From positions 16,474-80,473 of the forward strand of contig JAEZHY010000101.1 in the NCBI GenBank assembly GCA_023416335.1: a stretch of 64,000 bases of DNA, written 5' to 3'. This DNA is from Pseudomonadota bacterium (GTDB taxonomy: Bacteria > Desulfobacterota > Syntrophobacteria > Syntrophobacterales > Syntrophobacteraceae). The translations under genes and the position numbers were made by a program. Positions 1 to 64,000 of the stretch are shown here, one piece after another. The notes beneath the pieces were generated by a model. That model was not told where the DNA came from. It made no database searches and saw only the letters and a list, made by a program, of their open reading frames with translations. Within the stretch, counting starts at the first letter, position 1. Each line of letters begins with the position of its first letter.

Positions 1-463
1 GCAGTGCTGCAGAGTTGGCCACGGCACCGTGCTTGCTCACGTGGGAGATGAAAACCGGGCGTTCCAGACTGACGGCGTCCAGTTCGAATTTTGTGACATG
101 GCGGCCTTCTTTCAGCCTGTTTTGATCGTAATTGCGGCCGCTTATCCAGACCTTCCCGGGATTGTCGCGTGCCCACGCACGGAGTTCCGCCTGCACATCC
201 GCAACGGACAGGCACTCCCGCAGGTCCGCCTTCAGAAGATCGAGTCCGAGCCATAGGATGTGGCAATGGCAGTCATTGAATGCAGGAATAACGGCAGCTC
301 CGGACAGGGCGACACGTTTTGCTTCGGGAAACCGGGAACGAAGATCCTTGTAACCCCCCACCGCCTGAATGATGCCGTCCTGCGCGAGAATGGCATCTGC
401 GTGCGGCATTTTTTCCCAAAGAGTCGTAACGGGAACACCTTCGTAGAGAACTTGACCTTGCAT
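1..463 (-). CDS. Amidohydrolase, YtcJ-like, N-terminal part (runs off the window)
   Basis: This is the amino-terminal 154 residues of a metal-dependent amidohydrolase; the frame is open to the window edge, so the rest lies outside. Residues 59-68 read IPAFNDCHCH, which fits the metal-binding His-x-His at the end of the first strand of the amidohydrolase barrel. The preceding sequence (ILAQDGIIQAVG, then a short segment ending at the motif) matches the usual small N-terminal beta-sandwich. The later GRNYDQNRLKEG segment resembles YtcJ/AepA-like proteins. The ATG at 463 is chosen because GAGGAG lies about 12 bases upstream. The substrate cannot be told from this fragment. The family is clear; the subfamily is inferred from the HCH context. 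Confidence 0.75.
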   Translation of the reverse strand, partial: MQGQVLYEGVPVTTLWEKMPHADAILAQDGIIQAVGGYKDLRSRFPEAKRVALSGAAVIPAFNDCHCHILWLGLDLLKADLRECLSVADVQAELRAWARDNPGKVWISGRNYDQNRLKEGRHVTKFELDAVSLERPVFISHVSKHGAVANSAAL

Positions 464-1078
464 TGGACGATTTAACTCCTCATCAGAATCAGCATTTAAG
501 AAAAAGGTAATCCTAGAATAGACAGGGTCGATTGGAGAAATAAAGAGAAATCGGCTGCAGAGGTAAACGGTGAGCGAGGTAGGGTGGGGCACAAAGTTTT
601 ATCGTGCCCACCGCCTAGTGCTCGGAACCAAACCATGGGTGACACGGGCAACGTGGTTTTGTGTAGCACCGCAGGCACCTTGTTCCCCTTTTTGGGTTTG
701 TGCCCCGGTTGAAGCAAGAGCACGAAGTGAGCGTAGGATGGGTGACAACCCATCGTTTTTCGGAACGCCCGGGAATGATTGGCCGGAGAGGCATAAGTCG
801 GTGCCTGGAAACACGGGGAAATTTGCCATAGGGAAATGAAGTTGTATTCGACAGCCTCTGGGCTTCCCGGCAACTGAGAGAGGAACGAACCTCAAAAAAC
901 GATGGGTTCCCGCTCCGCTCCCACCCATCCTACGGCCCTTTCTGGTTTATGCCCGTCTCTCAATAGGGTGCGACGCCACCGGCTCTTAAGTCGCCTATAC
1001 CGCTGCCGATTCCTTTTAAGTGGCTTCCATTCAGGGGGAAGTAACACAACGTCATTGAGCCGCAGGGAGGAATCGACC
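464..1078. repeat. Intergenic stem-loop mosaic repeat, copy 1
   Basis: No convincing gene lies here; the ORFs are made of repeated non-coding sequence. From about 568 it carries the unit AACGGTGAG...GTAGGGTG...GTGCCCACCG, followed by GGAACCAAACCATGGGTGAC and CACGGGCAAC, which recur at 43.8 and 54.9 kb. At about 735-755 there is a hairpin GATGGGT-gaca-ACCCATC. At about 950-1025 a block reading TCTCTCAATAGGG followed by CTTAAGTCGCCTAT recurs, inverted, near 54.48 kb and in part near 55.1 and 60.7 kb. The module order suggests a composite of several small stem-loop units. Confidence 0.7.
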
Positions 1079-1174
1079 ATGCGGAACGATCCAAAATCGT
1101 TCGATGCCGCAGGCCGAAAAATTCCTGCCACTGATTTCGGAATCACGGTTATGTGGAAGTCATCCTTGACATAA
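1079..1174 (+). CDS. Possible 31-residue ORF with a strong RBS
   Basis: A 31-codon frame starting MRNDPKSFDAAGRK has GGGAGGA about 8 bases upstream of its ATG. It has no recognisable family or membrane segment, and it sits between the repeat block and the dctP promoter. It may be the remnant of a larger gene or a chance ORF. Only the ribosome binding site supports it. Confidence 0.15.
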   Translation: MRNDPKSFDAAGRKIPATDFGITVMWKSSLT

Positions 1175-1195
1175 ATGCCAAACCCCCGATATAAG
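1166..1195 (+). promoter_or_regulatory. Sigma-70-like promoter for dctP
   Basis: TTGACA at 1166-1171 and TATAAG at 1190-1195 are separated by 18 bases. This is a near-consensus sigma-70 promoter about 55 bases upstream of the dctP start, so it probably drives the TRAP cluster. Confidence 0.6.
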
Positions 1196-1251
1196 TTTTG
1201 CTACTTGCCCGAACAAAATTTCATTCAATAAAATTTGAAGGGGATCCCGAG

Positions 1252-2340
1252 ATGAAAAAAGTCCTGCAGCCCTGTTTGGTGCTCCTGCTCGTTTTGCTTT
1301 TGAGCGGAGTCGCTTCCGCAAAAGTGGTTATCAAGGTCGCAAATGCCGGTCCTGCAAATGAAGACAACCGGACCGTCAAAGCGGTGAACGTATTCAAGGC
1401 GGCTGTCGAGAAAGGCACCAACGGTGAAGTGGAGGTGCAGGCCTTCCATGCTTCGGCCCTCGGAAACGAGCGGGAAGCCCTCGAAAGCGTAAAGATGGGC
1501 ACCATCCAGATGGGAACACTTTCCGGCGGCCCCGTACCGGGCTTCTTCCCGCCTGCCATGGTCTTCGATATTCCTTTTCTCTTCTCCAGCGCTCCCGCCG
1601 CCTGGGAGGCCTTTAACGGGGATTTCGGCAAAGAATTCTCCGAAGCCTTCCGCAAGGCAACCGGCGTTCGAATCCTGGGGATTACCGAAAACGGCTATCG
1701 CCATTTCACAAATACCATCCGCGAGGTGAAAACCCCCGAAGATATGAAGGGCCTCAAGATCCGGACCATGGAAAACCCCGCGCACATGCAGATGGTTAAA
1801 TCCATGGGCGGCGATCCCACACCGATCGCCTTCGGTGAACTCTACATGGCCCTTCAGCAGAAAGTCGTCGACGGCATGGAATGCCCGGTCGTGCTCATCA
1901 ACGACATGAAGTTCTACGAAGTCCAGAAATACATGATTCTGGACGGCCATCTCTACAATCCGCTGTACATCTTCATAAATGACGAATTCTTCACGGAAAA
2001 GCTGACGCCCGCGCAGCAGAAAGTCGTGACCGAGGCCGCAAAGGACCTGGCCTTCACGCATAACGGATATTCCCAGCAGTCGAACATCGAAGGAATAGCC
2101 AGGCTGAAAGAAAAGGGCATGCAGATCTATCAGCCGACGGCCCAGGAACTCGAACGCTTCCGCTCCGTAGCGCAGCCCGCTGCACTGGGATTCATCAAGG
2201 AGAAAGCCGGCGAGGAATGGACCAATAAGGCATTGAAAGCCGCTAAGGACGCTGAAGCCAAGATTGGCGACAAAGCGGACAGCATCATTCAGGAAACGAT
2301 AGCCAAATCAAATGCAATGTACTCGGAAATCAAGAAATAA
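1252..2340 (+). CDS. dctP: TRAP transporter periplasmic solute-binding protein, DctP family
   Basis: This is the periplasmic binding component of a tripartite ATP-independent transporter, which captures an organic acid and passes it to the membrane subunits encoded next. The 362-residue product has a signal peptide (MKKVLQPC followed by a Leu/Val-rich core ending ASA). It then shows family features: VIKVANAGPANEDN, the GFFPPAMVFDIPFLF segment, and the conserved arginine region GLKIRTMENPAHMQM around residues 160-175 that normally contacts the ligand carboxylate. The ATG at 1252 is preferred to the upstream in-frame start because GAAGGGG precedes it and the signal peptide begins there. It is followed by dctQ and dctM. 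The ligand is not determinable; a carboxylate is inferred from the family. Confidence 0.95.
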   Translation: MKKVLQPCLVLLLVLLLSGVASAKVVIKVANAGPANEDNRTVKAVNVFKAAVEKGTNGEVEVQAFHASALGNEREALESVKMGTIQMGTLSGGPVPGFFPPAMVFDIPFLFSSAPAAWEAFNGDFGKEFSEAFRKATGVRILGITENGYRHFTNTIREVKTPEDMKGLKIRTMENPAHMQMVKSMGGDPTPIAFGELYMALQQKVVDGMECPVVLINDMKFYEVQKYMILDGHLYNPLYIFINDEFFTEKLTPAQQKVVTEAAKDLAFTHNGYSQQSNIEGIARLKEKGMQIYQPTAQELERFRSVAQPAALGFIKEKAGEEWTNKALKAAKDAEAKIGDKADSIIQETIAKSNAMYSEIKK

Positions 2341-2375
2341 AGCTGTTTCAACCGCTTTAATCTGAAGGCTTTGAG

Positions 2376-2403
2376 ACCGGCGGGATCCAAAGGTTCCGCC
2401 GGT
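2376..2403 (+). promoter_or_regulatory. Stem-loop between dctP and dctQ
   Basis: ACCGGCGGGA pairs with TTCCGCCGGT across an 8-base loop, giving a strong hairpin with one mismatch. There is no poly-T run directly after it. It could be an RNA-processing or attenuation element that leaves dctP mRNA more abundant than the membrane subunits, as is common where a binding protein is the first gene. The function is inferred from position. Confidence 0.5.
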
Positions 2404-2427
2404 TCGTTCATTTTACGGAAGACATCC

Positions 2428-2961
2428 ATGCATACCCTTTCCTATTGGATAAACTCGCTTGCGAACATACTGAATGCAGTATCCCGATGGGTGCTGATCG
2501 TGGCAGGAATTACCATGAGCATCATCGTTTTCCTCCAGGTGTTCCTGCGTTTCACCTTTCAAATCCCCTTTCCCTGGTCTGAGGAAAGCGCCCGGTATCT
2601 CATGATCTGGATGGGGATGGTCGGTTCCGCCGTAGCACTCCGGCATGCCCGTCACATCGGCGTCACGATCCTGGTCGATCGCCTGCCTGGGCCTGTCCAT
2701 CGGATAGTCATACCTCTGGCCGAATCGGCAATGATCGTTTTCCTGGTTGTGCTGGTAAGGGTGGGGCTTAAACTCGCCATCAAGAATTTTACGCAGTTTT
2801 CGCCGGCCATGAGCCTCCCCATGTTCTACCCCTACCTGGCAGTTCCCGTGGGATGCGCTCTTATGATTCTCGAACTCCTTGCAAGCATGCTGCACCAATT
2901 CTTTCCCACGGCGGCGGGTGAAAACCGTCGGCAGCTTTCGACCTCCGAGACGCCGCTGTAG
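2428..2961 (+). CDS. dctQ: TRAP transporter small membrane subunit, DctQ family
   Basis: This is the small four-helix integral membrane subunit of the TRAP transporter. Hydrophobic stretches fall near residues 16-38, 48-68, 88-110 and 130-152. The family signature FQIPFPWSEESARYLMIWMG is present, followed by the RHARHIGV motif typical of DctQ. The start MHTLSYWI at 2428 gives 177 residues, the usual size, and has GGAAGA just upstream; the longer frame would add an unlikely hydrophilic leader. It lies 87 bases after dctP and 27 bases before dctM, so the three form one transcription unit. The identification is certain at family level, but the substrate is unknown. Confidence 0.93.
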   Translation: MHTLSYWINSLANILNAVSRWVLIVAGITMSIIVFLQVFLRFTFQIPFPWSEESARYLMIWMGMVGSAVALRHARHIGVTILVDRLPGPVHRIVIPLAESAMIVFLVVLVRVGLKLAIKNFTQFSPAMSLPMFYPYLAVPVGCALMILELLASMLHQFFPTAAGENRRQLSTSETPL

Positions 2962-2988
2962 CAGAGTTTTTCCAGAAGGACCTTTCTC

Positions 2989-4269
2989 ATGAGCATCTTT
3001 GTTATTCTCGTCTTTATAGTGACCCTGGCGTTGGGTATGCCGATTGCCTTCTGCCTGGGTCTGACCTCTCTTGTCGCGCTGATCGGCATGGACGTGCCGC
3101 TGACTTTGATGGCCCAGCGTGTGTTTACCGGAATGGATTCCTTCCCGCTCATGGCCGTGCCGTTTTTTGTGCTGGCCGGGGACCTGATGAACGCCGGAGG
3201 TACTACGCGCGGGCTGATCAATTTTGCCAACGTGATCGTAGGGAGGATCCGGGGCGGATTGGCGCATACGAACGTCGTCGCTTCCATGTTCCTCAGCGGG
3301 ATCTCCGGGTCCGCCGTGGCCGATGCGTCGGCCATCGCAACCATTATGGTTCCGGGAATGGTCAAGGCGGGCTATGATACCGGCTTTGCCGCTGCCCTCA
3401 CCGCTGCGTCTTCCACGATGGGACCGATCATCCCCCCCTCCATCTTCATGGTCATCATGGGGGTTACGACCGGTGTCTCGATAGGGGCGCTTTTTGCCGC
3501 CGGATTTATACCCGGGGTCATCCTTGGTATATCGATGATGGGGCTTTCGTATTACCTCGCAGTGAAACGCAACTACCCCAAAGATCCCGAGCCCTTCACC
3601 CTTCGCAGGCTCTGGACGGCAACAAGGGACGCCGGCCCTGCGCTCCTTGCACCCGTAATCATCCTGGGCGGTATTCTGGGAGGCATCTTTACGCCGACCG
3701 AGGCTGCGGTTGTCGCGGTTGTCTACGCATTTCTGGTGGGCATGTTCTATTACAAGCAGTTGAACTGGCAGAATATCACGAAGATTCTCGTAAGCAGCGG
3801 CATTACTACGGCGGTACTTCTTTTCATCATTGCATGTGCCAACATCTTTGCCTGGGTGTTGACTTCCGACCAGGTACCGCAACGCATCGCCCAGCAGATG
3901 CTGCACATGACGAAAGACCCTTATCTCATTCTGCTCATAATCAACGGCTTCCTGCTTGTCGTCGGCATGTTCATGGAGGGCGGGGCGGCGATCATCATCC
4001 TTGCTCCGACCCTGATGAAAATCGCGGAAACCGTCGGCATCGATCCGCTGCACTTCAGCTTTGTTGTGGTGCTGAACATCGTTGTCGGCCTGCTTACCCC
4101 GCCCATGGGAGTTTGTTTGTTCGTCGTCTGCGGCATCACAGGGCATCCGCTCTCATCGATTATCAAGTCGGTCTTCCCGTTTATTTTGCTCGAGTTGGCT
4201 GTTCTTATGCTTGCAACTTATTTCCCGTGGATGGTACTGATCGTGCCGAGGCTTCTGGGATATGTTTAG
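2989..4269 (+). CDS. dctM: TRAP transporter large permease, DctM family
   Basis: This is the large ion-transporter-like permease of the TRAP system, which uses an ion gradient to move the substrate delivered by DctP. The 426-residue protein is hydrophobic throughout, with about 11-12 membrane segments. Conserved family blocks include PFFVLAGDLMNAGG near residue 60, SGISGSAVADASAIATIMVPGM near 103, SSTMGPIIPPSIFMVIMG near 140, and GLLTPPMGVCLFVVCGI near 365. The ATG at 2989 follows AGAAGGA. The length is normal for the family. An aminotransferase and a 2-hydroxyacid oxidase pair follow on the same strand, which suggests the imported compound is a carboxylic acid that is then oxidised or transaminated. 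Confidence 0.95.
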   Translation: MSIFVILVFIVTLALGMPIAFCLGLTSLVALIGMDVPLTLMAQRVFTGMDSFPLMAVPFFVLAGDLMNAGGTTRGLINFANVIVGRIRGGLAHTNVVASMFLSGISGSAVADASAIATIMVPGMVKAGYDTGFAAALTAASSTMGPIIPPSIFMVIMGVTTGVSIGALFAAGFIPGVILGISMMGLSYYLAVKRNYPKDPEPFTLRRLWTATRDAGPALLAPVIILGGILGGIFTPTEAAVVAVVYAFLVGMFYYKQLNWQNITKILVSSGITTAVLLFIIACANIFAWVLTSDQVPQRIAQQMLHMTKDPYLILLIINGFLLVVGMFMEGGAAIIILAPTLMKIAETVGIDPLHFSFVVVLNIVVGLLTPPMGVCLFVVCGITGHPLSSIIKSVFPFILLELAVLMLATYFPWMVLIVPRLLGYV

Positions 4270-4310
4270 CCCGATTCCGAGAATGTAGGAGACGGCGACC
4301 AGGGATATTT

Positions 4311-5507
4311 ATGAAACATCAGGTATCAAAACTCGTTCAAAACGTTCGGCCTTCAGTTATCCGAGAGATGTCTCTCCGGGCTGAAGGCCTGGATAATGTT
4401 ATTTCGCTTGGAATCGGCGAGCCCGATTTCGATACGGAGCATTCCATCTGCAACGGGGCCTTTCGGGACGTTCTTTGCGGAGCGACCCACTATACGCCCT
4501 CGCAGGGGGACACGGAGCTTCTCCAGGCGCTGTGCGACACCGTCAATAAGCAGCACGGCCTCGATATCACCATCAGGAATGTCGTCGTTACCCTTGGCGG
4601 AATGGGTGCTCTCACGGCCTATTTCCGAACAATGCTCGACCCGGGTGATGTCGTGCTGATCCCGGAACCCTATTTCGGGTCGTACCGTCCTCATGTCGAA
4701 TGGGCAAACGGCCGGGTGCGCGAGGTGCCCACGAACTTCGAGGACGGCTTCATTGTCCGGCCCGAAGCAATTGAGGAGGCGATCACCTCGGAATCTAAGG
4801 TGCTCCTGCTGAATTCTCCCAACAATCCGACCGGCGCGGTCATTCCAGGTAAAACTCTGGATGCGATAGCCGAGGTGGTGAAGCGCCGCGACCTGCTCGT
4901 CGTGAGCGACGAAGTCTACGACCGCCTTGTTTTCGACGGGGCCCGGCATGAATCGATCGTAACGCGTCCCGGCATGCGGGAACGGACCGTCGTGATCAAC
5001 TCTTTTTCCAAGAGTTTTGCCATGACCGGGTGGCGCATCGGTTATGCTTACGGGCCGGAGTGGCTCATCGAGCCCATGACCAAGGTCGTCAGCCATTGCA
5101 CTTCATGTACTCCTTCGGTGTCGCAGCGGGCGGCCCTTGCGGCCCTTCGCATGGACGAGGGCAGTGTCCGGAAAATGGCGGCAGAGTTCGAAGCCCGGCG
5201 CGATCTGCTTTATGAAGGTGTACGCAGGCTCCCCGGAGTCCGGGTCAACAAGCCCTCGGGGGCCTTCTATATGTTTGTGGATGTTTCCCGGATTACGGAC
5301 GATCCCTACCGCTTTGCACTCGACCTCCTGGAGGAAGAGCGGGTCGTGGTGGTCCCCGGTTTTTGCTTCGGTCCTTCCGGCAAGGAATGCATCCGGCTGG
5401 CCTACACCGTGAACGGAGATATGATCGCCGAAGCCCTGGAGCGCATGGAACGCTTTATCCGCAAACGAATGGAAGCTCCCGGCGCGGTGGCGGCTGCAAG
5501 GAATTGA
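4311..5507 (+). CDS. PLP-dependent aminotransferase, class I/II
   Basis: This is a fold-type I aminotransferase that exchanges an amino group between an amino acid and a 2-oxo acid using pyridoxal phosphate. The 398-residue product shows LGIGEPDFDTE near residue 33, HYTPSQGDTELLQAL for substrate positioning, NSPNNPTGAV near 170, SDEVYDRLVFDG near 200 (the Asp/Tyr pair that holds the cofactor), and INSFSKSFAMTGWRIGY near 232 with the Schiff-base lysine. The ATG at 4311 is chosen since the family starts at VRPSVIREMS; the longer frame overlaps dctM. It is 41 bases downstream of dctM and probably cotranscribed. Aspartate- or alanine-type specificity is possible; the exact substrate is not readable. 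Confidence 0.92.
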   Translation: MKHQVSKLVQNVRPSVIREMSLRAEGLDNVISLGIGEPDFDTEHSICNGAFRDVLCGATHYTPSQGDTELLQALCDTVNKQHGLDITIRNVVVTLGGMGALTAYFRTMLDPGDVVLIPEPYFGSYRPHVEWANGRVREVPTNFEDGFIVRPEAIEEAITSESKVLLLNSPNNPTGAVIPGKTLDAIAEVVKRRDLLVVSDEVYDRLVFDGARHESIVTRPGMRERTVVINSFSKSFAMTGWRIGYAYGPEWLIEPMTKVVSHCTSCTPSVSQRAALAALRMDEGSVRKMAAEFEARRDLLYEGVRRLPGVRVNKPSGAFYMFVDVSRITDDPYRFALDLLEEERVVVVPGFCFGPSGKECIRLAYTVNGDMIAEALERMERFIRKRMEAPGAVAAARN

Positions 5508-5529
5508 AGGAAAACAATTATATTCTAAG

Positions 5530-5752
5530 TTGCGTTCAAAACGATACCTAGAACCAAAAAGAGCGGGGGAATGATTCCCCCGCACCCCCCAGGATTTTCG
5601 GCCTTGCGTGCAAGAGCACGCGAGGCCGAGCGCTCGGCGCTGTCGGCGTCTGGCCGAAGGCCGCCGCCGTAGCGCAACGCTGAGCCGCGAAGCGGCGAGG
5701 GGGTGTGGGGGGGGGCGCCCCCCACGTTTTTATAGTAATTAGCTGAACGCAA
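5530..5752. mobile_element. GC-rich MITE-like element, copy 1
   Basis: The element begins TTGCGTTCA (5530-5538) and ends with the exact inverse TGAACGCAA (5744-5752), giving 9-base terminal inverted repeats around 223 bases. It has no coding capacity. Inside are perfect hairpins: GCGGGGGAA-tga-TTCCCCCGC near 5563-5583 and the palindrome GCCGAGCGCTCGGC. A CCCCCACACCCCCTCGCCGC-type block recurs in the copy at 59442-59745, whose ends match. It separates the aminotransferase gene from the FAD oxidase gene and ends 4 bases before the possible GTG start of the latter, so it may have replaced the native leader. Confidence 0.65.
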
Positions 5753-5756
5753 ATAC

Positions 5757-7178
5757 GTGTCAAAGGTACGGAACTCAGTGGCGATATCGAAAAGCTTTAT
5801 CAGGGAAGTCCGAGCCATAACCGGACCGAAGGGCTGCCTGGACGCTCCGGAAGACCTGCGCTGCTATTCCTACGATCTTTTTGCGCGGGGAATTCCGGAA
5901 CTTGTCGTGCTGCCCGAGACGACGGAACAGACGGCAAGCGTTTTAAAGCTCGCAAACGAGGCGGGCATTCCGGTGACGCCCAGGGGGGCGGGATCTTCCC
6001 TTACTGGCGGATCGGTCCCGATCCGAGGCGGTATTTCGCTCTGCCTTGCCCGGATGAACAAGATCCTGGAAATTTCCCCTCTGGACCGGCTGGCGCGGGT
6101 GCAGCCCGGAGTAGTAACGGCCGACTTTCAAAAGACCGTTCTCAGGCGGGGGCTCTTCTATCCGCCCGATCCTGCTTCCTCGCCCTTCTGCACCATCGGA
6201 GGAAACGCGGCCACCAACGCGGGGGGGCCGAGCGGGGTAAAATACGGCGTAACGCGCGACTACCTGCTGGGGCTCACGATGGCTGCCCCGTCGGGAGATG
6301 TCCTCGTTACGGGCGGCCGTTCGATGAAGAGCGTCACGGGCTACGATTTCACGCATTTCATTTGCGGCAGCGAAGGGATGCTCGGCGTCATCTCCGAGGT
6401 AACGGTCAAGCTTCTGCCCAAACCGGAAGCGGTACGGACACTCCTTGCCTTCTATCCGGACGTCGATTCCGCGGTGGAAAGCGTGGCCCTGATCATTTCC
6501 TCCGGAATCATTCCCAAGACCCTGGAATTGATGGACCAGAACTTCCTGAGCGCGGTGGACGCCCTGTATCACTTCGATTTTCCCGAAGGCTCGGGGGCAG
6601 GGTTGCTCATCGAGGTTGACGGTCCGGCCCTGCTCGTGGACTCACAGGCCGGCAGCATCCTTGACCTGTGTGCTCGCGGGCGGGCCAAAACCGTGCAAAG
6701 CGCGCAAAACGAAGAAGAACGGGACAAACTCTGGCGCGCGCGCCGGTCCGGCACAGCGGCGCTCGTGCGGCAGTCGAAGTTCCTGGTCACCATGGACATC
6801 GCCATCCCCATTTCCGGCATCGCCCAGGCTGTGCGGGAGATCCAGGACCTCGGCAGGAAATTCTCCATCCACGTCGTTATCATCGGGCATGCAGGCGACG
6901 GGAACCTTCACCCCATGTTCATCTACGATCCGGACGACCCGAAGCAGGCGGAGGCCTTCCTGAATGCTGAAAAAGGCCTTTACGAAACCATGGTCCGGCT
7001 GCGCGGCACGCTTTCGGGCGAGCACGGCATCGGCATCGAGAAGGCGCAGTACCTCAGCCTGGAAAAGTCGGCTTTCGAACTCGATCTCAGCCGCCGGATG
7101 AAAGAAGTTTTCGATCCCAAACGAATCATGAATCCCGGGAAGTGCGAATGGACGCAGCCAAAGCATCATCCGCACTGA
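5757..7178 (+). CDS. glcD: FAD-linked oxidase, GlcD family (2-hydroxyacid dehydrogenase subunit)
   Basis: This is the flavoprotein subunit of a glycolate- or lactate-type dehydrogenase. It oxidises a 2-hydroxy acid to the 2-oxo acid and passes electrons to the Fe-S protein encoded next. The 473-residue frame has the PCMH-type FAD-binding domain in its N-terminal half (PVTPRGAGSSLTGGSVPIRGG near residue 78, IGGNAATNAGGPSGVKYG near 150). The GlcD C-terminal domain follows, with HAGDGNLHP near 380 and LSGEHGIGIEKAQYL near 420, the conserved histidine motifs. The start is uncertain: GTG at 5757 or GTG at 5778, neither with a clear ribosome binding site, possibly because the repeat element ends just upstream. 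The substrate is inferred only as a 2-hydroxy acid. Confidence 0.9.
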   Translation: MSKVRNSVAISKSFIREVRAITGPKGCLDAPEDLRCYSYDLFARGIPELVVLPETTEQTASVLKLANEAGIPVTPRGAGSSLTGGSVPIRGGISLCLARMNKILEISPLDRLARVQPGVVTADFQKTVLRRGLFYPPDPASSPFCTIGGNAATNAGGPSGVKYGVTRDYLLGLTMAAPSGDVLVTGGRSMKSVTGYDFTHFICGSEGMLGVISEVTVKLLPKPEAVRTLLAFYPDVDSAVESVALIISSGIIPKTLELMDQNFLSAVDALYHFDFPEGSGAGLLIEVDGPALLVDSQAGSILDLCARGRAKTVQSAQNEEERDKLWRARRSGTAALVRQSKFLVTMDIAIPISGIAQAVREIQDLGRKFSIHVVIIGHAGDGNLHPMFIYDPDDPKQAEAFLNAEKGLYETMVRLRGTLSGEHGIGIEKAQYLSLEKSAFELDLSRRMKEVFDPKRIMNPGKCEWTQPKHHPH

Positions 7179-8431
7179 GGGTGCAGGATATAATCCAGTG
7201 TGAGCACTGCGGGCGCTGCCTGGAGGTCTGTCCGACCTACCAGGTATCGCGTACGGAAACGCTGAGCGCCCGCGGACGGTGGGACCTCATCAGCGGGGCC
7301 GTCTCCGGCGAACTGACGCCCGGCCCCCGCTATTTCGAATCCCTTTCCCAGTGCCTGCACTGCATGGCCTGTTCCGCCATATGCCCCAAGGGAGTCAACG
7401 TGGAGCATATGGTACGAGGGGCTAAGGCGGATTTTCCTCAGGACGGCTTCCAGGCCTTCGTGCGGAAGGCGGTTTTCAAGGGCGTGCTCATGAACCGCCC
7501 AATGATGAAAACCTTCATCCGGGCAATTACGCTTGCGAGGCGATTCTTTCCCGCCGGATCTGACCGCGTATCCCGGCACCTGCCCCTCTTTCTTACCGAC
7601 CTGCTGAACGGTTTCGCCATCCCCCACATGGAAAGCCGGTCTCTCTTCCGGAAATTTCCGGCGAAAGTCCCTGCGGCAAAGGACGTTCCATTTCAGGGGA
7701 CCGTCGCCTACTTTTCCGGCTGCTTCAACTCGCTGGTCGATCCCGTTCCGGCGGAAGACACGATTCACGTGCTTGCCGAAAACGGCTTCGACATCCTCAT
7801 CCCGCCCGACCAGACCTGCTGCGGCGCGCCGCTCTTCTTCTCCGGCGACCGGGAAATGACGCTCGGAATGATACGGAAAAACACTCAGGTGCTGGAGGGC
7901 GCGGACAGGGTGCTCACCTCATGCGCAACCTGCGGGAGCATGCTGAGAAACGAATATCCGGCCCTGTCGGAAGACTATCCCGCGCTGTCCCGAAAAGCCA
8001 GGGCATTGGCTTCGCGAACCGTGGATTTCGCGGAACTGCTCAAGGGGATCGACATTCGGAAAGGGCGCATTCCCATCAATCGGCGGGTGACGGTTCACGA
8101 CCCGTGCGATCTGGTGCGGGGGCAGGGGATCTCAAACGAAATAAGAGAGGTCCTGTCCGCTATTCCGGGCCTGGAGATTGTGGAGATGGAACACTCTGCC
8201 CGCTGCTGCGGCGGAGGAGGCACCTTCAGCCTGAGCCACCCGGAACTGGCAGAAGCGATCGGGGAAAAGAAAATCCAAAGCATCCTCGATACCGGAGCGT
8301 CTATGGTGGTAACTGGCTGCCCCGGATGCATTCTGCAAATCGGACGGATCCTGGCGCGGGAAGGATATGCGATTCCGGTTGTTCATCCAGCGGAGTTGCT
8401 CGCAGCTTCTTATGGGTATCGCAGGCTTTAA
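7148..8431 (+). CDS. glcF: Fe-S oxidoreductase, GlcF/CCG-domain family
   Basis: This is the electron-transfer partner of the GlcD-like flavoprotein. The 427-residue product starts with two ferredoxin-type motifs, CEHCGRCLEVCP near residue 18 and CLHCMACSAICPKG near 68, for two [4Fe-4S] clusters. It ends with two CCG (cysteine-rich) domains marked by QTCCGAPLFFSGD near 220 and ARCCGGGGTFS near 355, expected to bind further clusters or quinone-linked redox groups. The ATG at 7148 has GGGAAG upstream and overlaps the end of glcD by 31 bases, so the two are translationally linked. The last 78 bases recur at 14516-14593 with the same reading frame, which marks the left edge of the inserted island. 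Confidence 0.92.
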   Translation: MDAAKASSALRVQDIIQCEHCGRCLEVCPTYQVSRTETLSARGRWDLISGAVSGELTPGPRYFESLSQCLHCMACSAICPKGVNVEHMVRGAKADFPQDGFQAFVRKAVFKGVLMNRPMMKTFIRAITLARRFFPAGSDRVSRHLPLFLTDLLNGFAIPHMESRSLFRKFPAKVPAAKDVPFQGTVAYFSGCFNSLVDPVPAEDTIHVLAENGFDILIPPDQTCCGAPLFFSGDREMTLGMIRKNTQVLEGADRVLTSCATCGSMLRNEYPALSEDYPALSRKARALASRTVDFAELLKGIDIRKGRIPINRRVTVHDPCDLVRGQGISNEIREVLSAIPGLEIVEMEHSARCCGGGGTFSLSHPELAEAIGEKKIQSILDTGASMVVTGCPGCILQIGRILAREGYAIPVVHPAELLAASYGYRRL

Positions 8432-8436
8432 GAACC
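8359..8436 (+). repeat. Left flanking direct repeat (glcF 3' end)
   Basis: Bases 8359-8436 align without gaps to 14516-14593, with 10 mismatches over 78 positions. This copy is the functional 3' end of glcF and includes its TAA stop. The pair brackets the AT-richer island with the methyltransferase/GHKL operon. Confidence 0.85.
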
Positions 8437-8460
8437 TCGTGGTTTGCCGACGCGCTTTTA

Positions 8461-8483
8461 TGCTGATTTCGATGAAATCAGCA
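8461..8483. terminator. Perfect hairpin downstream of glcF
   Basis: TGCTGATTTC and GAAATCAGCA form a 10-base-pair stem with a 3-base loop, 30 bases after the glcF stop. No U-tract follows it on the plus strand. It may protect or end the glcF mRNA; otherwise it is an island-end structure. Confidence 0.4.
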
Positions 8484-8694
8484 ACGAAGATCCCGTGAGG
8501 AATCAAAAGATTTTCCATGCGAAACAACGAGAAAGAATGGCGGCAGAGTTTTTGGGCCTTGGCCAGCGAAGGTTTGCGAGAAAGATGGAACTTTGTTAGC
8601 TCACTGTAAAATCGGTGCTAACAAATGAGCTTTTCGTGCCGCCCTCTACTGGTGTGAAAATCAGTCTGTGATTCTCTATTTGCTATCAAGCAGA

Positions 8695-9390
8695 TCAGGC
8701 CCTCTCAAACCATTGCGATCCAGCCATTGAGTTGTGAAAAAATAATTGACCTTGTTCTTTGGAAATTGCAAGGCTGGGGAATGCTTTCCGTATTTCAGCT
8801 GTCCTGGCAAGCAAGTCTCTCAACTTAAGGACGCCGAGATGGCAAGCGACTAGAGAACAGAGGACGGATGGCAAGGTCATATTCGGAATGGGTAGTCTCA
8901 ACGCATTCAGGACGCGCTTATCCAAAAAACTCCAATCAATCGTGTAATTCTTTGGCAAGGGCGCAGGTTCTAAGTCCGGCTTTCCCTTCGAGAAGACGTG
9001 CGCATGAAGGAGTGGATGATCAATATCGCCCACCTCAGGATGGAAATCAAATCGCAGATTTTCAAAAGCTTCGATGACACTTTTCTGTTTGTCACGCTTG
9101 AAATAGGCGAGATACACTGATGATCGTGTGTGAAGAAAATCATTCTGCAAATATTGAAAATTTGCATCCACCAAAATATCAACATGCTGGTACTGGTCCG
9201 TACTTTTGCTGACTGGCCATTCTGAAAGAAAAATCGGCTTTTTAAGACGTGCCCTTCGATATCCATTTCCTAGGGTTTCATCTGCGAATTCGAGCTTATA
9301 GGGGTAAAAGCCGTATGCCCGCGCGATAAGGCCAAAACTCTCGTAGAATTCTCTGTACGCCTGAATAATTGATTTATTACGGTTCTTCAT
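8695..9390 (-). CDS. Unknown protein, last gene of the island operon
   Basis: I do not recognise this 231-residue protein. It is soluble and rich in aromatic and charged residues, with no signal peptide or membrane segment. Notable stretches are HVDILVDANFQYLQNDFLHTR near residue 57-77, and FHPEVGDIDHPLLHAHVFSKG near 105, whose clustered histidines and acids might bind metal. The C-terminal half is helical (LCSLVACHLGVLKLRDLLART). The ATG at 9390 is chosen because it follows the stop codon of the upstream gene by one base (TGA-G-ATG); the longer frame would overlap that gene. As the fourth gene of a tightly packed operon it is probably a working part of the system, perhaps an effector or adaptor. 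That role is inferred from position only. Confidence 0.75.
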   Translation of the reverse strand: MKNRNKSIIQAYREFYESFGLIARAYGFYPYKLEFADETLGNGYRRARLKKPIFLSEWPVSKSTDQYQHVDILVDANFQYLQNDFLHTRSSVYLAYFKRDKQKSVIEAFENLRFDFHPEVGDIDHPLLHAHVFSKGKPDLEPAPLPKNYTIDWSFLDKRVLNALRLPIPNMTLPSVLCSLVACHLGVLKLRDLLARTAEIRKAFPSLAISKEQGQLFFHNSMAGSQWFERA

Positions 9391-9391
9391 C

Positions 9392-10474
9392 TCAGTACAG
9401 CCCCACCCAAGGTGCCAATTCATTAAACACATCCAGGCGGATGCGCGATAGATCAGCCCCAGCTGGAAACCAGCTTATCTCCCCCTTAGAATTACTATCG
9501 CTCACCGGTTGCCGAGTTACCATACAGTAGTAACCCGCTCGTTCACCCGATTGAGGATCATCACATTTTTGGACTGGAAAACCTTTCGCGTTGGCAAGTG
9601 CAAGTCCGTCTTTACACCCGTTCTCATTGAATAGTTCTTCGAGCTTATGTCGCCACCACCATTTATGGAGATCAGAAAAAGGCCCATCGTAACGAGCCTC
9701 TTTGAATATACCTTGAATTTCGGGATTCGAAAAATCTGAGGGGTCAATGTTGAGGAAGCTGGCCGCAGGTATCTCAGAGACGAGGATGCCAGGAAACCGA
9801 AGTAGGGAGGTGTATAACCAATTACCCAAAATCCGAGGCATCCTCTTCGTCAATTCTTTGGTGGTTTCTTCGGCTTTATCTCGGCGAAAGGGCATAATTT
9901 CTTCAAGGAAACCTTGCTCACCCGAACCGTAAAGGGCAACTCGGTCTTCTATCCCAGGATGTCCTAGAATGGATGCAAGAGCAGCTGCTGGGGTAGCCCG
10001 ACTTTCTTTCGGTATTTTGGGATAGATTTCCTCAATTTTAGCAAAGGCCCGAAATATGCAAGCACATTCGTTAGCAAGACCTTCTTCTGAGCTAAATTCA
10101 AGCAAAATGCGTTTCTTTTCCCACGGAGCCAGACTCTTCAGCAGTTCCTCACCGGCCGGTTCTCCTTCCCCTCTGGCGTATAAACATAATGGAAAACCAA
10201 GTGTATCAGCCACCGCAGCAACCATCGTTCCAGATAGGCCGATGAAACGTTCTCCTAAATCTGAAAGATCTTTATCGCAGACGATTAGAGCACCATCGGG
10301 TGCTTGCTCTCTTAAAATCTCCTCCAGTTGAGCTTCATACGTTTTCTTCTTTTCTTGTTCTCCTCGGCCATCAATACTTGAAATTTCGACCTCATCCTTC
10401 AATAATCTTTTCAATCGCCTTACAAGATCATTTCTGCGATCATTCTTGTCCTCAAAGACAATAATCTTATTCAT
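9392..10474 (-). CDS. Receiver-like domain protein with a C-terminal domain of unknown function
   Basis: The product (360 residues) begins like a response-regulator receiver. MNKIIVFEDKNDRR gives the first strand with the acidic pair E8/D9, and GALIVCDKDLSD near residues 61-72 gives the third strand with D67 as candidate phospho-acceptor. The remaining 230 residues are not a known DNA-binding output. They include KWWWRHKLEELFNENG, YYCMVTRQPVS and a C-terminal FNELAPWVGLY. The start at 10474 has GGAG 9 bases upstream; an in-frame ATG at 10489, one base after the previous stop, is also possible. It lies directly behind a GHKL kinase-like gene, which suggests a phosphorelay or phosphorylation-controlled switch. 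The receiver fold is a moderate-confidence reading; the output function is unknown. Confidence 0.75.
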   Translation of the reverse strand: MNKIIVFEDKNDRRNDLVRRLKRLLKDEVEISSIDGRGEQEKKKTYEAQLEEILREQAPDGALIVCDKDLSDLGERFIGLSGTMVAAVADTLGFPLCLYARGEGEPAGEELLKSLAPWEKKRILLEFSSEEGLANECACIFRAFAKIEEIYPKIPKESRATPAAALASILGHPGIEDRVALYGSGEQGFLEEIMPFRRDKAEETTKELTKRMPRILGNWLYTSLLRFPGILVSEIPAASFLNIDPSDFSNPEIQGIFKEARYDGPFSDLHKWWWRHKLEELFNENGCKDGLALANAKGFPVQKCDDPQSGERAGYYCMVTRQPVSDSNSKGEISWFPAGADLSRIRLDVFNELAPWVGLY

Positions 10475-10490
10475 GCTAGGGATCTCCATC

Positions 10491-12701
10491 TTATCGAGGG
10501 AACTGAACCCGAAAACAGGTATTATATCCAGGGGGGGGATCAACGAGTTCAATGCGTCCCCCTGCGCCAGAAAGCAATTGCTTCACCAATGTCAAGCCTA
10601 ACCCCATGCCGGAGCCGAGAGGATTCGAGCTTCCTCCGGATGTGGTTGTAAATAGGGGGTCCCAGATTCTTTGCCTCAGATGAGGTGGAATACCAATCCC
10701 AGTATCGGCTACTTCCAGAACATGTTGCTTTGGGACATTCCAGGCCTTAATTGCAATTCGCCGTTGAGGAGCCGAACCCTGCCCCCCAAAAATAGCCTTA
10801 AGTGCATTTGTGTATAGGTTAAGTAATACTCCACTGTACAGCGCTACGGGCAAAGGGGGAGTCATAAGATCATTATCTATACTACATTCGACATTAACCT
10901 TCCTGTCTTCAGTAAAATAGGAAAATCTCTCAAGGACGCGCCTCACTTGGCTTTTTACATTCAACGCTGCCTTAGTAACTTGAGGAGCCTGAACGTTTGA
11001 TATGTAGGTCGATGAAAACTGGATTTGGCCAGCAATTTCATCACGTGTTTTTTGAACGCGAGTGAGCATCGTAGAAATTGAAGGTGATATAGCTTTAGAC
11101 CTTATCTCCTTAATTACCTGATCGAGATCATGAATTATTCTTTTCATTTCGTGGGTCAAAAATCCGGCCAATACACCCAGGAGTGCTATAGTTTCCATTC
11201 TTGAAACAGCAGTTTTTTGATAGTCTTGGACATCTTTGAGTTCTGTTATGAGTTCTTGAAAGCGCCCAATAACCTGCTGTTTATCACTTTCTGATAAAGT
11301 TGGGATTCTAGAAACATAGTCTATAGCAGCTCTATAGTCTTCCCGCATCTCTTTGACTAACCGCTGGGCTTTTTCCTCCTCAATTCTGCGTTGTTCAGCG
11401 TGATCTGCGTATGCAAGCATCTCAAGGCCAGCGCGAACAATCTGAAAGAGTGCGCGGAATGCACCATTATCTACAAAGCCTTCTCGGTCCATAGAGGGAG
11501 TGAGATCTTTGGGCCGTGCAGAATCTGTATCTTGAGAGGACTCAACGAAAACAGCGCCTACAAGTTGATGGAAATTGGGGAGATATAGCATGGGGTTTAG
11601 CTTTGGATGAGCAATCGCTTCTGCAGACATGGGGTAAAGATCGTTCATAAACTGAACGCGCCATGTTCGACGATTATGTCCACTATCCAACCCAAGATTC
11701 AGCCAGTCATCATCCCTAAATCCAAACGGGCGGATTCGAAATCCATGATCGACTATGCCGATACCTCCATTTTCTCTAAGCCATCCATATATCTTACGTC
11801 CGTCCAAACCTATATTTTGAAACATCCCAGCCCGCCGAGGACAATATCGAACATCTGCAAAAAGCCCCCTTGAGATCTGGCTCGGGTATTCGATGTCTCG
11901 GCTCAGCAGAATTCTGCCATCTTTATGCCGAATGCGGTACTTTACCTTTCCATCCTTATGCTCAATGGTTAGCTGGGAATATGCATTATCCAATACTGCA
12001 GAGGCAATATCTTGCTCACCTTCTTCGTCAGTTTTTGGCAGAATTACTGTAAATCCTGGGTCCTGTGCAGAGCCTGCTTGGCGGCTAAACCAGCCCCTCT
12101 CAAGCCCAGAGTATGGGTTAATTATGGATAGGAGCTCAGTCCTTTGTTCTTTACTGAATTGAATATCTTCAGGATTGCGAAGTTTAGAAATCTTTAATCG
12201 AGTACCGGTAGGTCGGTTTCCTTTGACGGGCCAGACCTCATACTGGATTTTCACGGTATGTAGCTGGCTTGCTGCATCAATTTTTTCCCATCGAAACTTG
12301 GTTTTTAGAAAGGTTTTTCTCCGAGATCCGACGTTTGCCACTGTTTCCAGGTCCAGGACTCTCCCAAGAAACCTTACAGCGAAACGCCCGATTCCTTTTG
12401 AGCCTGTGACTTTTCGCTGGTATTTCCGTGAAAGGCGCTGCCTTTGCTTATCGGGAGTAGCGATGCGCATCCAGTTCTGGAGAAACTCATTTTCTGTCAT
12501 CCCATGACCGTTATCGATTATCTCGATGCAGCTTCCGTCAAAGCTCACACGACATTCGTGCGCGTCAGCATCATATGCGTTCTTGATAAGTTCTAATAAA
12601 GCAACATCGGCCTTCGCGACCAAACGCTCGCCAAGTTCCTGCAGAAGGCGCCCCTGTGTTTGAAAATTGGCCGCGGCTACTTTTCTTCCTGATTCAGGCA
12701 T
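10491..12701 (-). CDS. Double GHKL protein: Hsp90/MORC-like ATPase fused to a histidine-kinase module
   Basis: This 736-residue protein carries two GHKL ATP-binding modules. The first is Hsp90/MutL/MORC-like: N-box LLELIKNAYDADA (residues 35-47, N41), IIDNGHGM (61-68), and GSKGIGRFA (100-108). A middle region of about 300 residues follows, then a helical coiled-coil-like stretch (430-500). The second is kinase-like: an H-box LTHEMKRIIHDL with H517, N-box LLNLYTNALKAI (626-637), ADTGIGIP (665-672) and GSGMGLGLTLVKQLL (697-710). It has no signal peptide or membrane segment, so it is a cytoplasmic sensor. Its ATG overlaps the methyltransferase gene by 8 bases. The receiver-like protein next door is the obvious partner. 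The Hsp90-type front end as a sensor is inference. Confidence 0.85.
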   Translation of the reverse strand: MPESGRKVAAANFQTQGRLLQELGERLVAKADVALLELIKNAYDADAHECRVSFDGSCIEIIDNGHGMTENEFLQNWMRIATPDKQRQRLSRKYQRKVTGSKGIGRFAVRFLGRVLDLETVANVGSRRKTFLKTKFRWEKIDAASQLHTVKIQYEVWPVKGNRPTGTRLKISKLRNPEDIQFSKEQRTELLSIINPYSGLERGWFSRQAGSAQDPGFTVILPKTDEEGEQDIASAVLDNAYSQLTIEHKDGKVKYRIRHKDGRILLSRDIEYPSQISRGLFADVRYCPRRAGMFQNIGLDGRKIYGWLRENGGIGIVDHGFRIRPFGFRDDDWLNLGLDSGHNRRTWRVQFMNDLYPMSAEAIAHPKLNPMLYLPNFHQLVGAVFVESSQDTDSARPKDLTPSMDREGFVDNGAFRALFQIVRAGLEMLAYADHAEQRRIEEEKAQRLVKEMREDYRAAIDYVSRIPTLSESDKQQVIGRFQELITELKDVQDYQKTAVSRMETIALLGVLAGFLTHEMKRIIHDLDQVIKEIRSKAISPSISTMLTRVQKTRDEIAGQIQFSSTYISNVQAPQVTKAALNVKSQVRRVLERFSYFTEDRKVNVECSIDNDLMTPPLPVALYSGVLLNLYTNALKAIFGGQGSAPQRRIAIKAWNVPKQHVLEVADTGIGIPPHLRQRIWDPLFTTTSGGSSNPLGSGMGLGLTLVKQLLSGAGGRIELVDPPPGYNTCFRVQFPR

Positions 12702-14010
12702 GGCGTCCTTCCCATTGCGAAAAGCTGTTGAGTACGGCGTTTAATTGGCGGATTTCAATCTTCTTGAGTTCCTTGGCATGAGGAACAACTCGATCTTCGA
12801 AATCTATTCCAGTCAAATAGGTGCGAATACGTGACCAGTCGAGTTCTCTCTCAGAATAAATGCCGCACACTGAACCTACAGCATGGGCCATGATTTCGTT
12901 TATGACTACTTTCGGTCCGAATGACGTAAACCCAGTACTGACGAGAAGTTTTGGGGCGGTGAAAAGTCGAAATCGATACCAGGGGTCCTGCGAATGGCAC
13001 GTCCAGGTGTCACGACGAGTCGGGGGGATGCTGTCTAGATACGTTCGTAAACGACTCGAAATAGTTTCAGCGAAGGATTTTATTAGCCAGCATCGTGCTC
13101 CTGCTGATACAAAGCATTCTTGAAACATAGAGTAATTTAAGCATGTGACATCGCGGGGCAGTTCACGCATCGACGTGACGCAGGGAAGCACATCTTCAAG
13201 TTCAAGTCCGGCATGAATCCGCTCACCTTCAGTCAGTGTAAAGACCTTTTGAGTACCTGGACTCATACCTCTCATGGCCCACAGTGAACCTCGCGGTTCA
13301 TAGCTCAAGAGTGGCCTTTTCGAGCCCGTCATATTTTTCGGCTGCAAGATATTGCCTTTGCAATCAACTTGAAAGAAGCACCAATTTGAGTCGCGATTTT
13401 TCTTATCAATAATCGAAATCGATGCAGTAGTGAGCACACCATCGAAGATTGGTTCGACAAATTTATAAACATCTACGTGCCACTTGTTCCTATTTATATA
13501 CTCCCTTAATGGACTGGCGGATGGACGTGAAACCCACTCATAAGGAACGACTACTGATACGAGCCCTTCCATTTCAGTCTTGAGAAGCCCAAGAAAGAGG
13601 AAATATACATAAAGATTGCACTTTCGATTGATTGCTACTCCAGTTTGTTTCTCAATTCTGCGTGCAACCGAATCTCGCCATCCCTCTTCCAAATCATGGT
13701 GGCGCACATAAGGTGGGTTCCCGACGTAACACGAGAATCCATTTTCATCATGTTCAAATGCACACATATAACGAATTTTAGCGTTGGCTGGCAGGTTGAG
13801 GGTGGGATATCGAGCAGTGTCGATCTCGACTCCTTCATATGAATCATAGAGACCGCTGATTGCGAACCGTCCATCTCCAGCACCAAGATCCAGAACTCGA
13901 GAGAGATGAGGCCGATAGCGATGCGTGATCCTCCAGAATAGCTGGATGACCTCTGAGGGCGTTCTGACCTGTGAGCGCGCAAGCTCGTATGCTGCCTTGT
14001 GCCTCGCCAT
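12694..14010 (-). CDS. DNA adenine N6-methyltransferase, first gene of the island operon
   Basis: This is an S-adenosylmethionine-dependent DNA methyltransferase of 438 residues. Motif I is VLDLGAGDGRFA (39-50), and the catalytic motif IV is GNPPYVRHHDL (97-107), the NPPY form typical of adenine N6 enzymes. The acidic residue of motif II is in YEGVEIDTARY near 59-68. The C-terminal 250 residues would be the target-recognition part; LLSYEPRGSLWAMRGMSPGT and KLLVSTGFTSFGPKVV resemble Eco57I/TaqI-like C-terminal domains. It has no fused nuclease. ATG 14010 has AGG about 8 bases upstream. It heads a leftward operon with the GHKL protein, the receiver-like protein and an unknown protein, which suggests self/non-self marking in a defence system. 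That role is inference. Confidence 0.88.
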   Translation of the reverse strand: MARHKAAYELARSQVRTPSEVIQLFWRITHRYRPHLSRVLDLGAGDGRFAISGLYDSYEGVEIDTARYPTLNLPANAKIRYMCAFEHDENGFSCYVGNPPYVRHHDLEEGWRDSVARRIEKQTGVAINRKCNLYVYFLFLGLLKTEMEGLVSVVVPYEWVSRPSASPLREYINRNKWHVDVYKFVEPIFDGVLTTASISIIDKKNRDSNWCFFQVDCKGNILQPKNMTGSKRPLLSYEPRGSLWAMRGMSPGTQKVFTLTEGERIHAGLELEDVLPCVTSMRELPRDVTCLNYSMFQECFVSAGARCWLIKSFAETISSRLRTYLDSIPPTRRDTWTCHSQDPWYRFRLFTAPKLLVSTGFTSFGPKVVINEIMAHAVGSVCGIYSERELDWSRIRTYLTGIDFEDRVVPHAKELKKIEIRQLNAVLNSFSQWEGRHA

Positions 14011-14515
14011 TCTTTTTACCTAGAGTCGCATCTCAGTATTCCATATTAATGGGAAATACATAGCACAAAATCACGAATACCTTGATTTTTCAAAATATTG
14101 ACAGTAGCCCATCCGCTGTTAGCGGTCAAGCGGATTGTCCACTGGATATTGAATCTAGTTGAGGTCTCGCCTGGGGTCGGACCAGCCGATTGCCTTAAAA
14201 AGAAAGACTAATCGGAATCATGCTATCCTAAGTACTTGAAAATACATTGGCTATACTTCTAAAACCCCCAAATATTACCGTTCCGGGTTCATTCCTTTTT
14301 GTTGTTGCCATGGGCAGACCAGGGCGACCCACCTTAGTATCGTTCAGGAACGAAGTGCATGGCCGAAAGAGAGCCGGTGCGTGGTTTGACTTGACGATTC
14401 CCCCCTTTCAGTTGCTGGTGACGGCATTCAGCCGCTATTATTTACACGAAAGCGACTGTATTTCAAGTTGCAGGTTTCACTTGAAACCTCTTACGGATAG
14501 GGAGGAGCCTTGCTA
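14011..14515. other. AT-rich region upstream of the island operon, no gene supported
   Basis: About 500 bases with low coding signal. The leftward operon promoter should be in the first 150 bases, which are AT-rich (for example TTAATATGG and TTTTGAAAAATC on the minus strand), but no clear -35/-10 pair was found. A rightward 89-codon frame at 14247-14516 has no recognisable domain and is not called. Confidence 0.5.
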
Positions 14516-14593
14516 GGAAGGATACGCGATTCCGGTTGCTCATCCGGCCGAGTTGCTCTCTGCTTCTTACGGGTATGGCTGGCTTTGAGAACC
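14516..14593 (+). repeat. Right flanking direct repeat: displaced glcF 3' end
   Basis: The sequence can be read in the glcF frame as EGYAIPVAHPAELLSASYGY and then GWL with a TGA stop at the position of the glcF stop. Seven of the ten differences from 8359-8436 leave the stop and most residues intact, and several are third-position changes. This is a coding remnant of a diverged glcF copy, not a random match. It marks the right edge of the inserted island. Confidence 0.8.
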
Positions 14594-14975
14594 CTTCTGG
14601 ATTTACCGGCGTGGTTTCATCCAATTATCACGCGAAGCCCGCGAAGGGCACGAAGAAGACTGGATTCCTGAGGATGGAGAATCCTTGGCTCTTAACGCTT
14701 TACCCCAACAGCCCTATAACATGCGATTTATTTAAGTAGGAGAAAGTGGTTGCTGCTGTTGGGGGGGAGAAATGAAATTCATGTCTATTTGCATAGCTGG
14801 ACAAAAAACAAAAGACAAAGTCAAATCCAGCTCGAAGTAGGAGCACGCAGTAAAATGATCTGAATCGCTGAATCGATCAGAGGGAAATGGAGATAACTCG
14901 GACACCCGAATTTCGTACGCTGTTTCGGATCGGGTTTGTTATATTCTTGCGGCTGAAGAGAGGAGGTGACTTGAA
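14594..14975. other. Intergenic, no gene seen
   Basis: Between the glcF remnant and the broken nuclease gene. It contains CACGAAGAAGAC-type repeat fragments, a G-tract (GGGGGGG near 14760) and AT-rich DNA. No coding frame is convincing. Confidence 0.5.
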
Positions 14976-15581
14976 TTGCCCATATACGGCTATGGCGAAG
15001 ACGCACTTACCTTCCATGCTTTGAGTACGGGTCTTTCTGATTTACTGACTCAGCTGCGGGATAACAGCGACCCTGCCTAAGCGATCTGCTTTTTCCGACC
15101 CAGCTTTGGCCGGCGCAGTTCAGCACCGGGTAGGTCCCTGCGTTCCGAGTTCGGTGAGTTCGATGCGATCATGGGGACGTCGCGGGCTGTGTACCTCATC
15201 GAGGCAAAATGGTCCGGCTCGAGTGAGTTGAATAGAGAGAAACTGGAGTTGCGCCCCGAGCAAAAAAGAAGGCACGAAGCATTCCGGGCCTATTTGAATG
15301 AGTGGCGCCGTGAATATTCGAGCTGTTGGGCGGAATTCGTGTCGAGAATGAAGCCGGTACTCAAACTTCAGAATATGAGCCCACCATCGGCTGGCACGAA
15401 GCTGGCGAGGAACCTGGAATATGTGCTCCGAGCGCTCAATGGGTGTGGTTCCGAGGTCAAAGACGTCCTGCTGTTCTGCCGGTTGGACGAATCAACTCCA
15501 GTCCCAACTGTTTGCGACAATTTCACCGTGATTATACACTCTTGCCCTCCAGTAGAGGGCGGCAGCTTCATTTCGTTTTGA
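14976..15581 (+). pseudogene. PD-(D/E)xK nuclease-like gene with an in-frame stop
   Basis: A single frame starts at TTG 14976 behind a strong GAGGAGGTGA and reads MPIYGYGEDALTFHALSTGL and on to a TAA at 15078. It resumes in the same frame for about 167 codons. The second part has the order FGEFDAI then VYLIEAKW, that is, an Asp followed about 12 residues later by Glu-x-Lys, the PD-(D/E)xK nuclease core. It continues LRPEQKRRHEAFRAYLNEWR, a segment that fits the family I remember as small nuclease-like proteins. The frame is intact on both sides of the stop, so one nonsense change explains the break. An internal ATG at 15171 follows the Asp and could not give an active core. It may have been the cutting partner of the nearby methyltransferase island; that is inference. 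Confidence 0.7.
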
Positions 15582-15626
15582 CAATGCCTTTTGTTCAGGA
15601 GGGGTGACTCAGTCAGTCATTAATTT

Positions 15627-16061
15627 CTATTCAGGCAAAAAGTTATAGTCCAATGTTTGGGAAAAAGAATAGGGCCACGTAGAGGGAAAGGTACTTTCGG
15701 GGAGCCCGGTTTCCTTAGCCGCGATAATAATAGCTTTGCTGTACGCCTTCTCAAGCTTTTGCTCAATCTCGCTGCCCAGGCTGGGGCTGTCTTCGAGCAA
15801 ATCCTGCAGGCTTGCCCGTTGCTCTTTGATTGAATACATCCAACTGTTGGAACGCATTCCCGGCTGAAACTGCCATTTCAAGAGGTGTGCAATCAAAACG
15901 GCCAAACGGTTCATGAACGCCCGCTTTTCGCTCTTCCCCATGCTCTCGAGTTCCTCTGCAATGTTTTGCAAATCGACATCCGACAGTTCCCCCAAGCGAA
16001 TGAGCCGGGCATTTTGCATTGCCCACGAATAGAAATCTTTCTCGTAAAGTTCAGCATCCAT
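15627..16061 (-). CDS. DUF29 family protein
   Basis: A 144-residue soluble helical protein of the DUF29 family, which is common in cyanobacteria and deltaproteobacteria and has no established function. The signature is clear: LYEKDFYSWAMQNARLIR near residue 4, LSDVDLQNIAEELESMGKSE near 24, then HLLKWQFQPGMRSNSW near 58. The ATG at 16061 is chosen because AGGAAGG stands about 8 bases upstream and the family begins here; the longer open frame upstream is not family-like. DUF29 genes are often found near mobile or toxin-antitoxin-like regions, which fits the accessory surroundings. No role is proposed. Confidence 0.9.
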   Translation of the reverse strand: MDAELYEKDFYSWAMQNARLIRLGELSDVDLQNIAEELESMGKSEKRAFMNRLAVLIAHLLKWQFQPGMRSNSWMYSIKEQRASLQDLLEDSPSLGSEIEQKLEKAYSKAIIIAAKETGLPESTFPSTWPYSFSQTLDYNFLPE

Positions 16062-16348
16062 GTTTAGTACCTTCCTGCGCCAGATTACGCAACCTAATGC
16101 CTCAATGATACCACACAAAAGAGACTTGTCCAGATGCTGTGGGTGATAGGAACAATTGGCCACAAACTCCAGAATAGTTTGACGGAATGGAAAGATCTTT
16201 GCCCGCCAAACAATCAGGTATGATCCGAAGTAGTAATAGAGATATCTGTATTTGCAGATGGCCATTGAATCCTGTGTTACCCCCCGCTCACGGCACTGAG
16301 AGAGGCCGCTAAAGATTCGGCGAGGGTGGTTTTCCATGTTGTGGCCAA

Positions 16349-16822
16349 TCAATGGCAAATCGGCTTAACCTTCATGATGGCCAGGAAAACCTGAAGGCCT
16401 TTCGATGAAGGGGCGCGATAGCAGCCCGATGCACCAAGATGCTTGACAGCTAATACTGCAAGTTCCCAAGCCATGGGTTCGTCAACTTCGAAAGCATCCG
16501 CATCCCCAAAGATAGCAAAGCCGGTGATGGATTCGAGATCCTTTAGTATTTCGGACTTCGCTCGTATTCGAGATGGTACGGAATCGTTGCTCCATGCCCA
16601 CTTCCAGGTACCTGGACCTGAAGCGTAGCTGCCGATATCGACAATATCCGCTTCGAGGCTAACATCTCCGTCCGGGGTAAGAAATTGGAGTTTTTCCGCC
16701 TCCAGATCGTACCAATATCTGGGAAAACGTCCGATACCGTACTCAGATGAGAGGGCACCTTGTTTTCTCCGAAACTCCTCGGTCGCTTCGCGAAGAAAAA
16801 TCTTAAACTCCTCGTCTGTCAT
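16349..16822 (-). CDS. DUF6882-like protein
   Basis: A soluble protein of 157 residues resembling DUF6882. Its mark is a region where an aspartate-rich strand leads to DIGSYASGPGTWKWAWSND, followed by IRAKSEILKDLESITG. The C-terminal half ends with a strand-rich segment. The start MTDEEFKIF (16822) fits the domain boundary. A GTG at 16906 overlaps the stop of the upstream HD gene (GTGA) and would give 185 residues, so translational coupling is possible. No biochemical role is known to me for this family. Confidence 0.65.
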   Translation of the reverse strand: MTDEEFKIFLREATEEFRRKQGALSSEYGIGRFPRYWYDLEAEKLQFLTPDGDVSLEADIVDIGSYASGPGTWKWAWSNDSVPSRIRAKSEILKDLESITGFAIFGDADAFEVDEPMAWELAVLAVKHLGASGCYRAPSSKGLQVFLAIMKVKPICH

Positions 16823-16902
16823 ATTCCAGATTCCACGATGAACATTGAGCCTTGTCTGTTGGCACAAGAAGGTGTTTTGACAATGTAGCTCGCAATCTTC
16901 TG

Positions 16903-17607
16903 TCACCCTGGCTGTCCCCGGGGCGACAGACCTCCGGTCGGCAGTCCGAATTCCATTTCACTCCTGAGCTGGAGGAGAAAGCCTTCGATGTATTCCGTAC
17001 GCCGCCGTGCTTCTTTTCTTCCTGCGCCGGTATGCATTTGTTCATGGATTTTCAACAGCTTGAGGTAGAAGTGATCGATTGAGTACTTGCCGTCATCGGG
17101 TTTTTGGGATTCGGGGAAGGGTTCCTCTGCGTTGTAGATGGATTGCCCGGCTTTACCGCCGACCATGAAGCAGCGGGCAATCCCGATGGCCCCGATGGCA
17201 TCGAGACGGTCGGCATCCTGGACGACTTTTGCTTCTATTGTTCTTGGCGAAATATTGGCGGAAAAGCTGTGAGCTTCAATCGCGTGTTCGATGTCTTTGA
17301 TGAACCTTGACGGATAGCCGTGAGATTGCAACAACTCAGCCGCATGATGAGCCGCAGCCTGCGATGACTTGCTTCTCCCGGCTGAATTCTTGCCATAGGT
17401 TATGCAGTCGTGCAGCCATGCCGCCGGAATTATTATTTCCAATTGAGCTTCTTCCGTTCGGGCAATCAGTATTGCGTTGGCAACCACTCTCCTGGTGTGT
17501 TCGATATCATGCGCGGGATCTTTGAAGCCGATACCCCGAAGGATCGATTCGAACCGAGCCTCCCATTCAACCAGGAAATCTGATAGGTCGTCCACATGGA
17601 CCTCCAT
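16903..17607 (-). CDS. HD-domain phosphohydrolase, YedJ-like
   Basis: This 234-residue protein belongs to the HD superfamily of metal-dependent phosphohydrolases. The metal ligands are visible in order: H37 in HDIEHTRRVV, the HD pair at 66-67 in AAWLHDCITYG, and the aspartate in VVQDADRLDAIGAIGIAR near residue 130. That last block plus FMVGGKAGQSIYN is characteristic of the YedJ-type subgroup. Members hydrolyse nucleotides or related phosphates, but the substrate here is unknown. The start could be ATG 17607 or GTG 17595, the latter with GGAG 5-6 bases upstream. It is followed, with 4 overlapping bases, by the DUF6882-like frame. Confidence 0.88.
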   Translation of the reverse strand: MEVHVDDLSDFLVEWEARFESILRGIGFKDPAHDIEHTRRVVANAILIARTEEAQLEIIIPAAWLHDCITYGKNSAGRSKSSQAAAHHAAELLQSHGYPSRFIKDIEHAIEAHSFSANISPRTIEAKVVQDADRLDAIGAIGIARCFMVGGKAGQSIYNAEEPFPESQKPDDGKYSIDHFYLKLLKIHEQMHTGAGRKEARRRTEYIEGFLLQLRSEMEFGLPTGGLSPRGQPG

Positions 17608-17927
17608 CGGATCCGATAAGCTTCCTGAATTCCATGATACAGGGACATCAGGATACAGAAAGAGCGCTTTTGCATCAATAAATTACCCTCGCGGCTGTTA
17701 AGTCTCGGACCGATTTTCAGATTAGCCCCTTCTCAGATTGGTCAAACCGGAAACGAAAAGAGGATCTCTCGGTGGAAACTTGTTTCTCCTTTCGGTCATA
17801 TGATTATTCAAGATATGCAAAGGCACAAGGTGGCCCTGCAAGCAACGATGAGATCATTTAAATCCTATAAGGTTTTTACCAGACCAACGGCCCGACATCC
17901 ACCAGACCTGTGAGGATGGGAATTCGT
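17608..17927. other. Intergenic, nothing recognised
   Basis: About 320 bases between two leftward genes. No ORF, repeat copy or clear promoter was found. Confidence 0.5.
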
Positions 17928-18851
17928 TTAGTTTGCCTTTTGAACAAACGCCGCCAGTTCCCTGTTAAACCGGCCCGGAGCCTCCCAAAATGCTGAGTGC
18001 CCGACGTTTTTATAAAAGGACGCTTGGGCGTGGGGAACGGTCTCTACTACATATTTTGCAAGACCGAGCCGAACTACCCGATCCTCGACTCCGTGGGTAA
18101 CCAGCACCGGGACTTTAATTGCCTTGAGCGTTTCTTCATAGAAAGCCGCCCTCTTCATCCACTGTCGTATCTTGCTCGGCACCATCATACTGATCGCGGT
18201 GAGCTGGTCCAAATCCGCCTCCGATGGCGGAGTGTGAAAGCACCCACGGTTAAATTCGCGGGTAGCCTTCAGGCTTTGGACGAGATCTTCGGAGAGCACG
18301 CCTCCTTTAAACCCGGAGCCCGGCCCCACGAACTTTGGATCGCTGTTGACTGCCGACCCCACGAAATTGATCCCGCCGATATGTGAGTCGCCATATTTGG
18401 TTAGATAGTCACCGACGACCCGGGTGCCGTAAGACCAGCCGACCAGCACCGGTTTCTTCATTCGTGATGAGGTGATCACCGCATTGAGCGTTTCGGCGTA
18501 ATGCGCCCCATTGTTGAATACGGCCGGGTCATAGGGCTTATCGGACCCGCCGTGGCCGGCCAGGTCGAAGGTGATCATGCGAAACTTCCTGGCGAGCACC
18601 GAATCGGTGATCTGCTTCCACCAGGCAAGATGGCTTTGCAGGAGGCCGTGGATGAAGATAATCTCGGGACCGTCTGGATTGCCCCATTCCTGAACGCTGA
18701 TGTTCACTCCGCCTGGTGCCGTGACCCGAAACTCTGTAACAGGCTTGACCGATGCAAAATCGGTCCGTGCGGCAGCGCTCCCTGGTAAGAGCAGCAGCAG
18801 CGTAAGTATTATGAACGGTTGCGGTGCCAGTCGCTGTAATTGTCGGTTCAT
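17928..18851 (-). CDS. Exported alpha/beta-hydrolase
   Basis: A 307-residue alpha/beta-hydrolase with an N-terminal signal peptide (hydrophobic core IILTLLLLLPGSAAA), so it acts outside the cytoplasm. Catalytic elements are all present: oxyanion loop FIHGLLQSHLAWW, nucleophile elbow GWSYGT near residue 145, the acid in THGVEDRVV near 258, and the histidine in NVGHSAFWEAP near 285. FDLAGHGGSDKP is the usual strand-4 motif. The ATG at 18851 has AAGGAGGAGG upstream; the longer frame to 19115 lacks support. Esterase, lipase or haloperoxidase-like activity is possible; the substrate cannot be told. The gene stands alone. Confidence 0.88.
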   Translation of the reverse strand: MNRQLQRLAPQPFIILTLLLLLPGSAAARTDFASVKPVTEFRVTAPGGVNISVQEWGNPDGPEIIFIHGLLQSHLAWWKQITDSVLARKFRMITFDLAGHGGSDKPYDPAVFNNGAHYAETLNAVITSSRMKKPVLVGWSYGTRVVGDYLTKYGDSHIGGINFVGSAVNSDPKFVGPGSGFKGGVLSEDLVQSLKATREFNRGCFHTPPSEADLDQLTAISMMVPSKIRQWMKRAAFYEETLKAIKVPVLVTHGVEDRVVRLGLAKYVVETVPHAQASFYKNVGHSAFWEAPGRFNRELAAFVQKAN

Positions 18852-19373
18852 CGCCAGCCTCCTCCTTGGTGAGTTAAATATTTGCGAACTTATGAGCCTC
18901 CTGGTCGGAAAGGAGTAGCGCATCTCGCCCTTGACCGAAATTATGCGGACGGCTCTCTGATCTACCGCAGTCAAAAATGGTGTCGAGGGCCTCCGATTCA
19001 AGGAAAACTGCGGGGCTGTTTTGAAAAATCCGAGTCCCCGCTTCATCCAGGTGGGATGAAGTGTGGTGAACAAAAACGCTGACCCAACACGCATGTGGCG
19101 AAGAGGAATATTCACCTGAATCCCTCCTCCATGTCTGCACCGCGATAAGCTGATCCTGTAAATTGACCTTACAATTGTGAATCACATAAAACTGAAAATC
19201 TGGAAACGAGAAAAGGGCTACCGGGATGATGCAAAGAAGAATGGTACTCAATCAGGTATAAAGCTGAGTTCGAACAAAACCCCGCAAGCTGGCAGTGTGC
19301 CAAAATTGTACCATAAGTCAAGGGGTATTTAGGGCTATCGGAGCCGGCTAAGATATGAGCAATTTTGATCGGG
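18852..19373. other. Intergenic, no gene supported
   Basis: About 520 bases. The leftward frame upstream of the hydrolase start is in the same reading frame but lacks codon-level support and crosses the ribosome binding site of the real start. Nothing else is recognised. Confidence 0.45.
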
Positions 19374-19441
19374 GAAGAAGCAAGCCGGTTTGTTCCTGTT
19401 TAAATACAGGCCGGTCTTCTTCACTTCGCATGCGCGAAGTG
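19374..19441. repeat. Two adjacent hairpins before the Cys-rich pseudogene
   Basis: GAAGAAG (19374-19380) pairs with CTTCTTC (19416-19422), enclosing an inner CCTGT-ttaaat-ACAGG stem. Directly after it, ACTTCGC-atgc-GCGAAGT forms a second perfect stem. They may be the remains of an insertion-sequence end. Confidence 0.4.
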
Positions 19442-19550
19442 CTTTTCCCTCAAGGTCCTTCTGCTCCTTTCGATGCCATTGATTTCCGCACATCTTGCTC
19501 GGATTCCCCGGGTGTGGCGTATCCGATTATGGTTTCTGAGGAGAGAAACC

Positions 19551-19783
19551 ATGAAGAAGGTACTATGCGCCAGTTACGGCTCTCGGTTTTTCCCCAACCC
19601 AGCATCAAAAATCAGCATTGCTGCGGAAAGGTCGAATGCCAACGAGCAAGAAAGGCTGCATGGCAGAGGCAAAGGCTTGCAACCGATCCGGATTATCAGG
19701 CCGATAAGCGGGATAGCCAAAAGGCCTGGCTGGATCGCAACCCTACTGCCGCAGCCTTCGTCCTGCCTGCCCGGCCGTCGTGA
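19551..19783 (+). pseudogene. Frameshifted, truncated Cys-rich small protein
   Basis: ATG 19551 (with GAGGAG upstream) starts MKKVLCASYGSRFFPNPASK, then a frameshift is needed to continue as NQHCCGKVECQRARKAAW and on to RQRLATDPDYQADKRDSQK. This looks like a small Cys-containing protein (CxxC-like start, then C-x4-C followed by a basic helix) found as short stand-alone genes in related genomes. The reading ends in unrelated sequence after DRNP. It is broken by at least one frameshift and truncated. Confidence 0.55.
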
Positions 19784-20036
19784 CAGTTGCAGTTCCTAGA
19801 TATTCTTTGCGATTTCCGGTTTGGCTCTGAACCGGGTCACCGCACTCACCTTCCTTCCATTTTCAGCAATTATCGCATCCAAGCAGTGAGAAGGTGAGGC
19901 TTCGTTGCTTTCAATTCGTCCAGGGGGCATGCTTCTCTTCGATCGTGGCGGGCGAGCAATGAACTCATTGCTCGCCCGCGGGAACAATCATATTATCAGA
20001 TAGTATCAGGCCAAAAGATCTGCTCTGCCAACCGAA
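19784..20036. other. Intergenic, with a small inverted repeat
   Basis: No gene seen. GGCGGGCGAGCAATGA and TCATTGCTCGCCCGC near 19946-19979 form an inverted repeat that could act as a terminator-like hairpin downstream of the leftward cytochrome gene. Confidence 0.4.
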
Positions 20037-21074
20037 TCAATCGGTCCGCGGAATCGCCTTCAGGTAAGAGTAAATTGCACTCAGATCGTTATCGCTCAAA
20101 CTTTTGACGACGGGCCACGGCATATTCGAGTAACACGTGCCTATGGTAGACCCCTGGTTCAAGCAGCACCATATGAATACTCCGTTGTAGGTGTAGACAT
20201 GGCAGTAGGGGCTCGGATATGGATATGGGTAAGGATAAGGATAAGGATAGGGACCCGGATACGGACCGGGACTAGGATTGGGGCCGGGGTTAGGACCGGG
20301 ATTGGGGCCAGGGTGAGGACCGGGGTTAGGATTGGGGCCAGGACCAGGATTGGGCCCGGGATTGGGCCCGGGATTGGGTCCGGGATTGGGTCCGGGATTG
20401 GGGCCAGGGTGAGGTCCGGGGTTAGGATTGGGACCAGGACCAGGGTTAGGACCAGGATTGGGTCCGGGGTTAGGACCGGGATTAGGACCGGGATTAGGTC
20501 CGGGGTTGGGACCAGGATGAGGGCCGGGGTTAGGTCCAGGGTTGGGGCCCGGATTAGGACCGGGATTGGGTCCGGGATTAGGACCAGGGCGAGGGCCCTG
20601 ACCTACGAAATCCTCATCGGAAACAGTTTCAGACAACACCCCAGCAGTCATATCGCCGCCGAACCGCATCACGATCAGGAATGTGTCGAGGTCGTAACCG
20701 CCTGGTCGGCCGAATGCATCGGGGGCAAGGTTGCTCGAACAGACAGACCCTTCACACGTTCCCGTCATGAATCCCTGCAAATTCAACCGGACCCTATCGT
20801 CCGTTCCCTGTTGCCGGGACGAATGGCATGCGCTGCATCCGACCGAGGAATTGACAAGATAGCTTCCATATCCCACCTGCTGCCAATCTGCCTGATCAAA
20901 GGTCAGCGCAACCGGGCTCATTGCCAGCCCCTGCCTTGCTAGTGCGGAATAGTCCACCGCGATCGAATCGGCAGCCGTCTGCGTCGCACCATTTCCCGCG
21001 ATGACCGGCAACAAGGGGAAACCGAGCAACATGAGTGCGATCAGAATGCGTCGTTTAAAACACTTGTCGACCAT
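20037..21074 (-). CDS. Monoheme cytochrome c-like protein interrupted by a long Gly-Pro-Asn-Pro repeat
   Basis: An exported protein of 345 residues. Residues 1-27 are a signal peptide (FKRRILIALMLLGFPLLPVIAG). Heme attachment is C80-S-A-C83-H84. The next segment (FMTGTCEGSVCSSNLAPD, GRPGGYDLDTFLIVMRFGGD) looks like a dihaem-type cytochrome c domain. Residues 161-289 are then almost only GPNP/GPHP units, ending in tandem Pro-Tyr. The last 56 residues (NMPWPVVKSLSDNDLSAIYSYLKAIP) are the closing helix of the same cytochrome c fold, with a Met that could be the second axial ligand. So the repeat splits one fold. ATG 21074 is preferred to 21080 because GGAGG is then 9 bases away. It is likely a periplasmic or surface electron carrier; its partner is unknown. 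Confidence 0.85.
   Translation of the reverse strand: MVDKCFKRRILIALMLLGFPLLPVIAGNGATQTAADSIAVDYSALARQGLAMSPVALTFDQADWQQVGYGSYLVNSSVGCSACHSSRQQGTDDRVRLNLQGFMTGTCEGSVCSSNLAPDAFGRPGGYDLDTFLIVMRFGGDMTAGVLSETVSDEDFVGQGPRPGPNPGPNPGPNPGPNPGPNPGPHPGPNPGPNPGPNPGPNPGPNPGPNPGPGPNPNPGPHPGPNPGPNPGPNPGPNPGPNPGPGPNPNPGPHPGPNPGPNPGPNPSPGPYPGPYPYPYPYPYPYPSPYCHVYTYNGVFIWCCLNQGSTIGTCYSNMPWPVVKSLSDNDLSAIYSYLKAIPRTD
20208..20594. repeat. In-frame 6- to 12-base tandem repeat coding Gly-Pro-Asn-Pro
   Basis: About 129 codons of 12-base units, written GGNCCNAAYCC on the coding strand, with Asn sometimes replaced by His and an irregular GPGPNPNPGPHP spacer appearing at least twice. This higher-order pattern suggests growth by slippage or unequal recombination of a larger block. 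The repeat may vary in length between strains. Confidence 0.85.
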
Positions 21075-21361
21075 AAGCATCTTCCTCCTGCAATGAGAGG
21101 CACACCTTGATAAATCATTTGGACGAAGGGGCACACTACAGGGAACCTTGATTCGGGACAATCAGACAAACCCGGTAAATAAGCGTAAGTAATCAGGTAT
21201 TCCAGGCGGTGAGTTCCTGTAGGATCCTATTTTGGAGTGGGGGATTGCCTGCCTGCCGGCATCCACGTATTAGAAATTTTGTATACCCCAGCGAGACAGC
21301 AGCCGAAACCGGTGCAGTTCGTTGCCGAAGGGAATAGTTCATACGCGCTGGCTGGAGCATG

Positions 21362-21610
21362 ATGGCGTGAGGCGCCATAGTGCGGCGTTTAAGCCCAAGG
21401 TGGCGCTGGAAGCGGTTAAAGGGCGGAAGACCGTCTCTGAACCGGCCAGTGGAATTCGGTGTTCATCCCAATCTGATCAACAAATGGAAAAAGCGTGCAG
21501 TCGAAGAAGTGCCGGGTGTATTCTCCGGGAAAAAAGAGAAGGTCGAAAAAGAGAGCCGACAGCTTGAATCAGAGCTGTACAGACAAATAGGACAGTTTTC
21601 CAATACATCC
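21362..21610 (+). pseudogene. IS3-family OrfA transposase remnant
   Basis: The frame reads RRHSAAFKPKVALEAVKG and RKTVSE, then shifts to FGVHPNLINKWKKRAVEE, a later LESELYRQIGQ block, and stops resembling the family. This is the helix-turn-helix start and leucine-zipper region of IS3-type OrfA, split by a frameshift near 21450 and cut before the end. No OrfB is recognisable downstream, so the element is inactive. Confidence 0.75.
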
Positions 21611-21831
21611 AGCAGGCAGCAGACGGCTGTTTGCGCATATCGTGAGCCCTGCCGGAGAAGCCTGTTATTCCTATCCGTGTATGATGCAAAGGAATTTGGT
21701 CTGGACCCCTTTAGATTGGAAATTTCGAGGTGATAAGGTTTGCAGGGGATGAAGTCGGCATATGGAATCCTAAGAAGTCTATTGCGTTTGTAACCGTCCA
21801 ATGCCCGCCCAACATCCCCCCCGTAGGCCGC
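21611..21831. other. Intergenic after the IS remnant
   Basis: A rightward frame continues (DAKEFGLDPFRLEISR) but has no family resemblance. Possibly decayed IS sequence; nothing firm. Confidence 0.35.
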
Positions 21832-23355
21832 TCAAGCAGCCTCTGCGCTATCCGGACCCTGACCTCTTCGTGTTTTAAGGTCCGGTCGACGCTGACCGCG
21901 CTTTTGGGCCTGCTTCGCGCTGAGGTACTCCAACGCGATCCGCTGAAACACCTCTGCTTGTGTAGGATAGCAGTGGATTGCCTCGGCCAGCGCCTCCATC
22001 GACAGCTTGCTCGTGATAGCCAGCGTCAGCTCGCTGATCATTTCCCCGGCGTGCGCCGCCACCAGTGTTGCCCCAACGATTTCGCCGGTCCCTTTGCGGG
22101 TGTAGATTTCTGCGAACCCTTCTTCTTCTCCATCAATAAATGCACGCTCCACCTTCGAAAGTTCCAGGAAATATGTGTCCAGGGCGACACCCTCGTCGGC
22201 TGCCATAACCGGGGTCAAACCGACTGCGGCTATTTCAGGGTCGGTATAGGTACAGTGCGGGATGACCAGATTGCGCGCCCGGCGGTTGGCTCCGTCCAGA
22301 GCATTTTCGACGCACAGCCTTGCAGTAGCCATTGCTGCGTGCGTGTACTTTTCCGGGAACGCAACATCGCCGGCAGCGTAGACGGCCGGGTTACTCGTCC
22401 GCAGGTAATCGTCAGTCTCAACGCCCCCATCTCTTAGTCGTATTCCTGCGGCTTCCAGCCCCAGCCCTTCAGTGTTTGCCTTGCGGCCGATGCCCAGCAG
22501 GAGCGCATCATACTCGAATTCCAGCGTCCCGGCCCGGCCTTGGGCGACCAGCCGGCCGTTTGCCACCCGAACTGCCCTGAATCCGAAGTGCAGACGTATT
22601 CCATCGCGCTCGAACCTCCGGCGCAACAGTTCGCCGGCTTTCGGTTCGTCCTTCGGCAACAGGTTGTTTCTGGAGTGGATAAGATCAACCTCGCTTCCCA
22701 GCAGGCGGAATGCCTGGGCCAATTCGCAGCCGAGCGGCCCGCCCCCGAGTACGACCAGCCTCCGAGGGATTTCGGTCAAGGAAAAGACGGTTTCGTTTGT
22801 CAAATATTCGTCCTCTCGGAGCCCTTCAATTCTTGGCGTGGCGGCACGGGAGCCGGTTGCGATCACCGCCTTGTCGAAATAGAGCTTACGACCGTCTACT
22901 TGTACCTCGTTCGGCCCGGTAAAGCCGGTGTGGCCGAGATAGACGTCTACACCGGCCTGTGCGACCACTTGGACGGCGTCCCCGGCACTGCTCATGGACC
23001 GAATTCGGCGGACTCGTTCCATGACCTCCGCGAAATCGGCTGGCGGGGTTGAATTCAGCCGGAAGCCGAAATCAGATCCCCTCCCGGCCTCGTGCACTGC
23101 TCGAGCGCTTCGGATCAGCGCCTTGCTCGGCGTACAGCCGAAGTTGACGCAGGTCCCGCCGGTCAGGAACTGTTCTGTCATGGCAACGCGGTGGCCGCCT
23201 GCTGCGGCCGTCAATGCGGCTACCAGCCCGGCTGGACCTCCGCCAATGACAACCAGATCGTAATCACCACCGGGTGGATTCCGCCAGTCCGGCGGATGGC
23301 CCTGGTTGATCGTGCGCTGGTTGTATGCATCTGCAGGGAATAATTTGACAATCAT
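21832..23355 (-). CDS. Mercuric-reductase-like flavin disulfide oxidoreductase
   Basis: A 507-residue flavoprotein of the pyridine nucleotide-disulfide family. It shows the FAD-binding GGGPAGLVAA near residue 38, the redox-active pair GGTCVNFGCTPSK near 66, the NAD(P)-binding GGGPLGCELAQ near 200, AAGDVA for FAD near 318, and the C-terminal HCYPTQAE near 467 that gives the His-Glu active-site dyad to the dimer partner. It resembles MerA cores but lacks the N-terminal HMA domain and the C-terminal Cys-Cys of true mercuric reductases. It may therefore act on another disulfide or be a dihydrolipoamide dehydrogenase relative. It stands alone, without other mer genes. The basic, Gln-rich tail (AKQAQKRGQRRP) is unusual. 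Confidence 0.88.
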   Translation of the reverse strand: MIVKLFPADAYNQRTINQGHPPDWRNPPGGDYDLVVIGGGPAGLVAALTAAAGGHRVAMTEQFLTGGTCVNFGCTPSKALIRSARAVHEAGRGSDFGFRLNSTPPADFAEVMERVRRIRSMSSAGDAVQVVAQAGVDVYLGHTGFTGPNEVQVDGRKLYFDKAVIATGSRAATPRIEGLREDEYLTNETVFSLTEIPRRLVVLGGGPLGCELAQAFRLLGSEVDLIHSRNNLLPKDEPKAGELLRRRFERDGIRLHFGFRAVRVANGRLVAQGRAGTLEFEYDALLLGIGRKANTEGLGLEAAGIRLRDGGVETDDYLRTSNPAVYAAGDVAFPEKYTHAAMATARLCVENALDGANRRARNLVIPHCTYTDPEIAAVGLTPVMAADEGVALDTYFLELSKVERAFIDGEEEGFAEIYTRKGTGEIVGATLVAAHAGEMISELTLAITSKLSMEALAEAIHCYPTQAEVFQRIALEYLSAKQAQKRGQRRPDLKTRRGQGPDSAEAA

Positions 23356-23890
23356 CCAACATCCTTTCTAAGGTTATTTGCTAATAAATATAGCTACTTA
23401 TCCGTATGCATCAACTTGGCCTTCTTGAGCATGCACCCCGGTTGCTGCGCCTTCACTATCCAGATCGTCACGATCTGATTTGAAGGCATCCGGATGGATG
23501 ATCAGGCTTCGAAGAGAGTGTCTGGCCAGTTTGGATTATGAGGCATCACGTAGAGATGGGCAGGGTGCCAAAGGCTGGAGACGGGGCGCCCCGATTTTTA
23601 CCTCAGGAATGTAGAAGGCTCTCTCGTCAGCCTCCACTTCCCGTTGAAACGTGGGGGATACCGAGATCTTAATTACAAGGAAAGTTATTACGCCTATAGA
23701 AGCTACAGAAGTGGATTCCCGAGCCCGAATAAAGTCCATGGCGAAGCCCTCCGGGAGGCAACAGAGGGCCCCACAGCAATCAGGGATCCGGTTTGAAATC
23801 CAGCCTTGCGATCCCGGCAGATCCATTGCTTATCCGTTCCGGACAGCTTGCCCTGACGGCCGATCAACTAAACACTGCCGGTTTTGAAAG
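23356..23890. other. Intergenic, nothing recognised
   Basis: About 535 bases. A leftward 96-codon frame at 23536-23826 has no domain and no clear start signal. I see no repeat copy here. Confidence 0.45.
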
Positions 23891-24334
23891 TTAACCGCGT
23901 CTCTTTTTGACTAGTTCCTCTATCTGGTCAATGTGCATTTTTCGATGGATGGACCTATAGAGCGGATGTTTACCAATCTTTTCTTCGATTTCGGATGCAA
24001 GTTCCGGGGAACAGGCTGCAATTTCAGTGTCGATAACCTTGGCGGCCGTGACGGCAAGGTTGGCTGCAGCTCTTGGTGGTACTGCGAGCCAGGTGGGGAG
24101 CAGCGTCTCATTCATTACATCGATGTCGATCGGCGACGGTTCGACCCCGCTTGTTTTCCATTTGCGAAGCAACACGGTCGCTCTCCAGTCCCAAAACGCA
24201 AGATGGGCAAAGGCAACCGAAACGGTCCAGTCGGTTCCCATAGGCAGGTTCAATTCATCATCCGACAGGCGCTCCGCGAGGGAGGTCAATCTTTTCAACT
24301 CACCGGCATTTTCCGCAACAATCGGTCTATCCAT
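23891..24334 (-). CDS. DinB/maleylpyruvate-isomerase-like protein
   Basis: A small (147-residue) four-helix-bundle protein of the DinB/MDMPI N-terminal type. The family pattern is visible: an N-terminal helix with LTSLAERLSDDELNLPM, then DWTVSVAFAHLAFWDWRA with the first metal-ligand histidine, and the last helix KHPLYRSIHRKMHIDQIEEL with the remaining histidines. Members bind a divalent metal and some act as thiol-dependent transferases, but most have no known function. It stands alone. The ATG at 24334 has GGAGG in the upstream 12 bases. Confidence 0.75.
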   Translation of the reverse strand: MDRPIVAENAGELKRLTSLAERLSDDELNLPMGTDWTVSVAFAHLAFWDWRATVLLRKWKTSGVEPSPIDIDVMNETLLPTWLAVPPRAAANLAVTAAKVIDTEIAACSPELASEIEEKIGKHPLYRSIHRKMHIDQIEELVKKRRG

Positions 24335-24383
24335 GGAAGCTCCTCCTGTTTACTCCGTTGATTGTTCTTAGTGAACTTCAGAA

Positions 24384-24468
24384 AAGTGAACGGTGAGCGG
24401 CGCAGGGTGCGGGAGCGGAGCGGGGTAAAGCTTTACCGTGCCCACCCTACGCGACTCACCGTTTACTT
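24384..24468. repeat. Long imperfect palindrome of the stem-loop repeat family
   Basis: AAGTGAACGGTGAG (from 24384) pairs with CTCACCGTTTACTT (to 24468); the arms extend inward with few mismatches to a perfect 14-base centre, GGTAAAGCTTTACC. The right half GTGCCCACCCTACGCGACTCACCG is also found near 55026-55050 and in part at 0.6 and 60.9 kb. A flanking poly-T follows (TTGTTTTTACATT), so on the plus strand it could also end transcription. Confidence 0.7.
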
Positions 24469-24537
24469 GTTTTTACATTACACCTTCCAGGCCAATGCTT
24501 ACACGCCGATTGGAAGTAACAGAGCCCGGGCCGTCTC

Positions 24538-25986
24538 TCAGAAAATCCGGGCACTGGAGGCCGGCACCCAGCAGGCTGCCCTGCTGTAAATCATTATGTG
24601 AAGCCAGCCGGGACGTTTTTCAAGAAGTGTGAACTCGACACCCGAGTGGAGCGGGCGCTCGAATGCCGGATCGAAAGCGAAACTGTCGCCTGTACGTCCG
24701 GTCACAGCTTCCGCGACGATTATCCCGGACTTCCCCGCGGAACCCGAATATGCCTGAAAGACAACAAGGGAAAAGAACAGGACAGTCGCTCCGGCCGCTG
24801 AATAAACTGCATATTTGAGCCACGTCCGTCTGCAGAACAGGTAAGCTGACCGAAAGGTCCAGAACAGGTACCAGCAGCCTGAAAAAATCCAAATCGTCCC
24901 GGCGGAGAGCGCCTTACCCTTCAGGAATTCCATCCCATTCGTCCTGCCGGCCTGATCTGGCATTCCCACACCGCTCACCCTGCTTCGTGCAAATTTAAGG
25001 TTGCGTGCAAGGGCGGGATCGCCCGGAATCATACGCTCCGCCAAGAGATAGTTGAATATGGCCGGTCCAGGGGCGCCCATCCGGAGATAGCAATTCCCGA
25101 TGTTGAAGTAGAGGCGGCCGTTCTCGATGCCTCCCGCGCGCACGATGGTTTCGAAATAAAGCGCGGCCTTTTGAAACAGATCCGAAGCCCGGGCGGAGTC
25201 GGCATACGCCATTTCGACAGCCCGCTCGAACGAATTCCGGCCTTTTCGTTGAAGCTCATTGATTCGATCGGCGTCCAACCCGTATACCGTCCTCACCGCG
25301 CAGATGAGAACCACCGCCGAAAGGGCTGCGAACGGGAGCCATGTTTTGTGCTTCTTTCCGGCGGAGCAAAACACCTGCCCATCAATTCTTGTCGCAACGT
25401 CCATTGCTTCAGCGACAAGTTCCGGCCATTTCAAGGGCGGCTCAACCCCGTCGCCAAAACACTCCCGCTCGCAAACGACCCGGATCCGCCCAAACTCGGC
25501 CCGGGCGGAAGCATCGATTCCCCTGTTCCGCAGGAGGCCGTCGAAGTCGGCGAGGGTAAAACCATCGGTTCGAGCCGAAAATTTGTCGCTCAAAAAGGAG
25601 TTGAAGGCACGAAGAAGCCGGCGGCATTCCTCAGGGCCTGCTTTCCTGCATTGCGCAAGTTCCTCTGCGCTCCTCCGGAAACGGGCGAGCGCGGATCGGG
25701 ATCGGAACTCCGGTGAGTTCCTCCAGCGCATTCTCCTTTCCAAGCCCGATAACAGAAGGAAGATGAGCGGAGGGGCAACCAGAAAGGCCGCGCCGGGCCA
25801 GGATGTGAGCAGGCATTCAATAGAGAGACACCGCCCGGACAGGAGTTCGGGACCCTCATAGTTGGCCGCGATTTCCTGAAAGGTCCGGATGTCGGGACCG
25901 GCGGTCCAGGCCGGCACCGGCTCCGCACAGATGAAAGCGAGCCAAAATGCAGGAAGCAGGATTGCGATCCATAATCGACGACCCAT
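24538..25986 (-). CDS. BatE-like membrane protein with TPR and SH3-like region
   Basis: Last gene of the MoxR/Bat operon; 482 residues. A signal peptide leads to a first membrane segment (GAAFLVAPPLIFLLLSGLE). A cytoplasmic region follows with the pattern CRRLLRAFNSFLSDKFS / FTLADFDGLLRNRGI, seen in the tail of BatD-type proteins. A second segment (WLPFAALSAVVLICAV) is followed by a TPR stretch (ARASDLFQKAALYFETIVRAGG, then LYFNIGNCYLRMGAPGPAIFNY). Two more segments and a C-terminal SH3-like strand region (GVEFTLLEKRPGWLHIMI) end it. It appears to join a BatD C-terminal part to a BatE-like protein, so it may be a fusion. Its role in the complex is inferred from the operon. Confidence 0.75.
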   Translation of the reverse strand: MGRRLWIAILLPAFWLAFICAEPVPAWTAGPDIRTFQEIAANYEGPELLSGRCLSIECLLTSWPGAAFLVAPPLIFLLLSGLERRMRWRNSPEFRSRSALARFRRSAEELAQCRKAGPEECRRLLRAFNSFLSDKFSARTDGFTLADFDGLLRNRGIDASARAEFGRIRVVCERECFGDGVEPPLKWPELVAEAMDVATRIDGQVFCSAGKKHKTWLPFAALSAVVLICAVRTVYGLDADRINELQRKGRNSFERAVEMAYADSARASDLFQKAALYFETIVRAGGIENGRLYFNIGNCYLRMGAPGPAIFNYLLAERMIPGDPALARNLKFARSRVSGVGMPDQAGRTNGMEFLKGKALSAGTIWIFSGCWYLFWTFRSAYLFCRRTWLKYAVYSAAGATVLFFSLVVFQAYSGSAGKSGIIVAEAVTGRTGDSFAFDPAFERPLHSGVEFTLLEKRPGWLHIMIYSRAACWVPASSARIF

Positions 25987-25987
25987 A

Positions 25988-26785
25988 TCACCAATCCTTT
26001 ACGGCCGCATCGCCGCTTCGGGAGGCCCGCTGAAACTTGCTCTGGTCTTCGGCTTCCTCGCGCAGTATGTCTGCCGGCGTCTCGCGGGGATCGCCCGGCA
26101 TCCGTTGCCTGTATTTTGCCGCGCTTCCCTGTCGATTCGTGTTCTCCGGGAGCAACTGCCCGGGAGAATTCCCTGCAGGTTCGTCCCTGGTTTTATCCCT
26201 TTGCGACTCATCCGAGGAGTCGTCCTTTATGGTCACATCGCGGTTATTATTGGATGTCGCATCCGGGCGAATCTTCTCCTGAATCCTGAAAACAGCCAGC
26301 CGCGCGCTCTCGATCCCCCTTCCGGCTTCCGGGCGATAGCCGGGATCGAGCTTCACAGCCTCTTTGTAATGCCTGATCGCAAGGCCAATGAGTTCCATAG
26401 CCTCCTGCTCGGATTTATCATTCTGGAGCGCCTCGCGATTGGCTGCGCACCCGAGGTTGAATTCAGCCTTTGCCCTGAGGGGGCTCCGCCGGCAAAGCAT
26501 AACCGCGCGTCCGTATGCATCCCGGGCCTTGTCGAATTCTCCGTTCTGGAAATGGGCATTTCCCTTGTTGAGAAGGACCTCGGGGGAATCCGGCATCAGT
26601 TCGAGTGCCCGGTCGTAAAACTCCAGAGCTTGAGAGAACCTTGCCTCGCCGTAGCTCCGGTTTCCTGAAGCGATAAGGTCGCGTGGCGAAGTCCCGCCGG
26701 CATGGGCAGTGAAAACCAGCAGGAGCGCCAGAATCGGACCGGCTGCGCCCTGAATCAATCCATGTAGCGAAAGCACGCTTTTCAT
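25988..26785 (-). CDS. BatC-like TPR protein
   Basis: An exported or membrane-anchored TPR protein of 265 residues. It has an N-terminal signal segment (GAAGPILALLLVFTAHAGG) and about three TPR units between residues 30 and 165 (for example ALEFYDRALELMPDSPEVLLNKGNAHF). The polar, low-complexity tail is rich in Asp, Arg and Asn and ends at SKFQRASRSGDAAVKDW. TPR proteins of this kind are the scaffold (BatC) of Bat operons. Its ATG overlaps the stop of the VWA gene by one base (both at 26785), and the next gene starts 2 bases after its stop, so translation is coupled. Confidence 0.85.
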   Translation of the reverse strand: MKSVLSLHGLIQGAAGPILALLLVFTAHAGGTSPRDLIASGNRSYGEARFSQALEFYDRALELMPDSPEVLLNKGNAHFQNGEFDKARDAYGRAVMLCRRSPLRAKAEFNLGCAANREALQNDKSEQEAMELIGLAIRHYKEAVKLDPGYRPEAGRGIESARLAVFRIQEKIRPDATSNNNRDVTIKDDSSDESQRDKTRDEPAGNSPGQLLPENTNRQGSAAKYRQRMPGDPRETPADILREEAEDQSKFQRASRSGDAAVKDW

Positions 26786-27774
26786 TACTTCTTCTTTCTT
26801 TCGCCGATCAACGATTCAAGGCAAAGCAGACCGAGCGCAAGTGCGAGCAGGAGCGGAAACCTTTCCTCGCGGCGGAATATTGTTCTGGTATCCGGCCGGG
26901 AATCACCGGCAGGCTGGGGTGCTTCGCTGAAAAGGTTTCTGAAATCGAGGTTTGTCTTTGCCAGATCGATACATTTCCCTCCGGGTGTCGCCTCGGCTAT
27001 CCGCCCGAGGAGCGCGGAATTCTGCCTGGTTCGCACTTCGCTGCCGTTCCAGGTAAGAAACCCTCGCCCGCCGGGGTCGTCCGGGACGGGGATGGGCTCC
27101 CCTTCGGCCTCGTCTCCGATTCCGGCGGCTATGATGCGTATTCCGCGATCACGCGCCTCCCGGGCTTCCTTCAATGGATCGCCTTCCAGTGTTTCCCCGT
27201 CGCTCACGAGAACGAGGTCCGCGAACCGGCCCTCTTCCCCGGGCACCTCCTCGCATGCCTTGTGGATGCCCGCGCCGATAGACGTCCCACCCAGGGGTAC
27301 GCTTTCGGGGCTCAAATCCTTCAGTGCAAGCTTGAAAAAGCTGAGGTCCGTTGTGAGAGGGCATTTCAGGGCCGCGCTGCCGGCAAAGGCCACCAATGCG
27401 ACCCGCTGGCCCTCCAGGGCGTTAGCCATGTAGCTCACTGCCAGCTTGGCCTTTTCGAGCCGGTTCGGGGATGCATCACGTGCAAGCATGCTTCGCGAGA
27501 CGTCGAGTACGAAGACCACGTTCCGGCCACTACCCTGGACCACCTGCTGGTTTTCGTTCCACGAAGGTCGGCACACGGCGGCTGCCAACAGGAGAACGGC
27601 CGTTCCCGTAATTGCATGCTTTACGATACGTCTCGCGCGGCTTGCCTCGACCATCCCGGCGAACTTCGCCAGGCCCCGCCTTCGCCGGAAGAACGCGTAA
27701 GCGTAAAAGGAGGCCAGAACCGGCACGGCGAGAAGGAGCCACGCCATTTCGGGCGCGCCGATCCTCAAGTTCAT
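26785..27774 (-). CDS. VWA-domain membrane protein, BatB-like
   Basis: A 329-residue protein with two N-terminal membrane segments (residues 9-27 and about 53-68), a central von Willebrand factor A domain, and a C-terminal membrane segment (FPLLLALALGLLCLESLIG). The metal-ion-dependent adhesion site is intact: FVLDVSRSM (DxSxS), a threonine in CPLTTDLSFF, and VSDGETLEGD with the second aspartate. This organisation is that of BatB. It overlaps the previous VWA gene by 4 bases. The Bat proteins were named for aerotolerance in Bacteroides; here the exact role is unknown, and membrane-stress or envelope maintenance is the general inference. Confidence 0.9.
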   Translation of the reverse strand: MNLRIGAPEMAWLLLAVPVLASFYAYAFFRRRRGLAKFAGMVEASRARRIVKHAITGTAVLLLAAAVCRPSWNENQQVVQGSGRNVVFVLDVSRSMLARDASPNRLEKAKLAVSYMANALEGQRVALVAFAGSAALKCPLTTDLSFFKLALKDLSPESVPLGGTSIGAGIHKACEEVPGEEGRFADLVLVSDGETLEGDPLKEAREARDRGIRIIAAGIGDEAEGEPIPVPDDPGGRGFLTWNGSEVRTRQNSALLGRIAEATPGGKCIDLAKTNLDFRNLFSEAPQPAGDSRPDTRTIFRREERFPLLLALALGLLCLESLIGERKKK

Positions 27775-28808
27775 GGGGACCTCCTGAACACCGTGCAGGC
27801 GAGTACCTGCTCTAGAAACAGCGCGGCCAGGGCTGCCAGGGCTAACGCTGAAAACCTTTCCGCGTGAACGGAAAAGCTGGTGGCCTCGATCTCGGATTTC
27901 TCGAATTTATCGATTTCGGCGTAGATCTCATGGAGCCGTTCGGCGGATTCGGCCATCCAGAAAGCCCCGCCCGTCTGGGCTGCAATTGCCTCGAGCGTTT
28001 CCGTATCGACATCCGTGCGGCCCGTATAGGGCATTTTCACACGCCAGGGCGAACTTGGTCCGACACCTATGGCATAGACCTTTACGCCCCACATCCTTGC
28101 GAGTCTTGCTGCCTGTTCCGGAGTCCGCCTGCCCAGGTTGTTATTCCCGTCGGTTATGAGGACTACAATTTTGCTCTTTATCCCGGAATGCTCCCCACCC
28201 GCGCCCGCCACACGCGCGGCCGCAAGGGCGAGTCCGTCGCCCATCCCGGTTCCGTCTTCTTCGGCGTTGGCCGCCAGTCTCATCTCATCGATGAACCGGT
28301 CCATGACATCGTGGCTGAGAGTGAGCGGGCACACGGTATAGGCCCTGCCCGCGAAGGCGATAATCCCGGTAAGATCGCCGGGTCTGCCTTTCAGCTCTTT
28401 GCCGTCGCCAAAGATGAACACGCGGAGGATCTTTTTGGCGGCCTCGAAACGAGTGGTCTTTCCGCTCCCGGACTCAAATTTTTCCCCCATGCTGCTCGAA
28501 AAATCCAGGGCCGTTTCTATCGCGATTCCGCTCCCCTTTTCGTTGACCTCCTCACGGCCCAGCTGAGGCCGGGCGAGCGCCAGAACAATAAGGACCAGAG
28601 CGATAGTGCGGAGTGCGAGGGGAATGAACCGCAGACGGACGCGCCAGGTGCGGCCCGCGCTGGCCGCGAATTGCGCACCCGGGAATTTGATGGCGGGAGT
28701 TCTCCTGGCAGCGGCGCGTCTAATGATAAAAGGGACCACCAACAGCAGGAGCAGCGCCCAGGGGGTTGCGAAGCGATAAGAGACGATGAGGGAAGCAAGC
28801 ATGGACAT
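27771..28808 (-). CDS. VWA-domain membrane protein, BatA-like
   Basis: A 345-residue VWA protein. The N-terminal part has two membrane helices (TPWALLLLLVVPFII and LRTIALVLIVLALA), the VWA domain follows at about 90-300, and a last helix (SALALAALAALFLEQVLA) anchors the C-terminus. The MIDAS motif is DFSSSMGE, with a threonine in PLTLSHD and VLITDGNNNLGRR. IYAIGVG-like strands (VYAIGVGPSSP) are typical of BatA. It starts with ATG TCC ATG at 28808, four bases from the stop of the upstream gene, and overlaps the next VWA gene by 4 bases. Confidence 0.9.
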   Translation of the reverse strand: MSMLASLIVSYRFATPWALLLLLVVPFIIRRAAARRTPAIKFPGAQFAASAGRTWRVRLRFIPLALRTIALVLIVLALARPQLGREEVNEKGSGIAIETALDFSSSMGEKFESGSGKTTRFEAAKKILRVFIFGDGKELKGRPGDLTGIIAFAGRAYTVCPLTLSHDVMDRFIDEMRLAANAEEDGTGMGDGLALAAARVAGAGGEHSGIKSKIVVLITDGNNNLGRRTPEQAARLARMWGVKVYAIGVGPSSPWRVKMPYTGRTDVDTETLEAIAAQTGGAFWMAESAERLHEIYAEIDKFEKSEIEATSFSVHAERFSALALAALAALFLEQVLACTVFRRSP

Positions 28809-28811
28809 GGT

Positions 28812-29786
28812 TCAGACACCGGGCCGGCAGGAGGGGATGGATGGGGGGGCCGAAGCGTCGCCCGGTTCTTTCGTCTCTTCTTTCAGAATGGCCGCGCAGC
28901 AATCCAGCGCGTAGCGGATTTCGCCCTCCGACGGTGTGTGGCGGGCAAACCTGACGAGTTCGGAGAGGTGGAGAAACTCTTCCAGGGCGGCCTCTTCGGG
29001 CCCGTTGCCGCCGACCCGTGCCTGCCCGTTATGGCCGGCGTAAGAGAGAATCGCGGCGGAAAGCATTGAAAAGAAAAGGGGGTACTCTTTGCGGTCGAGT
29101 AATCCGGCCTCGATCAGCGAGTGAATCTCCCTTTCGGTAACTTCCTTTGCTGACGGGGCGTCCTGGTGAAGCTTCCTTTTCTTTCTCAATCGGAAAAGGA
29201 AGAATGCGCCGACTGCTGCAACAAGCAGTGCAGCCACGGTGAAAAGAGCGGTTCGAAGGCTTTCTTCTTCGGGCAAATCTTCTGGATCACCGAGAATACC
29301 GGGGACCGAAAGTCCGCCGGCAGCGGCGGAAACCACCCGTACCGACAATTCCTCACTCCGGAGTTCGACTTTCCCTGTCTCCGCCGGATCCGTGCCGGGT
29401 GCTTCGTTGACAAAAGCGACCTTTGCGCCGGGGATCGGATAATCTCCGGGGAGGTACGGTTCCAGCCGGTAATCGACTCTGGTCGTAAACCGCCCGGATT
29501 CCGCCGTGTAGTGAACGCTTCGGTTTTGTTCCAGGACCCTGAGGCGTCCCGGATCGAAGTCCAGGGATTCGATCCGCCAGTCCTCCGGGGCCTCTGCCTC
29601 GATTCGCACCCGCAGGTCATCGGCGCTCGAAACGGTATCGCTTTCGACCAGCAGCCTCAAGGTGCAATTGTCCTGCCGGTATTCCTTTGCGATTTGCCGG
29701 GTCCCGGCGGGTTCTCCGCTTCCCCAGCTCAAGGCTGGAAGACAGAATAAAAGCAGGAAGATCGGAAGACGGAAAAACCCTTTCAA
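28812..29786 (-). CDS. BatD-like membrane protein of the MoxR operon
   Basis: A 324-residue protein with a signal peptide (LPIFLLLFCLPALSWG), a beta-rich periplasmic region of about 160 residues with oxygen-type strands (DDLRVRIEAEAPEDWRIESL), one membrane segment (ALFTVAALLVAAVGAFFLF) and a cytoplasmic helical domain (SLIEAGLLDRKEYPLFFSMLSAAI). This arrangement is typical of the small protein between DUF58 and the BatA VWA gene in MoxR operons. The TTG start at 29786 overlaps the stop of the DUF58 gene (TTGA). I cannot name the family with certainty; it may be a short BatD or a DUF4381-like protein. Confidence 0.75.
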   Translation of the reverse strand: MKGFFRLPIFLLLFCLPALSWGSGEPAGTRQIAKEYRQDNCTLRLLVESDTVSSADDLRVRIEAEAPEDWRIESLDFDPGRLRVLEQNRSVHYTAESGRFTTRVDYRLEPYLPGDYPIPGAKVAFVNEAPGTDPAETGKVELRSEELSVRVVSAAAGGLSVPGILGDPEDLPEEESLRTALFTVAALLVAAVGAFFLFRLRKKRKLHQDAPSAKEVTEREIHSLIEAGLLDRKEYPLFFSMLSAAILSYAGHNGQARVGGNGPEEAALEEFLHLSELVRFARHTPSEGEIRYALDCCAAILKEETKEPGDASAPPSIPSCRPGV

Positions 29787-30667
29787 TTTTTCGTGCCCTG
29801 CTTCTGACGAAGTTTGAAGAATTTCAGCAGTTCGCCCAAAAAAGGTCCGTCAGTTGTAAGCCTGATTTCATGGATTCCGGCGGAGGTGAAGGTATCTTTC
29901 AGTTCCTGCCTGCGCCTGCGGCAGAACTTTTCGAAGCGGGACCGGGCAGCGGGGCTTCCTGTGTCCACAAGCATCGATTCGCCCGTTTCGGCGTCTTCGA
30001 GTTCCAGCAGACCCACGTCCGGAAGGCTGGATTCGAGCGGGTCGGAAATGCTCACCGCGATCAGGTCATGGCGCCTGGCCAGAATGCGCAGGGGCTTTTC
30101 GAATCCTGAATCCATGAAATCGCTTACCAGGAACATTACGGCCCTTCTTTTGAGTACCCGTCCCGTAAAACCGAGAGCCCGGGCAATGTCCGTTCCGGTC
30201 CCTGCCGGTTCAAACGAGAGGATTTCCCTTATGAGCCGGTAGATGTGCCGCGACCCGCGGCCGGGCGGAATGAATTTTTCCACCCGATCGGTAAACAGAA
30301 CGAGCCCCACTTTGGCATGATTGCGGTTGCCGGCGAAGGCCAGGAAAGAGCATACCTGGGCGGCGGTCTCGTTTTTTGTAACGCCATGGCTGCCGAACCG
30401 GCCGGATGCGCTAAGGTCGGCCAGCAGTACGATGCTCAGTTCTCTTTCTTCCCGGAAGCATTTGATAAAAGGCCTGCCCATGCGTGCCGAAACGTTCTGA
30501 TCGATCAGGTGGAGGTCGTCTCCCGGCTGGTACTCCCTAACTTCGAGGAACTCGATTCCCCGGCCGCGGAAAACGCTTTTGTACCTGCCGGCCAGGGCCT
30601 CCGTCACCAGCTTGGTGGTGACGATCCGGAAGGTTCTGATCTTCCTGGCCAGTTCCGATGAGATCAT
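29783..30667 (-). CDS. DUF58 protein of the MoxR operon
   Basis: A 294-residue protein with the DUF58 signature, RGRGIEFLEVREYQPGDDL near residue 35 followed by DQNVSARMGRPFIKCF and ERELSIVLLADLSASGRF. The last part is a VWA-like domain with a DxSxS metal site and FLVSDFMDSG near 162. DUF58 proteins partner MoxR-type AAA+ ATPases and are thought to be recruited to them, often with membrane VWA proteins acting as targets. It starts at ATG 30667, overlapping the moxR stop by 4 bases. Confidence 0.92.
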   Translation of the reverse strand: MISSELARKIRTFRIVTTKLVTEALAGRYKSVFRGRGIEFLEVREYQPGDDLHLIDQNVSARMGRPFIKCFREERELSIVLLADLSASGRFGSHGVTKNETAAQVCSFLAFAGNRNHAKVGLVLFTDRVEKFIPPGRGSRHIYRLIREILSFEPAGTGTDIARALGFTGRVLKRRAVMFLVSDFMDSGFEKPLRILARRHDLIAVSISDPLESSLPDVGLLELEDAETGESMLVDTGSPAARSRFEKFCRRRRQELKDTFTSAGIHEIRLTTDGPFLGELLKFFKLRQKQGTKN

Positions 30668-31653
30668 GGCATTTCGACCGCAAGCAGGATTTTTTCAATG
30701 AGGTGGTCCGTCGTTATTTCCTCGGCTTCGGCTTCGTAGCTGAGAATAACGCGGTGTCTCAACACGTCCCCGGCAATAGCCTTTATGTCCTGTGGGACCA
30801 CGTAGCCGCGCCCGGAGAGCAGCGCGTGCGCTTTTGAAGCCAGGCAGAGCGCGATGGTGGCCCGCGGCGATGCCCCATAGAGGATCATCGGGGCAATATC
30901 GAGTCCAAACCGGACTGGATAACGTGTGGCCTGGACCAGATCCAGGACGTACCGCTCGATTTCACCGGCCATGTGGATATCGCCGACGAGCGTCTTGAGC
31001 CGCTGAATATCCGCCGGGGTCAAAACTGCGGAAATTTCCGGCTCGGGAGAGATCGTTCCCATGCGACGCATTATGAGTTGCTCTTCCTCGACGGAAGGGT
31101 AGGTGACTTTGACCTTCAGCATAAAGCGGTCGGTTTGGGCTTCGGGGAGAGGATAGGTCCCCTCGTGTTCGATCGGGTTCTGGGTGGCCAGTATCATGAA
31201 AAGGTCGTCGAGCCGGAAAGAGCTTTCTCCGATTGTCACCTGCTTTTCCTGCATGGCCTCGAGCATGGCGCTCTGGACCTTGGCAGGAGCCCGGTTGATT
31301 TCGTCGGCCAGAATTATCTGGTGGAAAATCGGCCCTTTGCGTACCTTGAAATCGCCCTGTTTGGGGCTGTAGATCTCTGTTCCGATGAGGTCGGCCGGAA
31401 GCAGGTCGGGCGTGAACTGGATGCGCTGAAAAGTGGCCTTGACGGCTTTTGCCAGCGTGCTTGCCGCCAAAGTCTTGGCAAGCCCGGGAGCCCCTTCTAT
31501 GAGAATATGCCCCCCACAAAAAAGACCGATCAACAGACGTTCTATCAAGCCCTGCTGACCGACAATTACTTTCTCGATTTCGAGCTTGAGCTTATTAATG
31601 CCGGCTTCTTCGGCACGGACCCGGGCTGTAAGTTTCTCCACCTCTAAAGACAC
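30664..31653 (-). CDS. MoxR-family AAA+ ATPase, first gene of the Bat operon
   Basis: A 329-residue AAA+ ATPase. The Walker A segment is EGAPGLAKTLAAST near residue 58, Walker B is IILADEINRAPAKVQSAM near 120, sensor 1 is LATQNPIEHEGTYPLPEAQ near 160, and the arginine-finger helix follows DRFMLKV. The C-terminal lid has SPRATIALCLASKAHAL. MoxR enzymes are chaperone-like ATPases that act with DUF58 and VWA proteins. The start at GTG 31653 is chosen because GGGGG lies 7 bases upstream. The TTG at 31668 used by a longer frame precedes the ribosome binding site. The seven genes to 24538 are nearly contiguous, with 4-base overlaps. Confidence 0.95.
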   Translation of the reverse strand: MSLEVEKLTARVRAEEAGINKLKLEIEKVIVGQQGLIERLLIGLFCGGHILIEGAPGLAKTLAASTLAKAVKATFQRIQFTPDLLPADLIGTEIYSPKQGDFKVRKGPIFHQIILADEINRAPAKVQSAMLEAMQEKQVTIGESSFRLDDLFMILATQNPIEHEGTYPLPEAQTDRFMLKVKVTYPSVEEEQLIMRRMGTISPEPEISAVLTPADIQRLKTLVGDIHMAGEIERYVLDLVQATRYPVRFGLDIAPMILYGASPRATIALCLASKAHALLSGRGYVVPQDIKAIAGDVLRHRVILSYEAEAEEITTDHLIEKILLAVEMP

Positions 31654-31968
31654 ATCGATCCCCCGCAAATTGCGCTAAAATGGCCGGGCAGTGGTTTGTG
31701 AACGTGAGAAAGCGGCCGTTTCCCGTGCAGTTCGCGAAGCACCTCGCGGCCGGACTTTGCTGCCCCCCCTCCGGAACAGCACCGGAACATGGATTTCGTA
31801 CAACCGCCGTCATCCTAACGAAAATCACAGAAACGATCAAACAGTTCCGGCCGTTGGGAAAGGGATTTTGGACCGCCGGGGAAGTACCCACTCAGCAATG
31901 GATGCAACTACCTGTTCCCGCTTTTCCTGAGTTATGATGGAGCAAATTCAAAGGACCCGGGCAGTCAC
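31654..31968. other. Divergent intergenic region, no gene
   Basis: About 315 bases between the leftward Bat operon and the rightward radical SAM gene. It should hold two divergent promoters, but no pair of clear -35/-10 boxes was identified. Confidence 0.4.
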
Positions 31969-32721
31969 ATGGATATAGTGGAAATAAGGGCAAAAAGCGC
32001 ACTGACGAAGTCGAAGATCCCCGGCGTGGAGTATGTGATAGATCCGTATATTGGATGTGGTCACGGATGCCGGTACTGCTATGCCGCCTTTATGGGCAAG
32101 TGGTCCCGGTATCATGCCGGGTCGGCGTGGGGCACCTTCGTCGAAGTGAAGGCAAACATTGCCGAGGTGCTGCGCGACGAACTGAATCGGAAGAGAAAGC
32201 GCGGAACAGTCCTTCTCTCCAGCGCCTGCGACCCGTATCAGCCGGTGGAGTCCCGGTTCAGGCTTACAAGAGAGTGTATTCTTCTCCTGGACCGGTTCGG
32301 CTGGGGAATCGATATCCTCACACGATCACCAATGGTCATCAGGGATATCGATGTCCTTTGTTCCGCTTCAAACGTCTCGGTTGGGCTCTCGATTCCAACC
32401 GATGACGACCGGGTCCGGGGTGTCCTGGAGCCCCATGCGCCGCCCATTGCCGCACGCCTGGAGGCCCTGAGGGAATTGCACGGGGCCGGCGTAAAGACAT
32501 GGGCGTTTATCGCTCCAATGCTTCCCCTGAATCCGGAAAAACTGCATGAGGCGGTTGCTCCGTACGTGAGCCATATTGTGATCGACAGACTCAACTACCC
32601 TGAAAAAGTCCGCACTCTTTTGTTCGCAAAAGGATGGGGATATGCACTCAAGGAGAGCTTTGCATCGGAAATGGAGTCGGCACTGATCGAGCTTTTTGGG
32701 GAGAAGGCGAGGAGCATCTGA
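31969..32721 (+). CDS. Radical SAM protein, SplB-like
   Basis: A 250-residue radical S-adenosylmethionine enzyme. The cluster-binding motif is CGHGCRYCYAAFMGKW (CxxxCxxC) at residues 29-44. It is followed by family blocks SSACDPYQPVE near 85, LTRECILLLDRFGWGIDILTRSP near 98, and SNVSVGLSIPTDD near 133. This pattern matches the small SplB-related (spore photoproduct lyase-like) group found outside spore formers, whose reaction is not established. The ATG at 31969 is preceded by an AGG-containing segment 12-14 bases upstream. It stands alone, divergent from the Bat operon. Confidence 0.85.
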   Translation: MDIVEIRAKSALTKSKIPGVEYVIDPYIGCGHGCRYCYAAFMGKWSRYHAGSAWGTFVEVKANIAEVLRDELNRKRKRGTVLLSSACDPYQPVESRFRLTRECILLLDRFGWGIDILTRSPMVIRDIDVLCSASNVSVGLSIPTDDDRVRGVLEPHAPPIAARLEALRELHGAGVKTWAFIAPMLPLNPEKLHEAVAPYVSHIVIDRLNYPEKVRTLLFAKGWGYALKESFASEMESALIELFGEKARSI

Positions 32722-32850
32722 ACGTGGCTAATGTCATGGTCCCTCCCGTGATTGCTGCCCATTGACCTTTGTACGAATCGTTCATAGAAGGATATTCTTC
32801 ATCACTGCATAAAAGTTCTTATTCAAAAAATAAGTTGAAGGATTACCTGC

Positions 32851-33870
32851 GTGGAAAATTTGCAGCGAGTTTTGAATGTTATACGGGGTGAAGGTGAGGA
32901 GAAGGATCGGCCGAACCGTTGCGAGGTAAAACCCGAAGGGAGCCGGGACATAGAACTTCTCGACGCCTATTCGCGGGCCGTGACTACCGTGGTGGATGCA
33001 GTCGGACCTGCTGTGGTCGGAATCAGCGCCCAGGAAATCGGAAGACAGGGACTTGCGGGATCCGGCTCCGGAGTGATCATTACCCCTGACGGCTATACTT
33101 TAACCAACGATCACGTAGTCAGGGGGGCCAGGCGCCTGGTCGCAACGCTCCAGGATGGGACAAGCCTGGATGCCGTCCTGGTCGGGACAGACCCTGCCAC
33201 GGACCTTGCCCTTATTCGAGCAGGCGGTTCCGCTTTGCCTTACGCCTCCATCGGCGATTCGTCGGCACTGCGGGTGGGGCAACTTGTAATAGCGATTGGA
33301 AATCCGTTCGGATTCCAGTCAACGGTTTCCACCGGGGTGGTCAGCGCGCTTGGTAGGGCACTCAGGAGCGGTGACGGGCGACTCATTGAAAACATCATCC
33401 AGCATACAGCTCCTCTGAACCCGGGCAATTCCGGAGGGCCGCTGGTGGATTCCAGGGGACGGATAGTCGGAATCAATACTGCCATCATAGCTGCGGCTCA
33501 AGGCATAGGGTTCTCGATTCCCTCCAACACGGCAGAGTGGATAGTTCCTCAACTGCTGACACTGGGGAGAGTCAGACGCGGGCACCTTGGAATAAACGCC
33601 CAGCAGCGTCCTCTTCCCCGCCGCCTGGTACGGTTTTACCAACTCAGTGCGGATTCGGGCATCGAGGTCATGTCCGTTGCTCCGGAGAGTCCTGCCGCAC
33701 GCGGCGGGATTCGTGAAGGAGACGTAATTGTCGGTATAAATGGACACATTGTGGCCAATGTAGATCACATCCACAAATTTCTGTCCGAATGGCCCGTCGG
33801 AAACTCGGTGAAGCTGATCGTAATCCGAGGGCAGGAAAGGCTGGAGATGGAAGTTACGCCTGTCGAATAG
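32851..33870 (+). CDS. HtrA-like trypsin/PDZ serine protease
   Basis: A 339-residue S1C-type protease with one PDZ domain. The catalytic triad is in place: H in TLTNDHVVRGAR near residue 86, D in GTDPATDLALIRAG near 116, and S in PLNPGNSGGPLVDSRG near 192. A PDZ domain fills about 245-335 (RRGHLGINAQQ, ESPAARGGIREGDVIVGING). No signal peptide or membrane anchor is seen, so it should be cytoplasmic, unlike DegP/DegS. GTG 32851 is chosen because GAAGGA is 9 bases upstream. Cytoplasmic HtrA-like proteases of this form are found in several deltaproteobacteria; their targets are not known. Confidence 0.9.
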   Translation: MENLQRVLNVIRGEGEEKDRPNRCEVKPEGSRDIELLDAYSRAVTTVVDAVGPAVVGISAQEIGRQGLAGSGSGVIITPDGYTLTNDHVVRGARRLVATLQDGTSLDAVLVGTDPATDLALIRAGGSALPYASIGDSSALRVGQLVIAIGNPFGFQSTVSTGVVSALGRALRSGDGRLIENIIQHTAPLNPGNSGGPLVDSRGRIVGINTAIIAAAQGIGFSIPSNTAEWIVPQLLTLGRVRRGHLGINAQQRPLPRRLVRFYQLSADSGIEVMSVAPESPAARGGIREGDVIVGINGHIVANVDHIHKFLSEWPVGNSVKLIVIRGQERLEMEVTPVE

Positions 33871-33955
33871 AAACCGGCACCCGGGAAAGCAGGCATCCGT
33901 CCGGCATGGGCCCTTCTTTCAGTCTTACCCAAGCTCACGCAAAAGCGATTCAATT

Positions 33956-34699
33956 CTAGGCCAGGACGCCGCCATCAACGGAGATGGATGCGCCGGTAAC
34001 AAAGCCGGCTTCGGGAGAAGCAAGAAAGAGTATGGCCGCAGCAACCTCTTCGGGCCGCCCCAGACGTTTAGAGGGTACCCCGCTGATAAGAGCGGCTTTA
34101 CCCTCCGGCGTCCCGGAAAAGCGCGTGGCCATCTCGGTATCGATCGGGCCGGGCGCAACTGCGTTGACCCGGATGCCAAATTCCGCCCCCTCGAGCGCAG
34201 CCGACTTCGTCAAACCCTCAACCGCATGTTTGCTTGCCACATAGACGGATGCGCCGGGATAGCCTCTATGCCCGGCTACGGAACTCATGTTGACAATGCT
34301 TCCTGCCCTTTGTTCCCTCATTGCGCGCATCTCATATTTCAGACACAACAGAACACCCAGAACATTCGTGTCGAAAATTCGCGAATAATTTTCATCGGTT
34401 TGCTCGATAATTGGGCCGGTTTTGCCTTCCGTGCCTGCGTTATTGACTGCAACATCGAGTCGGCCAAACCGGTTGACCGTTTGCTCAATCAGATTCTTGA
34501 CATCTTCCTCGCGACGGACATCCGCCTTGATGAATTCCGCCTCCGCTCCGAGACCGCGTAATTCAGCGACGAGTTCTGCACCTTTATCTTCATGGCGGCC
34601 GGAAACGATAATTTTCGCGCCTTCCCCGGCGAACGCCATCGCAACGGCTCGACCGATGCCGGTCAATGCGCCTGTAATGAGGACTGTTTGGTTTTTCAT
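33956..34699 (-). CDS. Short-chain dehydrogenase/reductase
   Basis: A classical SDR of 247 residues that uses NAD(P)H to reduce or oxidise a carbonyl/hydroxyl group. Diagnostic elements: the cofactor loop TGALTGIGRAVA near residue 9, NNAG near 85, catalytic Ser in SIVNMSSVAG near 137, Tyr and Lys in VYVASKHAVEG near 153, and the C-terminal TGASISVDGG. The acidic residue after strand 2 is replaced by Arg (SGRHEDKG), which is consistent with NADP preference. The start is ATG 34699, with AAGGAG 8 bases upstream. The gene converges with the HtrA gene and is divergent from the binding-protein gene. The substrate is unknown. Confidence 0.93.
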   Translation of the reverse strand: MKNQTVLITGALTGIGRAVAMAFAGEGAKIIVSGRHEDKGAELVAELRGLGAEAEFIKADVRREEDVKNLIEQTVNRFGRLDVAVNNAGTEGKTGPIIEQTDENYSRIFDTNVLGVLLCLKYEMRAMREQRAGSIVNMSSVAGHRGYPGASVYVASKHAVEGLTKSAALEGAEFGIRVNAVAPGPIDTEMATRFSGTPEGKAALISGVPSKRLGRPEEVAAAILFLASPEAGFVTGASISVDGGVLA

Positions 34700-34882
34700 T
34701 GAAGTTCTCCTTTGGAAAACATCGGATAACTTCAAGATGTATGTCGTGCATGGATTGTCAAGTTTGCTGTGGGAGTTGGAAAATATTCGAAAAAAATCCC
34801 TTCCAATAATCATTCAATCGCCTAAAGCTTTTGCAATACCCAGCCGATAATCAGACAAGCAGAGGCGCGTCAAGGAGGAAAA

Positions 34883-35710
34883 ATGAAGATAATAATTTGT
34901 ATATTTCTAGCTTTATCTGCTTTCGTTTTACCTGGCTCAGGTTTTGCGGCCGACTCGTTTATTCTTGGGGTGGCGCCGCATACGAGCGCCAGAGTTATTA
35001 TGTCAATGTATCAGCCGTTGAGAATATATCTGGAAAAATCGCTCAATATGTCGCTGGAAGTCGCAACCGCGCCGGACTTTACCGAATTTGCACGACGGGC
35101 GCTTGCCGGTGAATATGACATTGCCGTAACAACAGGCCATCAGGCTCGTTTGTTGCAAACTGATGCTGGGTATATTCCCCTGCTTACCTACAAGGCAGAT
35201 TTCAAGGCTGTTGCCATTGTTCCGAAGGAAAGCCGGATCTATACACCGCATGACGTCATGGGAAAGAGAGCCCTGGGTTTGAGCCCTTCCTCCCTGGTGA
35301 CATTATGGGGTCTGCACTGGCTTATCGATAATGGTCTAAGCGATGTCCCGGTCCACTATGTGAGTGCTTCGGACAGTGTTGCACAGTTGATAGTTGCAGG
35401 CGATTCACAAATTGGTTTCCTGTCTTTGGCCAATTTTCAAAAACTCTCACCCGCTATTGGAGCCCAACTGCGCATCCTGGATGAAAGCCCCGCAATGGCC
35501 GGAAGGGTATATATGCTAAACAATCGCCATTCGGACCGCCAAACGGAAATTGATTCCGCACTTTGGGGCTTCGCCGAAACCCCCGAAGCTAAGCTCTATT
35601 TCGAAACAAACCAACTGGAAGGGTACCGGAAGCTGGAGCCGGGGGAATTGGCGGAAATGGACAAATATGCAGCAGAAGTAAGGCAGGCCCTCAAAGAAGG
35701 CGGGAAATGA
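34883..35710 (+). CDS. Phosphate/phosphonate-type periplasmic binding protein (PhnD-like)
   Basis: A 275-residue exported protein of the PhnD/SsuA type-2 periplasmic binding class. Signal peptide: [22 protein letters not shown]. The mature protein starts [23 protein letters not shown], the usual N-terminal lobe with a short P-loop-like ligand region. [15 protein letters not shown] near residue 80 and [19 protein letters not shown] near 165 show the two-lobe pattern. There is no ABC permease or ATPase nearby. It overlaps by 4 bases (ATGA) the gene for a hybrid histidine kinase, so it is most likely the periplasmic sensor subunit of that kinase. RBS: AAGGAGG before ATG 34883. Confidence 0.9.
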
Positions 35711-38427
35711 ACAGGTTTTCTCCCCTCAAAACCCTCCGTGGTCGTCTCTTGCTGTTGGCGGTAGGTATTGAAATGCTGATGCTTTCGATCCTTGTAGCCA
35801 ACAGCATGCGGCTGTTGCATGACGCAATGGTATCCCAGGCTCGTCTTCAGGCAGAGCAGATGCACCCTGTTATTGCAGCAGCTCTCACGGCCCCTTTGGT
35901 GCAAAGAGACTATGCCACGGTCCAGGCCGTAATAGACGAGAGCAGGACTGCGGGAGGTGTCAATTATATTGCCATAGTAGATACTTCCGGACGGCGGATT
36001 TGTTCGTCAGGGTGGCCGAAGGAAATGCCTCTTCCCAAACCCAGTGCGGATTTAACGATTCTTGACAGAGAAATGGCTCCGCGCTACGACGTACAGGTCC
36101 CGATCTCTTACCTCCGCCAGCCGCTTGGCATTCTTCAATTTGGGCTCGACCTGTCTCAAATCATTGCCGCACGCAAATCCCTTCTTATTCAGGGCCTTGG
36201 GATTGCAAGCGTCGAAATTGCTCTCTCGTCGCTGATACTCTTTCTTTTGGGATACCGAATAACCAGGCACTTATCAGATTTGACCAAAGCAAGCATTGAG
36301 GTGAGTGCCGGAAATTTCCCACCGCCGATCGTTCCGGAAGGAAATGACGATGTAGGAAAACTGGGGGTTGCCTTCAATACGATGGCGCGAGTCATCTCGG
36401 AACGCGTTAAGGAATTGACCGAGGCAAAATTGATTGCCGAAGATGCCGATCGCGCTAAGTCGCAGTTTCTGGCCAGCATGAGCCATGAAATTCGAACTCC
36501 TATGAACGGGATGCTCGGCATGACCCAGTTGCTGCTGGACACCGATCTAAAGCCCAAACAACGCGAGATGGCTGAAGCGGCACTCAATTCCGGTGAATCT
36601 TTGCTTCAAATTTTGAACGATATTCTTGATTTTTCAAAGATTGAAGCCGGCAGGCTCGAGCTTGTCAACATCGATTTCAACTTGTGGGAAATGGTCGAGG
36701 AATCGGTAGCTTTGTTTTCCGAAAACGCCCACAAAAAGGGAATCGAGCTGGTTTGCAGTATCAAACGGGAAGTGCCGTTGAGTGTCCAGGGAGACCCTGT
36801 CAGGATACGGCAGATTTTGGTGAATCTTATCGGAAACGCGGTCAAGTTCACCCACAGCGGCGAGGTAGTGGTCCAGGTCGAAACTACCAAAGGTGGAGGA
36901 GAAAAATCTGAAATAGCTTTTGAGGTAAGAGACACAGGAATCGGGATACCCATTGAGGCCCAGGCCAGGATTTTCGAGAGTTTCTCGCAAGCCGACTCCT
37001 CAATGAGTCGGAAATACGGAGGCACAGGACTTGGGCTATCCATTAGCAAGCAGCTTTGCCGGATGATGGGCGGCACATTGGAACTGGCCAGTGTTCCCGG
37101 CAAAGGAAGCACTTTCAGGTTCCGGGTACCTCTAGAGAACACGTCAGGAACTTCGCCATCCATGACTGACGCTTCGCGGCGGAATTTACGCGACCTGCGT
37201 GTCTTGATAGTGGATGATAACGAAACCTGCCGTTCCGTTCTGCTTGAACAGATTACCTCCTGGGGAATGAAAGTCGCGAGCGCGGAAGACGGGTTCCGCG
37301 CCATAGAGATGCTGCGCCGGGAATCCGCCGGGAATAAGCCGTTCGATCTTGTGATTCTCGATATGCAGATGCCGGGTATAAATGGGCTTGCTGTTGCAAA
37401 ATTCATTCAAACAGATCAGTCTATAGTCGATGTCAAAATAATCATGCTCACAGGACTGAGCATAGATGTGAGTGAAGCACAAGAGGCAGGCATAGCGGCC
37501 TGTGTCAGCAAGCCGGTACGCCAGTCCCAGATCTACGATGTGTTGGTGGAGACAATCTCTGCCAATGCAGATAAAGACCCCCATCATACAATGGATATAA
37601 CGCGCGAAAATCTGCGATTAGAAGGCGAAATCCTGCTTGCGGAAGATAATCCAATAAACCAGAAGGTAGCGGAACAAATGCTTGCCTCTCTTGGCTTACA
37701 CGTGGATGTCGTTTCCAACGGCAGAGAGGTGCTGGATGCGCTCTCAAAAAAATCCTACGGTCTTATCTTTATGGATTGCCAAATGCCCGAAATGAACGGG
37801 TATGAAGCTGCAAAAATGATAAGGTTGAACGAATTCTCAAATTCGTCGCCCTCAAAAGATGCGCACGTTCCAATAGTTGCACTGACCGCCCACGCAATGA
37901 AAGGTGACCGTGAATTGTGTCTTTCCGCAGGTATGGATGACTATCTCACGAAACCATTCGACCGAAAACAACTTTACGCAGCCGTGGAACGTTGGCTTCC
38001 CGGGAACCGGATTTCAAAAGGTGTTGTTGCAGATAATCGTGATTTGATGCCTGAGACTGCCCAAACGGAGGTGCTTCATTCGCCTGCAATTGATATCGAT
38101 CAGGTACTCGACAGAATAGGCGGGAATCGATCTCTGCTTGCAGAACTTCTAACCAGATTCTCAAAGGAATATGGCGACGAGGTTTCCACGATCAGGACCG
38201 GACTCGACCAGGGCGATCGCGATGGAGCCCTTCATAAGGCGCATGCCCTCAAAGGTGTTGCTGCAAATCTCTCAGCCACTGCCGTCTTTGAGACCTTGGA
38301 AAAACTTGAAGCAGCATTACGTAATGGGAGTACCGGTGTGGAAGAACTCGTGGCGGAGTTGGATGAATGCTTGTCTTCTGCAATAGATTTCACTCGAAAA
38401 TGGCTGGCCGATCAGCGAAGCAACTGA
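35707..38427 (+). CDS. Hybrid sensor histidine kinase with two receivers and an Hpt domain
   Basis: A 906-residue membrane kinase. Membrane segment 1 is near 13-31, a periplasmic domain follows at about 35-155, and membrane segment 2 is near 160-182. HAMP is near 183-240, and HisKA has [19 protein letters not shown] near 255. HATPase_c has DTGIGIP near 410 and [10 protein letters not shown] near 435. Receiver 1 ([14 protein letters not shown] near 497, [11 protein letters not shown]) and receiver 2 ([16 protein letters not shown] near 637, [13 protein letters not shown]) both keep the acceptor aspartate. The Hpt domain has [17 protein letters not shown] near 840. This is a complete phosphorelay in one protein. 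The ATG overlaps the stop of the binding-protein gene. No stand-alone response regulator is adjacent. Confidence 0.95.
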
Positions 38428-38677
38428 TTGCAAGCCCAGGTATCGCACATCGAGCGCATTATTAGCTTCCAAGATGGGGCGCCGCTTAAGATTACCGAAA
38501 AACACCGTCATTGACATCCAAATTTGCTTATTCGAACTCAAGACTGTAAGATTCTACACTTCTCTGAAGTTGCTTCGAAGGCTGCCGGGCAGAATATCGG
38601 CCGAGCGTTCGGCAGGGCATTTGCCGGTAATCAAATCAATCCGGTATTGTGGACCGTAATTCGCGGGAGATATAAAC

Positions 38678-39649
38678 TTGCCGATCATACAATCGACCTA
38701 TTCTGCGCCTCCGCTATTCCGGAACCCGCATGTCCAGACTCTTTTTGCCGGCGGGTTTCGCACAGTGAGAGGCGTTGTCTATCACAGGGAACGGATAGAA
38801 ACTCCGGACGACGACTTTGTCGATGTGGATTGGTCCAAAATCGGCTCAAATCGGGCGACCCTGGTTCTGCATGGTCTGGAAGGCGATTCCGGCCGGGCAT
38901 ACGTGCGCGGCATGGTGCGGGCCTTGAACAGGGGAGGGTGGGATGTCGCGGCGATGAATTTCAGATGTTGCAGCGGCGAATGCAACAGGACTCTCCGTTT
39001 CTATCACAGCGGCGAGACCGGAGATATTCACACGGTGCTGCAGCATATATTTGAGCCGGAAAATTACGGCGAAGTTGCCCTGGCGGGTTTCAGCCTGGGA
39101 GGAAACGTTATATTGAAATACCTGGGCGAACAGGGCACCCGATTACACCCGCTGGTGAAAAAGGCTGTGGTATTTTCGGTGCCCTGCGACCTGGCTTCGA
39201 GCGCCCGGGAACTCAGCAGGCCCTCCAACGGCTTTTACCTCAGGCGGTTTCTCAGGATGCTGCACGGGAAGATCCGCATGAAAATGCAATTCATGCCGGA
39301 CCGGATCGACGACCGTGGGTACGCTGAAATCAAAGACTTCAAGGACTATGATGACCGCTATACCTCCGCGATCCACTGGTTTGCCGATGCGGAAGATTAC
39401 TGGGCAAAGGCTTCCAGCAGGCCCGGCATCCCCCGCATCGCCATCCCTACGCTGCTTGTCAACGCGGCGGACGACCCTTTCTTAGGTGAGCCCTGCTATC
39501 CCGTGGACGAGGCCGAAGCGAGCGCTTGCTTCCATCTGGAAATCCCCGGGCACGGGGGACATGTCGGATTCGTTGCGTTCGGTCCCCTTGGCGAATACTG
39601 GTCGGAAAGACGAGCCGTCTCTTTCCTTAACGAGGAGCCTGTGGGATGA
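38678..39649 (+). CDS. YheT-like alpha/beta-hydrolase
   Basis: A 323-residue cytosolic hydrolase of the YheT family. The N-terminal LFRNPHVQTLFAG is a family signature, LVLHGLEGDSGRAYVRGM near residue 66 is the oxyanion loop, and NFRCCSGECNRTLRFYHSGET near 92 is typical of YheT. The nucleophile elbow is GFSLGGNVILK near 137, and the histidine is in IPGHGGHVGF near 300. The acid is in VNAADDPFL near 265. The start TTG 38678 fits the family start (PIIQSTYSAPPLFRNPH) and has GGGAG upstream. The substrate is not known for most members. Confidence 0.92.
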   Translation: MPIIQSTYSAPPLFRNPHVQTLFAGGFRTVRGVVYHRERIETPDDDFVDVDWSKIGSNRATLVLHGLEGDSGRAYVRGMVRALNRGGWDVAAMNFRCCSGECNRTLRFYHSGETGDIHTVLQHIFEPENYGEVALAGFSLGGNVILKYLGEQGTRLHPLVKKAVVFSVPCDLASSARELSRPSNGFYLRRFLRMLHGKIRMKMQFMPDRIDDRGYAEIKDFKDYDDRYTSAIHWFADAEDYWAKASSRPGIPRIAIPTLLVNAADDPFLGEPCYPVDEAEASACFHLEIPGHGGHVGFVAFGPLGEYWSERRAVSFLNEEPVG

Positions 39650-39720
39650 GAACGGCCTCTGTACTAAAGGATCATTTGGCCTAAATTGAAATCACGAAAA
39701 GTTTTCGACAGGGGCGGCCA

Positions 39721-41424
39721 TTGGATTACAAACTGATCGACTTGATCGATGTACCAAAAACGCAAAAACTGCTTGAAAACTTCGCAGGAGTGCTCGGCGT
39801 TTCCGCCGCAATTTTCGATATCGACGGCGAGGTCCTGGTGTCCTCTTTCTGGCAGAGATTATGTACCGTTTTCCATAATTCCAATCCAGACACCCGCAGG
39901 AAATGCATCGAGAGCAACACCGAACTGGCCAGGAATTTATTCGATGGGAAAAATTTTGCCCTGTATCAATGCCTGAACGGTCTGACGGTCGCTTCATCGC
40001 CAATCGTCATCGAGGGAAAACATCTGGCCAATGCAGTTCTTGGACAATTCCTGCTCGAAGAACCCGACGTCGATTTTTTCGAGCGGCACGCAGAGGCTCA
40101 TGGTTTTGACAGACCCGCCTATCTGGATGCTTTATCCGAAATCCCGCGCCTGGAAAAGGAAAAGCTCCCTTACGCGCTTGCCTTCCTTTCCTCTTTTGCC
40201 AAAATGATTGCAACCATGGGCCTCAACCAGCTGCGGCAACTGGAGGTGGAGAGGCAATTGCAGTCAAGGAATAAAGAGCTGAGCGAATCGGCGGAAATGC
40301 TCAGGGCTCAGAACGAAGAAATTATCAAGTCTCAACAGCTTATCCGGTCTGTGGCCCGCTTTCCTGCTGAAGATCCAAATCCTGTGTTACGGGTAACGCC
40401 GGGCGGAGAAATCCTCTACATGAACCCTGCAGCCCGAGTTACTTTGCCCGATTTTGGCGAGGGGGCGCGAATCCGGTCTTCCTGGCGTAAAGTAATTGCA
40501 GAAGCAGCTCTCAAAGGGGCTCCGGTCATGTTGGATGCTGCGGTGGGGGACCAGATATTTTCCTTCATGTTTGTGCCCGTTGCAGGCGAAGACTATTTGA
40601 ACATTTACGGCGCCGACATTACCGATCGCAAAAAAGCGGAAGAGGAACTGTGCAAAGCCCGCGATGAGTTGGAGGCAAAGGTTCAGGAGCGTACCGCCGA
40701 ACTGAAATCCTATGCGGTGAAACTTGAGCAGAGTAACCGCGACCTCGAGCAATTCGCTTACATTGCCTCTCACGATCTGCAGGAGCCTCTCAGAAAAATT
40801 CGCTTCTTCTCCGATCTGTTCCTTTCGTCTCTTAAAGACGGCTTAGGTGAGGACTCCAGGAACTACCTGGAGAGAATGCGTGCCGCCGCCGGCCGGATGA
40901 GCGAGCTTATCAGCGCCATCCTGAACCTGTCCAGGGTTTCTACAAGAACGGAAGCATTCAGCCCGGTGAACTTGGGAGACGTGGCAAAAAGAGCTTACGA
41001 AACACTGGAATTTCACCTTCGGGAAACCGGCGGAGAGATAGAGATCGGCGAACTTCCGACCGTCGATGCCGATGAGAAACAAATGGAGCAGCTATTTCAG
41101 AATTTGATCGGGAATGCTCTAAAGTACCAGGAACCTGGCGCGAAGCCGTCGATCAGGTTGTATTCAAATTGTTCGGAAGACGATCTGAATCAAATCTTTG
41201 TTGAGGATAACGGAATCGGCTTTGAAGAGTCCCTTCGGGAAGAAATCTTCGCGCCATTTCGACGCCTGCACGGCCGGAGCAGCATCTATGAAGGCACAGG
41301 GATGGGGCTTGCGATATGCCGAAAAATCGTCGAACGGCACCAGGGCACCATAACTGCTGCAAGCAAACCGGGAAAAGGTTCTACTTTTATCGTCAGTTTA
41401 CCGAAAAAACAGACGAACAAATAG
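39721..41424 (+). CDS. PocR-domain sensor histidine kinase
   Basis: A 567-residue cytoplasmic kinase. Residues 1-165 form a PocR sensory domain (LLENFAGVLGVSAAIFDIDG, CIESNTELARNL, VIEGKHLANAVLGQFLLEEP), a PAS-like small-molecule sensor with cysteines. A helical linker follows. A PAS domain covers about 225-310 (PNPVLRVTPGGEILYMNPAA), then a coiled coil (AEEELCKARDELEAKVQERTAEL), HisKA with FAYIASHDLQEPLRKIRFFS near 350, and HATPase_c with DNGIGFEESL near 497 and GTGMGLAICRKIVERHQG near 527. There are no membrane segments. The start TTG 39721 fits the domain boundary. No partner regulator is adjacent. The ligand is unknown. Confidence 0.93.
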   Translation: MDYKLIDLIDVPKTQKLLENFAGVLGVSAAIFDIDGEVLVSSFWQRLCTVFHNSNPDTRRKCIESNTELARNLFDGKNFALYQCLNGLTVASSPIVIEGKHLANAVLGQFLLEEPDVDFFERHAEAHGFDRPAYLDALSEIPRLEKEKLPYALAFLSSFAKMIATMGLNQLRQLEVERQLQSRNKELSESAEMLRAQNEEIIKSQQLIRSVARFPAEDPNPVLRVTPGGEILYMNPAARVTLPDFGEGARIRSSWRKVIAEAALKGAPVMLDAAVGDQIFSFMFVPVAGEDYLNIYGADITDRKKAEEELCKARDELEAKVQERTAELKSYAVKLEQSNRDLEQFAYIASHDLQEPLRKIRFFSDLFLSSLKDGLGEDSRNYLERMRAAAGRMSELISAILNLSRVSTRTEAFSPVNLGDVAKRAYETLEFHLRETGGEIEIGELPTVDADEKQMEQLFQNLIGNALKYQEPGAKPSIRLYSNCSEDDLNQIFVEDNGIGFEESLREEIFAPFRRLHGRSSIYEGTGMGLAICRKIVERHQGTITAASKPGKGSTFIVSLPKKQTNK

Positions 41425-41479
41425 ATGCGGAGGCGGAGCCGGCAGACCTGACGGCCTGCCGGACCCGGAAATATTCGGC

Positions 41480-42202
41480 TCACCTTGGCAGTTCATACCC
41501 GTACCGCGTCGGGTCGCTCAGGACCGCCTTCATCGCAATGATTCTGAAAACATATCGCTCGGTATCCTGCGGCAGCATCAACTGGTAGTAATCCCTCGCC
41601 CCCTGCGCGCGGAATTCGTCCATAATGCGTTTTTCACCGAACTTGAAAGCCGCTATGGCAAGAGGCCAGCTCCTGAAGCTGCGGTAAAGATCGCCCAGGT
41701 ACTGCAAAGCGCTATCGGGGGAGACTGCGAAGTCATAGAGCGTGTCCGGCGATTTCCTCCTATCCGAGGCATTCAGTGGGGGCTCGCTTTCCGCAAGGGC
41801 GACATACTTCAGGTCTTCGGGCAGGTTGAGGCTGCGAAGTCGTTCCTCAACCCACGGGAAATAGCGCCCCTTGCGTTTTAACCACCGGTAGACCTGTGCA
41901 TGATTGTAAACGACGAGGGTGAACTCTTTGTCGAATCGCTCCATGGTCTCCTGGTGATCCAGGGGAACTCGTTCCCCGCAAAAATCCATCCTGGCCGGCG
42001 TAGGGAAATAAGTGCCATAGCCATGGTAAACCGGAGGCTGGACCTGTGCGGGTGCAACCGGCTTTTCCGCCTGGGCCGCCGCCTGTGCGGGCGGAGCCAC
42101 AGGGGCTGTGCTTTGCCTGGTTGAACAGCCGAATACGCCTGCCGCAATGAAAAGAGCCGTCACAAGGTAGGCCAGTCTCCCAGGCCTGGAACAATCGTGC
42201 AT
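41480..42202 (-). CDS. MltD-like lipoprotein lacking the catalytic core
   Basis: A lipoprotein of 240 residues: the lipobox GVFGCS puts the acylated cysteine at residue 26, and a Pro/Ala-rich linker follows. The second half aligns with the lytic transglycosylase MltD fold: FPWVEERLRSLNLPEDLKYVALAES near 115-139, then, with a shortened interval, SALQYLGDLYRSFRSWPLAIAAFKFGEKRI and FWKL-like YYQLMLPQDTERYVFRII. E138 sits where the catalytic Glu would be. The middle core (normally the glycine-rich GLWQF block) is absent, so catalysis is doubtful. ATG 42202 has CGGAGG 8 bases upstream. It may be a peptidoglycan-binding relic or a reduced enzyme. Confidence 0.75.
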   Translation of the reverse strand: MHDCSRPGRLAYLVTALFIAAGVFGCSTRQSTAPVAPPAQAAAQAEKPVAPAQVQPPVYHGYGTYFPTPARMDFCGERVPLDHQETMERFDKEFTLVVYNHAQVYRWLKRKGRYFPWVEERLRSLNLPEDLKYVALAESEPPLNASDRRKSPDTLYDFAVSPDSALQYLGDLYRSFRSWPLAIAAFKFGEKRIMDEFRAQGARDYYQLMLPQDTERYVFRIIAMKAVLSDPTRYGYELPR

Positions 42203-42358
42203 AGCGGTACCTCCGAATCCGATAATTTCCCTCGATCATATTCCTGCGAGTTCGAGAACATATACCGCACAAAAGAGCGGTTCGTCTATAATCACATCAA
42301 TTTGTCAGGCGTGACATCTTCCGGATCGCGATAATCCGCGCGGAGAGCACCGCAAACC

Positions 42359-42841
42359 TCAGATACCCGCATCTATTTCCGTCACATCCAGTACTCTTCG
42401 AAGGTCTTGCGGGTTCATTTCAATGAGGAAGCCTCTTTTGCCTCCGTTGATGTATATTTTTTCGAGAGAAAGGACGGTGCGCTCCACGTAAACAGGGAGG
42501 TCTTTCCGAGTACCGAAAAGACTGATGCCGCCTACGAGATACCCCGTCAGTTTCTGCGCAGTAGCCATATCACATGGATTCACATGCTTCGTTCCGATAA
42601 TACGAGCGAGTTGCCTGGTGGAAACTTCCATGTCGCCGTGCATGAGCACGAGAAAGTGTTTACGGGATTCCGTTTCCATCACCAGTGTTTTTATAACCGC
42701 ATGTTCGGATACCCCGAGAACTGCGGACGCATGCTTCGTACCCCCGTGATCGACAAAAGGGTAGAGATGAGGTTGGAAGGCAATTTTATTGTCTCTTAAC
42801 AGGCGGACTCCCGGTGTGATTGGATAGTCCGATTTCTGCAT
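42359..42841 (-). CDS. ybaK: YbaK/EbsC aminoacyl-tRNA deacylase
   Basis: A 160-residue editing enzyme of the YbaK/ProX type that hydrolyses mischarged Cys- or Ala-tRNA(Pro). Its features are the conserved KTLVMETESRKHFLVLMHGDMEVS (a Lys in the catalytic pocket), VGGISLFGTRKDLPVYVE near residue 105 and NGGKRGFLIEMNPQDL near 135. The start MQKSDYPITPGVRLL at 42841 fits the family and has GGAGG 11 bases upstream; the longer frame would add an unlikely leader. It stands alone. Confidence 0.92.
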   Translation of the reverse strand: MQKSDYPITPGVRLLRDNKIAFQPHLYPFVDHGGTKHASAVLGVSEHAVIKTLVMETESRKHFLVLMHGDMEVSTRQLARIIGTKHVNPCDMATAQKLTGYLVGGISLFGTRKDLPVYVERTVLSLEKIYINGGKRGFLIEMNPQDLRRVLDVTEIDAGI

Positions 42842-43209
42842 CCGGTCGATACCTCCGTGGTAGAACAAAATCCGATGTGCTTGCCCTCTGCCCAAAAATC
42901 AGGCGCCAGTGTACCTCATAGGAGGTTGACGTCAACTCTGGTCTTCTCGTGCGTCCGTCAAGAGAACCTGCTGCTTGATGCAACAACTCACCGAAAGCGG
43001 GACGGAATTTCTCCGCACCGCGCTTCGGACGGTTCTTCACAGCCGTTGCATTCGTCGGAAGGGATCGCAGGGGCATTCTCGTGGTTAAACAGGGCGGGCG
43101 TGTTCACCGGGGGCGGCCACGGCAGTTTCTTCAGTCCGTTTTCCTCGATTCAATTCCCATCGGTCTTCTCCTGCGACCGAATTACTCCAGGCACAATGGC
43201 CTCGACGGT
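42842..43209. other. Intergenic, no gene supported
   Basis: About 370 bases. Rightward frames here are short and have no domain. Confidence 0.4.
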
Positions 43210-43323
43210 TTAGAAATCGAGAAAGGTCAATGCAAGCAGGAACGCCGCGATCAAAGACAAAGGGAGAAAAAGATTCGCCAAGCGTGCTACCCGATCTGGA
43301 TCGATATCCTGATAATTACTCAT
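43210..43323 (-). CDS. Possible 37-residue single-span membrane protein
   Basis: An ORF too short for automatic calling reads MSNYQDIDPDRVARLANLF and then a hydrophobic run of about 17 residues (LPLSLIAAFLLALTFLD) to the stop. A polar, acid-and-basic N-terminal third followed by one membrane helix is the usual form of small membrane proteins. GAGG lies 12 bases upstream of the ATG, rather far. No conservation evidence is available, so this is a candidate only. Confidence 0.3.
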   Translation of the reverse strand: MSNYQDIDPDRVARLANLFLPLSLIAAFLLALTFLDF

Positions 43324-44403
43324 TTGCTGCTTACGCCTCTTTCATTTCCGAATTTTTGGCCTGCCCAAGATCAGACTGATGCCGATCACACCGGCCGGCC
43401 GGACATTACTCCTTATTGAAGCCTTCAACTTTAAGGATGGCCATCCATCGGATCAAGCACAAGGAGGATATCGGCGGACGATTAAATGCAGAGGAAGATA
43501 ATCGGGGGGATCCGCAATCAGCGGGCATTCAGGTCCGGCATTCAATTCCAGTACGTCGATCGCCGCATATTTGAAGTTCAGGACAGCAGACCCGTAAACA
43601 AAATACGAAAGGCAGAAACTTTGAACCACGAAATTCTTGGAGCAGCAGAGCCGCAACCAAAATGCAAAAACAAAACCCTTAACCACGAAAGTCACGAAAA
43701 TCACGAAAAAAAACGGACAAATATTGTCGCGAAGCGGGGTAAGGCTTCGTCGTGCTCACCGTCTTGCACTCGGAACCAAACCATGGGTGACACGGGCAAC
43801 GTGGTTTTGGTTGCCCGTGCGCAGGCAAGAGGGACGGTAATTCTAAGCGAAGCCTCTTGTCCTCCGGACCCAGGCAACGATAAAACCTGTTGCCTGGGCC
43901 ACCCGCAAACCATCGGTTCCGTGATGGGTTCCCAAGCGGAGAGCTTGGAAATCAGCGAATGACAAAAATCGTGGGATAGGTGGAGCGGAGAGACTGTGTC
44001 ATGTCGTCGATGAAAACCAGCCCAATCCCGGTCGATTATGACACAGTCCCGGAGCGCAACCTATCTTTTGGGGATAAGCCGCAGGTACGAAATTCACGAA
44101 AGTGCCGTTCGGTCCTCCGCGGCTTAAAATGCGCCTAAGAAGTTGATGCCAAACGATTTGCAGAACCGCAGGCAGGAAATCTTGCTCAACAAACCAGAAA
44201 ATGCCTGATAGTAGTATGAGAGGCAACTGCAGTAATTTCGCCCGCCCGTCGATCGGGACTTGATGTAAAAGGACAGAAAACCGCCATGGGATGCAGTTTC
44301 AAAAAACTTGTAAATTTGTTCTCACCATCACATAATCGGCCTTGGTGGATTATATTTTCTGTGACGTGGCGAGTATTTAAATCATGTATACAGGTGATCT
44401 GAA
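43324..44403. repeat. Intergenic region with stem-loop mosaic repeat, copy 2 (core 43727-43940)
   Basis: No convincing gene lies here. From about 43770 to 43898 three perfect hairpins stand in tandem: CACGGGCAAC/GTTGCCCGTG (43791-43819), CAAGAGG/CCTCTTG (43826-43859) and CCCAGGCAAC/GTTGCCTGGG (43869-43898). The same three occur in reverse at 54868-54980, and the first part at 0.63 kb. A block AACCACGAAAGTCACGAAAA precedes it. The remainder, from 43940 to the hicB start, has no recognised feature. Confidence 0.75.
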
Positions 44404-44640
44404 ATGACAACCTACACCGCCAAGTACACGAAGATTCCCTCAGGGTATATGGGGCAGCTCATAGAATGGCCCGAGGTCGTTACGGAAGGAAGAGACATCG
44501 AAGATTGCCGAGCCATGCTGCGCGATGCGCTGAAAGAAATGGTTCTGGCTTATGAAGAACTGGGAAAAGAGATTCCCCCGGGCAATGCACTTATTGAGCA
44601 AATCCCGATAGAGATCGAAAATGTCCGTCAATCGGCGTGA
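44404..44640 (+). CDS. hicB: HicB-family antitoxin
   Basis: A 78-residue antitoxin of the HicB type, a partial RNase-H-fold protein that binds and neutralises the HicA mRNA interferase. The family blocks are YTAKYTKIPSGYMGQLIEWPEVVTEG, then RDIEDCRAMLRDALKEMVLAYEE. A separate DNA-binding tail is not seen, as in short HicB proteins. AGGTGAT lies about 7 bases upstream of ATG 44404. The partner hicA frame follows at once but appears to be frameshifted, so this copy may be orphaned. The gene order antitoxin-toxin is the less usual one. Confidence 0.85.
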   Translation: MTTYTAKYTKIPSGYMGQLIEWPEVVTEGRDIEDCRAMLRDALKEMVLAYEELGKEIPPGNALIEQIPIEIENVRQSA

Positions 44641-44810
44641 TCTGGTTTCGCTATTTGGAAGAAAACGGATTTATACTGCTTCGTGAAGGTGGGAACCACT
44701 CCATTTACTCAAAGGGGAATAGAGCCATTCCAGTCAAGAGACACAAGCGTCTGGACCGGATTACAGCAAATGAAATTTGCAAGCAAGCCGGTCTGTCCCC
44801 AAAGTTCTAG
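44621..44810 (+). pseudogene. hicA: HicA toxin, probably frameshifted
   Basis: Reading from ATG 44621 gives MSVNRRDLV, the usual HicA start. An extra T in GGTTTCG (near 44645) then shifts the frame; correcting it continues RYLEENGFILLREGGNHSIY with the catalytic His of GGNHSIY and on to the end of the fold (KRLDRITANEICKQAGLSPKF). A GTG at 44637, overlapping the hicB stop, would restart in the right frame and give a 57-residue product lacking the first helix residues. The toxin is therefore damaged or uses the GTG. I rate pseudogene as more likely. Confidence 0.7.
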
Positions 44811-45643
44811 AATCCTCATACGGCATGCCCGGTGCATTTAACAGCCACAGAGTGATGAAGCACATCAAGCTAATTTGCTCCATTCTCAAGTTTATCAACT
44901 TTACCGGAGGCAGCCGACTCCGGGATCATACTCCACCCGCCCGCATCATTTCTCAAAACAATGCGCATCCCCCGTCGCGCACAGCCAGTACCACGCATCC
45001 GGCACCTGAGTATGTAATGATCGAGCCGTCGAAAGATCTCCCGAGCACAGGTGTGACTCCGGATGCTGTAATTACATTTCTGTCAGTGACGGCAGCAGTA
45101 TCGATATAAAGTTCTCCACCCCGGTACTGTGTTCCGCCAAGTATTCACAGGTGTTGGGCGTGTGGCAACGATCGTCTGGGAGCCTCCCATCCGATAATGT
45201 CCCGGGTTTTCTTGAAGCCGGGGACTGTTCATTTCAGCCGTCGCATAGCCGGGTTCCCAATCCGACAGGGAGTGAATACAAGTACGTACACATCCCGGCG
45301 CTTTCCCAATCTTCTCTAGCTGTTACGAATATATGAGGCGATGATCGGCAGCCGGCCATGGCGAGAGACTGTAGTCATGGTCTGGATTTATTTGATCGTC
45401 AAACTAACATTTGGCACGGAATTTGGTTCCTGGCTTAAAACCGTCGCGATTCGGACAGTGCCGGTGCTTAACAAAAAATTACCAAACTGAACACATTTTC
45501 TCCAGAGTCCTGGTGTAAATTGGCCAGTGGAATGTGATTGTCGCTCCCGGTGACGACAATGACCATAAACATTGGAGTAATCCGACCGGAGAGAATTTCT
45601 TGAGAGATCAATCGGAGTCAGAGGAAGGTTTAGCCTTTTCGAT
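44811..45643. other. Intergenic, no gene supported
   Basis: About 830 bases. Short frames on both strands lack domains. On the minus strand a weakly protein-like stretch around 44950-45030 reads VPDAWYWLCATGDAHCFEK, possibly decayed coding DNA. Confidence 0.4.
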
Positions 45644-46639
45644 ATGAATGCCCTTGATAAAGATAAAGTCGTAGTTGTACTTGGAATGCATCGCAGCGGC
45701 ACCTCAATGCTGATGAATATACTCGTCTCACTGGGAGTTCAGGTAGGCACGAGCCTGCTGCCTCCATCCAAATGGAACCCTCTCGGGTTTTGGGAAAATA
45801 ACGAGATACTCAATACTCATGAGAAGATCCTTTCCGTTGTATGCCGGGAGTGGGCTACGCCCAGGGCTTCCATGCCATTCCCGTACCAGTGGTGGAAATG
45901 GCCGGAGGTACAGGCATGCAAATCGGACCTTATAAAGCTGGTGAAAGCGGAAAGGAACGGGACGGACCGGCTGTGGGGATTCAAAGACCCACGGACTGCC
46001 ATTCTGCTCCCGTTGTGGTTTGAAATCTTCGAAGAACTGGGATTGGAGCCGATCTTCCTTCTGGCAGTACGCCACCCGCATTCGGTCGGGCGTTCCCTGT
46101 ATGTCCGCGATAAACTGCCCCCCGTAGCGGCCCAGATCCTCTGGCTGAAGACAAATGTCAACGCGATCATCCTGACAGAGGGCAAGATAAAAGCGATCGT
46201 CGATTACGACCGCTGGTTCACGCATCCGCGTGAGCAGGCAAATTCAGTCTTCAGCGTGCTCAGCCAGGTAATCGAATTAGACGAAATGCGGATGCAAAAA
46301 GCCCTGGATTCCATAGTCAGACCCAGCCTGCGGCACCACGTGCCACCTTCTTCGAACGCGTGTTCTCCGCTGGTTCTGAAGTATTACAAACTGCTGCTTC
46401 AGTGGGCTGCCGAAGAGAAAATGCCTTCCGAGCTATGGAAAACGGCAACAGATTTTTATGAATCGTACGAACTTCTGGGGCAGTGGGCCGACTATGCCGT
46501 AAACCAGGAGAGCATAAGAATTCAACTCGAGCGTTTCTTCAGAAGGCCGCTGTGGAAAATAATGCGCGACAGAATAATATCCGCCTTGCTTCCCAACAAA
46601 ACCTGCTCGTTACCATTCTTACACAAGACCGGCATGTGA
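45644..46639 (+). CDS. Sulfotransferase-family protein
   Basis: A 331-residue P-loop protein of the sulfotransferase family. VVVLGMHRSGTSMLMNIL (residues 10-27) contains the 5'-phosphosulfate-binding loop of PAPS-dependent enzymes. FGFKDPRTAILLPLW-like GFKDPRTAILLPLWFEIF near residue 110 and FLLAVRHPHSVGRSLYVRD near 138 give the strand with the 3'-phosphate-binding Arg/Ser. It is probably cytoplasmic. Such genes often modify surface polysaccharides, but no glycan genes are nearby. The ribosome binding site is weak and the start is the first in-frame ATG. The acceptor is unknown. Confidence 0.82.
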   Translation: MNALDKDKVVVVLGMHRSGTSMLMNILVSLGVQVGTSLLPPSKWNPLGFWENNEILNTHEKILSVVCREWATPRASMPFPYQWWKWPEVQACKSDLIKLVKAERNGTDRLWGFKDPRTAILLPLWFEIFEELGLEPIFLLAVRHPHSVGRSLYVRDKLPPVAAQILWLKTNVNAIILTEGKIKAIVDYDRWFTHPREQANSVFSVLSQVIELDEMRMQKALDSIVRPSLRHHVPPSSNACSPLVLKYYKLLLQWAAEEKMPSELWKTATDFYESYELLGQWADYAVNQESIRIQLERFFRRPLWKIMRDRIISALLPNKTCSLPFLHKTGM

Positions 46640-46891
46640 CCGAACAGAAGAGGCGATAAGCCCTTCCTTTGGGTCGACTGCACGCCGAAAATCCCGGATT
46701 CTTGAAAGTAAATCACCCTGTTCATGGCGAGTTGATGGAGTGACTGCCGGGGGGTGAGTCTCCCCACTCTCATTTCAGCTTGAGCCGTCAGGCTAAGTTA
46801 TTGAATCTACTATATTTAATGATTTTATTAAATTACAGAGGCTTTTATTCTGCAGGTGGAAACTGGGTAAATTATTCGATGGAGGTATAGA

Positions 46892-47530
46892 ATGAATGTT
46901 CAACAACAGGTAGGACCTGATTTCAGAGCACGTGCAAGTTTTGCCGGAGGTACGTCTTTTCTGGCCGGAATAACCGGACTCGCTGTGGCAACGCTTGCAG
47001 TGATCGGGCTTGCGAAGGTGAATCCGGCCAGTCTCGTCGAGGTAGCGGCCATAGTCCTGGGGGCTGCCCTGATGTTCGAAGCCGGTGTGGATGCTGCCCG
47101 TTATTCGGCGGTCAGGAAATCGATGGACGTGCATCTGGGTTACGCATGGTTCGCGATGGTGACCAATATAGTGGCCGCGATTGGCGGAATCACGCTTGGA
47201 ATTATTGCTTTGGCGGGTGTAAGGCCGGACATTCTCATGCCTGTTGCAGCCATCGCCTTTGGTTCCGCTCTGGCGGTAGATAGTTGCATAATTGCAAGGT
47301 TAAGCAGAAGAGAACCGGTGCAGACAACAAGGTTCTGGATCGCGGCCGGCATTGTACAGTTTATGATCGGAATAGGGTCCATAACATTGGGCATCGTGTC
47401 TCTGGCTTATGGTTATTCGCTGATTCTAAGCCTTGTGGCAATGCTCGCCAACGGTACGGCCCTCCTGTTCAGCGGTTCTATTGTGGGCAGGCGTATGCGG
47501 AAGATTACCCATATGGCCGAGAGTTATTGA
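46892..47530 (+). CDS. Conserved-type integral membrane protein
   Basis: A 212-residue protein with about six membrane segments (near residues 21-41, 47-63, 85-105, 111-128, 142-165 and 170-192). It has an internal similarity: GGITLGIIALAGV in the first half recurs as GSITLGIVSLAYGY, which suggests an origin by duplication of a three-helix unit. GGAGG 6 bases before the ATG supports the start. A strong terminator hairpin follows at 47537. I do not recognise the family; a transporter or membrane-stress protein is possible but unproven. Confidence 0.7.
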   Translation: MNVQQQVGPDFRARASFAGGTSFLAGITGLAVATLAVIGLAKVNPASLVEVAAIVLGAALMFEAGVDAARYSAVRKSMDVHLGYAWFAMVTNIVAAIGGITLGIIALAGVRPDILMPVAAIAFGSALAVDSCIIARLSRREPVQTTRFWIAAGIVQFMIGIGSITLGIVSLAYGYSLILSLVAMLANGTALLFSGSIVGRRMRKITHMAESY

Positions 47531-47536
47531 TTTTTG

Positions 47537-47562
47537 AAAGGGGAGAGCCCGACTCCCCTTTT
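47537..47562. terminator. Bidirectional hairpin terminator
   Basis: AAAGGGGAG (47537-47545) pairs with CTCCCCTTT, followed by T/C-rich sequence (TTTTCT). It lies between the rightward membrane-protein gene and the leftward kinase gene, so it can end both. Confidence 0.65.
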
Positions 47563-47596
47563 CTGCACCCGGTTTCTTCGTATGCGTCGATGTCCG

Positions 47597-48433
47597 CTAA
47601 TCGACCGGCCAGGATATTCGGACTATTCGCCCTTTTTTTTCGTGCTGTTCGACAGAGAAAGTTCCGCCGGTTACCAGTGCTCTCTCCCTCATGCCGGTAA
47701 GGCGCAGGCAAATGGTCTCGGGATCCGTTTCGGATGGATTTGGATCGTATCCATTACAGGATATTGTCAGCTCGAGCCTGGTTTCCTTTCTGCTCAGGCA
47801 GACCCGTGCCACCATCGCGCGGCATACCAGGCCGCTTAATGCCTCCTGGGCAATCCGGAAAATTACGATTTTCAAGTGCTCCGGGATCTCACGTTCTTCG
47901 ATTGCCGTTATAAATTCGATGTGAAAGTTGCAATGAAAAGTTTCGAATTCGCGGCATAACCACCTCATGGTGGCCAGGAGGCCCAATTCCTCGATCATAC
48001 CGGGTCTCAGGTGCATGTAAAGAGACCGGGTTTCCTGGATAGCGAACTGAAGCCTGGGCACGAACTGTTCAAGAAGCTTGAAGGCTCCTTCGGTGTCTCC
48101 ATGCTCCCGGGCGGCAAGGACCCCTTCGATACTGTATTTCAGGGCCGCGAGCATCTGCCCGATGTTGTCGTGCAATTCCCGCCCTATAGTCTCTCTTTCT
48201 TCTTCCTGTGCAGCCAGAAGTCGTGATCCGATTTCCGTTATTTCCCCATTTCGCTTCGACCGCTGTTGACCGGTCTGGAATCCGCCGGGTGTGACCGGCG
48301 TCTTTGTGTTCTCATGCGGGGTCTTGAGTCTTTTGCGTTCAGTATCTTCAGAGTCGGCAGCCTTAAGGCCGGCAGAGTATGCTTTGCGAATTGTTGGAAT
48401 ATTATTGAAATACAGGAATCTCATGCCGTTCAT
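47597..48433 (-). CDS. NarL-type histidine kinase with a degenerate ATPase domain
   Basis: A 278-residue kinase-like protein. The HisKA_3 block is good: EEERETIGRELHDNIGQML with H88. The catalytic domain is worn: the expected N-box (QEALNNAxKH) reads AQEALSGLVCRAMVARV, and the G1 (DDGxGF) is SCNGYDPNPSE. The conserved Asp and the Gly-x-Gly box are lost; only LRLTGMRERALVTGGTFSV of the G2 region is recognisable. It has no membrane segment and no sensor domain beyond a short variable N-terminus. It starts at ATG 48433 with AGGA upstream. It might still be phosphorylated by another kinase, or regulate by binding. No response regulator is next to it. Confidence 0.8.
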   Translation of the reverse strand: MNGMRFLYFNNIPTIRKAYSAGLKAADSEDTERKRLKTPHENTKTPVTPGGFQTGQQRSKRNGEITEIGSRLLAAQEEERETIGRELHDNIGQMLAALKYSIEGVLAAREHGDTEGAFKLLEQFVPRLQFAIQETRSLYMHLRPGMIEELGLLATMRWLCREFETFHCNFHIEFITAIEEREIPEHLKIVIFRIAQEALSGLVCRAMVARVCLSRKETRLELTISCNGYDPNPSETDPETICLRLTGMRERALVTGGTFSVEQHEKKGRIVRISWPVD

Positions 48434-49352
48434 TTTTTTTCCTCAGATCGGAAGCAAGAGAGACAGCACATATCTTTTGCAGGGAAAAAACAAATCTCCC
48501 CAAACCCTGCACTAATCCCAATACGGCAATCTGTGCAAAAATGGAGCCGAGATGGCCTGAAGCCGGAATGAGTAAACTCGGATCGAAGATTCCGGGAAGG
48601 TCGGGGAAGATAAAATGCGGCATGAAGTGAAACGGCAGGCATTGTAAAAAGGGCTCAGAGGATTGCCGAAATTGCTTTTACACGGGTGTATTCCGTTGCC
48701 TGCACTTGTGCAGGCAAAAGTAGACAATTTGACCTTCGAGAACCGGTCAATTCATGCGAACAGGGTGTTGAGCATATGCGGGTAGAGGGAGTACTTGCGG
48801 TAAATTTATCGACAAATCGGCATTTTCATTTGATTCCGTGTCGACGCCTCTGCTCGCCGCGCATCTCCGCTCCAATCATGGACTATCGAGGGCGTCATTC
48901 CGGCGGAAGCTTAAAAGAGCCGAGCCGCCGGCGCTTCGGATATGATCAGGTCTTGTCTGGATGGCTGGACGGTGGGCACCCCCAAAAAAGCGGGACCGCG
49001 CTATGCTCACCCACTCTACGCTGCCATTAGTCCGGATGCGGTTCGGACTAAAATACAAACTTCCATCTCCGTTTAGTTGAGGCACGGTTTCCTGACCGTG
49101 CCCGCCGGAGGCGTGCAAAATGGCGCGGGCGGGAAACCGCGCCATAACCAGGTTTTGAACTGAATTTTCCTGATGCAACGATACCCGCGGCTGTGTCCAA
49201 AGCCTCGCTCCCGGCTCTGTAGCGTGCCTCTTGTGCTGCGCACCCGGAAATGATTCCGGGCCGCTCGAGGGCTACCCGGAAATGGTGCAGTCATTGTTCC
49301 ACAGGGCCGGACGGTGTGCGGGATTGATGCGCCTCTTGGCGAGCCTCACCGT
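48434..49352. repeat. Intergenic region with decayed repeat copy and two hairpins
   Basis: About 920 bases with no gene. At 49081-49102 GGCACGGT-ttcctg-ACCGTGCC forms a perfect 8-base-pair hairpin, and at 49121-49144 TGGCGCGG/CCGCGCCA forms another. Around 48960-49020 there is a decayed copy of the GTGGGCAC...GTGCTCACCC stem-loop unit. Other frames are not supported. Confidence 0.55.
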
Positions 49353-50513
49353 TCACCCGGGAATTCCGGCGATGGACAGGGCCTGCTCCAGATCGGCTAT
49401 CAGATCGGTTGCGTTTTCGATGCCGATCGAAAGCCGGAGCAAATCGTCCGGTACAGGGCTGTCGGGACCCTCATAGCTCGCCCGATGTTCGATCAGACTC
49501 TCGGCCATGCCGAGCGAGGTTGCTCTCCTGAATACTTTCACCGCTCCCTGAGTCTTGACTGCAGCCTCCCGGCCTCCCCGCAAACGAAGGGAAATCATGC
49601 CGCCGAAGCCGCCCTGCATCTGCAGCGCGGCAATATCGTGACCTGGAAACCCTGGTAGTCCGGGGTAGAGTACGGCTGCGATCGCCGGATGGTCCTGGAA
49701 ATGCGTGGCGATTGCCATGGCATTTGAACATATCCGTTCCATCCTTAGAAACAGGGTGCGAATGCCTCTCAGCAGGAGCCAGGACTCGAACGTTCCGGGC
49801 AATGCTCCCGCATCGTGGGCGATTTCGCAGATGCGTCTCCAGAATGCCGAATCCTCGCGGGCTATGATCGCCCCCATCAACACGTCTCCGTGACCGTTCA
49901 GGTACTTGGTCGCGGAATGGATTACCAGGTCGGCTCCCAGTTCGATAGGGCGGGTCAGGACTGGTGTCGCCACTGTGTTGTCCACAGCCACGAGAGCCCC
50001 GGCGTCGTGGGCTTTCTCTATGGATGCCCGGAGATCGGTAATCCTCCATTCGGGGTTTGACGGAGTTTCGACCCAGACCAGTCGGGTCTTGCCGGGCTTG
50101 ATTGCCCGCTCCAGGGCCGAGATACTCTCGTTGGGAATAAAGTCGTACTCCAGTCCCCACGGTCCGGCAAAATGGGTCAGCCATTTTCTTACTCCCAGAT
50201 AGACGTTCTCCGGTGCAATCACGTGGTCGCCGGATGCGAGCGCCTGGAAGACCGTAACAATTGCGGCCATGCCGGACGAAAAGATCCTTGCCTCGCTTCC
50301 TTTTTCCAATACCGCCAGCAGTTCGGTGACCTGGTCGTATGTGGGATTATCCGCGCGTGTATACTTGCGTCCGTCTTTATAGGTCAGATCCGGATCGCGC
50401 TCGAACGTTGTCGAAGGGTAGATCGGGGGAACCACCGATCGCGTTTCTTCGTCCGTCCAGCCCAGTGCCTGGGCCGCCAGAGTTTCCAGTGAGCGGGAAT
50501 CGACTTTTTTCAT
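49353..50513 (-). CDS. Cys/Met metabolism PLP enzyme (cystathionine gamma-synthase/lyase type)
   Basis: A 386-residue fold-type I PLP enzyme of the Cys/Met metabolism group. Diagnostic blocks: VVPPIYPSTTF near residue 28, RADNPTYDQVTELLAVLEKG near 55, SGMAAIVTVFQALASGDHVIAPE near 82, DNTVATPVLTRPIELGADLVIHSATKYLNGHGDVLMG near 180-216 with the Schiff-base lysine in ATKY, and SLGMAESLIEHRASY near 335. It starts at ATG 50513 with AGGAAAGG upstream. Cystathionine gamma-synthase, beta/gamma-lyase or methionine gamma-lyase activity cannot be separated by eye. It stands alone, without other methionine genes nearby. Confidence 0.9.
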   Translation of the reverse strand: MKKVDSRSLETLAAQALGWTDEETRSVVPPIYPSTTFERDPDLTYKDGRKYTRADNPTYDQVTELLAVLEKGSEARIFSSGMAAIVTVFQALASGDHVIAPENVYLGVRKWLTHFAGPWGLEYDFIPNESISALERAIKPGKTRLVWVETPSNPEWRITDLRASIEKAHDAGALVAVDNTVATPVLTRPIELGADLVIHSATKYLNGHGDVLMGAIIAREDSAFWRRICEIAHDAGALPGTFESWLLLRGIRTLFLRMERICSNAMAIATHFQDHPAIAAVLYPGLPGFPGHDIAALQMQGGFGGMISLRLRGGREAAVKTQGAVKVFRRATSLGMAESLIEHRASYEGPDSPVPDDLLRLSIGIENATDLIADLEQALSIAGIPG

Positions 50514-50854
50514 TCCTTTCCTATCGAATGCGTCCAAGATAATCCCTCCATTGTGTGTCAGGGGTATGCGGAAGTCGTTCAATATCCCGCCGCAACTTTC
50601 CGATATCAAGTCAAAAATACGGGCTGCTCCAGGCTTTTGCCGCGGTGAAGAAAGGCCGGACATCCTCTGACGTACGGCTAAAAATAATTGCAGCATTTAC
50701 AATCGTAATACGAATATCAAAACAGGTGTCGAAGAGAATCGGGATTCTTATATTGGGGCCAGAATAAAAATACGATCGCTATGCTTCTCCATACTCAGGA
50801 ACCCCGGTGCGGGCCCCTGAATCACTGTCAACCTTACGAACCAGGGAATAAGGA
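50514..50854. other. Divergent intergenic region, no gene
   Basis: About 340 bases between the leftward PLP enzyme and the rightward PAP2 gene. No repeat or riboswitch is recognised. No SAM riboswitch fold was identified by eye. Confidence 0.4.
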
Positions 50855-51610
50855 ATGATTGTAAGAAAACGTCCGATCCTGTTTATTGTCTTTCTTCTCA
50901 TGTGGATGGCTGCTCCGGCGTTTCCGGGAGACGGTTACTTCATCAAAAGTGTTCAGGTGGATCTGCTGAAGCTTCTTCCTCCACCTCCTGCGGATGATTC
51001 CACTCAGACACGGACCGAGATTACCGAACTGGTGCAGATCGAAAAGTCGCGAACGCCTATGGAAAAGGAGGCGGCTATGGCGGATAACAATCTCTCCGTC
51101 TTCCAGCTCGCTTCGAGCGTGCTCGGCCCCAAATTCAAGGAGGAAAACTTCCCGCTCGCGGCGAAATTTTTCGAACATGTCAGGGAGGATGGAAGATCGG
51201 TATATGGTGTCGCGAAAGACGAGTGGCGCAGAACACGACCGTTTGTGGCCAGTATCGATGTGAAATCGTGTTTCGGCGGCATGCCCATGAGCGGATCCTA
51301 TCCGAGCGGGCACAGCACGCTGGGGAACCTGCAGGCAATCGTTCTTTCCAACATGGTCCCGGAAAAGAAAGCACAGATCTTCGAGAGGGCCGCTCAATAT
51401 ACCCGAAACAGGATGGTGTGTGGGGTCCATTATCGAAGCGACATTGAAGCGGGCCGGATCGCGGCAACGGTCATTGCGGCTTTTGAAATGCAGAACCCCG
51501 AATTCATGAAGGAATTCGATGGAGCAAAGCAGGAGGTCAGAAGGGCGCTTGACCTTGAGCAAACCCACGGTAGTGAGCAGGGACTTCCTGAAGGAATCGG
51601 GCTAAGATAA
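50855..51610 (+). CDS. Class A acid-phosphatase-like PAP2 protein
   Basis: A 251-residue exported phosphatase of the PhoN/PAP2 type. A signal peptide (PILFIVFLLMWMAAPAFPG) precedes the mature chain. The three PAP2 motifs are present: KDEWRRTRP near 121, YPSGHSTLGN near 148, and a modified third motif, RNRMVCGVHYRSDIEAGR, with the Arg, His and Asp of the site. Such enzymes hydrolyse phosphomonoesters in the periplasm. It is followed after 117 bases by the DnaJ-like gene; a shared transcript is possible. The natural substrate is not known. Confidence 0.92.
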   Translation: MIVRKRPILFIVFLLMWMAAPAFPGDGYFIKSVQVDLLKLLPPPPADDSTQTRTEITELVQIEKSRTPMEKEAAMADNNLSVFQLASSVLGPKFKEENFPLAAKFFEHVREDGRSVYGVAKDEWRRTRPFVASIDVKSCFGGMPMSGSYPSGHSTLGNLQAIVLSNMVPEKKAQIFERAAQYTRNRMVCGVHYRSDIEAGRIAATVIAAFEMQNPEFMKEFDGAKQEVRRALDLEQTHGSEQGLPEGIGLR

Positions 51611-51727
51611 TGGAAGTGAAATCACACCTTTTCAGACAGCAGACCGCCGGAAACAGTCTGTCTTGTTTTATAGGCTCATTCCTAATACAATTAAGGTTAT
51701 TCCAAGTCGCAGAAGTGAGGTACCATC

Positions 51728-52405
51728 TTGGAACGAACCGCAAAAGCCAAGAGGAAGACGTGCTATTACAAGGTCCTGGGGATACGGGTAGGAGCCAGCC
51801 AGGAGGAGGTGAGAAGCGCCTTCCGCTACCTGGCTATGAAACTCCACCCGGACCGCAATCCCGGCGACCCCAAGGCTGCGGAACGGTTCCGCGAAGTTCG
51901 CAAGGCTTATGATATCCTGAAAGACCCCGCATCGCGCGGGAAATACGATAGGAGTAACGGATACCCGAAGCCGAGGAAGAGGACCGGTTCGAGTTCTTCC
52001 TGGACGGATCTGCACGGGCAGGGCGGGGAGGCCGCCTCGTTCGACGAGATCTTCCAGGACGTGTTCGGAATGGGACGCCCGAAGGTGCGAACGCAGCACG
52101 GCTGCGACCTGAGGTTCGATATCCAGGTGCCGAGGAGTTCCCTTCGCAACGGCGGTTTTCACGAGGAAATCAGTTATGAGCGAGTTGTGTTCTGCCGAAA
52201 CTGTAATAATGGTTCCAGATCGACCGGCTGCAGCAAGTGCGGAGGTTTTGGGGAATACGAAGAGACCTGCTCGCTCAAAATCCACATCCCATCCGGTATA
52301 GAGGACGGGATGCGAATACGGGTGGCAGGAGGAGGGGATTCCCGGACCGCGGCTGTTCCGCCCGGAGACCTCATTCTGTTGGTGCACGTGATTGAAGGAT
52401 GCTGA
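51728..52405 (+). CDS. DnaJ-like co-chaperone with a reduced zinc domain
   Basis: A 225-residue J-domain protein. Residues 10-75 are the J-domain, with KLHPDRNPGD carrying the HPD motif that stimulates Hsp70 ATPase activity. A short G/F-poor linker (SNGYPKPRKRTGSSSS) follows. Then comes the client-binding beta region, with only one zinc centre: CRNCNNGS and CSKCGGFG, instead of the four CxxCxGxG of DnaJ. The C-terminal domain II is cut short. The TTG start at 51728 has GAGG upstream. It is next to moaC, 10 bases away, so the two may be cotranscribed. It is probably a specialised J protein, not the main DnaJ. Confidence 0.85.
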   Translation: MERTAKAKRKTCYYKVLGIRVGASQEEVRSAFRYLAMKLHPDRNPGDPKAAERFREVRKAYDILKDPASRGKYDRSNGYPKPRKRTGSSSSWTDLHGQGGEAASFDEIFQDVFGMGRPKVRTQHGCDLRFDIQVPRSSLRNGGFHEEISYERVVFCRNCNNGSRSTGCSKCGGFGEYEETCSLKIHIPSGIEDGMRIRVAGGGDSRTAAVPPGDLILLVHVIEGC

Positions 52406-52415
52406 GGAAACGTTG

Positions 52416-52901
52416 ATGCAAAAACCCGATGAATTTACTCACATCGATTCTCGCGGCCGTTTGAAGATGGTCGACGTGAGTGAGAAGGATATAACCTGGC
52501 GGGAAGCCCGAGCCGAGGCATTCGTCAGTTTGTCCGGAGAAACGCTCGAACGAATCTCCGGGGGAGATATTCCGAAGGGAAATGTCTACGAGGCTGCAAG
52601 GTTGGCCGGAATTATGGCTGCAAAAAGGACATGGGAACTGATCCCTCTTTGCCATCCCCTGCAGTTGACCGGAATAGAAGTAGAATTCCTGCCGGAGCCG
52701 CAGAAAAACGAAATAAAGATCACGTCGCGGGTAAAAACAAACGACAGGACCGGAGTCGAAATGGAAGCTCTGGTTGCCGTCACGCACGCGGCGTTGACGA
52801 TTTACGACATGTGCAAGGCGATCGATCGAGGAATGTCGATTCGGGAGGCTCGGCTGACTTTCAAAACTGGCGGCAAAAGCGGTACGTTCGAGCGTACTTA
52901 G
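52416..52901 (+). CDS. moaC: Cyclic pyranopterin monophosphate synthase
   Basis: This is MoaC, which converts the 3',8-cyclo-GTP intermediate to cyclic pyranopterin monophosphate in molybdenum (or tungsten) cofactor synthesis. The 161-residue product keeps the signature blocks FTHIDSRGRLKMVDVSEK, IPKGNVYEAARLAGIMAAKR, LIPLCHPLQLTGIEVEF with the catalytic site region, TGVEMEALVAVTHAALTIYDMCKAID, and the C-terminal LTFKTGGKSG. ATG 52416 is used because GAGG stands 9 bases before it; the track start upstream is not needed. No other moa gene is near. Its presence implies Mo/W enzymes such as formate dehydrogenase. Confidence 0.95.
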   Translation: MQKPDEFTHIDSRGRLKMVDVSEKDITWREARAEAFVSLSGETLERISGGDIPKGNVYEAARLAGIMAAKRTWELIPLCHPLQLTGIEVEFLPEPQKNEIKITSRVKTNDRTGVEMEALVAVTHAALTIYDMCKAIDRGMSIREARLTFKTGGKSGTFERT

Positions 52902-52984
52902 GTGAAATCAATAATGATTTCTCTTTACTCTTTATGCCGGATATGTTAGCCAATAGCGTTTCAATTCAGCCAGGGAGTCTGCAA

Positions 52985-53347
52985 ATGGATAAAGAAACTC
53001 AGGCATATTTTAAGGAAGTACTTCTGAAGCGACTGGACGAGCTTTTCTCGGAAGCGGAAAAAACAGTTGCCGGCATGACCGACAATGAAGAGAACTTCCC
53101 TGATCCGACCGACCGTGCCACTCTTGAATCAGACAGAAACTTCACGTTGCGCATTCGGGATCGTGAGCGAAAGCTGATTACCAAGATTCGCGAGGCACTT
53201 CAACGCATTGAGGACGGAAATTTCGGCCAGTGCGAAGAGTGCGGCGACGATATCGGAATAGAACGCCTGAATGCGAGACCCGTGACCACGCTATGCATCG
53301 AGTGCAAGCGCAAGCAGGAAGCGCAGGAGCGTGCCAGGGGGGCGTAA
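52985..53347 (+). CDS. dksA: DksA/TraR-family zinc-finger protein
   Basis: A 120-residue DksA-type protein that binds RNA polymerase through its secondary channel and modulates stringent-response genes with ppGpp. The long coiled coil (FKEVLLKRLDELFSEAEKTV) carries the acidic tip region NEENFPDPTDRAT. The zinc finger is CEECGDDIGIERLNARPVTTLCIECK, with C-x2-C and C-x2-C spacing. ATG 52985 is preferred, with GGGAG upstream; the open frame to the left continues into the moaC region. It follows moaC by 83 bases. Confidence 0.93.
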   Translation: MDKETQAYFKEVLLKRLDELFSEAEKTVAGMTDNEENFPDPTDRATLESDRNFTLRIRDRERKLITKIREALQRIEDGNFGQCEECGDDIGIERLNARPVTTLCIECKRKQEAQERARGA

Positions 53348-53371
53348 GCTCCCTTTGGGAGCCGGGGGAGA

Positions 53372-54370
53372 TCAGAGCGCACCCTCGACGTGCGCCACGT
53401 CTCCTGCCCAGATAGTCTCCTTTTGCCCGTCACTCCGGAGGAGCAGCAGCGCGCCTTCTGAAGTGAATCCTTCCGCTTTCCCTGTGATCTCCGAATCCCC
53501 GCTTTGAATCGTCACAACCCTGCCGAGTATGCCCGAGAAGGCTTCGAGTTGCGGAATCAGGGCCTGCAGGCCTTTCTCCAGGAACAGTCCGTAATCCTGC
53601 TCGAACTGGTACAGAAACTGCCAAAGAACGTGCTGCCGCTTGATTGTAAAGCCGGCTTCAGCCGCAATGGAAGTCGCGGGGTATCGGAAAGGCGCTGCGA
53701 GTTCTTCCCCGCTGTGATTCACATTGATCCCAATGCCCATTACGATGAACCTGGAAAAATCCTGGTCGGACTGCATTTCGGTCAGGATTCCGGCGGCTTT
53801 CTTCCGGCCGATCAGCACGTCGTTCGGCCATTTGATCGAGGCGGGCAGGCCGAAGTTCTCGCGGAGGACCTTGACCAGGGCGATTGCGCCGATGTAGGTG
53901 GACTGGGGAGCGATCCTCACCGGCAAAGGGTCCCTGAGCAGAATCGATACATAGATCCCCCGATTTGGCGACGAGAGCCAGTCCCGCCTGAGCCGCCCCC
54001 GCCCTCGGGTCTGCTCTTCGGCGACCACCACGGTCCCGTGCGGCGCGTCCTGGGCGGCCAGGAGCAGAGCATAATCGTTCGTCGATCCCACCTTGTCCAG
54101 GTAATAGTATGATTTGCCCAGCCATGCAGTTTGCAGGTTCGGAACGATTTCCTCCTTCGTAAGGGAATCCGGCACTTCGATAAGTTTGTAGCCTTCCTTG
54201 GGATGGCTCTGGATGTCGTAGCCCATTGTCTTGAGCTTTTGTATGTGCTTCCATACCCCCATCCGGCTGATACCTATCGAGTCGGCGAGGCTTGCACCCG
54301 AAACGAAAGCCCCTTCGCTTTCGCGCAGGATCTTCAGAATTTCCGATTGCGTCGGCTGCGTTGCCGTCAT
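53372..54370 (-). CDS. birA: Bifunctional biotin-protein ligase and repressor
   Basis: A 332-residue BirA. The N-terminal helix-turn-helix (SEILKILRESEGAFVSGASLADS, GISRMGVWKHIQKLK) would bind the biotin operator. The ligase core has GSTNDYALLLAAQDAPHGTVVVAEEQTRGRGRLRRDW near residue 100-135, with the biotinyl-AMP loop GRGRxxR, and SIKWPNDVLIGRKKAAGILTEM near 178. The C-terminal SH3-like domain is LGRVVTIQSGDSEITGKAEGF. It converges on dksA and has the full repressor form. It charges biotin carrier proteins and can regulate biotin genes, none of which are in the window. Confidence 0.95.
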   Translation of the reverse strand: MTATQPTQSEILKILRESEGAFVSGASLADSIGISRMGVWKHIQKLKTMGYDIQSHPKEGYKLIEVPDSLTKEEIVPNLQTAWLGKSYYYLDKVGSTNDYALLLAAQDAPHGTVVVAEEQTRGRGRLRRDWLSSPNRGIYVSILLRDPLPVRIAPQSTYIGAIALVKVLRENFGLPASIKWPNDVLIGRKKAAGILTEMQSDQDFSRFIVMGIGINVNHSGEELAAPFRYPATSIAAEAGFTIKRQHVLWQFLYQFEQDYGLFLEKGLQALIPQLEAFSGILGRVVTIQSGDSEITGKAEGFTSEGALLLLRSDGQKETIWAGDVAHVEGAL

Positions 54371-55200
54371 TTGTTAACTGTCCTTATCTGAGAAGATGGT
54401 GCGGCCGGATTAGCGTTTTTTTCTTTATATTTGAACACTGCAAATCTGTCATTCCGCTTAAAAGGAGAACGGTAGCGGCATAGGCGACTTAAGAGTCGGT
54501 GGCGCCACACCCCCTACGGTCAGTCCGATGGACCCCGATCCGATGAGGGCGGTGGGCACGATAAAACCTTGCCCCTATGCCTCTGAAAACGATGGTTGCC
54601 ACCAATCCGGTCCGCAAATCGTTCAGGATGGGTGAGAGCGGAGCGGGAACCCATCGGTTTTAGAGGTGCGATTCGTTGATAGCTTCCGGGACGATTGGAG
54701 CCCAGTGCATAGAACTCATTCTGTACGTAAGACAACTCTTCCTGTCTCCGGGTGCGGGCATATGCCGCTCTGGCCAACCATTTCCGGGCGCTCCGAAAAC
54801 AATGGGTTGCCACCCACCCTCCTAAGAAAGACACGATACAGACTAAGAGTGATGTACCGCGGGTGGCCCAGGCAACATGCTTTACCGTTGCCTGGGTCCG
54901 GAGGACAAGAGGCTTCGCGTAGATTACCGTCCCTCTTGCCTGCGGCACGGGCAACCAAAGCCACGTTGCCCGTGTCACCCTTGTTTGGTTCCGAGCGCCA
55001 AGGCGGTGGGCACGATGAAGCGTTGTGCCCACCCTACGCGACTCACCGTCCGCTTGTTTTACATTCTACCATCACAAAAGATTCCGGCCTCTGTCTCTCA
55101 ATAGGGGTGTGGCGCCGCCTTCAAGTCGCCTACGGCCCTATTCCAGTGTTTTCCTTCGAGAACTTTGCGCCCTTAGTGGTTTGAAAGTTTTAACCATGGC
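54371..55200. repeat. Intergenic stem-loop mosaic repeat, copy 3
   Basis: About 830 bases, almost all repeat. At 54456-54530 the block CTTTTAAGGAG...TAGGCGACTTAAGAG is the inverse of the 0.97-1.02 kb copy. At about 54605-54660 GATGGGT/ACCCATC forms a hairpin around GAGAGCGGAGCGGGA. Between 54868 and 54980 the same three tandem hairpins as at 43.8 kb occur in reverse. At about 55015-55060 the GTGCCCACCCTACGCGACTCACCG unit occurs again. Predicted proteins here are artefacts of this sequence. Confidence 0.75.
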
Positions 55201-55944
55201 TCATCCGTGAACCACACACGCACCAAGCACGAGGACCACCGTCTCGCTGATCTCGTTCACCGCTCCCAGTACGTCACCGGTAATTCCGCCCAGGAATTTC
55301 ACTGAGATCGTTCTCATCCCGAACACGCATACGAGCACCGCGATGAGGTACAGGATGGATGCAATCCCGGCGGGAGACGATGCTATTGCCGCAAAGACCG
55401 CGGCGAGCATGAGGTGCTTTGCCGTCATGTTTTCGAGAAACGGCTTTCCGAGTCCCTCTTTTCGGGCATAGATGCTTCCGAATGCGGCGGCTGCCATTGC
55501 GAACCGGCTGAAAACGGGGGCCACCAGCAGCACAGCCAGGTAGTTCGCCTCAAGGCCGGCCTCTATAGCGGCGATTTTCAGACCCAACGCGATTATCAGT
55601 GCAAGCACGCCGAAGGTGCCCACACGGCTGTCTTTCATTATTTCGAGGCGCCTCTCGGGTGTCGATCCGCCCCAGACTCCGTCGGCAAAGTCCGCCAGGC
55701 CGTCCAGATGAAGGCCGCGGGTCAGCAGCACTGTAAGGGATGCGATCAGGACCGCAAGAAGGAGGAGAGGGACCCTTCCCCTGAGAAGGAAAGCCGTTCC
55801 GTAATAAATTCCACCGAGTACCAGGCCGGCCAGAGGAAAGCAGGCAAAACTCGCAGCCAGTTCCTTCGGACTGAGAATCGAATCGGTGTAGGGGATACGG
55901 AATACGGTAAGAAACGAGAGCGCGGAGGAAAAACTTTTCAGCAT
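55201..55944 (-). CDS. cobS: Adenosylcobinamide-GDP ribazoletransferase (cobalamin synthase)
   Basis: CobS, the membrane enzyme that joins adenosylcobinamide-GDP to alpha-ribazole in the last step of cobalamin synthesis. The 247-residue protein is very hydrophobic, with about seven membrane segments. Family blocks are RGLHLDGLADFADGVWGGS near residue 75, and GGITGDVLGAVNEISETVVL near 222. The start at ATG 55944 fits the family (MLKSFSSALSFLT); the TTG at 55956 would add four residues. It lies 18 bases from the cobU stop in the same direction. Confidence 0.95.
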   Translation of the reverse strand: MLKSFSSALSFLTVFRIPYTDSILSPKELAASFACFPLAGLVLGGIYYGTAFLLRGRVPLLLLAVLIASLTVLLTRGLHLDGLADFADGVWGGSTPERRLEIMKDSRVGTFGVLALIIALGLKIAAIEAGLEANYLAVLLVAPVFSRFAMAAAAFGSIYARKEGLGKPFLENMTAKHLMLAAVFAAIASSPAGIASILYLIAVLVCVFGMRTISVKFLGGITGDVLGAVNEISETVVLVLGACVVHG

Positions 55945-55962
55945 CTTTACTCGCAATCCGGA

Positions 55963-56493
55963 CTATTTCAACCGCAGCGGCAGACCCGCCATTACAACGG
56001 TGACGGAGGAGCACACTCCGGCAAGCCTCTGGTTCGTCCAGCCGGCAAGGTCTCGAAATTTTCGGGCAAGGGCGTTCTCCGGGACGATCCCGCTCCCGAC
56101 CTCGTTTGAGACGATTACAAGCGGATAGTCTGCGGTTCTCACAGCTTCGCACAGCTTGTCCACTGCCGACTCCGGATCGGCGGAGGGAAAGCACAGAAGG
56201 TTGCTTAGCCAAAGGGTTATGCAATCCACCAGTACCGGCCGGTCTCCTCCGGCAAGATCACGCAGAGCATCCGGGAGTTCGAACGGGCACTCGAGGGTTT
56301 CCCAGTTTCCCGTGCGGCGTTCCCGGTGCCGCTTCACCCGTTCCCGCATTTCGTCATCGAAGACCTGGGAGGTGGCAATATAGATCCATGGCGGAACCAA
56401 TAGGTCGAAAAGGGCTTCGGCATATTCGCTTTTTCCGCTCTTCGCTCCCCCGAGGACAAGCATTGGACTTTGAAAATGAGGTTCGGGGCTCAT
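55963..56493 (-). CDS. cobU: Adenosylcobinamide kinase/guanylyltransferase
   Basis: CobU/CobP, which phosphorylates adenosylcobinamide and then transfers GMP, giving the substrate for CobS. The 176-residue product begins with a P-loop, LVLGGAKSGKSEYAE near residue 11, and has the strand YIATSQVFDDEMRERVKRHRERR near 40, with the guanylated His in the KRHRERR helix. VDCITLWLSNLL is near 85, and VSNEVGSGIVPEN near 123. The ATG at 56493 overlaps the stop of the DUF3842 gene by one base, so it is translationally coupled. The longer frame is not needed. Confidence 0.95.
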   Translation of the reverse strand: MSPEPHFQSPMLVLGGAKSGKSEYAEALFDLLVPPWIYIATSQVFDDEMRERVKRHRERRTGNWETLECPFELPDALRDLAGGDRPVLVDCITLWLSNLLCFPSADPESAVDKLCEAVRTADYPLVIVSNEVGSGIVPENALARKFRDLAGWTNQRLAGVCSSVTVVMAGLPLRLK

Positions 56494-56921
56494 CAGCTTT
56501 CGACCGGAGGAATAAGATGCGAAAGGTGTTCGGATATCAGTCTCTCGACCATGTGGGGAAGGGGTTCCCTGATCGTTCCGACCACGGCTATGGACTCCTG
56601 TGTCAGCGGGAGCAGGATTTTTTGTCCTCTCGATTCGCCGATCGCCTGTACTATCGACGGAGTTACTTCGCCCATCATGGCGTTTGCAATCAGAATGGAA
56701 ACAGGGCCGATTATTATATCCACCTGTCCCGCGCAATACCGGATGGCGTTGTCACCGGTCGCGCCCCTGTTTGCCCCGGCTTTCATCATCTGGGCGGTAG
56801 CGATTGCGTTAGTCCCGAGCGCCCAGACCTCGGTCCTCTCGCCGTAGACGTCTTTGATTTTTTTTATGATGGTGGTCCCGATGCCGCCACCCTGCCCATC
56901 GATCACCGCAATTCGAGTCAA
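56493..56921 (-). CDS. DUF3842 family protein
   Basis: A 142-residue protein with an N-terminal Rossmann-like start, IAVIDGQGGGIGTTIIKKIK, and TQMMKAGANRGATGDNAIRY-like AQMMKAGANRGATGDNAIRY near residue 43. This pattern fits the DUF3842 family, which is found in anaerobes and is often placed near corrinoid or hydrogenase genes. The TTG start at 56921 has CAGGAG 8 bases upstream. It is the first gene of a tight cluster with cobU and cobS. The function is unknown; a nucleotide- or redox-binding role in cobalamin assembly is a guess from position. Confidence 0.85.
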   Translation of the reverse strand: MTRIAVIDGQGGGIGTTIIKKIKDVYGERTEVWALGTNAIATAQMMKAGANRGATGDNAIRYCAGQVDIIIGPVSILIANAMMGEVTPSIVQAIGESRGQKILLPLTQESIAVVGTIREPLPHMVERLISEHLSHLIPPVES

Positions 56922-56957
56922 GAGGCTGTCTCCTGAATGGTAAAACGCTGCCGAAAA

Positions 56958-57197
56958 TCAGACCCTGATACTCCAGGCCCGGAAAAACTCATGGTACCTG
57001 AGCATGAAAACTTCCCCCGAACGCGTCCTGACCCGGAAATAGAGCAGGGGCATCCGTGTGGAGTCCATGTATCCTTCATACCATCTGTCGAGCACTTCCT
57101 CAACAAGGTACTCGGTTCCGCGCCAGACGAAAGAAACCGGTTCCTGGGATCCCTTGTACTCGTCGCGGGTCGAAGCCTCTATCCGTTCGAATTCCAT
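56958..57197 (-). CDS. Small conserved-type protein upstream of DUF3842
   Basis: A 79-residue protein, MEFERIEASTRDEYKG then EPVSFVWRGTEYLVEEVLDRWYEG and YFRVRTRSGEVFMLRYHEFFRAW. This beta-rich pattern (SFxWRG...VxEVLDRWYEG...LRY) resembles short stand-alone proteins that I recall as DUF6504-like. It has no known function. The start has GGA-rich sequence 7-10 bases upstream. It lies 36 bases before the DUF3842 gene in the same direction and may be in the same operon. Confidence 0.65.
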   Translation of the reverse strand: MEFERIEASTRDEYKGSQEPVSFVWRGTEYLVEEVLDRWYEGYMDSTRMPLLYFRVRTRSGEVFMLRYHEFFRAWSIRV

Positions 57198-57381
57198 GGT
57201 TCCGTCCTTCCGCGAGATAGTCCATAAACATCAAATTATACAGAAAAATCTTTCTATGATAAAATATCTTTGGAAAAGTCGGCTTTTGGAGGGCGATTCA
57301 CCCAAAACGATAACTGCGACGGAAGAAGGGTGGAGCCAAAGCAGAAGCACGGTCCCGCTCTCCGGAAATGAGGAGGATGTC

Positions 57382-57927
57382 GTGAGAGTTCTGGTAGTAA
57401 TCGATCTGCTCAATGATTTTCTCAACCCTAAAGGGGCTCTATATTGTGGCGATGATTCCAGGAGAATCATTCCCGTAATCAGATCGCTCATAGATGAGTT
57501 CAGGGATCGGGGAGAGCCTGTGATTTTTCTCCGGGATGCTCATGCCCCGGACGACAAGGAATTCGAGCTATTCCCACCGCACGCGCAAAAAGGGAGCTGG
57601 GGGTCGGAGATTATCCCCGAGCTTGCTCCCGGACCAAGGGATTTCATAGTCGACAAAACGCGTTTTTCCGGACTTTTCGGCAACAACCTTCCGGAATTGC
57701 TCGCGGATCTCAAACCCGACGAAGTGTGGGTAACCGGCGTGCTTACGTCCATTTGCGTAATGGACACGACGGGCGGATTGAGGAACAGGGACTACGCAAC
57801 GGTGATTGCTGTCGATGCTGTTGCCGATATCGACCCTGTTGCCCATGAATTTGCCCTTGCTCGCATGAAAAAAGTTTATGGCGCCAGGCTTACGCAGGTC
57901 CGCCCCGGGACCGGAAAGCCGGCGTAA
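57382..57927 (+). CDS. Isochorismatase-family cysteine hydrolase (nicotinamidase-like)
   Basis: A 181-residue cysteine hydrolase. The catalytic triad is seen as D in VLVVIDLLNDFLNPKGAL near residue 9, K in FIVDKTRFSGLFGN near 93, and C in VTGVLTSICVMDTTGGLRNRD near 126. The start GTG 57382 is chosen because AGGAGG lies 5-6 bases upstream; the longer frame to 57058 is not family-like. It is followed 26 bases later by nicotinate phosphoribosyltransferase. Nicotinamidase (PncA) function therefore fits: nicotinamide to nicotinate, the first step of NAD salvage. The pairing is the main reason for that inference. Confidence 0.85.
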   Translation: MRVLVVIDLLNDFLNPKGALYCGDDSRRIIPVIRSLIDEFRDRGEPVIFLRDAHAPDDKEFELFPPHAQKGSWGSEIIPELAPGPRDFIVDKTRFSGLFGNNLPELLADLKPDEVWVTGVLTSICVMDTTGGLRNRDYATVIAVDAVADIDPVAHEFALARMKKVYGARLTQVRPGTGKPA

Positions 57928-57953
57928 AGGGAGACCGCAGCATCGGAGGGAAG

Positions 57954-59333
57954 ATGAAGGTATGGGAGCAGTACACCCCGGAACTGGTTTCAGATCTATA
58001 TGAACTCACAATGGCCGAAAGTTATTTCCGGGAGGGAATGTTCGGCGAAGCGACTTTCAGCCTCTTCATAAGAGACTATCCCGCCGATCGCGCCTATTTT
58101 GTTTCGGCCGGCCTGGAACATCTCCTGGAAATCATCCCCGATCTCCGCTTCAGTGCGGAATCGATTGATTACATCCGTTCTCTCGACAAGTTTTCCCCGC
58201 AGTTCCTGGATTACCTGAAAGACTTCCGATTTCGCGGAAGCATCAGGGCTATTCCCGAAGGACGGATTTTTTTCACCCAGGAATCTATTCTCGAAGTGAC
58301 CGCCTCGATCATCGAGGCTCAGATGCTCGAGACCCTGGCCCTCAATGTCATTCAGCTCGAAACGATGCTTGCGACCAAAGCTGCCCGAGTCTGTCAATCC
58401 GCCGCCGGGAAAGGGCTCATCGACTTCGGAATGAGACGCACGCACGGCGTCGATGCCGCGGTAAAAGCGGCCCGGGCGAGCTACCTGACGGGTTTTCTCG
58501 GAACCAGTAACCTCCTTGCCGGAAAAATCTACAACATACCGGTTTTCGGCACGATGGCGCATTCCTACGTGACCAGTTTCGAGCATGAAATAGACTCTTT
58601 CTACGCTTTCGCCCGGGCATTTCCCACGAATTCCGTCCTCCTGATCGATACGTACGACACAATCGCCGGCGCAAAGAAAGCGGTTGAGGTTGGAAAGGCC
58701 ATGCGCGAGAAGGGCGACGATCTGCTCGGCGTCAGAATCGACAGCGGCGACCTGGTGAAACAGAGCATCGAGGTGCGCTCCATTCTCGATGAAGCGGGTT
58801 TCCAGGGAGTCAAAATAATGGGAAGCGGGAACCTGGACGAATTCAAGGTCGAGGACCTCGTCCAAAAAGGGGCCGCAATCGACATCTTTGCCGTCGGTAC
58901 CCGCATGGGCGTGTCGGCCGATGCTCCCTGCCTCGATATTGCCTATAAGCTGGTGGAATACGACGGGCGCCCGATACTCAAGCTGTCGAGCGGCAAGAAG
59001 ACCTGGATAGGCAAAAAGCAGGTCTATCGGCATTACGACGACGAAGGACGGATGGAACTCGATGGGGTGTGCCTGCTGGAGACCGAAGGATCGAGCGGCG
59101 AACCAGTGCTGGAAGAAGTCATGAGGGAAGGGCGGCCGGTTCGGCAACCCGAATCGATGGAGACGATCCGCGCCCGGTTCAATCGCGAATGGGCGTCTTT
59201 GCCCATGAAGTATCGGGTGATTCGTCCAAAGGAAAAATATCCGGTTATCATATGCGATTCCCTCCAGGAAATGGATCGTAAGACCGCCGAGTTGAAAAGG
59301 CGTGAGGAGGTTGAGGAGGGTGTGGGGGCTTAG
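57954..59333 (+). CDS. pncB: Nicotinate phosphoribosyltransferase
   Basis: PncB, which joins nicotinate and PRPP (with ATP hydrolysis) to give nicotinate mononucleotide in NAD salvage. The 459-residue protein has the family start LVSDLYELTMAESYFREGM, the substrate region FSLFIRDYPADRAYFVSAGLEHLLE near residue 36, RRTHGVDAAVKAARASYLTGFLGTSN near 161, FGTMAHSYVTSFEHE near 197, VRIDSGDLVKQS near 259, and GVSADAPCLDIAYKLVEYDGRP near 317. GGAGGGAAG stands just before ATG 57954. It pairs with the nicotinamidase-like gene upstream. Confidence 0.95.
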   Translation: MKVWEQYTPELVSDLYELTMAESYFREGMFGEATFSLFIRDYPADRAYFVSAGLEHLLEIIPDLRFSAESIDYIRSLDKFSPQFLDYLKDFRFRGSIRAIPEGRIFFTQESILEVTASIIEAQMLETLALNVIQLETMLATKAARVCQSAAGKGLIDFGMRRTHGVDAAVKAARASYLTGFLGTSNLLAGKIYNIPVFGTMAHSYVTSFEHEIDSFYAFARAFPTNSVLLIDTYDTIAGAKKAVEVGKAMREKGDDLLGVRIDSGDLVKQSIEVRSILDEAGFQGVKIMGSGNLDEFKVEDLVQKGAAIDIFAVGTRMGVSADAPCLDIAYKLVEYDGRPILKLSSGKKTWIGKKQVYRHYDDEGRMELDGVCLLETEGSSGEPVLEEVMREGRPVRQPESMETIRARFNREWASLPMKYRVIRPKEKYPVIICDSLQEMDRKTAELKRREEVEEGVGA

Positions 59334-59441
59334 GGGCGCATTGGGTTTAAAAGCAAATCTTCTTAAAAGTCTGGTGCAGCCAAACCCATCATCTCGCGTT
59401 TGAGTGCTTTTGAGTCGGGATCCAGGGGATTTGATACGGAG

Positions 59442-59745
59442 TTGCGTTCAAGCTCTTAGGGAAATGGGCTATAAAATCGAGCCCTTGGCTGCTTAGGGGA
59501 CGCTTTTGTACTGATGAAGTTTCATACAAGATGGATCCAAATTGCGTGGGGACCGGCGGCCCCCACACCCCCTGCGCCGCTCTGCGGCTTAATTGGCACT
59601 TGCTGTGGCGCCCCGCAAAAGCAACGGGGCAGACACAGCAAGCGCCGAGCGATCGGCTCCAAAGGGCCGAAATCTGGTGCAAGTGCCTGGTCGGAGGGTA
59701 ACCTCTTCCACCTCGGCAGGGAATTAAATATCAATTTGAAAGCAA
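59442..59745. mobile_element. GC-rich MITE-like element, copy 2
   Basis: The left end is TTGCGTTCA (59442-59450) and the right end is TTGAAAGCAACTTAG, which resembles the inverse of the copy-1 end (TGAACGCAACTTAG on the minus strand near 5525-5540). Inside is the TGGGGACCGGCGGCCCCCAC / CCCCCTGCGCCGC block shared with copy 1. Hairpins are GCCCCG...CGGGGC and CTTGCTGTG...CACAGCAAG. It has no gene. Flanking bases 59334-59441 and 59746-59826 hold no recognised feature. Confidence 0.6.
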
Positions 59746-59826
59746 CTTAGTATGAGACGTACAGAGCAGTCGCCGGTTCGGCCTTCGGTGCGATTGGTGG
59801 CGGATCTGTTCGCGGTCAGCTTCTAC

Positions 59827-60531
59827 CTATTCCTCTCCCGTTTTCTCCCACGTCCAGACCGACCTGGGTCTTTCAATTCCGGGCAGCGAATATGGAATTT
59901 TGCCGGCGAATTCCAATCCGGCCGGCAAAGCCTTCTTCATTAAGTCTTCAGCAGCGCTTTCCGATTCCGGACCGCTCCACCAGGCGAAAACGCCCCCGAG
60001 CGCCAGCGTTGGTACCGCCAGGGACAGATAATTCGGTTCCAGCTTTACTGCCCGCATGGTGATCAGACAGAAAAGGTTCCGATTTTCGGGAGCCCGCGCG
60101 AATTCCTCCCACCTTCCGTGCGAAGCTCGATGGCCCTGCAGGCCGAGATTCGCGATTACAGCCTCGAGGAAGCCCACCTTCTTGCGTCTTGCATCCAGAA
60201 GGCACATGTCCAGGTCCTGGTAGAATATCTTGAGGGGGATTCCCGGAAACCCCGCCCCAGTGCCGATGTCGAGCGCCGGTCCGGACGAGGGGAGGGACGT
60301 TGCGGGCGCGATGGAATCGAGCAGATGCTTTACGACGATTTCTTCAGGATCGGTGATGCGGGTGAGATTGAAACGTGTGTTCCATTCGAGCATGAGTTGC
60401 ACGTGAAGAGCGCATAAACGGGCCTGATCGGGAGTGAAGGGAATGCCGGCATTCATGGTATGTTGCTGGATTAGTGTGGCGAAATCGATTTCCTGGGGTG
60501 AGATATTGGTGTCGAGTTTTGAAGGGGCCAT
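59827..60531 (-). CDS. rsmG: 16S rRNA (guanine-N7) methyltransferase RsmG
   Basis: RsmG (GidB), which methylates N7 of G527 in 16S rRNA using S-adenosylmethionine. The 234-residue product has MLEWNTRFNLTRITDPEEIVVKHLLDS near residue 50, the SAM-binding PALDIGTGAGFPGIPLKI near 82, LLDARRKKVGFLEAV near 108, and LITMRAVKLE near 150, all family blocks. The start at ATG 60531 fits the usual length; the longer frame has no support. The ribosome binding site is weak. It belongs with mnmE and jag-yidC to the origin-proximal gene set, separated from mnmE by repeat DNA. Confidence 0.92.
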   Translation of the reverse strand: MAPSKLDTNISPQEIDFATLIQQHTMNAGIPFTPDQARLCALHVQLMLEWNTRFNLTRITDPEEIVVKHLLDSIAPATSLPSSGPALDIGTGAGFPGIPLKIFYQDLDMCLLDARRKKVGFLEAVIANLGLQGHRASHGRWEEFARAPENRNLFCLITMRAVKLEPNYLSLAVPTLALGGVFAWWSGPESESAAEDLMKKALPAGLEFAGKIPYSLPGIERPRSVWTWEKTGEE

Positions 60532-60719
60532 GAGTAATCCGGTTGAGACCTTCGAATTGCAGATTTTTCGCCTGGCAATGGTTTGGGGGGCTCTTGCGCT
60601 CGCGCCCGGAGGCGAATCCGGGCCACCCGCTAAATTCTGCAGACCCGGATGCAAGCATGTCCCTGAAACCATCCGGCCTGCCGGGGACGGGGTTTCCAAG
60701 GCAGACCTTGGGAACCAGC

Positions 60720-60961
60720 GGAGCATGATGCCGCAAGCCCTTAAGTCGCCTATGACCTTATCCAATTGTTTTCTATCGTGATTTTCGTGCCCTTCGTGGT
60801 TGGAAAGCCTTTGTCTGCTTACTTTGGTTGCGGCTCTGCCGTCCCAGGTTTATCCGGATGGCTCAACGGCGGGCACGGTAAAGCCTGTGCCCACCCTACC
60901 TCGCTTTCACTTCACCCAAATCGATGGGTTCCGCCCGGACGCAAGCATTCACGCACTCAAA
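60720..60961. repeat. Repeat DNA between rsmG and mnmE
   Basis: About 240 bases with the block CTTAAGTCGCCTATGAC (compare 0.98, 54.48 and 55.12 kb), then TCGTGATTTTCGTGCCCTTCGTGGTT, then the stem unit GGGCACGGTAAAGC-CTGTGCCCACCC. No gene is seen. The part from 60532 to 60720 is also empty. Confidence 0.6.
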
Positions 60962-62371
60962 TCATTTCCCGATACAAAACTGCGAAAATATCCTATCCAG
61001 CAGGTCGCCGTCGTTTTCCCAGCCGAGGATTGCTTCGAACTGCGCTCGGGCGGACTGCAGTTCCATGCTCACCAATTCGCCGTAGGCGCCGGAGGCTATG
61101 AGTTCCTCGGCGCGCAGGAGCGCACTCCGGGAGTTTTCCAGTAATTCCTTCTGTCTGATGTTCGGCACGATTTCGGATCGGCAGCGTTCGAGCGGCCGCC
61201 TGATGAAGGTCTCGGCCATGTAATTCTTGAGGCGGTCGATGTCTGACGGGTTTTTGACGGACAGCCTGAAAAGCGGGGCAGGGCCGGCAAAGCGTTCCTG
61301 GACCCTTTCGATCGGAAATGCCGGGGGCAGGTCACTCTTGTTGAGCAGCACGATGCAACGCGACTTGCGCACGGCATCGTACACCATCTGGTCTTCGTTC
61401 GTGAGCCGCCTGCTGTTGTCGATCAGCCAGAGCACGACGTCCGCTTCGTTTACCGAGCGAAGGGTGCGCTCTATTCCGCACGATTCGATTTCATCGGGCC
61501 TCCCGCGAATTCCGGCTGTATCGAGGATTCTGACCTGCACGCCGGACAGGATGAAGCTGTCCTCGATGACATCCCTCGTCGTGCCCGGAGCGGCGGTCAC
61601 GATCGCGCGGTCCTTACCCAGGAGTGCGTTGAGCATCGAAGATTTGCCGACGTTGGGTTTTCCTACGAGAACGAGGGTGAGGCCTTCGCGCAGTACGCGG
61701 CCTTCGTCATACTTGCCGAGCGTGGACTTGAGGGGACCGAGCACCTCGGTGCGAACGGTCTCCATAAGGGACTGGAATGCCGGTGCTTCCTCTTCGGCTT
61801 CCTCGGGGAGGTCGTCGGCGAAGTCGATGAAGGCTTCGATGCGGGTCTGGGCATCGAGAAGCGCGTTGCGCCATTTTTCGATTACTTCGCGCAGGTCTCC
61901 GCGCAGGTGCCTGTTGGCGAGAAGAAGTCCCTGTTCGGAACGCGACCGGATGATTTCTATCACGGCTTCAGCCTGAGACAGATCGATCCTGCCGTTCAGG
62001 AACGCGCGGCGGGTGAATTCGCCCGGTTCGGCGAGCCTTGCCCCCGTGGAGAGTGCCAGTTCCAGGATTCGATTGAGGACCGCATAGCCGCTGTGGCAGT
62101 TTATTTCGACTATATCTTCGCGCGTATAGGTTCGCGGTGCGGCCATATAGCTGAGCAGGACCTCGTCGACCAGTTCTCCGGAAGAGGGGTCTCTGATCCA
62201 GCCGTAGTGGAGCGTATGTGATTTGAGCGCCTGATCGGGTCGGCGGGGCTTGAAAATTCTGCGCGCCAGATTGAGAGCTTCCGGCCCGCTGACTCGGATC
62301 AAACCTATCCCTGCTTCGCCAATGGGGGTCCCAATAGCGCAGATCGTGTCCTGAAGCAGTCTGACATCCAT
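60962..62371 (-). CDS. mnmE: tRNA uridine-5-carboxymethylaminomethyl modification GTPase
   Basis: MnmE (TrmE), which with MnmG builds the cmnm5 group on the wobble uridine of some tRNAs. The 469-residue protein has the N-terminal tetrahydrofolate-binding domain (AIGTPIGEAGIGLIRVSGPEAL), a helical domain, and the inserted G domain: VGKPNVGKSSMLNALL near 225 (P-loop), GTTRDVIEDSF, DTAGIRG near 272 and LLNKSDLP near 338. The C-terminal CIGK is the conserved Cys motif of MnmE. The ATG is at 62371, 19 bases downstream of the jag stop. It is followed by rsmG on the same strand. Confidence 0.96.
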   Translation of the reverse strand: MDVRLLQDTICAIGTPIGEAGIGLIRVSGPEALNLARRIFKPRRPDQALKSHTLHYGWIRDPSSGELVDEVLLSYMAAPRTYTREDIVEINCHSGYAVLNRILELALSTGARLAEPGEFTRRAFLNGRIDLSQAEAVIEIIRSRSEQGLLLANRHLRGDLREVIEKWRNALLDAQTRIEAFIDFADDLPEEAEEEAPAFQSLMETVRTEVLGPLKSTLGKYDEGRVLREGLTLVLVGKPNVGKSSMLNALLGKDRAIVTAAPGTTRDVIEDSFILSGVQVRILDTAGIRGRPDEIESCGIERTLRSVNEADVVLWLIDNSRRLTNEDQMVYDAVRKSRCIVLLNKSDLPPAFPIERVQERFAGPAPLFRLSVKNPSDIDRLKNYMAETFIRRPLERCRSEIVPNIRQKELLENSRSALLRAEELIASGAYGELVSMELQSARAQFEAILGWENDGDLLDRIFSQFCIGK

Positions 62372-62390
62372 CGTGAGCGACTGACGATTT

Positions 62391-63071
62391 CTATTCCGCG
62401 GTCTCGTTGTTGTTCGCGGATTTCTGCGATTTCTTGGTCTTCTTGACCGGGTAAATCACAACGCGCCGGAGGTTGCCCTCGCCCTTGCTCTTGGTCCTGA
62501 CGTCGTGGTCTTCTTTCAGTGCAAGGTGAATCACCCGACGGTCCTGCGCACTCATCGGTCCGGTTGTGAGCGGGCGGTGAGATTTCTTCACCTTTTCGCT
62601 CAATTGATGTGCAAGCTCGGTCAGGCTGCCTTCGCGTTTCGTTCGGTAGTTCTCCGTATCGACGACGACCGAAACGTTCTCGCCGGCCTGCTTGCTGACG
62701 ATCTTGGACACGAGGAACTGCAGCGCGTTGAGGGTTTTGCCGCGTTTACCTATGAGGAGACCGGAGCCGTTGCTGATGATGTTGAGATAGCAGTAATCCT
62801 CCCGCGCTTCCGTTTCCACAACGTTGGGAAGATCGACGTGTTTCAGTATCTCGTTCAATACTTCCTTGGCCTTCTCAGCCGTAAGCTCCAGAGTAGGGAC
62901 CTTTGCGGTGACCCGAATCTTGGCCTTCCGCGCGCCGACGATTCCGAAAATTCCCGAGGATCCCTTCGAGATGATCTCGATTTCAAGCTTTTCGCGCGGA
63001 AGCTTCAGCTTCTGACAGGCCAGAGCGATTGCGTCCTCGATGGATTTTTCTTCAACTTCAATTACAGACAT
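62391..63071 (-). CDS. jag: Jag/KhpB-type RNA-binding protein
   Basis: Jag (SpoIIIJ-associated, KhpB), an RNA-binding protein encoded beside yidC in many bacteria. The 226-residue product has an N-terminal Jag domain (VEEKSIEDAIALACQKLKLPREKLE), a KH domain with LLIGKRGKTLNALQFLV near 110 (GxxG loop), and a C-terminal R3H domain (RHxxH-like RRVIHLALKEDHDVRTKS). The start at ATG 63071 has GGAGGAGAGC upstream. It lies between yidC and mnmE in the conserved order. It may act with KhpA in RNA metabolism. Confidence 0.95.
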   Translation of the reverse strand: MSVIEVEEKSIEDAIALACQKLKLPREKLEIEIISKGSSGIFGIVGARKAKIRVTAKVPTLELTAEKAKEVLNEILKHVDLPNVVETEAREDYCYLNIISNGSGLLIGKRGKTLNALQFLVSKIVSKQAGENVSVVVDTENYRTKREGSLTELAHQLSEKVKKSHRPLTTGPMSAQDRRVIHLALKEDHDVRTKSKGEGNLRRVVIYPVKKTKKSQKSANNNETAE

Positions 63072-63131
63072 GCTCTCCTCCGTCATCTACGAGAAACGGA
63101 TAAAGTATGAAAATTAGCGGAGAGACAATCG

Positions 63132-64000
63132 CTAAGCGGCATGGCGATTGATCCAGTATTGCTGCGCAATAGATAGAATATTATTAACAAACCAGTATAG
63201 CACAAGACCCGCCGGGAAGTTGATAAAGAAAAAGGTGAACATGATCGGCATAATGAGCATGATTTTTTCCTGACGCGGGTCGCCTGAGGTCGGCGTCATC
63301 TTCTGCTGGATAAACATGGTGACGCCCATCAGAATTGTCAGGACAGGTATTCCGTTCAGTTCACCGATAAAGGGAAGGTTGACCGAAAATCCGATATTCA
63401 GCCGATCTGGAGCGGTGAGGTCGTGGATCCAGAGCATGAAAGGCTGATGCCTTAGTTCGACGGCGGAGTTGAGCATGCGATAGAGGGCGAAGAAGACGGG
63501 GATCTGCAACGCCATTGGCAGGCATCCGCCCATCGGATTGACCTTATATGTCTTATAGACCTGCATCAGTTCCTGATTCAGCTTCTCCCGGTCGTCCTTG
63601 AACTTCTCGCGGATCTGGGCAATTTTCGGCTGAATCTTTTTCATCTTCTGCATCGAGGTATAACTTTTGTGGGTCAGAGGCCAGAAGATGATCTTGATGA
63701 TGATCGTCAGGACGATAATAGCGATGCCGTAATTGTGCGTGAATGAATAGAACCAGTTAAGGACAACCAGCAGCGGTTTCGCCAGGAAGGTGAACCAGCC
63801 GTAGTCCACGGCATTCACCAGGTTGTGGCCGGCCTGGTTCAAACGGGCTACTTCCTTCGGCCCGCTGTAAAGCCTGAGCGAAAAAGTCTTTGTTTCGTTG
63901 CTGCCGAGTTCAAAAGGTTCGGTCAGGTAAACTGTCTGGATGAGCCCCGAATCCTGGTTGAGCACGCGGGGAACTATCTGATACCCGCTCTCGGACAGAG
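63132..64000 (-). CDS. yidC: Membrane protein insertase YidC, C-terminal part (runs off the window)
   Basis: The C-terminal 288 or so residues of YidC, which inserts and folds inner-membrane proteins alone or with SecYEG. The frame is open to the window edge. YSFTHNYGIAIIVLTIIIKIIFWPL is the first conserved membrane helix. KMKKIQPKIAQIREKFKDDREKLNQ is the cytoplasmic coiled hairpin. GGCLPMALQIPVFFALYRML and FMLWIHDLTAPD continue the core, and TFFFINFPAGLVLYWFVNN is the last helix. The visible N-terminal part is the end of the periplasmic domain typical of Gram-negative YidC, which supports a diderm host. Confidence 0.95.
   Translation of the reverse strand, partial: LSESGYQIVPRVLNQDSGLIQTVYLTEPFELGSNETKTFSLRLYSGPKEVARLNQAGHNLVNAVDYGWFTFLAKPLLVVLNWFYSFTHNYGIAIIVLTIIIKIIFWPLTHKSYTSMQKMKKIQPKIAQIREKFKDDREKLNQELMQVYKTYKVNPMGGCLPMALQIPVFFALYRMLNSAVELRHQPFMLWIHDLTAPDRLNIGFSVNLPFIGELNGIPVLTILMGVTMFIQQKMTPTSGDPRQEKIMLIMPIMFTFFFINFPAGLVLYWFVNNILSIAQQYWINRHAA

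Follow-up and report, generated by a model that had tools for sequence, protein, structure and literature searches.

Four minus-strand genes, designated M, K, R and U and read in that order from 14010 down to 8695 among the ORFs of the 64-kb window (the whole stretch of DNA that was analysed, 64,000 nucleotides), form a mobile module that is most likely, in a reading which we hold about as readily as we doubt it, an anti-phage system with a phosphorelay in place of a restriction nuclease. It is the context that suggests an anti-phage function: the gene set travels across distant bacteria, prophages and a plasmid, and U has a probable, remote tie to an anti-phage protein, which together suggest an immunity based on phosphate signalling. 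All four ORFs described in the first-pass annotation are present on the minus strand (Table 1), and the overlapping or nearly touching arrangement reported there was re-measured as claimed, the M/K, K/R and R/U junctions being -8, +16 and +1 bases. The length of R is counted from a conserved ATG, the mechanical ORF beginning 26 codons upstream inside K, and that of U from the ATG at 9390, its mechanical ORF being 14 codons longer.

Table 1. Coordinates of the cassette, its domains and its flanking repeats in the window
Feature	Position	Strand	Evidence
M, DNA methyltransferase of Eco57I type (N6-adenine predicted), 438 aa	12694..14010	-	Pfam PF07669 9.1e-13; PADLOC MTase_II 1.9e-16
K, 736 aa, with two GHKL domains: paraMORC-type/HATPase_c_3 ATPase at the N-terminus, helical linker, DHp helix (His517-Glu518), histidine-kinase ATPase at the C-terminus	10491..12701	-	
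K N-terminal GHKL domain, residues 32-145	12267..12608	-	PF13589 7.8e-21
K His517 codon, predicted phospho-acceptor, THE box	11151..11153	-	invariant in 10/10 loci
K C-terminal histidine-kinase ATPase domain, residues 625-735	10497..10829	-	PF02518 8.2e-24
R, receiver and output protein, 360 aa	9392..10474	-	no Pfam match; AlphaFold2 model, mean pLDDT 92
R receiver (REC) domain, residues 1-153, (beta/alpha)5 fold, acidic D9 and candidate phospho-acceptor D67	10016..10474	-	predicted model
R output half, residues about 200-360	9395..9877	-	part of output half free-standing in split relative L024
U, 231 aa, mostly beta with C-terminal helices; probable remote DUF2290 relative	8695..9390	-	
glcF-like gene 3' end, abutting the cassette	8359..8431	+	stop at 8431
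Second, diverged copy of the glcF-like gene 3' end, on the other flank of the cassette; insertion scar	14516..14590	+	

The cassette had also been said to be richer in AT than its neighbours and to lie in an insertion, and both statements hold. Its GC content over 8695-14010 is 46.3%, whereas it never falls below 50.4% in 481 overlapping windows of that size taken from the rest of the 64 kb. The stretch at 14516-14620 repeats the end of the glcF-like gene (8359-8461) with 85 of 105 columns identical (81%), and the two copies encode the last residues of that gene with 19 of 23 residues identical; this duplicated gene end on both flanks is the trace of an insertion, and the sequence suggests that the inserted element possibly brought its own copy of the 3' end. 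A neighbouring broken nuclease, which had been counted in favour of defence, adds little. It is probably the frame at 14950-15581 on the plus strand, in which an internal stop and a stretch resembling a PD-(D/E)xK nuclease can be read, and the Pfam scan of its open part gave no match. A DUF29 protein (PF01724, 8e-50) is encoded near the cassette at 15630-16061 on the minus strand.

Searches with HMMs for the conserved neighbourhood recovered the cassette elsewhere, so that the refutation proposed at the outset, that the four genes are never found together, fails. Seeded with R, the scan of genome contigs gave four relatives (Candidatus Neomarinimicrobiota, Phycisphaerae, Deltaproteobacteria and Alphaproteobacteria), the viral scan one contig, and the plasmid scan a single relative among 72,556 records, on a plasmid of Paraburkholderia largidicola (L006); all four genes are held by 4/4, 1/1 and 1/1 of these, and in the six loci (L001-L006) M, K, R and U follow one another in that order on one strand. 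Five of the six relatives from the M-seeded viral scan carry K, R and U according to the HMMs built in this analysis; among these five, L015 is the already known viral contig and L018 and L019 are near-copies. The sixth, L020, was set aside as a different methylase (27% identity) without K, R and U. With the window counted, the independent loci number ten, order and strand are identical in all of them, and the junctions range from -23 to +28 bases, the L017 junction being computed from an internal codon of U whose true ATG lies three bases upstream. Nine further loci that repeat this gene set and its order place the association beyond chance, and their occurrence together in distant organisms bears out the view that the four genes form a unit.

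At the level of proteins, R falls into at least 99 clusters, the window's included, among the best 7995 candidates of the protein search, and U into 49 clusters in a protein search with alignment. The longest contig matches in size that of an R cluster for 29 of the 49 U clusters (again with the window's), and two further U clusters have longest contigs sized as those of L002 and L004. Genomes rarely hold the cassette: the R-seeded search, self hits counted, gave 2 of 294 in one phylum and 1 of 297 in another. Among the ten loci identity falls as low as 35% (M, K), 22% (R) and 16% (U). Comparison of the pairwise identity matrices gave the best correlation for K and R (r 0.91; none of 2000 label permutations as high) and the worst for M and U (r 0.36, a value equalled or exceeded in 70 of 2000 permutations); from sequence, the K-R value is what would be expected of kinase-receiver partners, and common descent of the whole cassette contributes to it.

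One relative has the set in pieces. In G314 (locus L024) the R-seeded genome search matched residues 212-286 of R only (E 6.4e-11), and the region 5409-9410 encodes a K-like double-GHKL protein, a free receiver-like protein of 170 aa, a free output protein and then a U-like protein; an N6 methylase is convergent to these genes, and a SIR2_2 protein lies upstream. The free output protein is homologous to part of the output half of R (E 1.6e-14 against the R profile built here) and bears a CxxC...HxxC pattern. The U-like protein was missed by the U HMM and is found by hhalign against the U profile (p 4.9e-6), while the 170-aa protein, called receiver-like on reading its sequence, had no match in the Pfam scan. 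Since receiver and output are separate proteins there, R behaves as a fusion of two modules, and since the set is complete despite the split, it persists where the sequences have diverged far.

Proximity to defence and mobile genes was another point that could be followed in the relatives, and such neighbours recur (Hma, SIR2, HerA, integrases, portal, terminase) in library scans of the flanks that covered selected ORFs. HmaB and HmaC lie just upstream of the L001 cassette, HmaC ending 169 bases before M, and none of the three flanking ORFs scanned there is a phage or plasmid gene. In L002, as read from ORF starts, a transposase-like ORF was recognised and no defence gene. L003 has an upstream terminase-like ORF slightly below the Pfam cut-off, and L004 a weak HerA-like match. 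In L005 (4216-14480) the cassette stands between phage portal/capsid genes and terminase gpA in the orientation opposite to theirs, an arrangement which indicates that it is an insertion into the late gene cluster. The L006 plasmid carries a tyrosine recombinase and a toxin-antitoxin pair; L016 and L017 carry phage integrases, in L018 one gene separates U from a glucosaminidase lysin, and on the L019 contig SIR2 and HerA homologues lie upstream at a distance of about 4.6 kb. Just downstream of the L017 cassette, 14042-15328 encodes a candidate defence protein with a partial match to PADLOC PDC-S60 (8.5e-30).

The assignment of M as a predicted adenine methyltransferase stands: it is over the Pfam cut-off for Eco57I (PF07669, 9.1e-13), and the NPPY motif (motif IV), because of which M is predicted to modify adenine, is invariant in all ten loci. 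That K is a double-GHKL ATPase/kinase was likewise confirmed, HATPase_c_3 being found at residues 32-145 and HATPase_c at 625-735. Its invariant residues in the ten loci comprise the N-terminal GHKL motifs, the THE box His517-Glu518, Asn628, Asn632, D-x-G-x-G-I-P at 666-672 and GSGMGLGL at 696-703, and the H, N, G1 and F/G2 boxes of two-component kinases are all present; these motifs leave both ATPase engines and the phospho-acceptor box intact by sequence. The N-terminus (residues 19-177) resembles the BbrUII/HgiDII restriction-enzyme model (1.6e-19), at 69.9 bits far below the cut-off of 550, and the PADLOC REase_II matches of K are confined to the GHKL domain.

For the R protein of the window Pfam (E<=1) and NCBIfam gave no match and PADLOC none that convinces, and among 72 R proteins none matches Response_reg or Response_reg_2 at E<=0.1. 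Its receiver fold is read from the AlphaFold2 model, in which residues 1-153 form a predicted (beta/alpha)5 with an acidic pocket and D67 at the end of strand 3. Asp9 and Asp67 are invariant in 10/10 loci, and neither the canonical receiver Thr/Ser after strand 4 nor the Lys after strand 5 is invariant in the 10 loci or the 72 sequences, so that phosphorylation of R is not assured. The fold comparison barely covered the output half (residues 160-360), where residues 201-274 have a predicted helix-strand-helix-helix order and, on the model, could as readily be a winged-helix-like module as part of the non-DNA-binding output proposed at the outset.

The U protein of the window is likewise devoid of a Pfam match at E<=1, of an NCBIfam match and of a convincing PADLOC match, and a search for a credible Pfam, PDB or Foldseek match found none. 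Tyr96, Asp115, His125-Pro126-x-x-His129, Pro167 and His184 are invariant in the ten loci, and the core can be written [HR][FY]D[FY]-x(n)-HPxxH-...-R-[IL]-P, of which [HR][FY]D[FY]...HPxxH...R-I is common to U and DUF2290. DUF2290 proteins over the cut-off were found in 6 of 200 and 2 of 246 genomes, eight proteins in all, with 1 of 247 below the cut-off in a third phylum; seven of them (one near-copy omitted) were compared as a profile with 43 U sequences. The hhalign score was 33.7 (p 2.9e-4, probability 40%), as against a maximum of 22.6 and a median of 13.4 for 200 column shuffles of the DUF2290 alignment, 18.1 for the reversed alignment and 12.3 for R against the same alignment. In an exhaustive hmmsearch with the U profile three DUF2290 proteins rank first with weak E-values (0.009 to 0.047), and the other five fell among unrelated ORFs. 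Given a score above all shuffles but no match of the 51 U proteins to PF10053 (Pfam DUF2290) at E<=0.1, the relation is one of remote homology and not of DUF2290 membership; the profiles indicate that U is probably a remote relative of DUF2290 and a family of its own. A helicase-like ORF adjoins the DUF2290 gene in all eight loci over the cut-off (here, as for the Vsr-like genes below, the name is a reading of the sequence). At L032 (1396-3470) a very divergent DUF2290 protein stands beside such an ORF; its sequence features are intermediate between those of classical DUF2290 proteins and of the L024 U-like protein, and it may be a bridge between the two families.

The impression that this exact set is not among the named anti-phage systems is supported, no PADLOC 2023 model fitting R or U credibly, and no description of the M-K-R-U set was recognised in searches of a collection of open-access papers, which covered few subscription papers and preprints. 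Its logic is not unprecedented, since HEF_HK kinases already pair with receiver-like proteins near methylases. The nearest published kind is the pair of HEF_HK (PF19191) and Response_reg_2 (PF19192), described in 2021 (Bellieny-Rabelo et al., PMC8011034); according to that paper the two are linked in 91.6% of 644 regions, often near cytosine methylases, and HEF_HK is proposed to derive from paraMORCs, while the words "phage" and "defense" are absent from the main text. Like the cassette, these systems have a kinase with an N-terminal HATPase_c_3 and a C-terminal HATPase_c (7/7 K proteins, from the window and L001-L006), an adjacent receiver-like gene, an upstream DNA methylase and R-M surroundings. 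The kinase halves of K and HEF_HK align with an hhalign probability of 98.7% over 211 columns, part of which generic kinases would give. PF19191 matches four of the seven K proteins at E<=1 and one over the cut-off (L003, 25.3 vs 24.1 bits), with no match listed for K of the window, L001 and L005. The Response_reg_2 partner, in contrast, is not in the cassette: R against eight such proteins scored 20.5 in hhalign (p 0.14), the Response_reg_2 model itself giving matches in 8 of 299 genomes as a control, and R has 360 aa whereas these proteins have about 570-600. K (about 740 aa) is also shorter than the HEF_HK kinase (about 1000 aa), and the cassette methylase is of Eco57I type in 10/10 loci whereas a C5-cytosine methylase is the commonest, non-obligatory neighbour of HEF_HK systems, which do not have U and where a Vsr-like gene may follow instead. 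In eight HEF_HK loci that we fetched, the kinase adjoins the Response_reg_2 gene in all eight, at least seven have a C5-methylase-like gene nearby (motif or sequence-start reading), and a Vsr-like gene follows the receiver-like gene in two. At L038 (3237-3668), where a C5 methylase may or may not be encoded, the Vsr-like ORF lies upstream of the pair rather than downstream. K is distantly related to the HEF_HK group of paraMORC kinases, and the cassette would work as that kind does without being a clean member of it.

Other known systems share single features with the cassette. The pair of helicase and DUF2290 inhibits phage T7 according to the P4-satellite study (Rousset et al. 2022, PMC9122126), and U shares its core with DUF2290 with a profile score above 200/200 shuffles; no helicase is among M, K, R and U, whereas that system has one, and no UvrD-like helicase was recognised beside U, which has R on one side in 10/10 loci and was surveyed on the other from ORF starts. 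According to Iyer et al. 2008 (PMC2292703), the paraMORC proteins are typical of R-M operons and there combine, like the cassette, an N-terminal GHKL ATPase with a methylase in one operon; in the cassette, by contrast, the GHKL domain is fused to a complete histidine-kinase core and has a receiver as partner, and neither a helicase nor a recognised nuclease is present. With type II R-M systems the cassette has the methyltransferase in common, and a search of R and U for nuclease families found none. The likeness to Detocs lies in a two-component-like logic in a defence setting. Detocs ends in a nucleoside phosphorylase and is not known to have a methylase; unlike that phosphorylase effector, R and U of the window have no Pfam family at all.

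It is tempting to hypothesize how the four proteins would work together. M would methylate its target adenine and thereby mark host DNA as self, while K would be a soluble, cytoplasmic dimeric sensor, its dimerisation and its sensed ligand both being part of the conjecture. The N-terminal paraMORC-type ATPase of K may act as a clamp on DNA or protein that closes on unmarked or abnormal DNA, and ATP-driven closure would release or drive the C-terminal kinase, so that His517 would be phosphorylated and would pass its phosphate to Asp67 of R, the direction of flow from K to R being presumed. Phosphorylated R would then switch on U through its output half, and U, the likeliest effector or effector partner, would block phage replication or the cell.

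The main rivals to this reading are an unrecognised nuclease within U or the R output half, and a transcriptional output. If the former, the cassette would be an unusual R-M system without phosphate signalling. K would then loop DNA as a paraMORC ATPase, its kinase-like half regulating no more than ATP use or dimerisation, R would serve as a scaffold, and DNA left unmethylated by M would be cut by U or the R output. The place of paraMORC proteins in R-M operons (PMC2292703), the resemblance of the K N-terminus to BbrUII/HgiDII, below cut-off as it is, the Vsr-like gene read at the position of U in two of eight HEF_HK loci, and the invariant His and Asp residues of U would all fit; but no nuclease family matches R or U, and the kinase boxes and receiver aspartates are kept in 10/10 loci where a pure scaffold would not need them, and we consider such a system unlikely.

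Kinase-receiver pairs usually control transcription. The four genes could form a two-component system that regulates gene expression, as an epigenetic switch or in the service of a prophage, R controlling M and neighbouring or host genes by a DNA-binding output, as the winged-helix-compatible order of R 201-274 and the location of the operons in prophages and a plasmid would allow. Against this, R is without a match to any HTH family, M and U are encoded together in 10/10 loci, L024 retains a free output protein together with a U-like protein, and several neighbours are defence genes, which makes a regulator quite improbable in our view. Orphan methylases are common on plasmids and phages, and the presence of the cassette on a plasmid and on phage-like contigs would also suit a module for maintenance of the mobile element or anti-restriction, M shielding the element from host restriction and K, R and U tuning M or conjugative or prophage functions. 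This we regard as very unlikely: the L001 cassette sits beside Hma genes with no phage or plasmid gene among the three flanking ORFs scanned, the 4.0-kb K-R-U apparatus is large for shielding one element, and the remote relative of U belongs to an anti-T7 system.

We are thus left to prefer phosphate-signalling immunity, and advance its fuller form tentatively, being more inclined to doubt than to trust it: an undescribed immunity in which methylase marking is read by a clamp-ATPase-kinase, and phosphotransfer to a receiver activates a DUF2290-type effector. The sets of HEF_HK, Response_reg_2 and cytosine methylase would then be a parallel branch of this logic, and the kinase and receiver described beside methylases in 2021 would become a testable defence hypothesis. 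The finding offers two unnamed protein families, R and U, with their invariant residues and, through U, a remote link to an anti-T7 system already in the literature. Should the phosphorelay reading be true, bacteria would apply classical two-component chemistry inside the cell to the methylation status of DNA.
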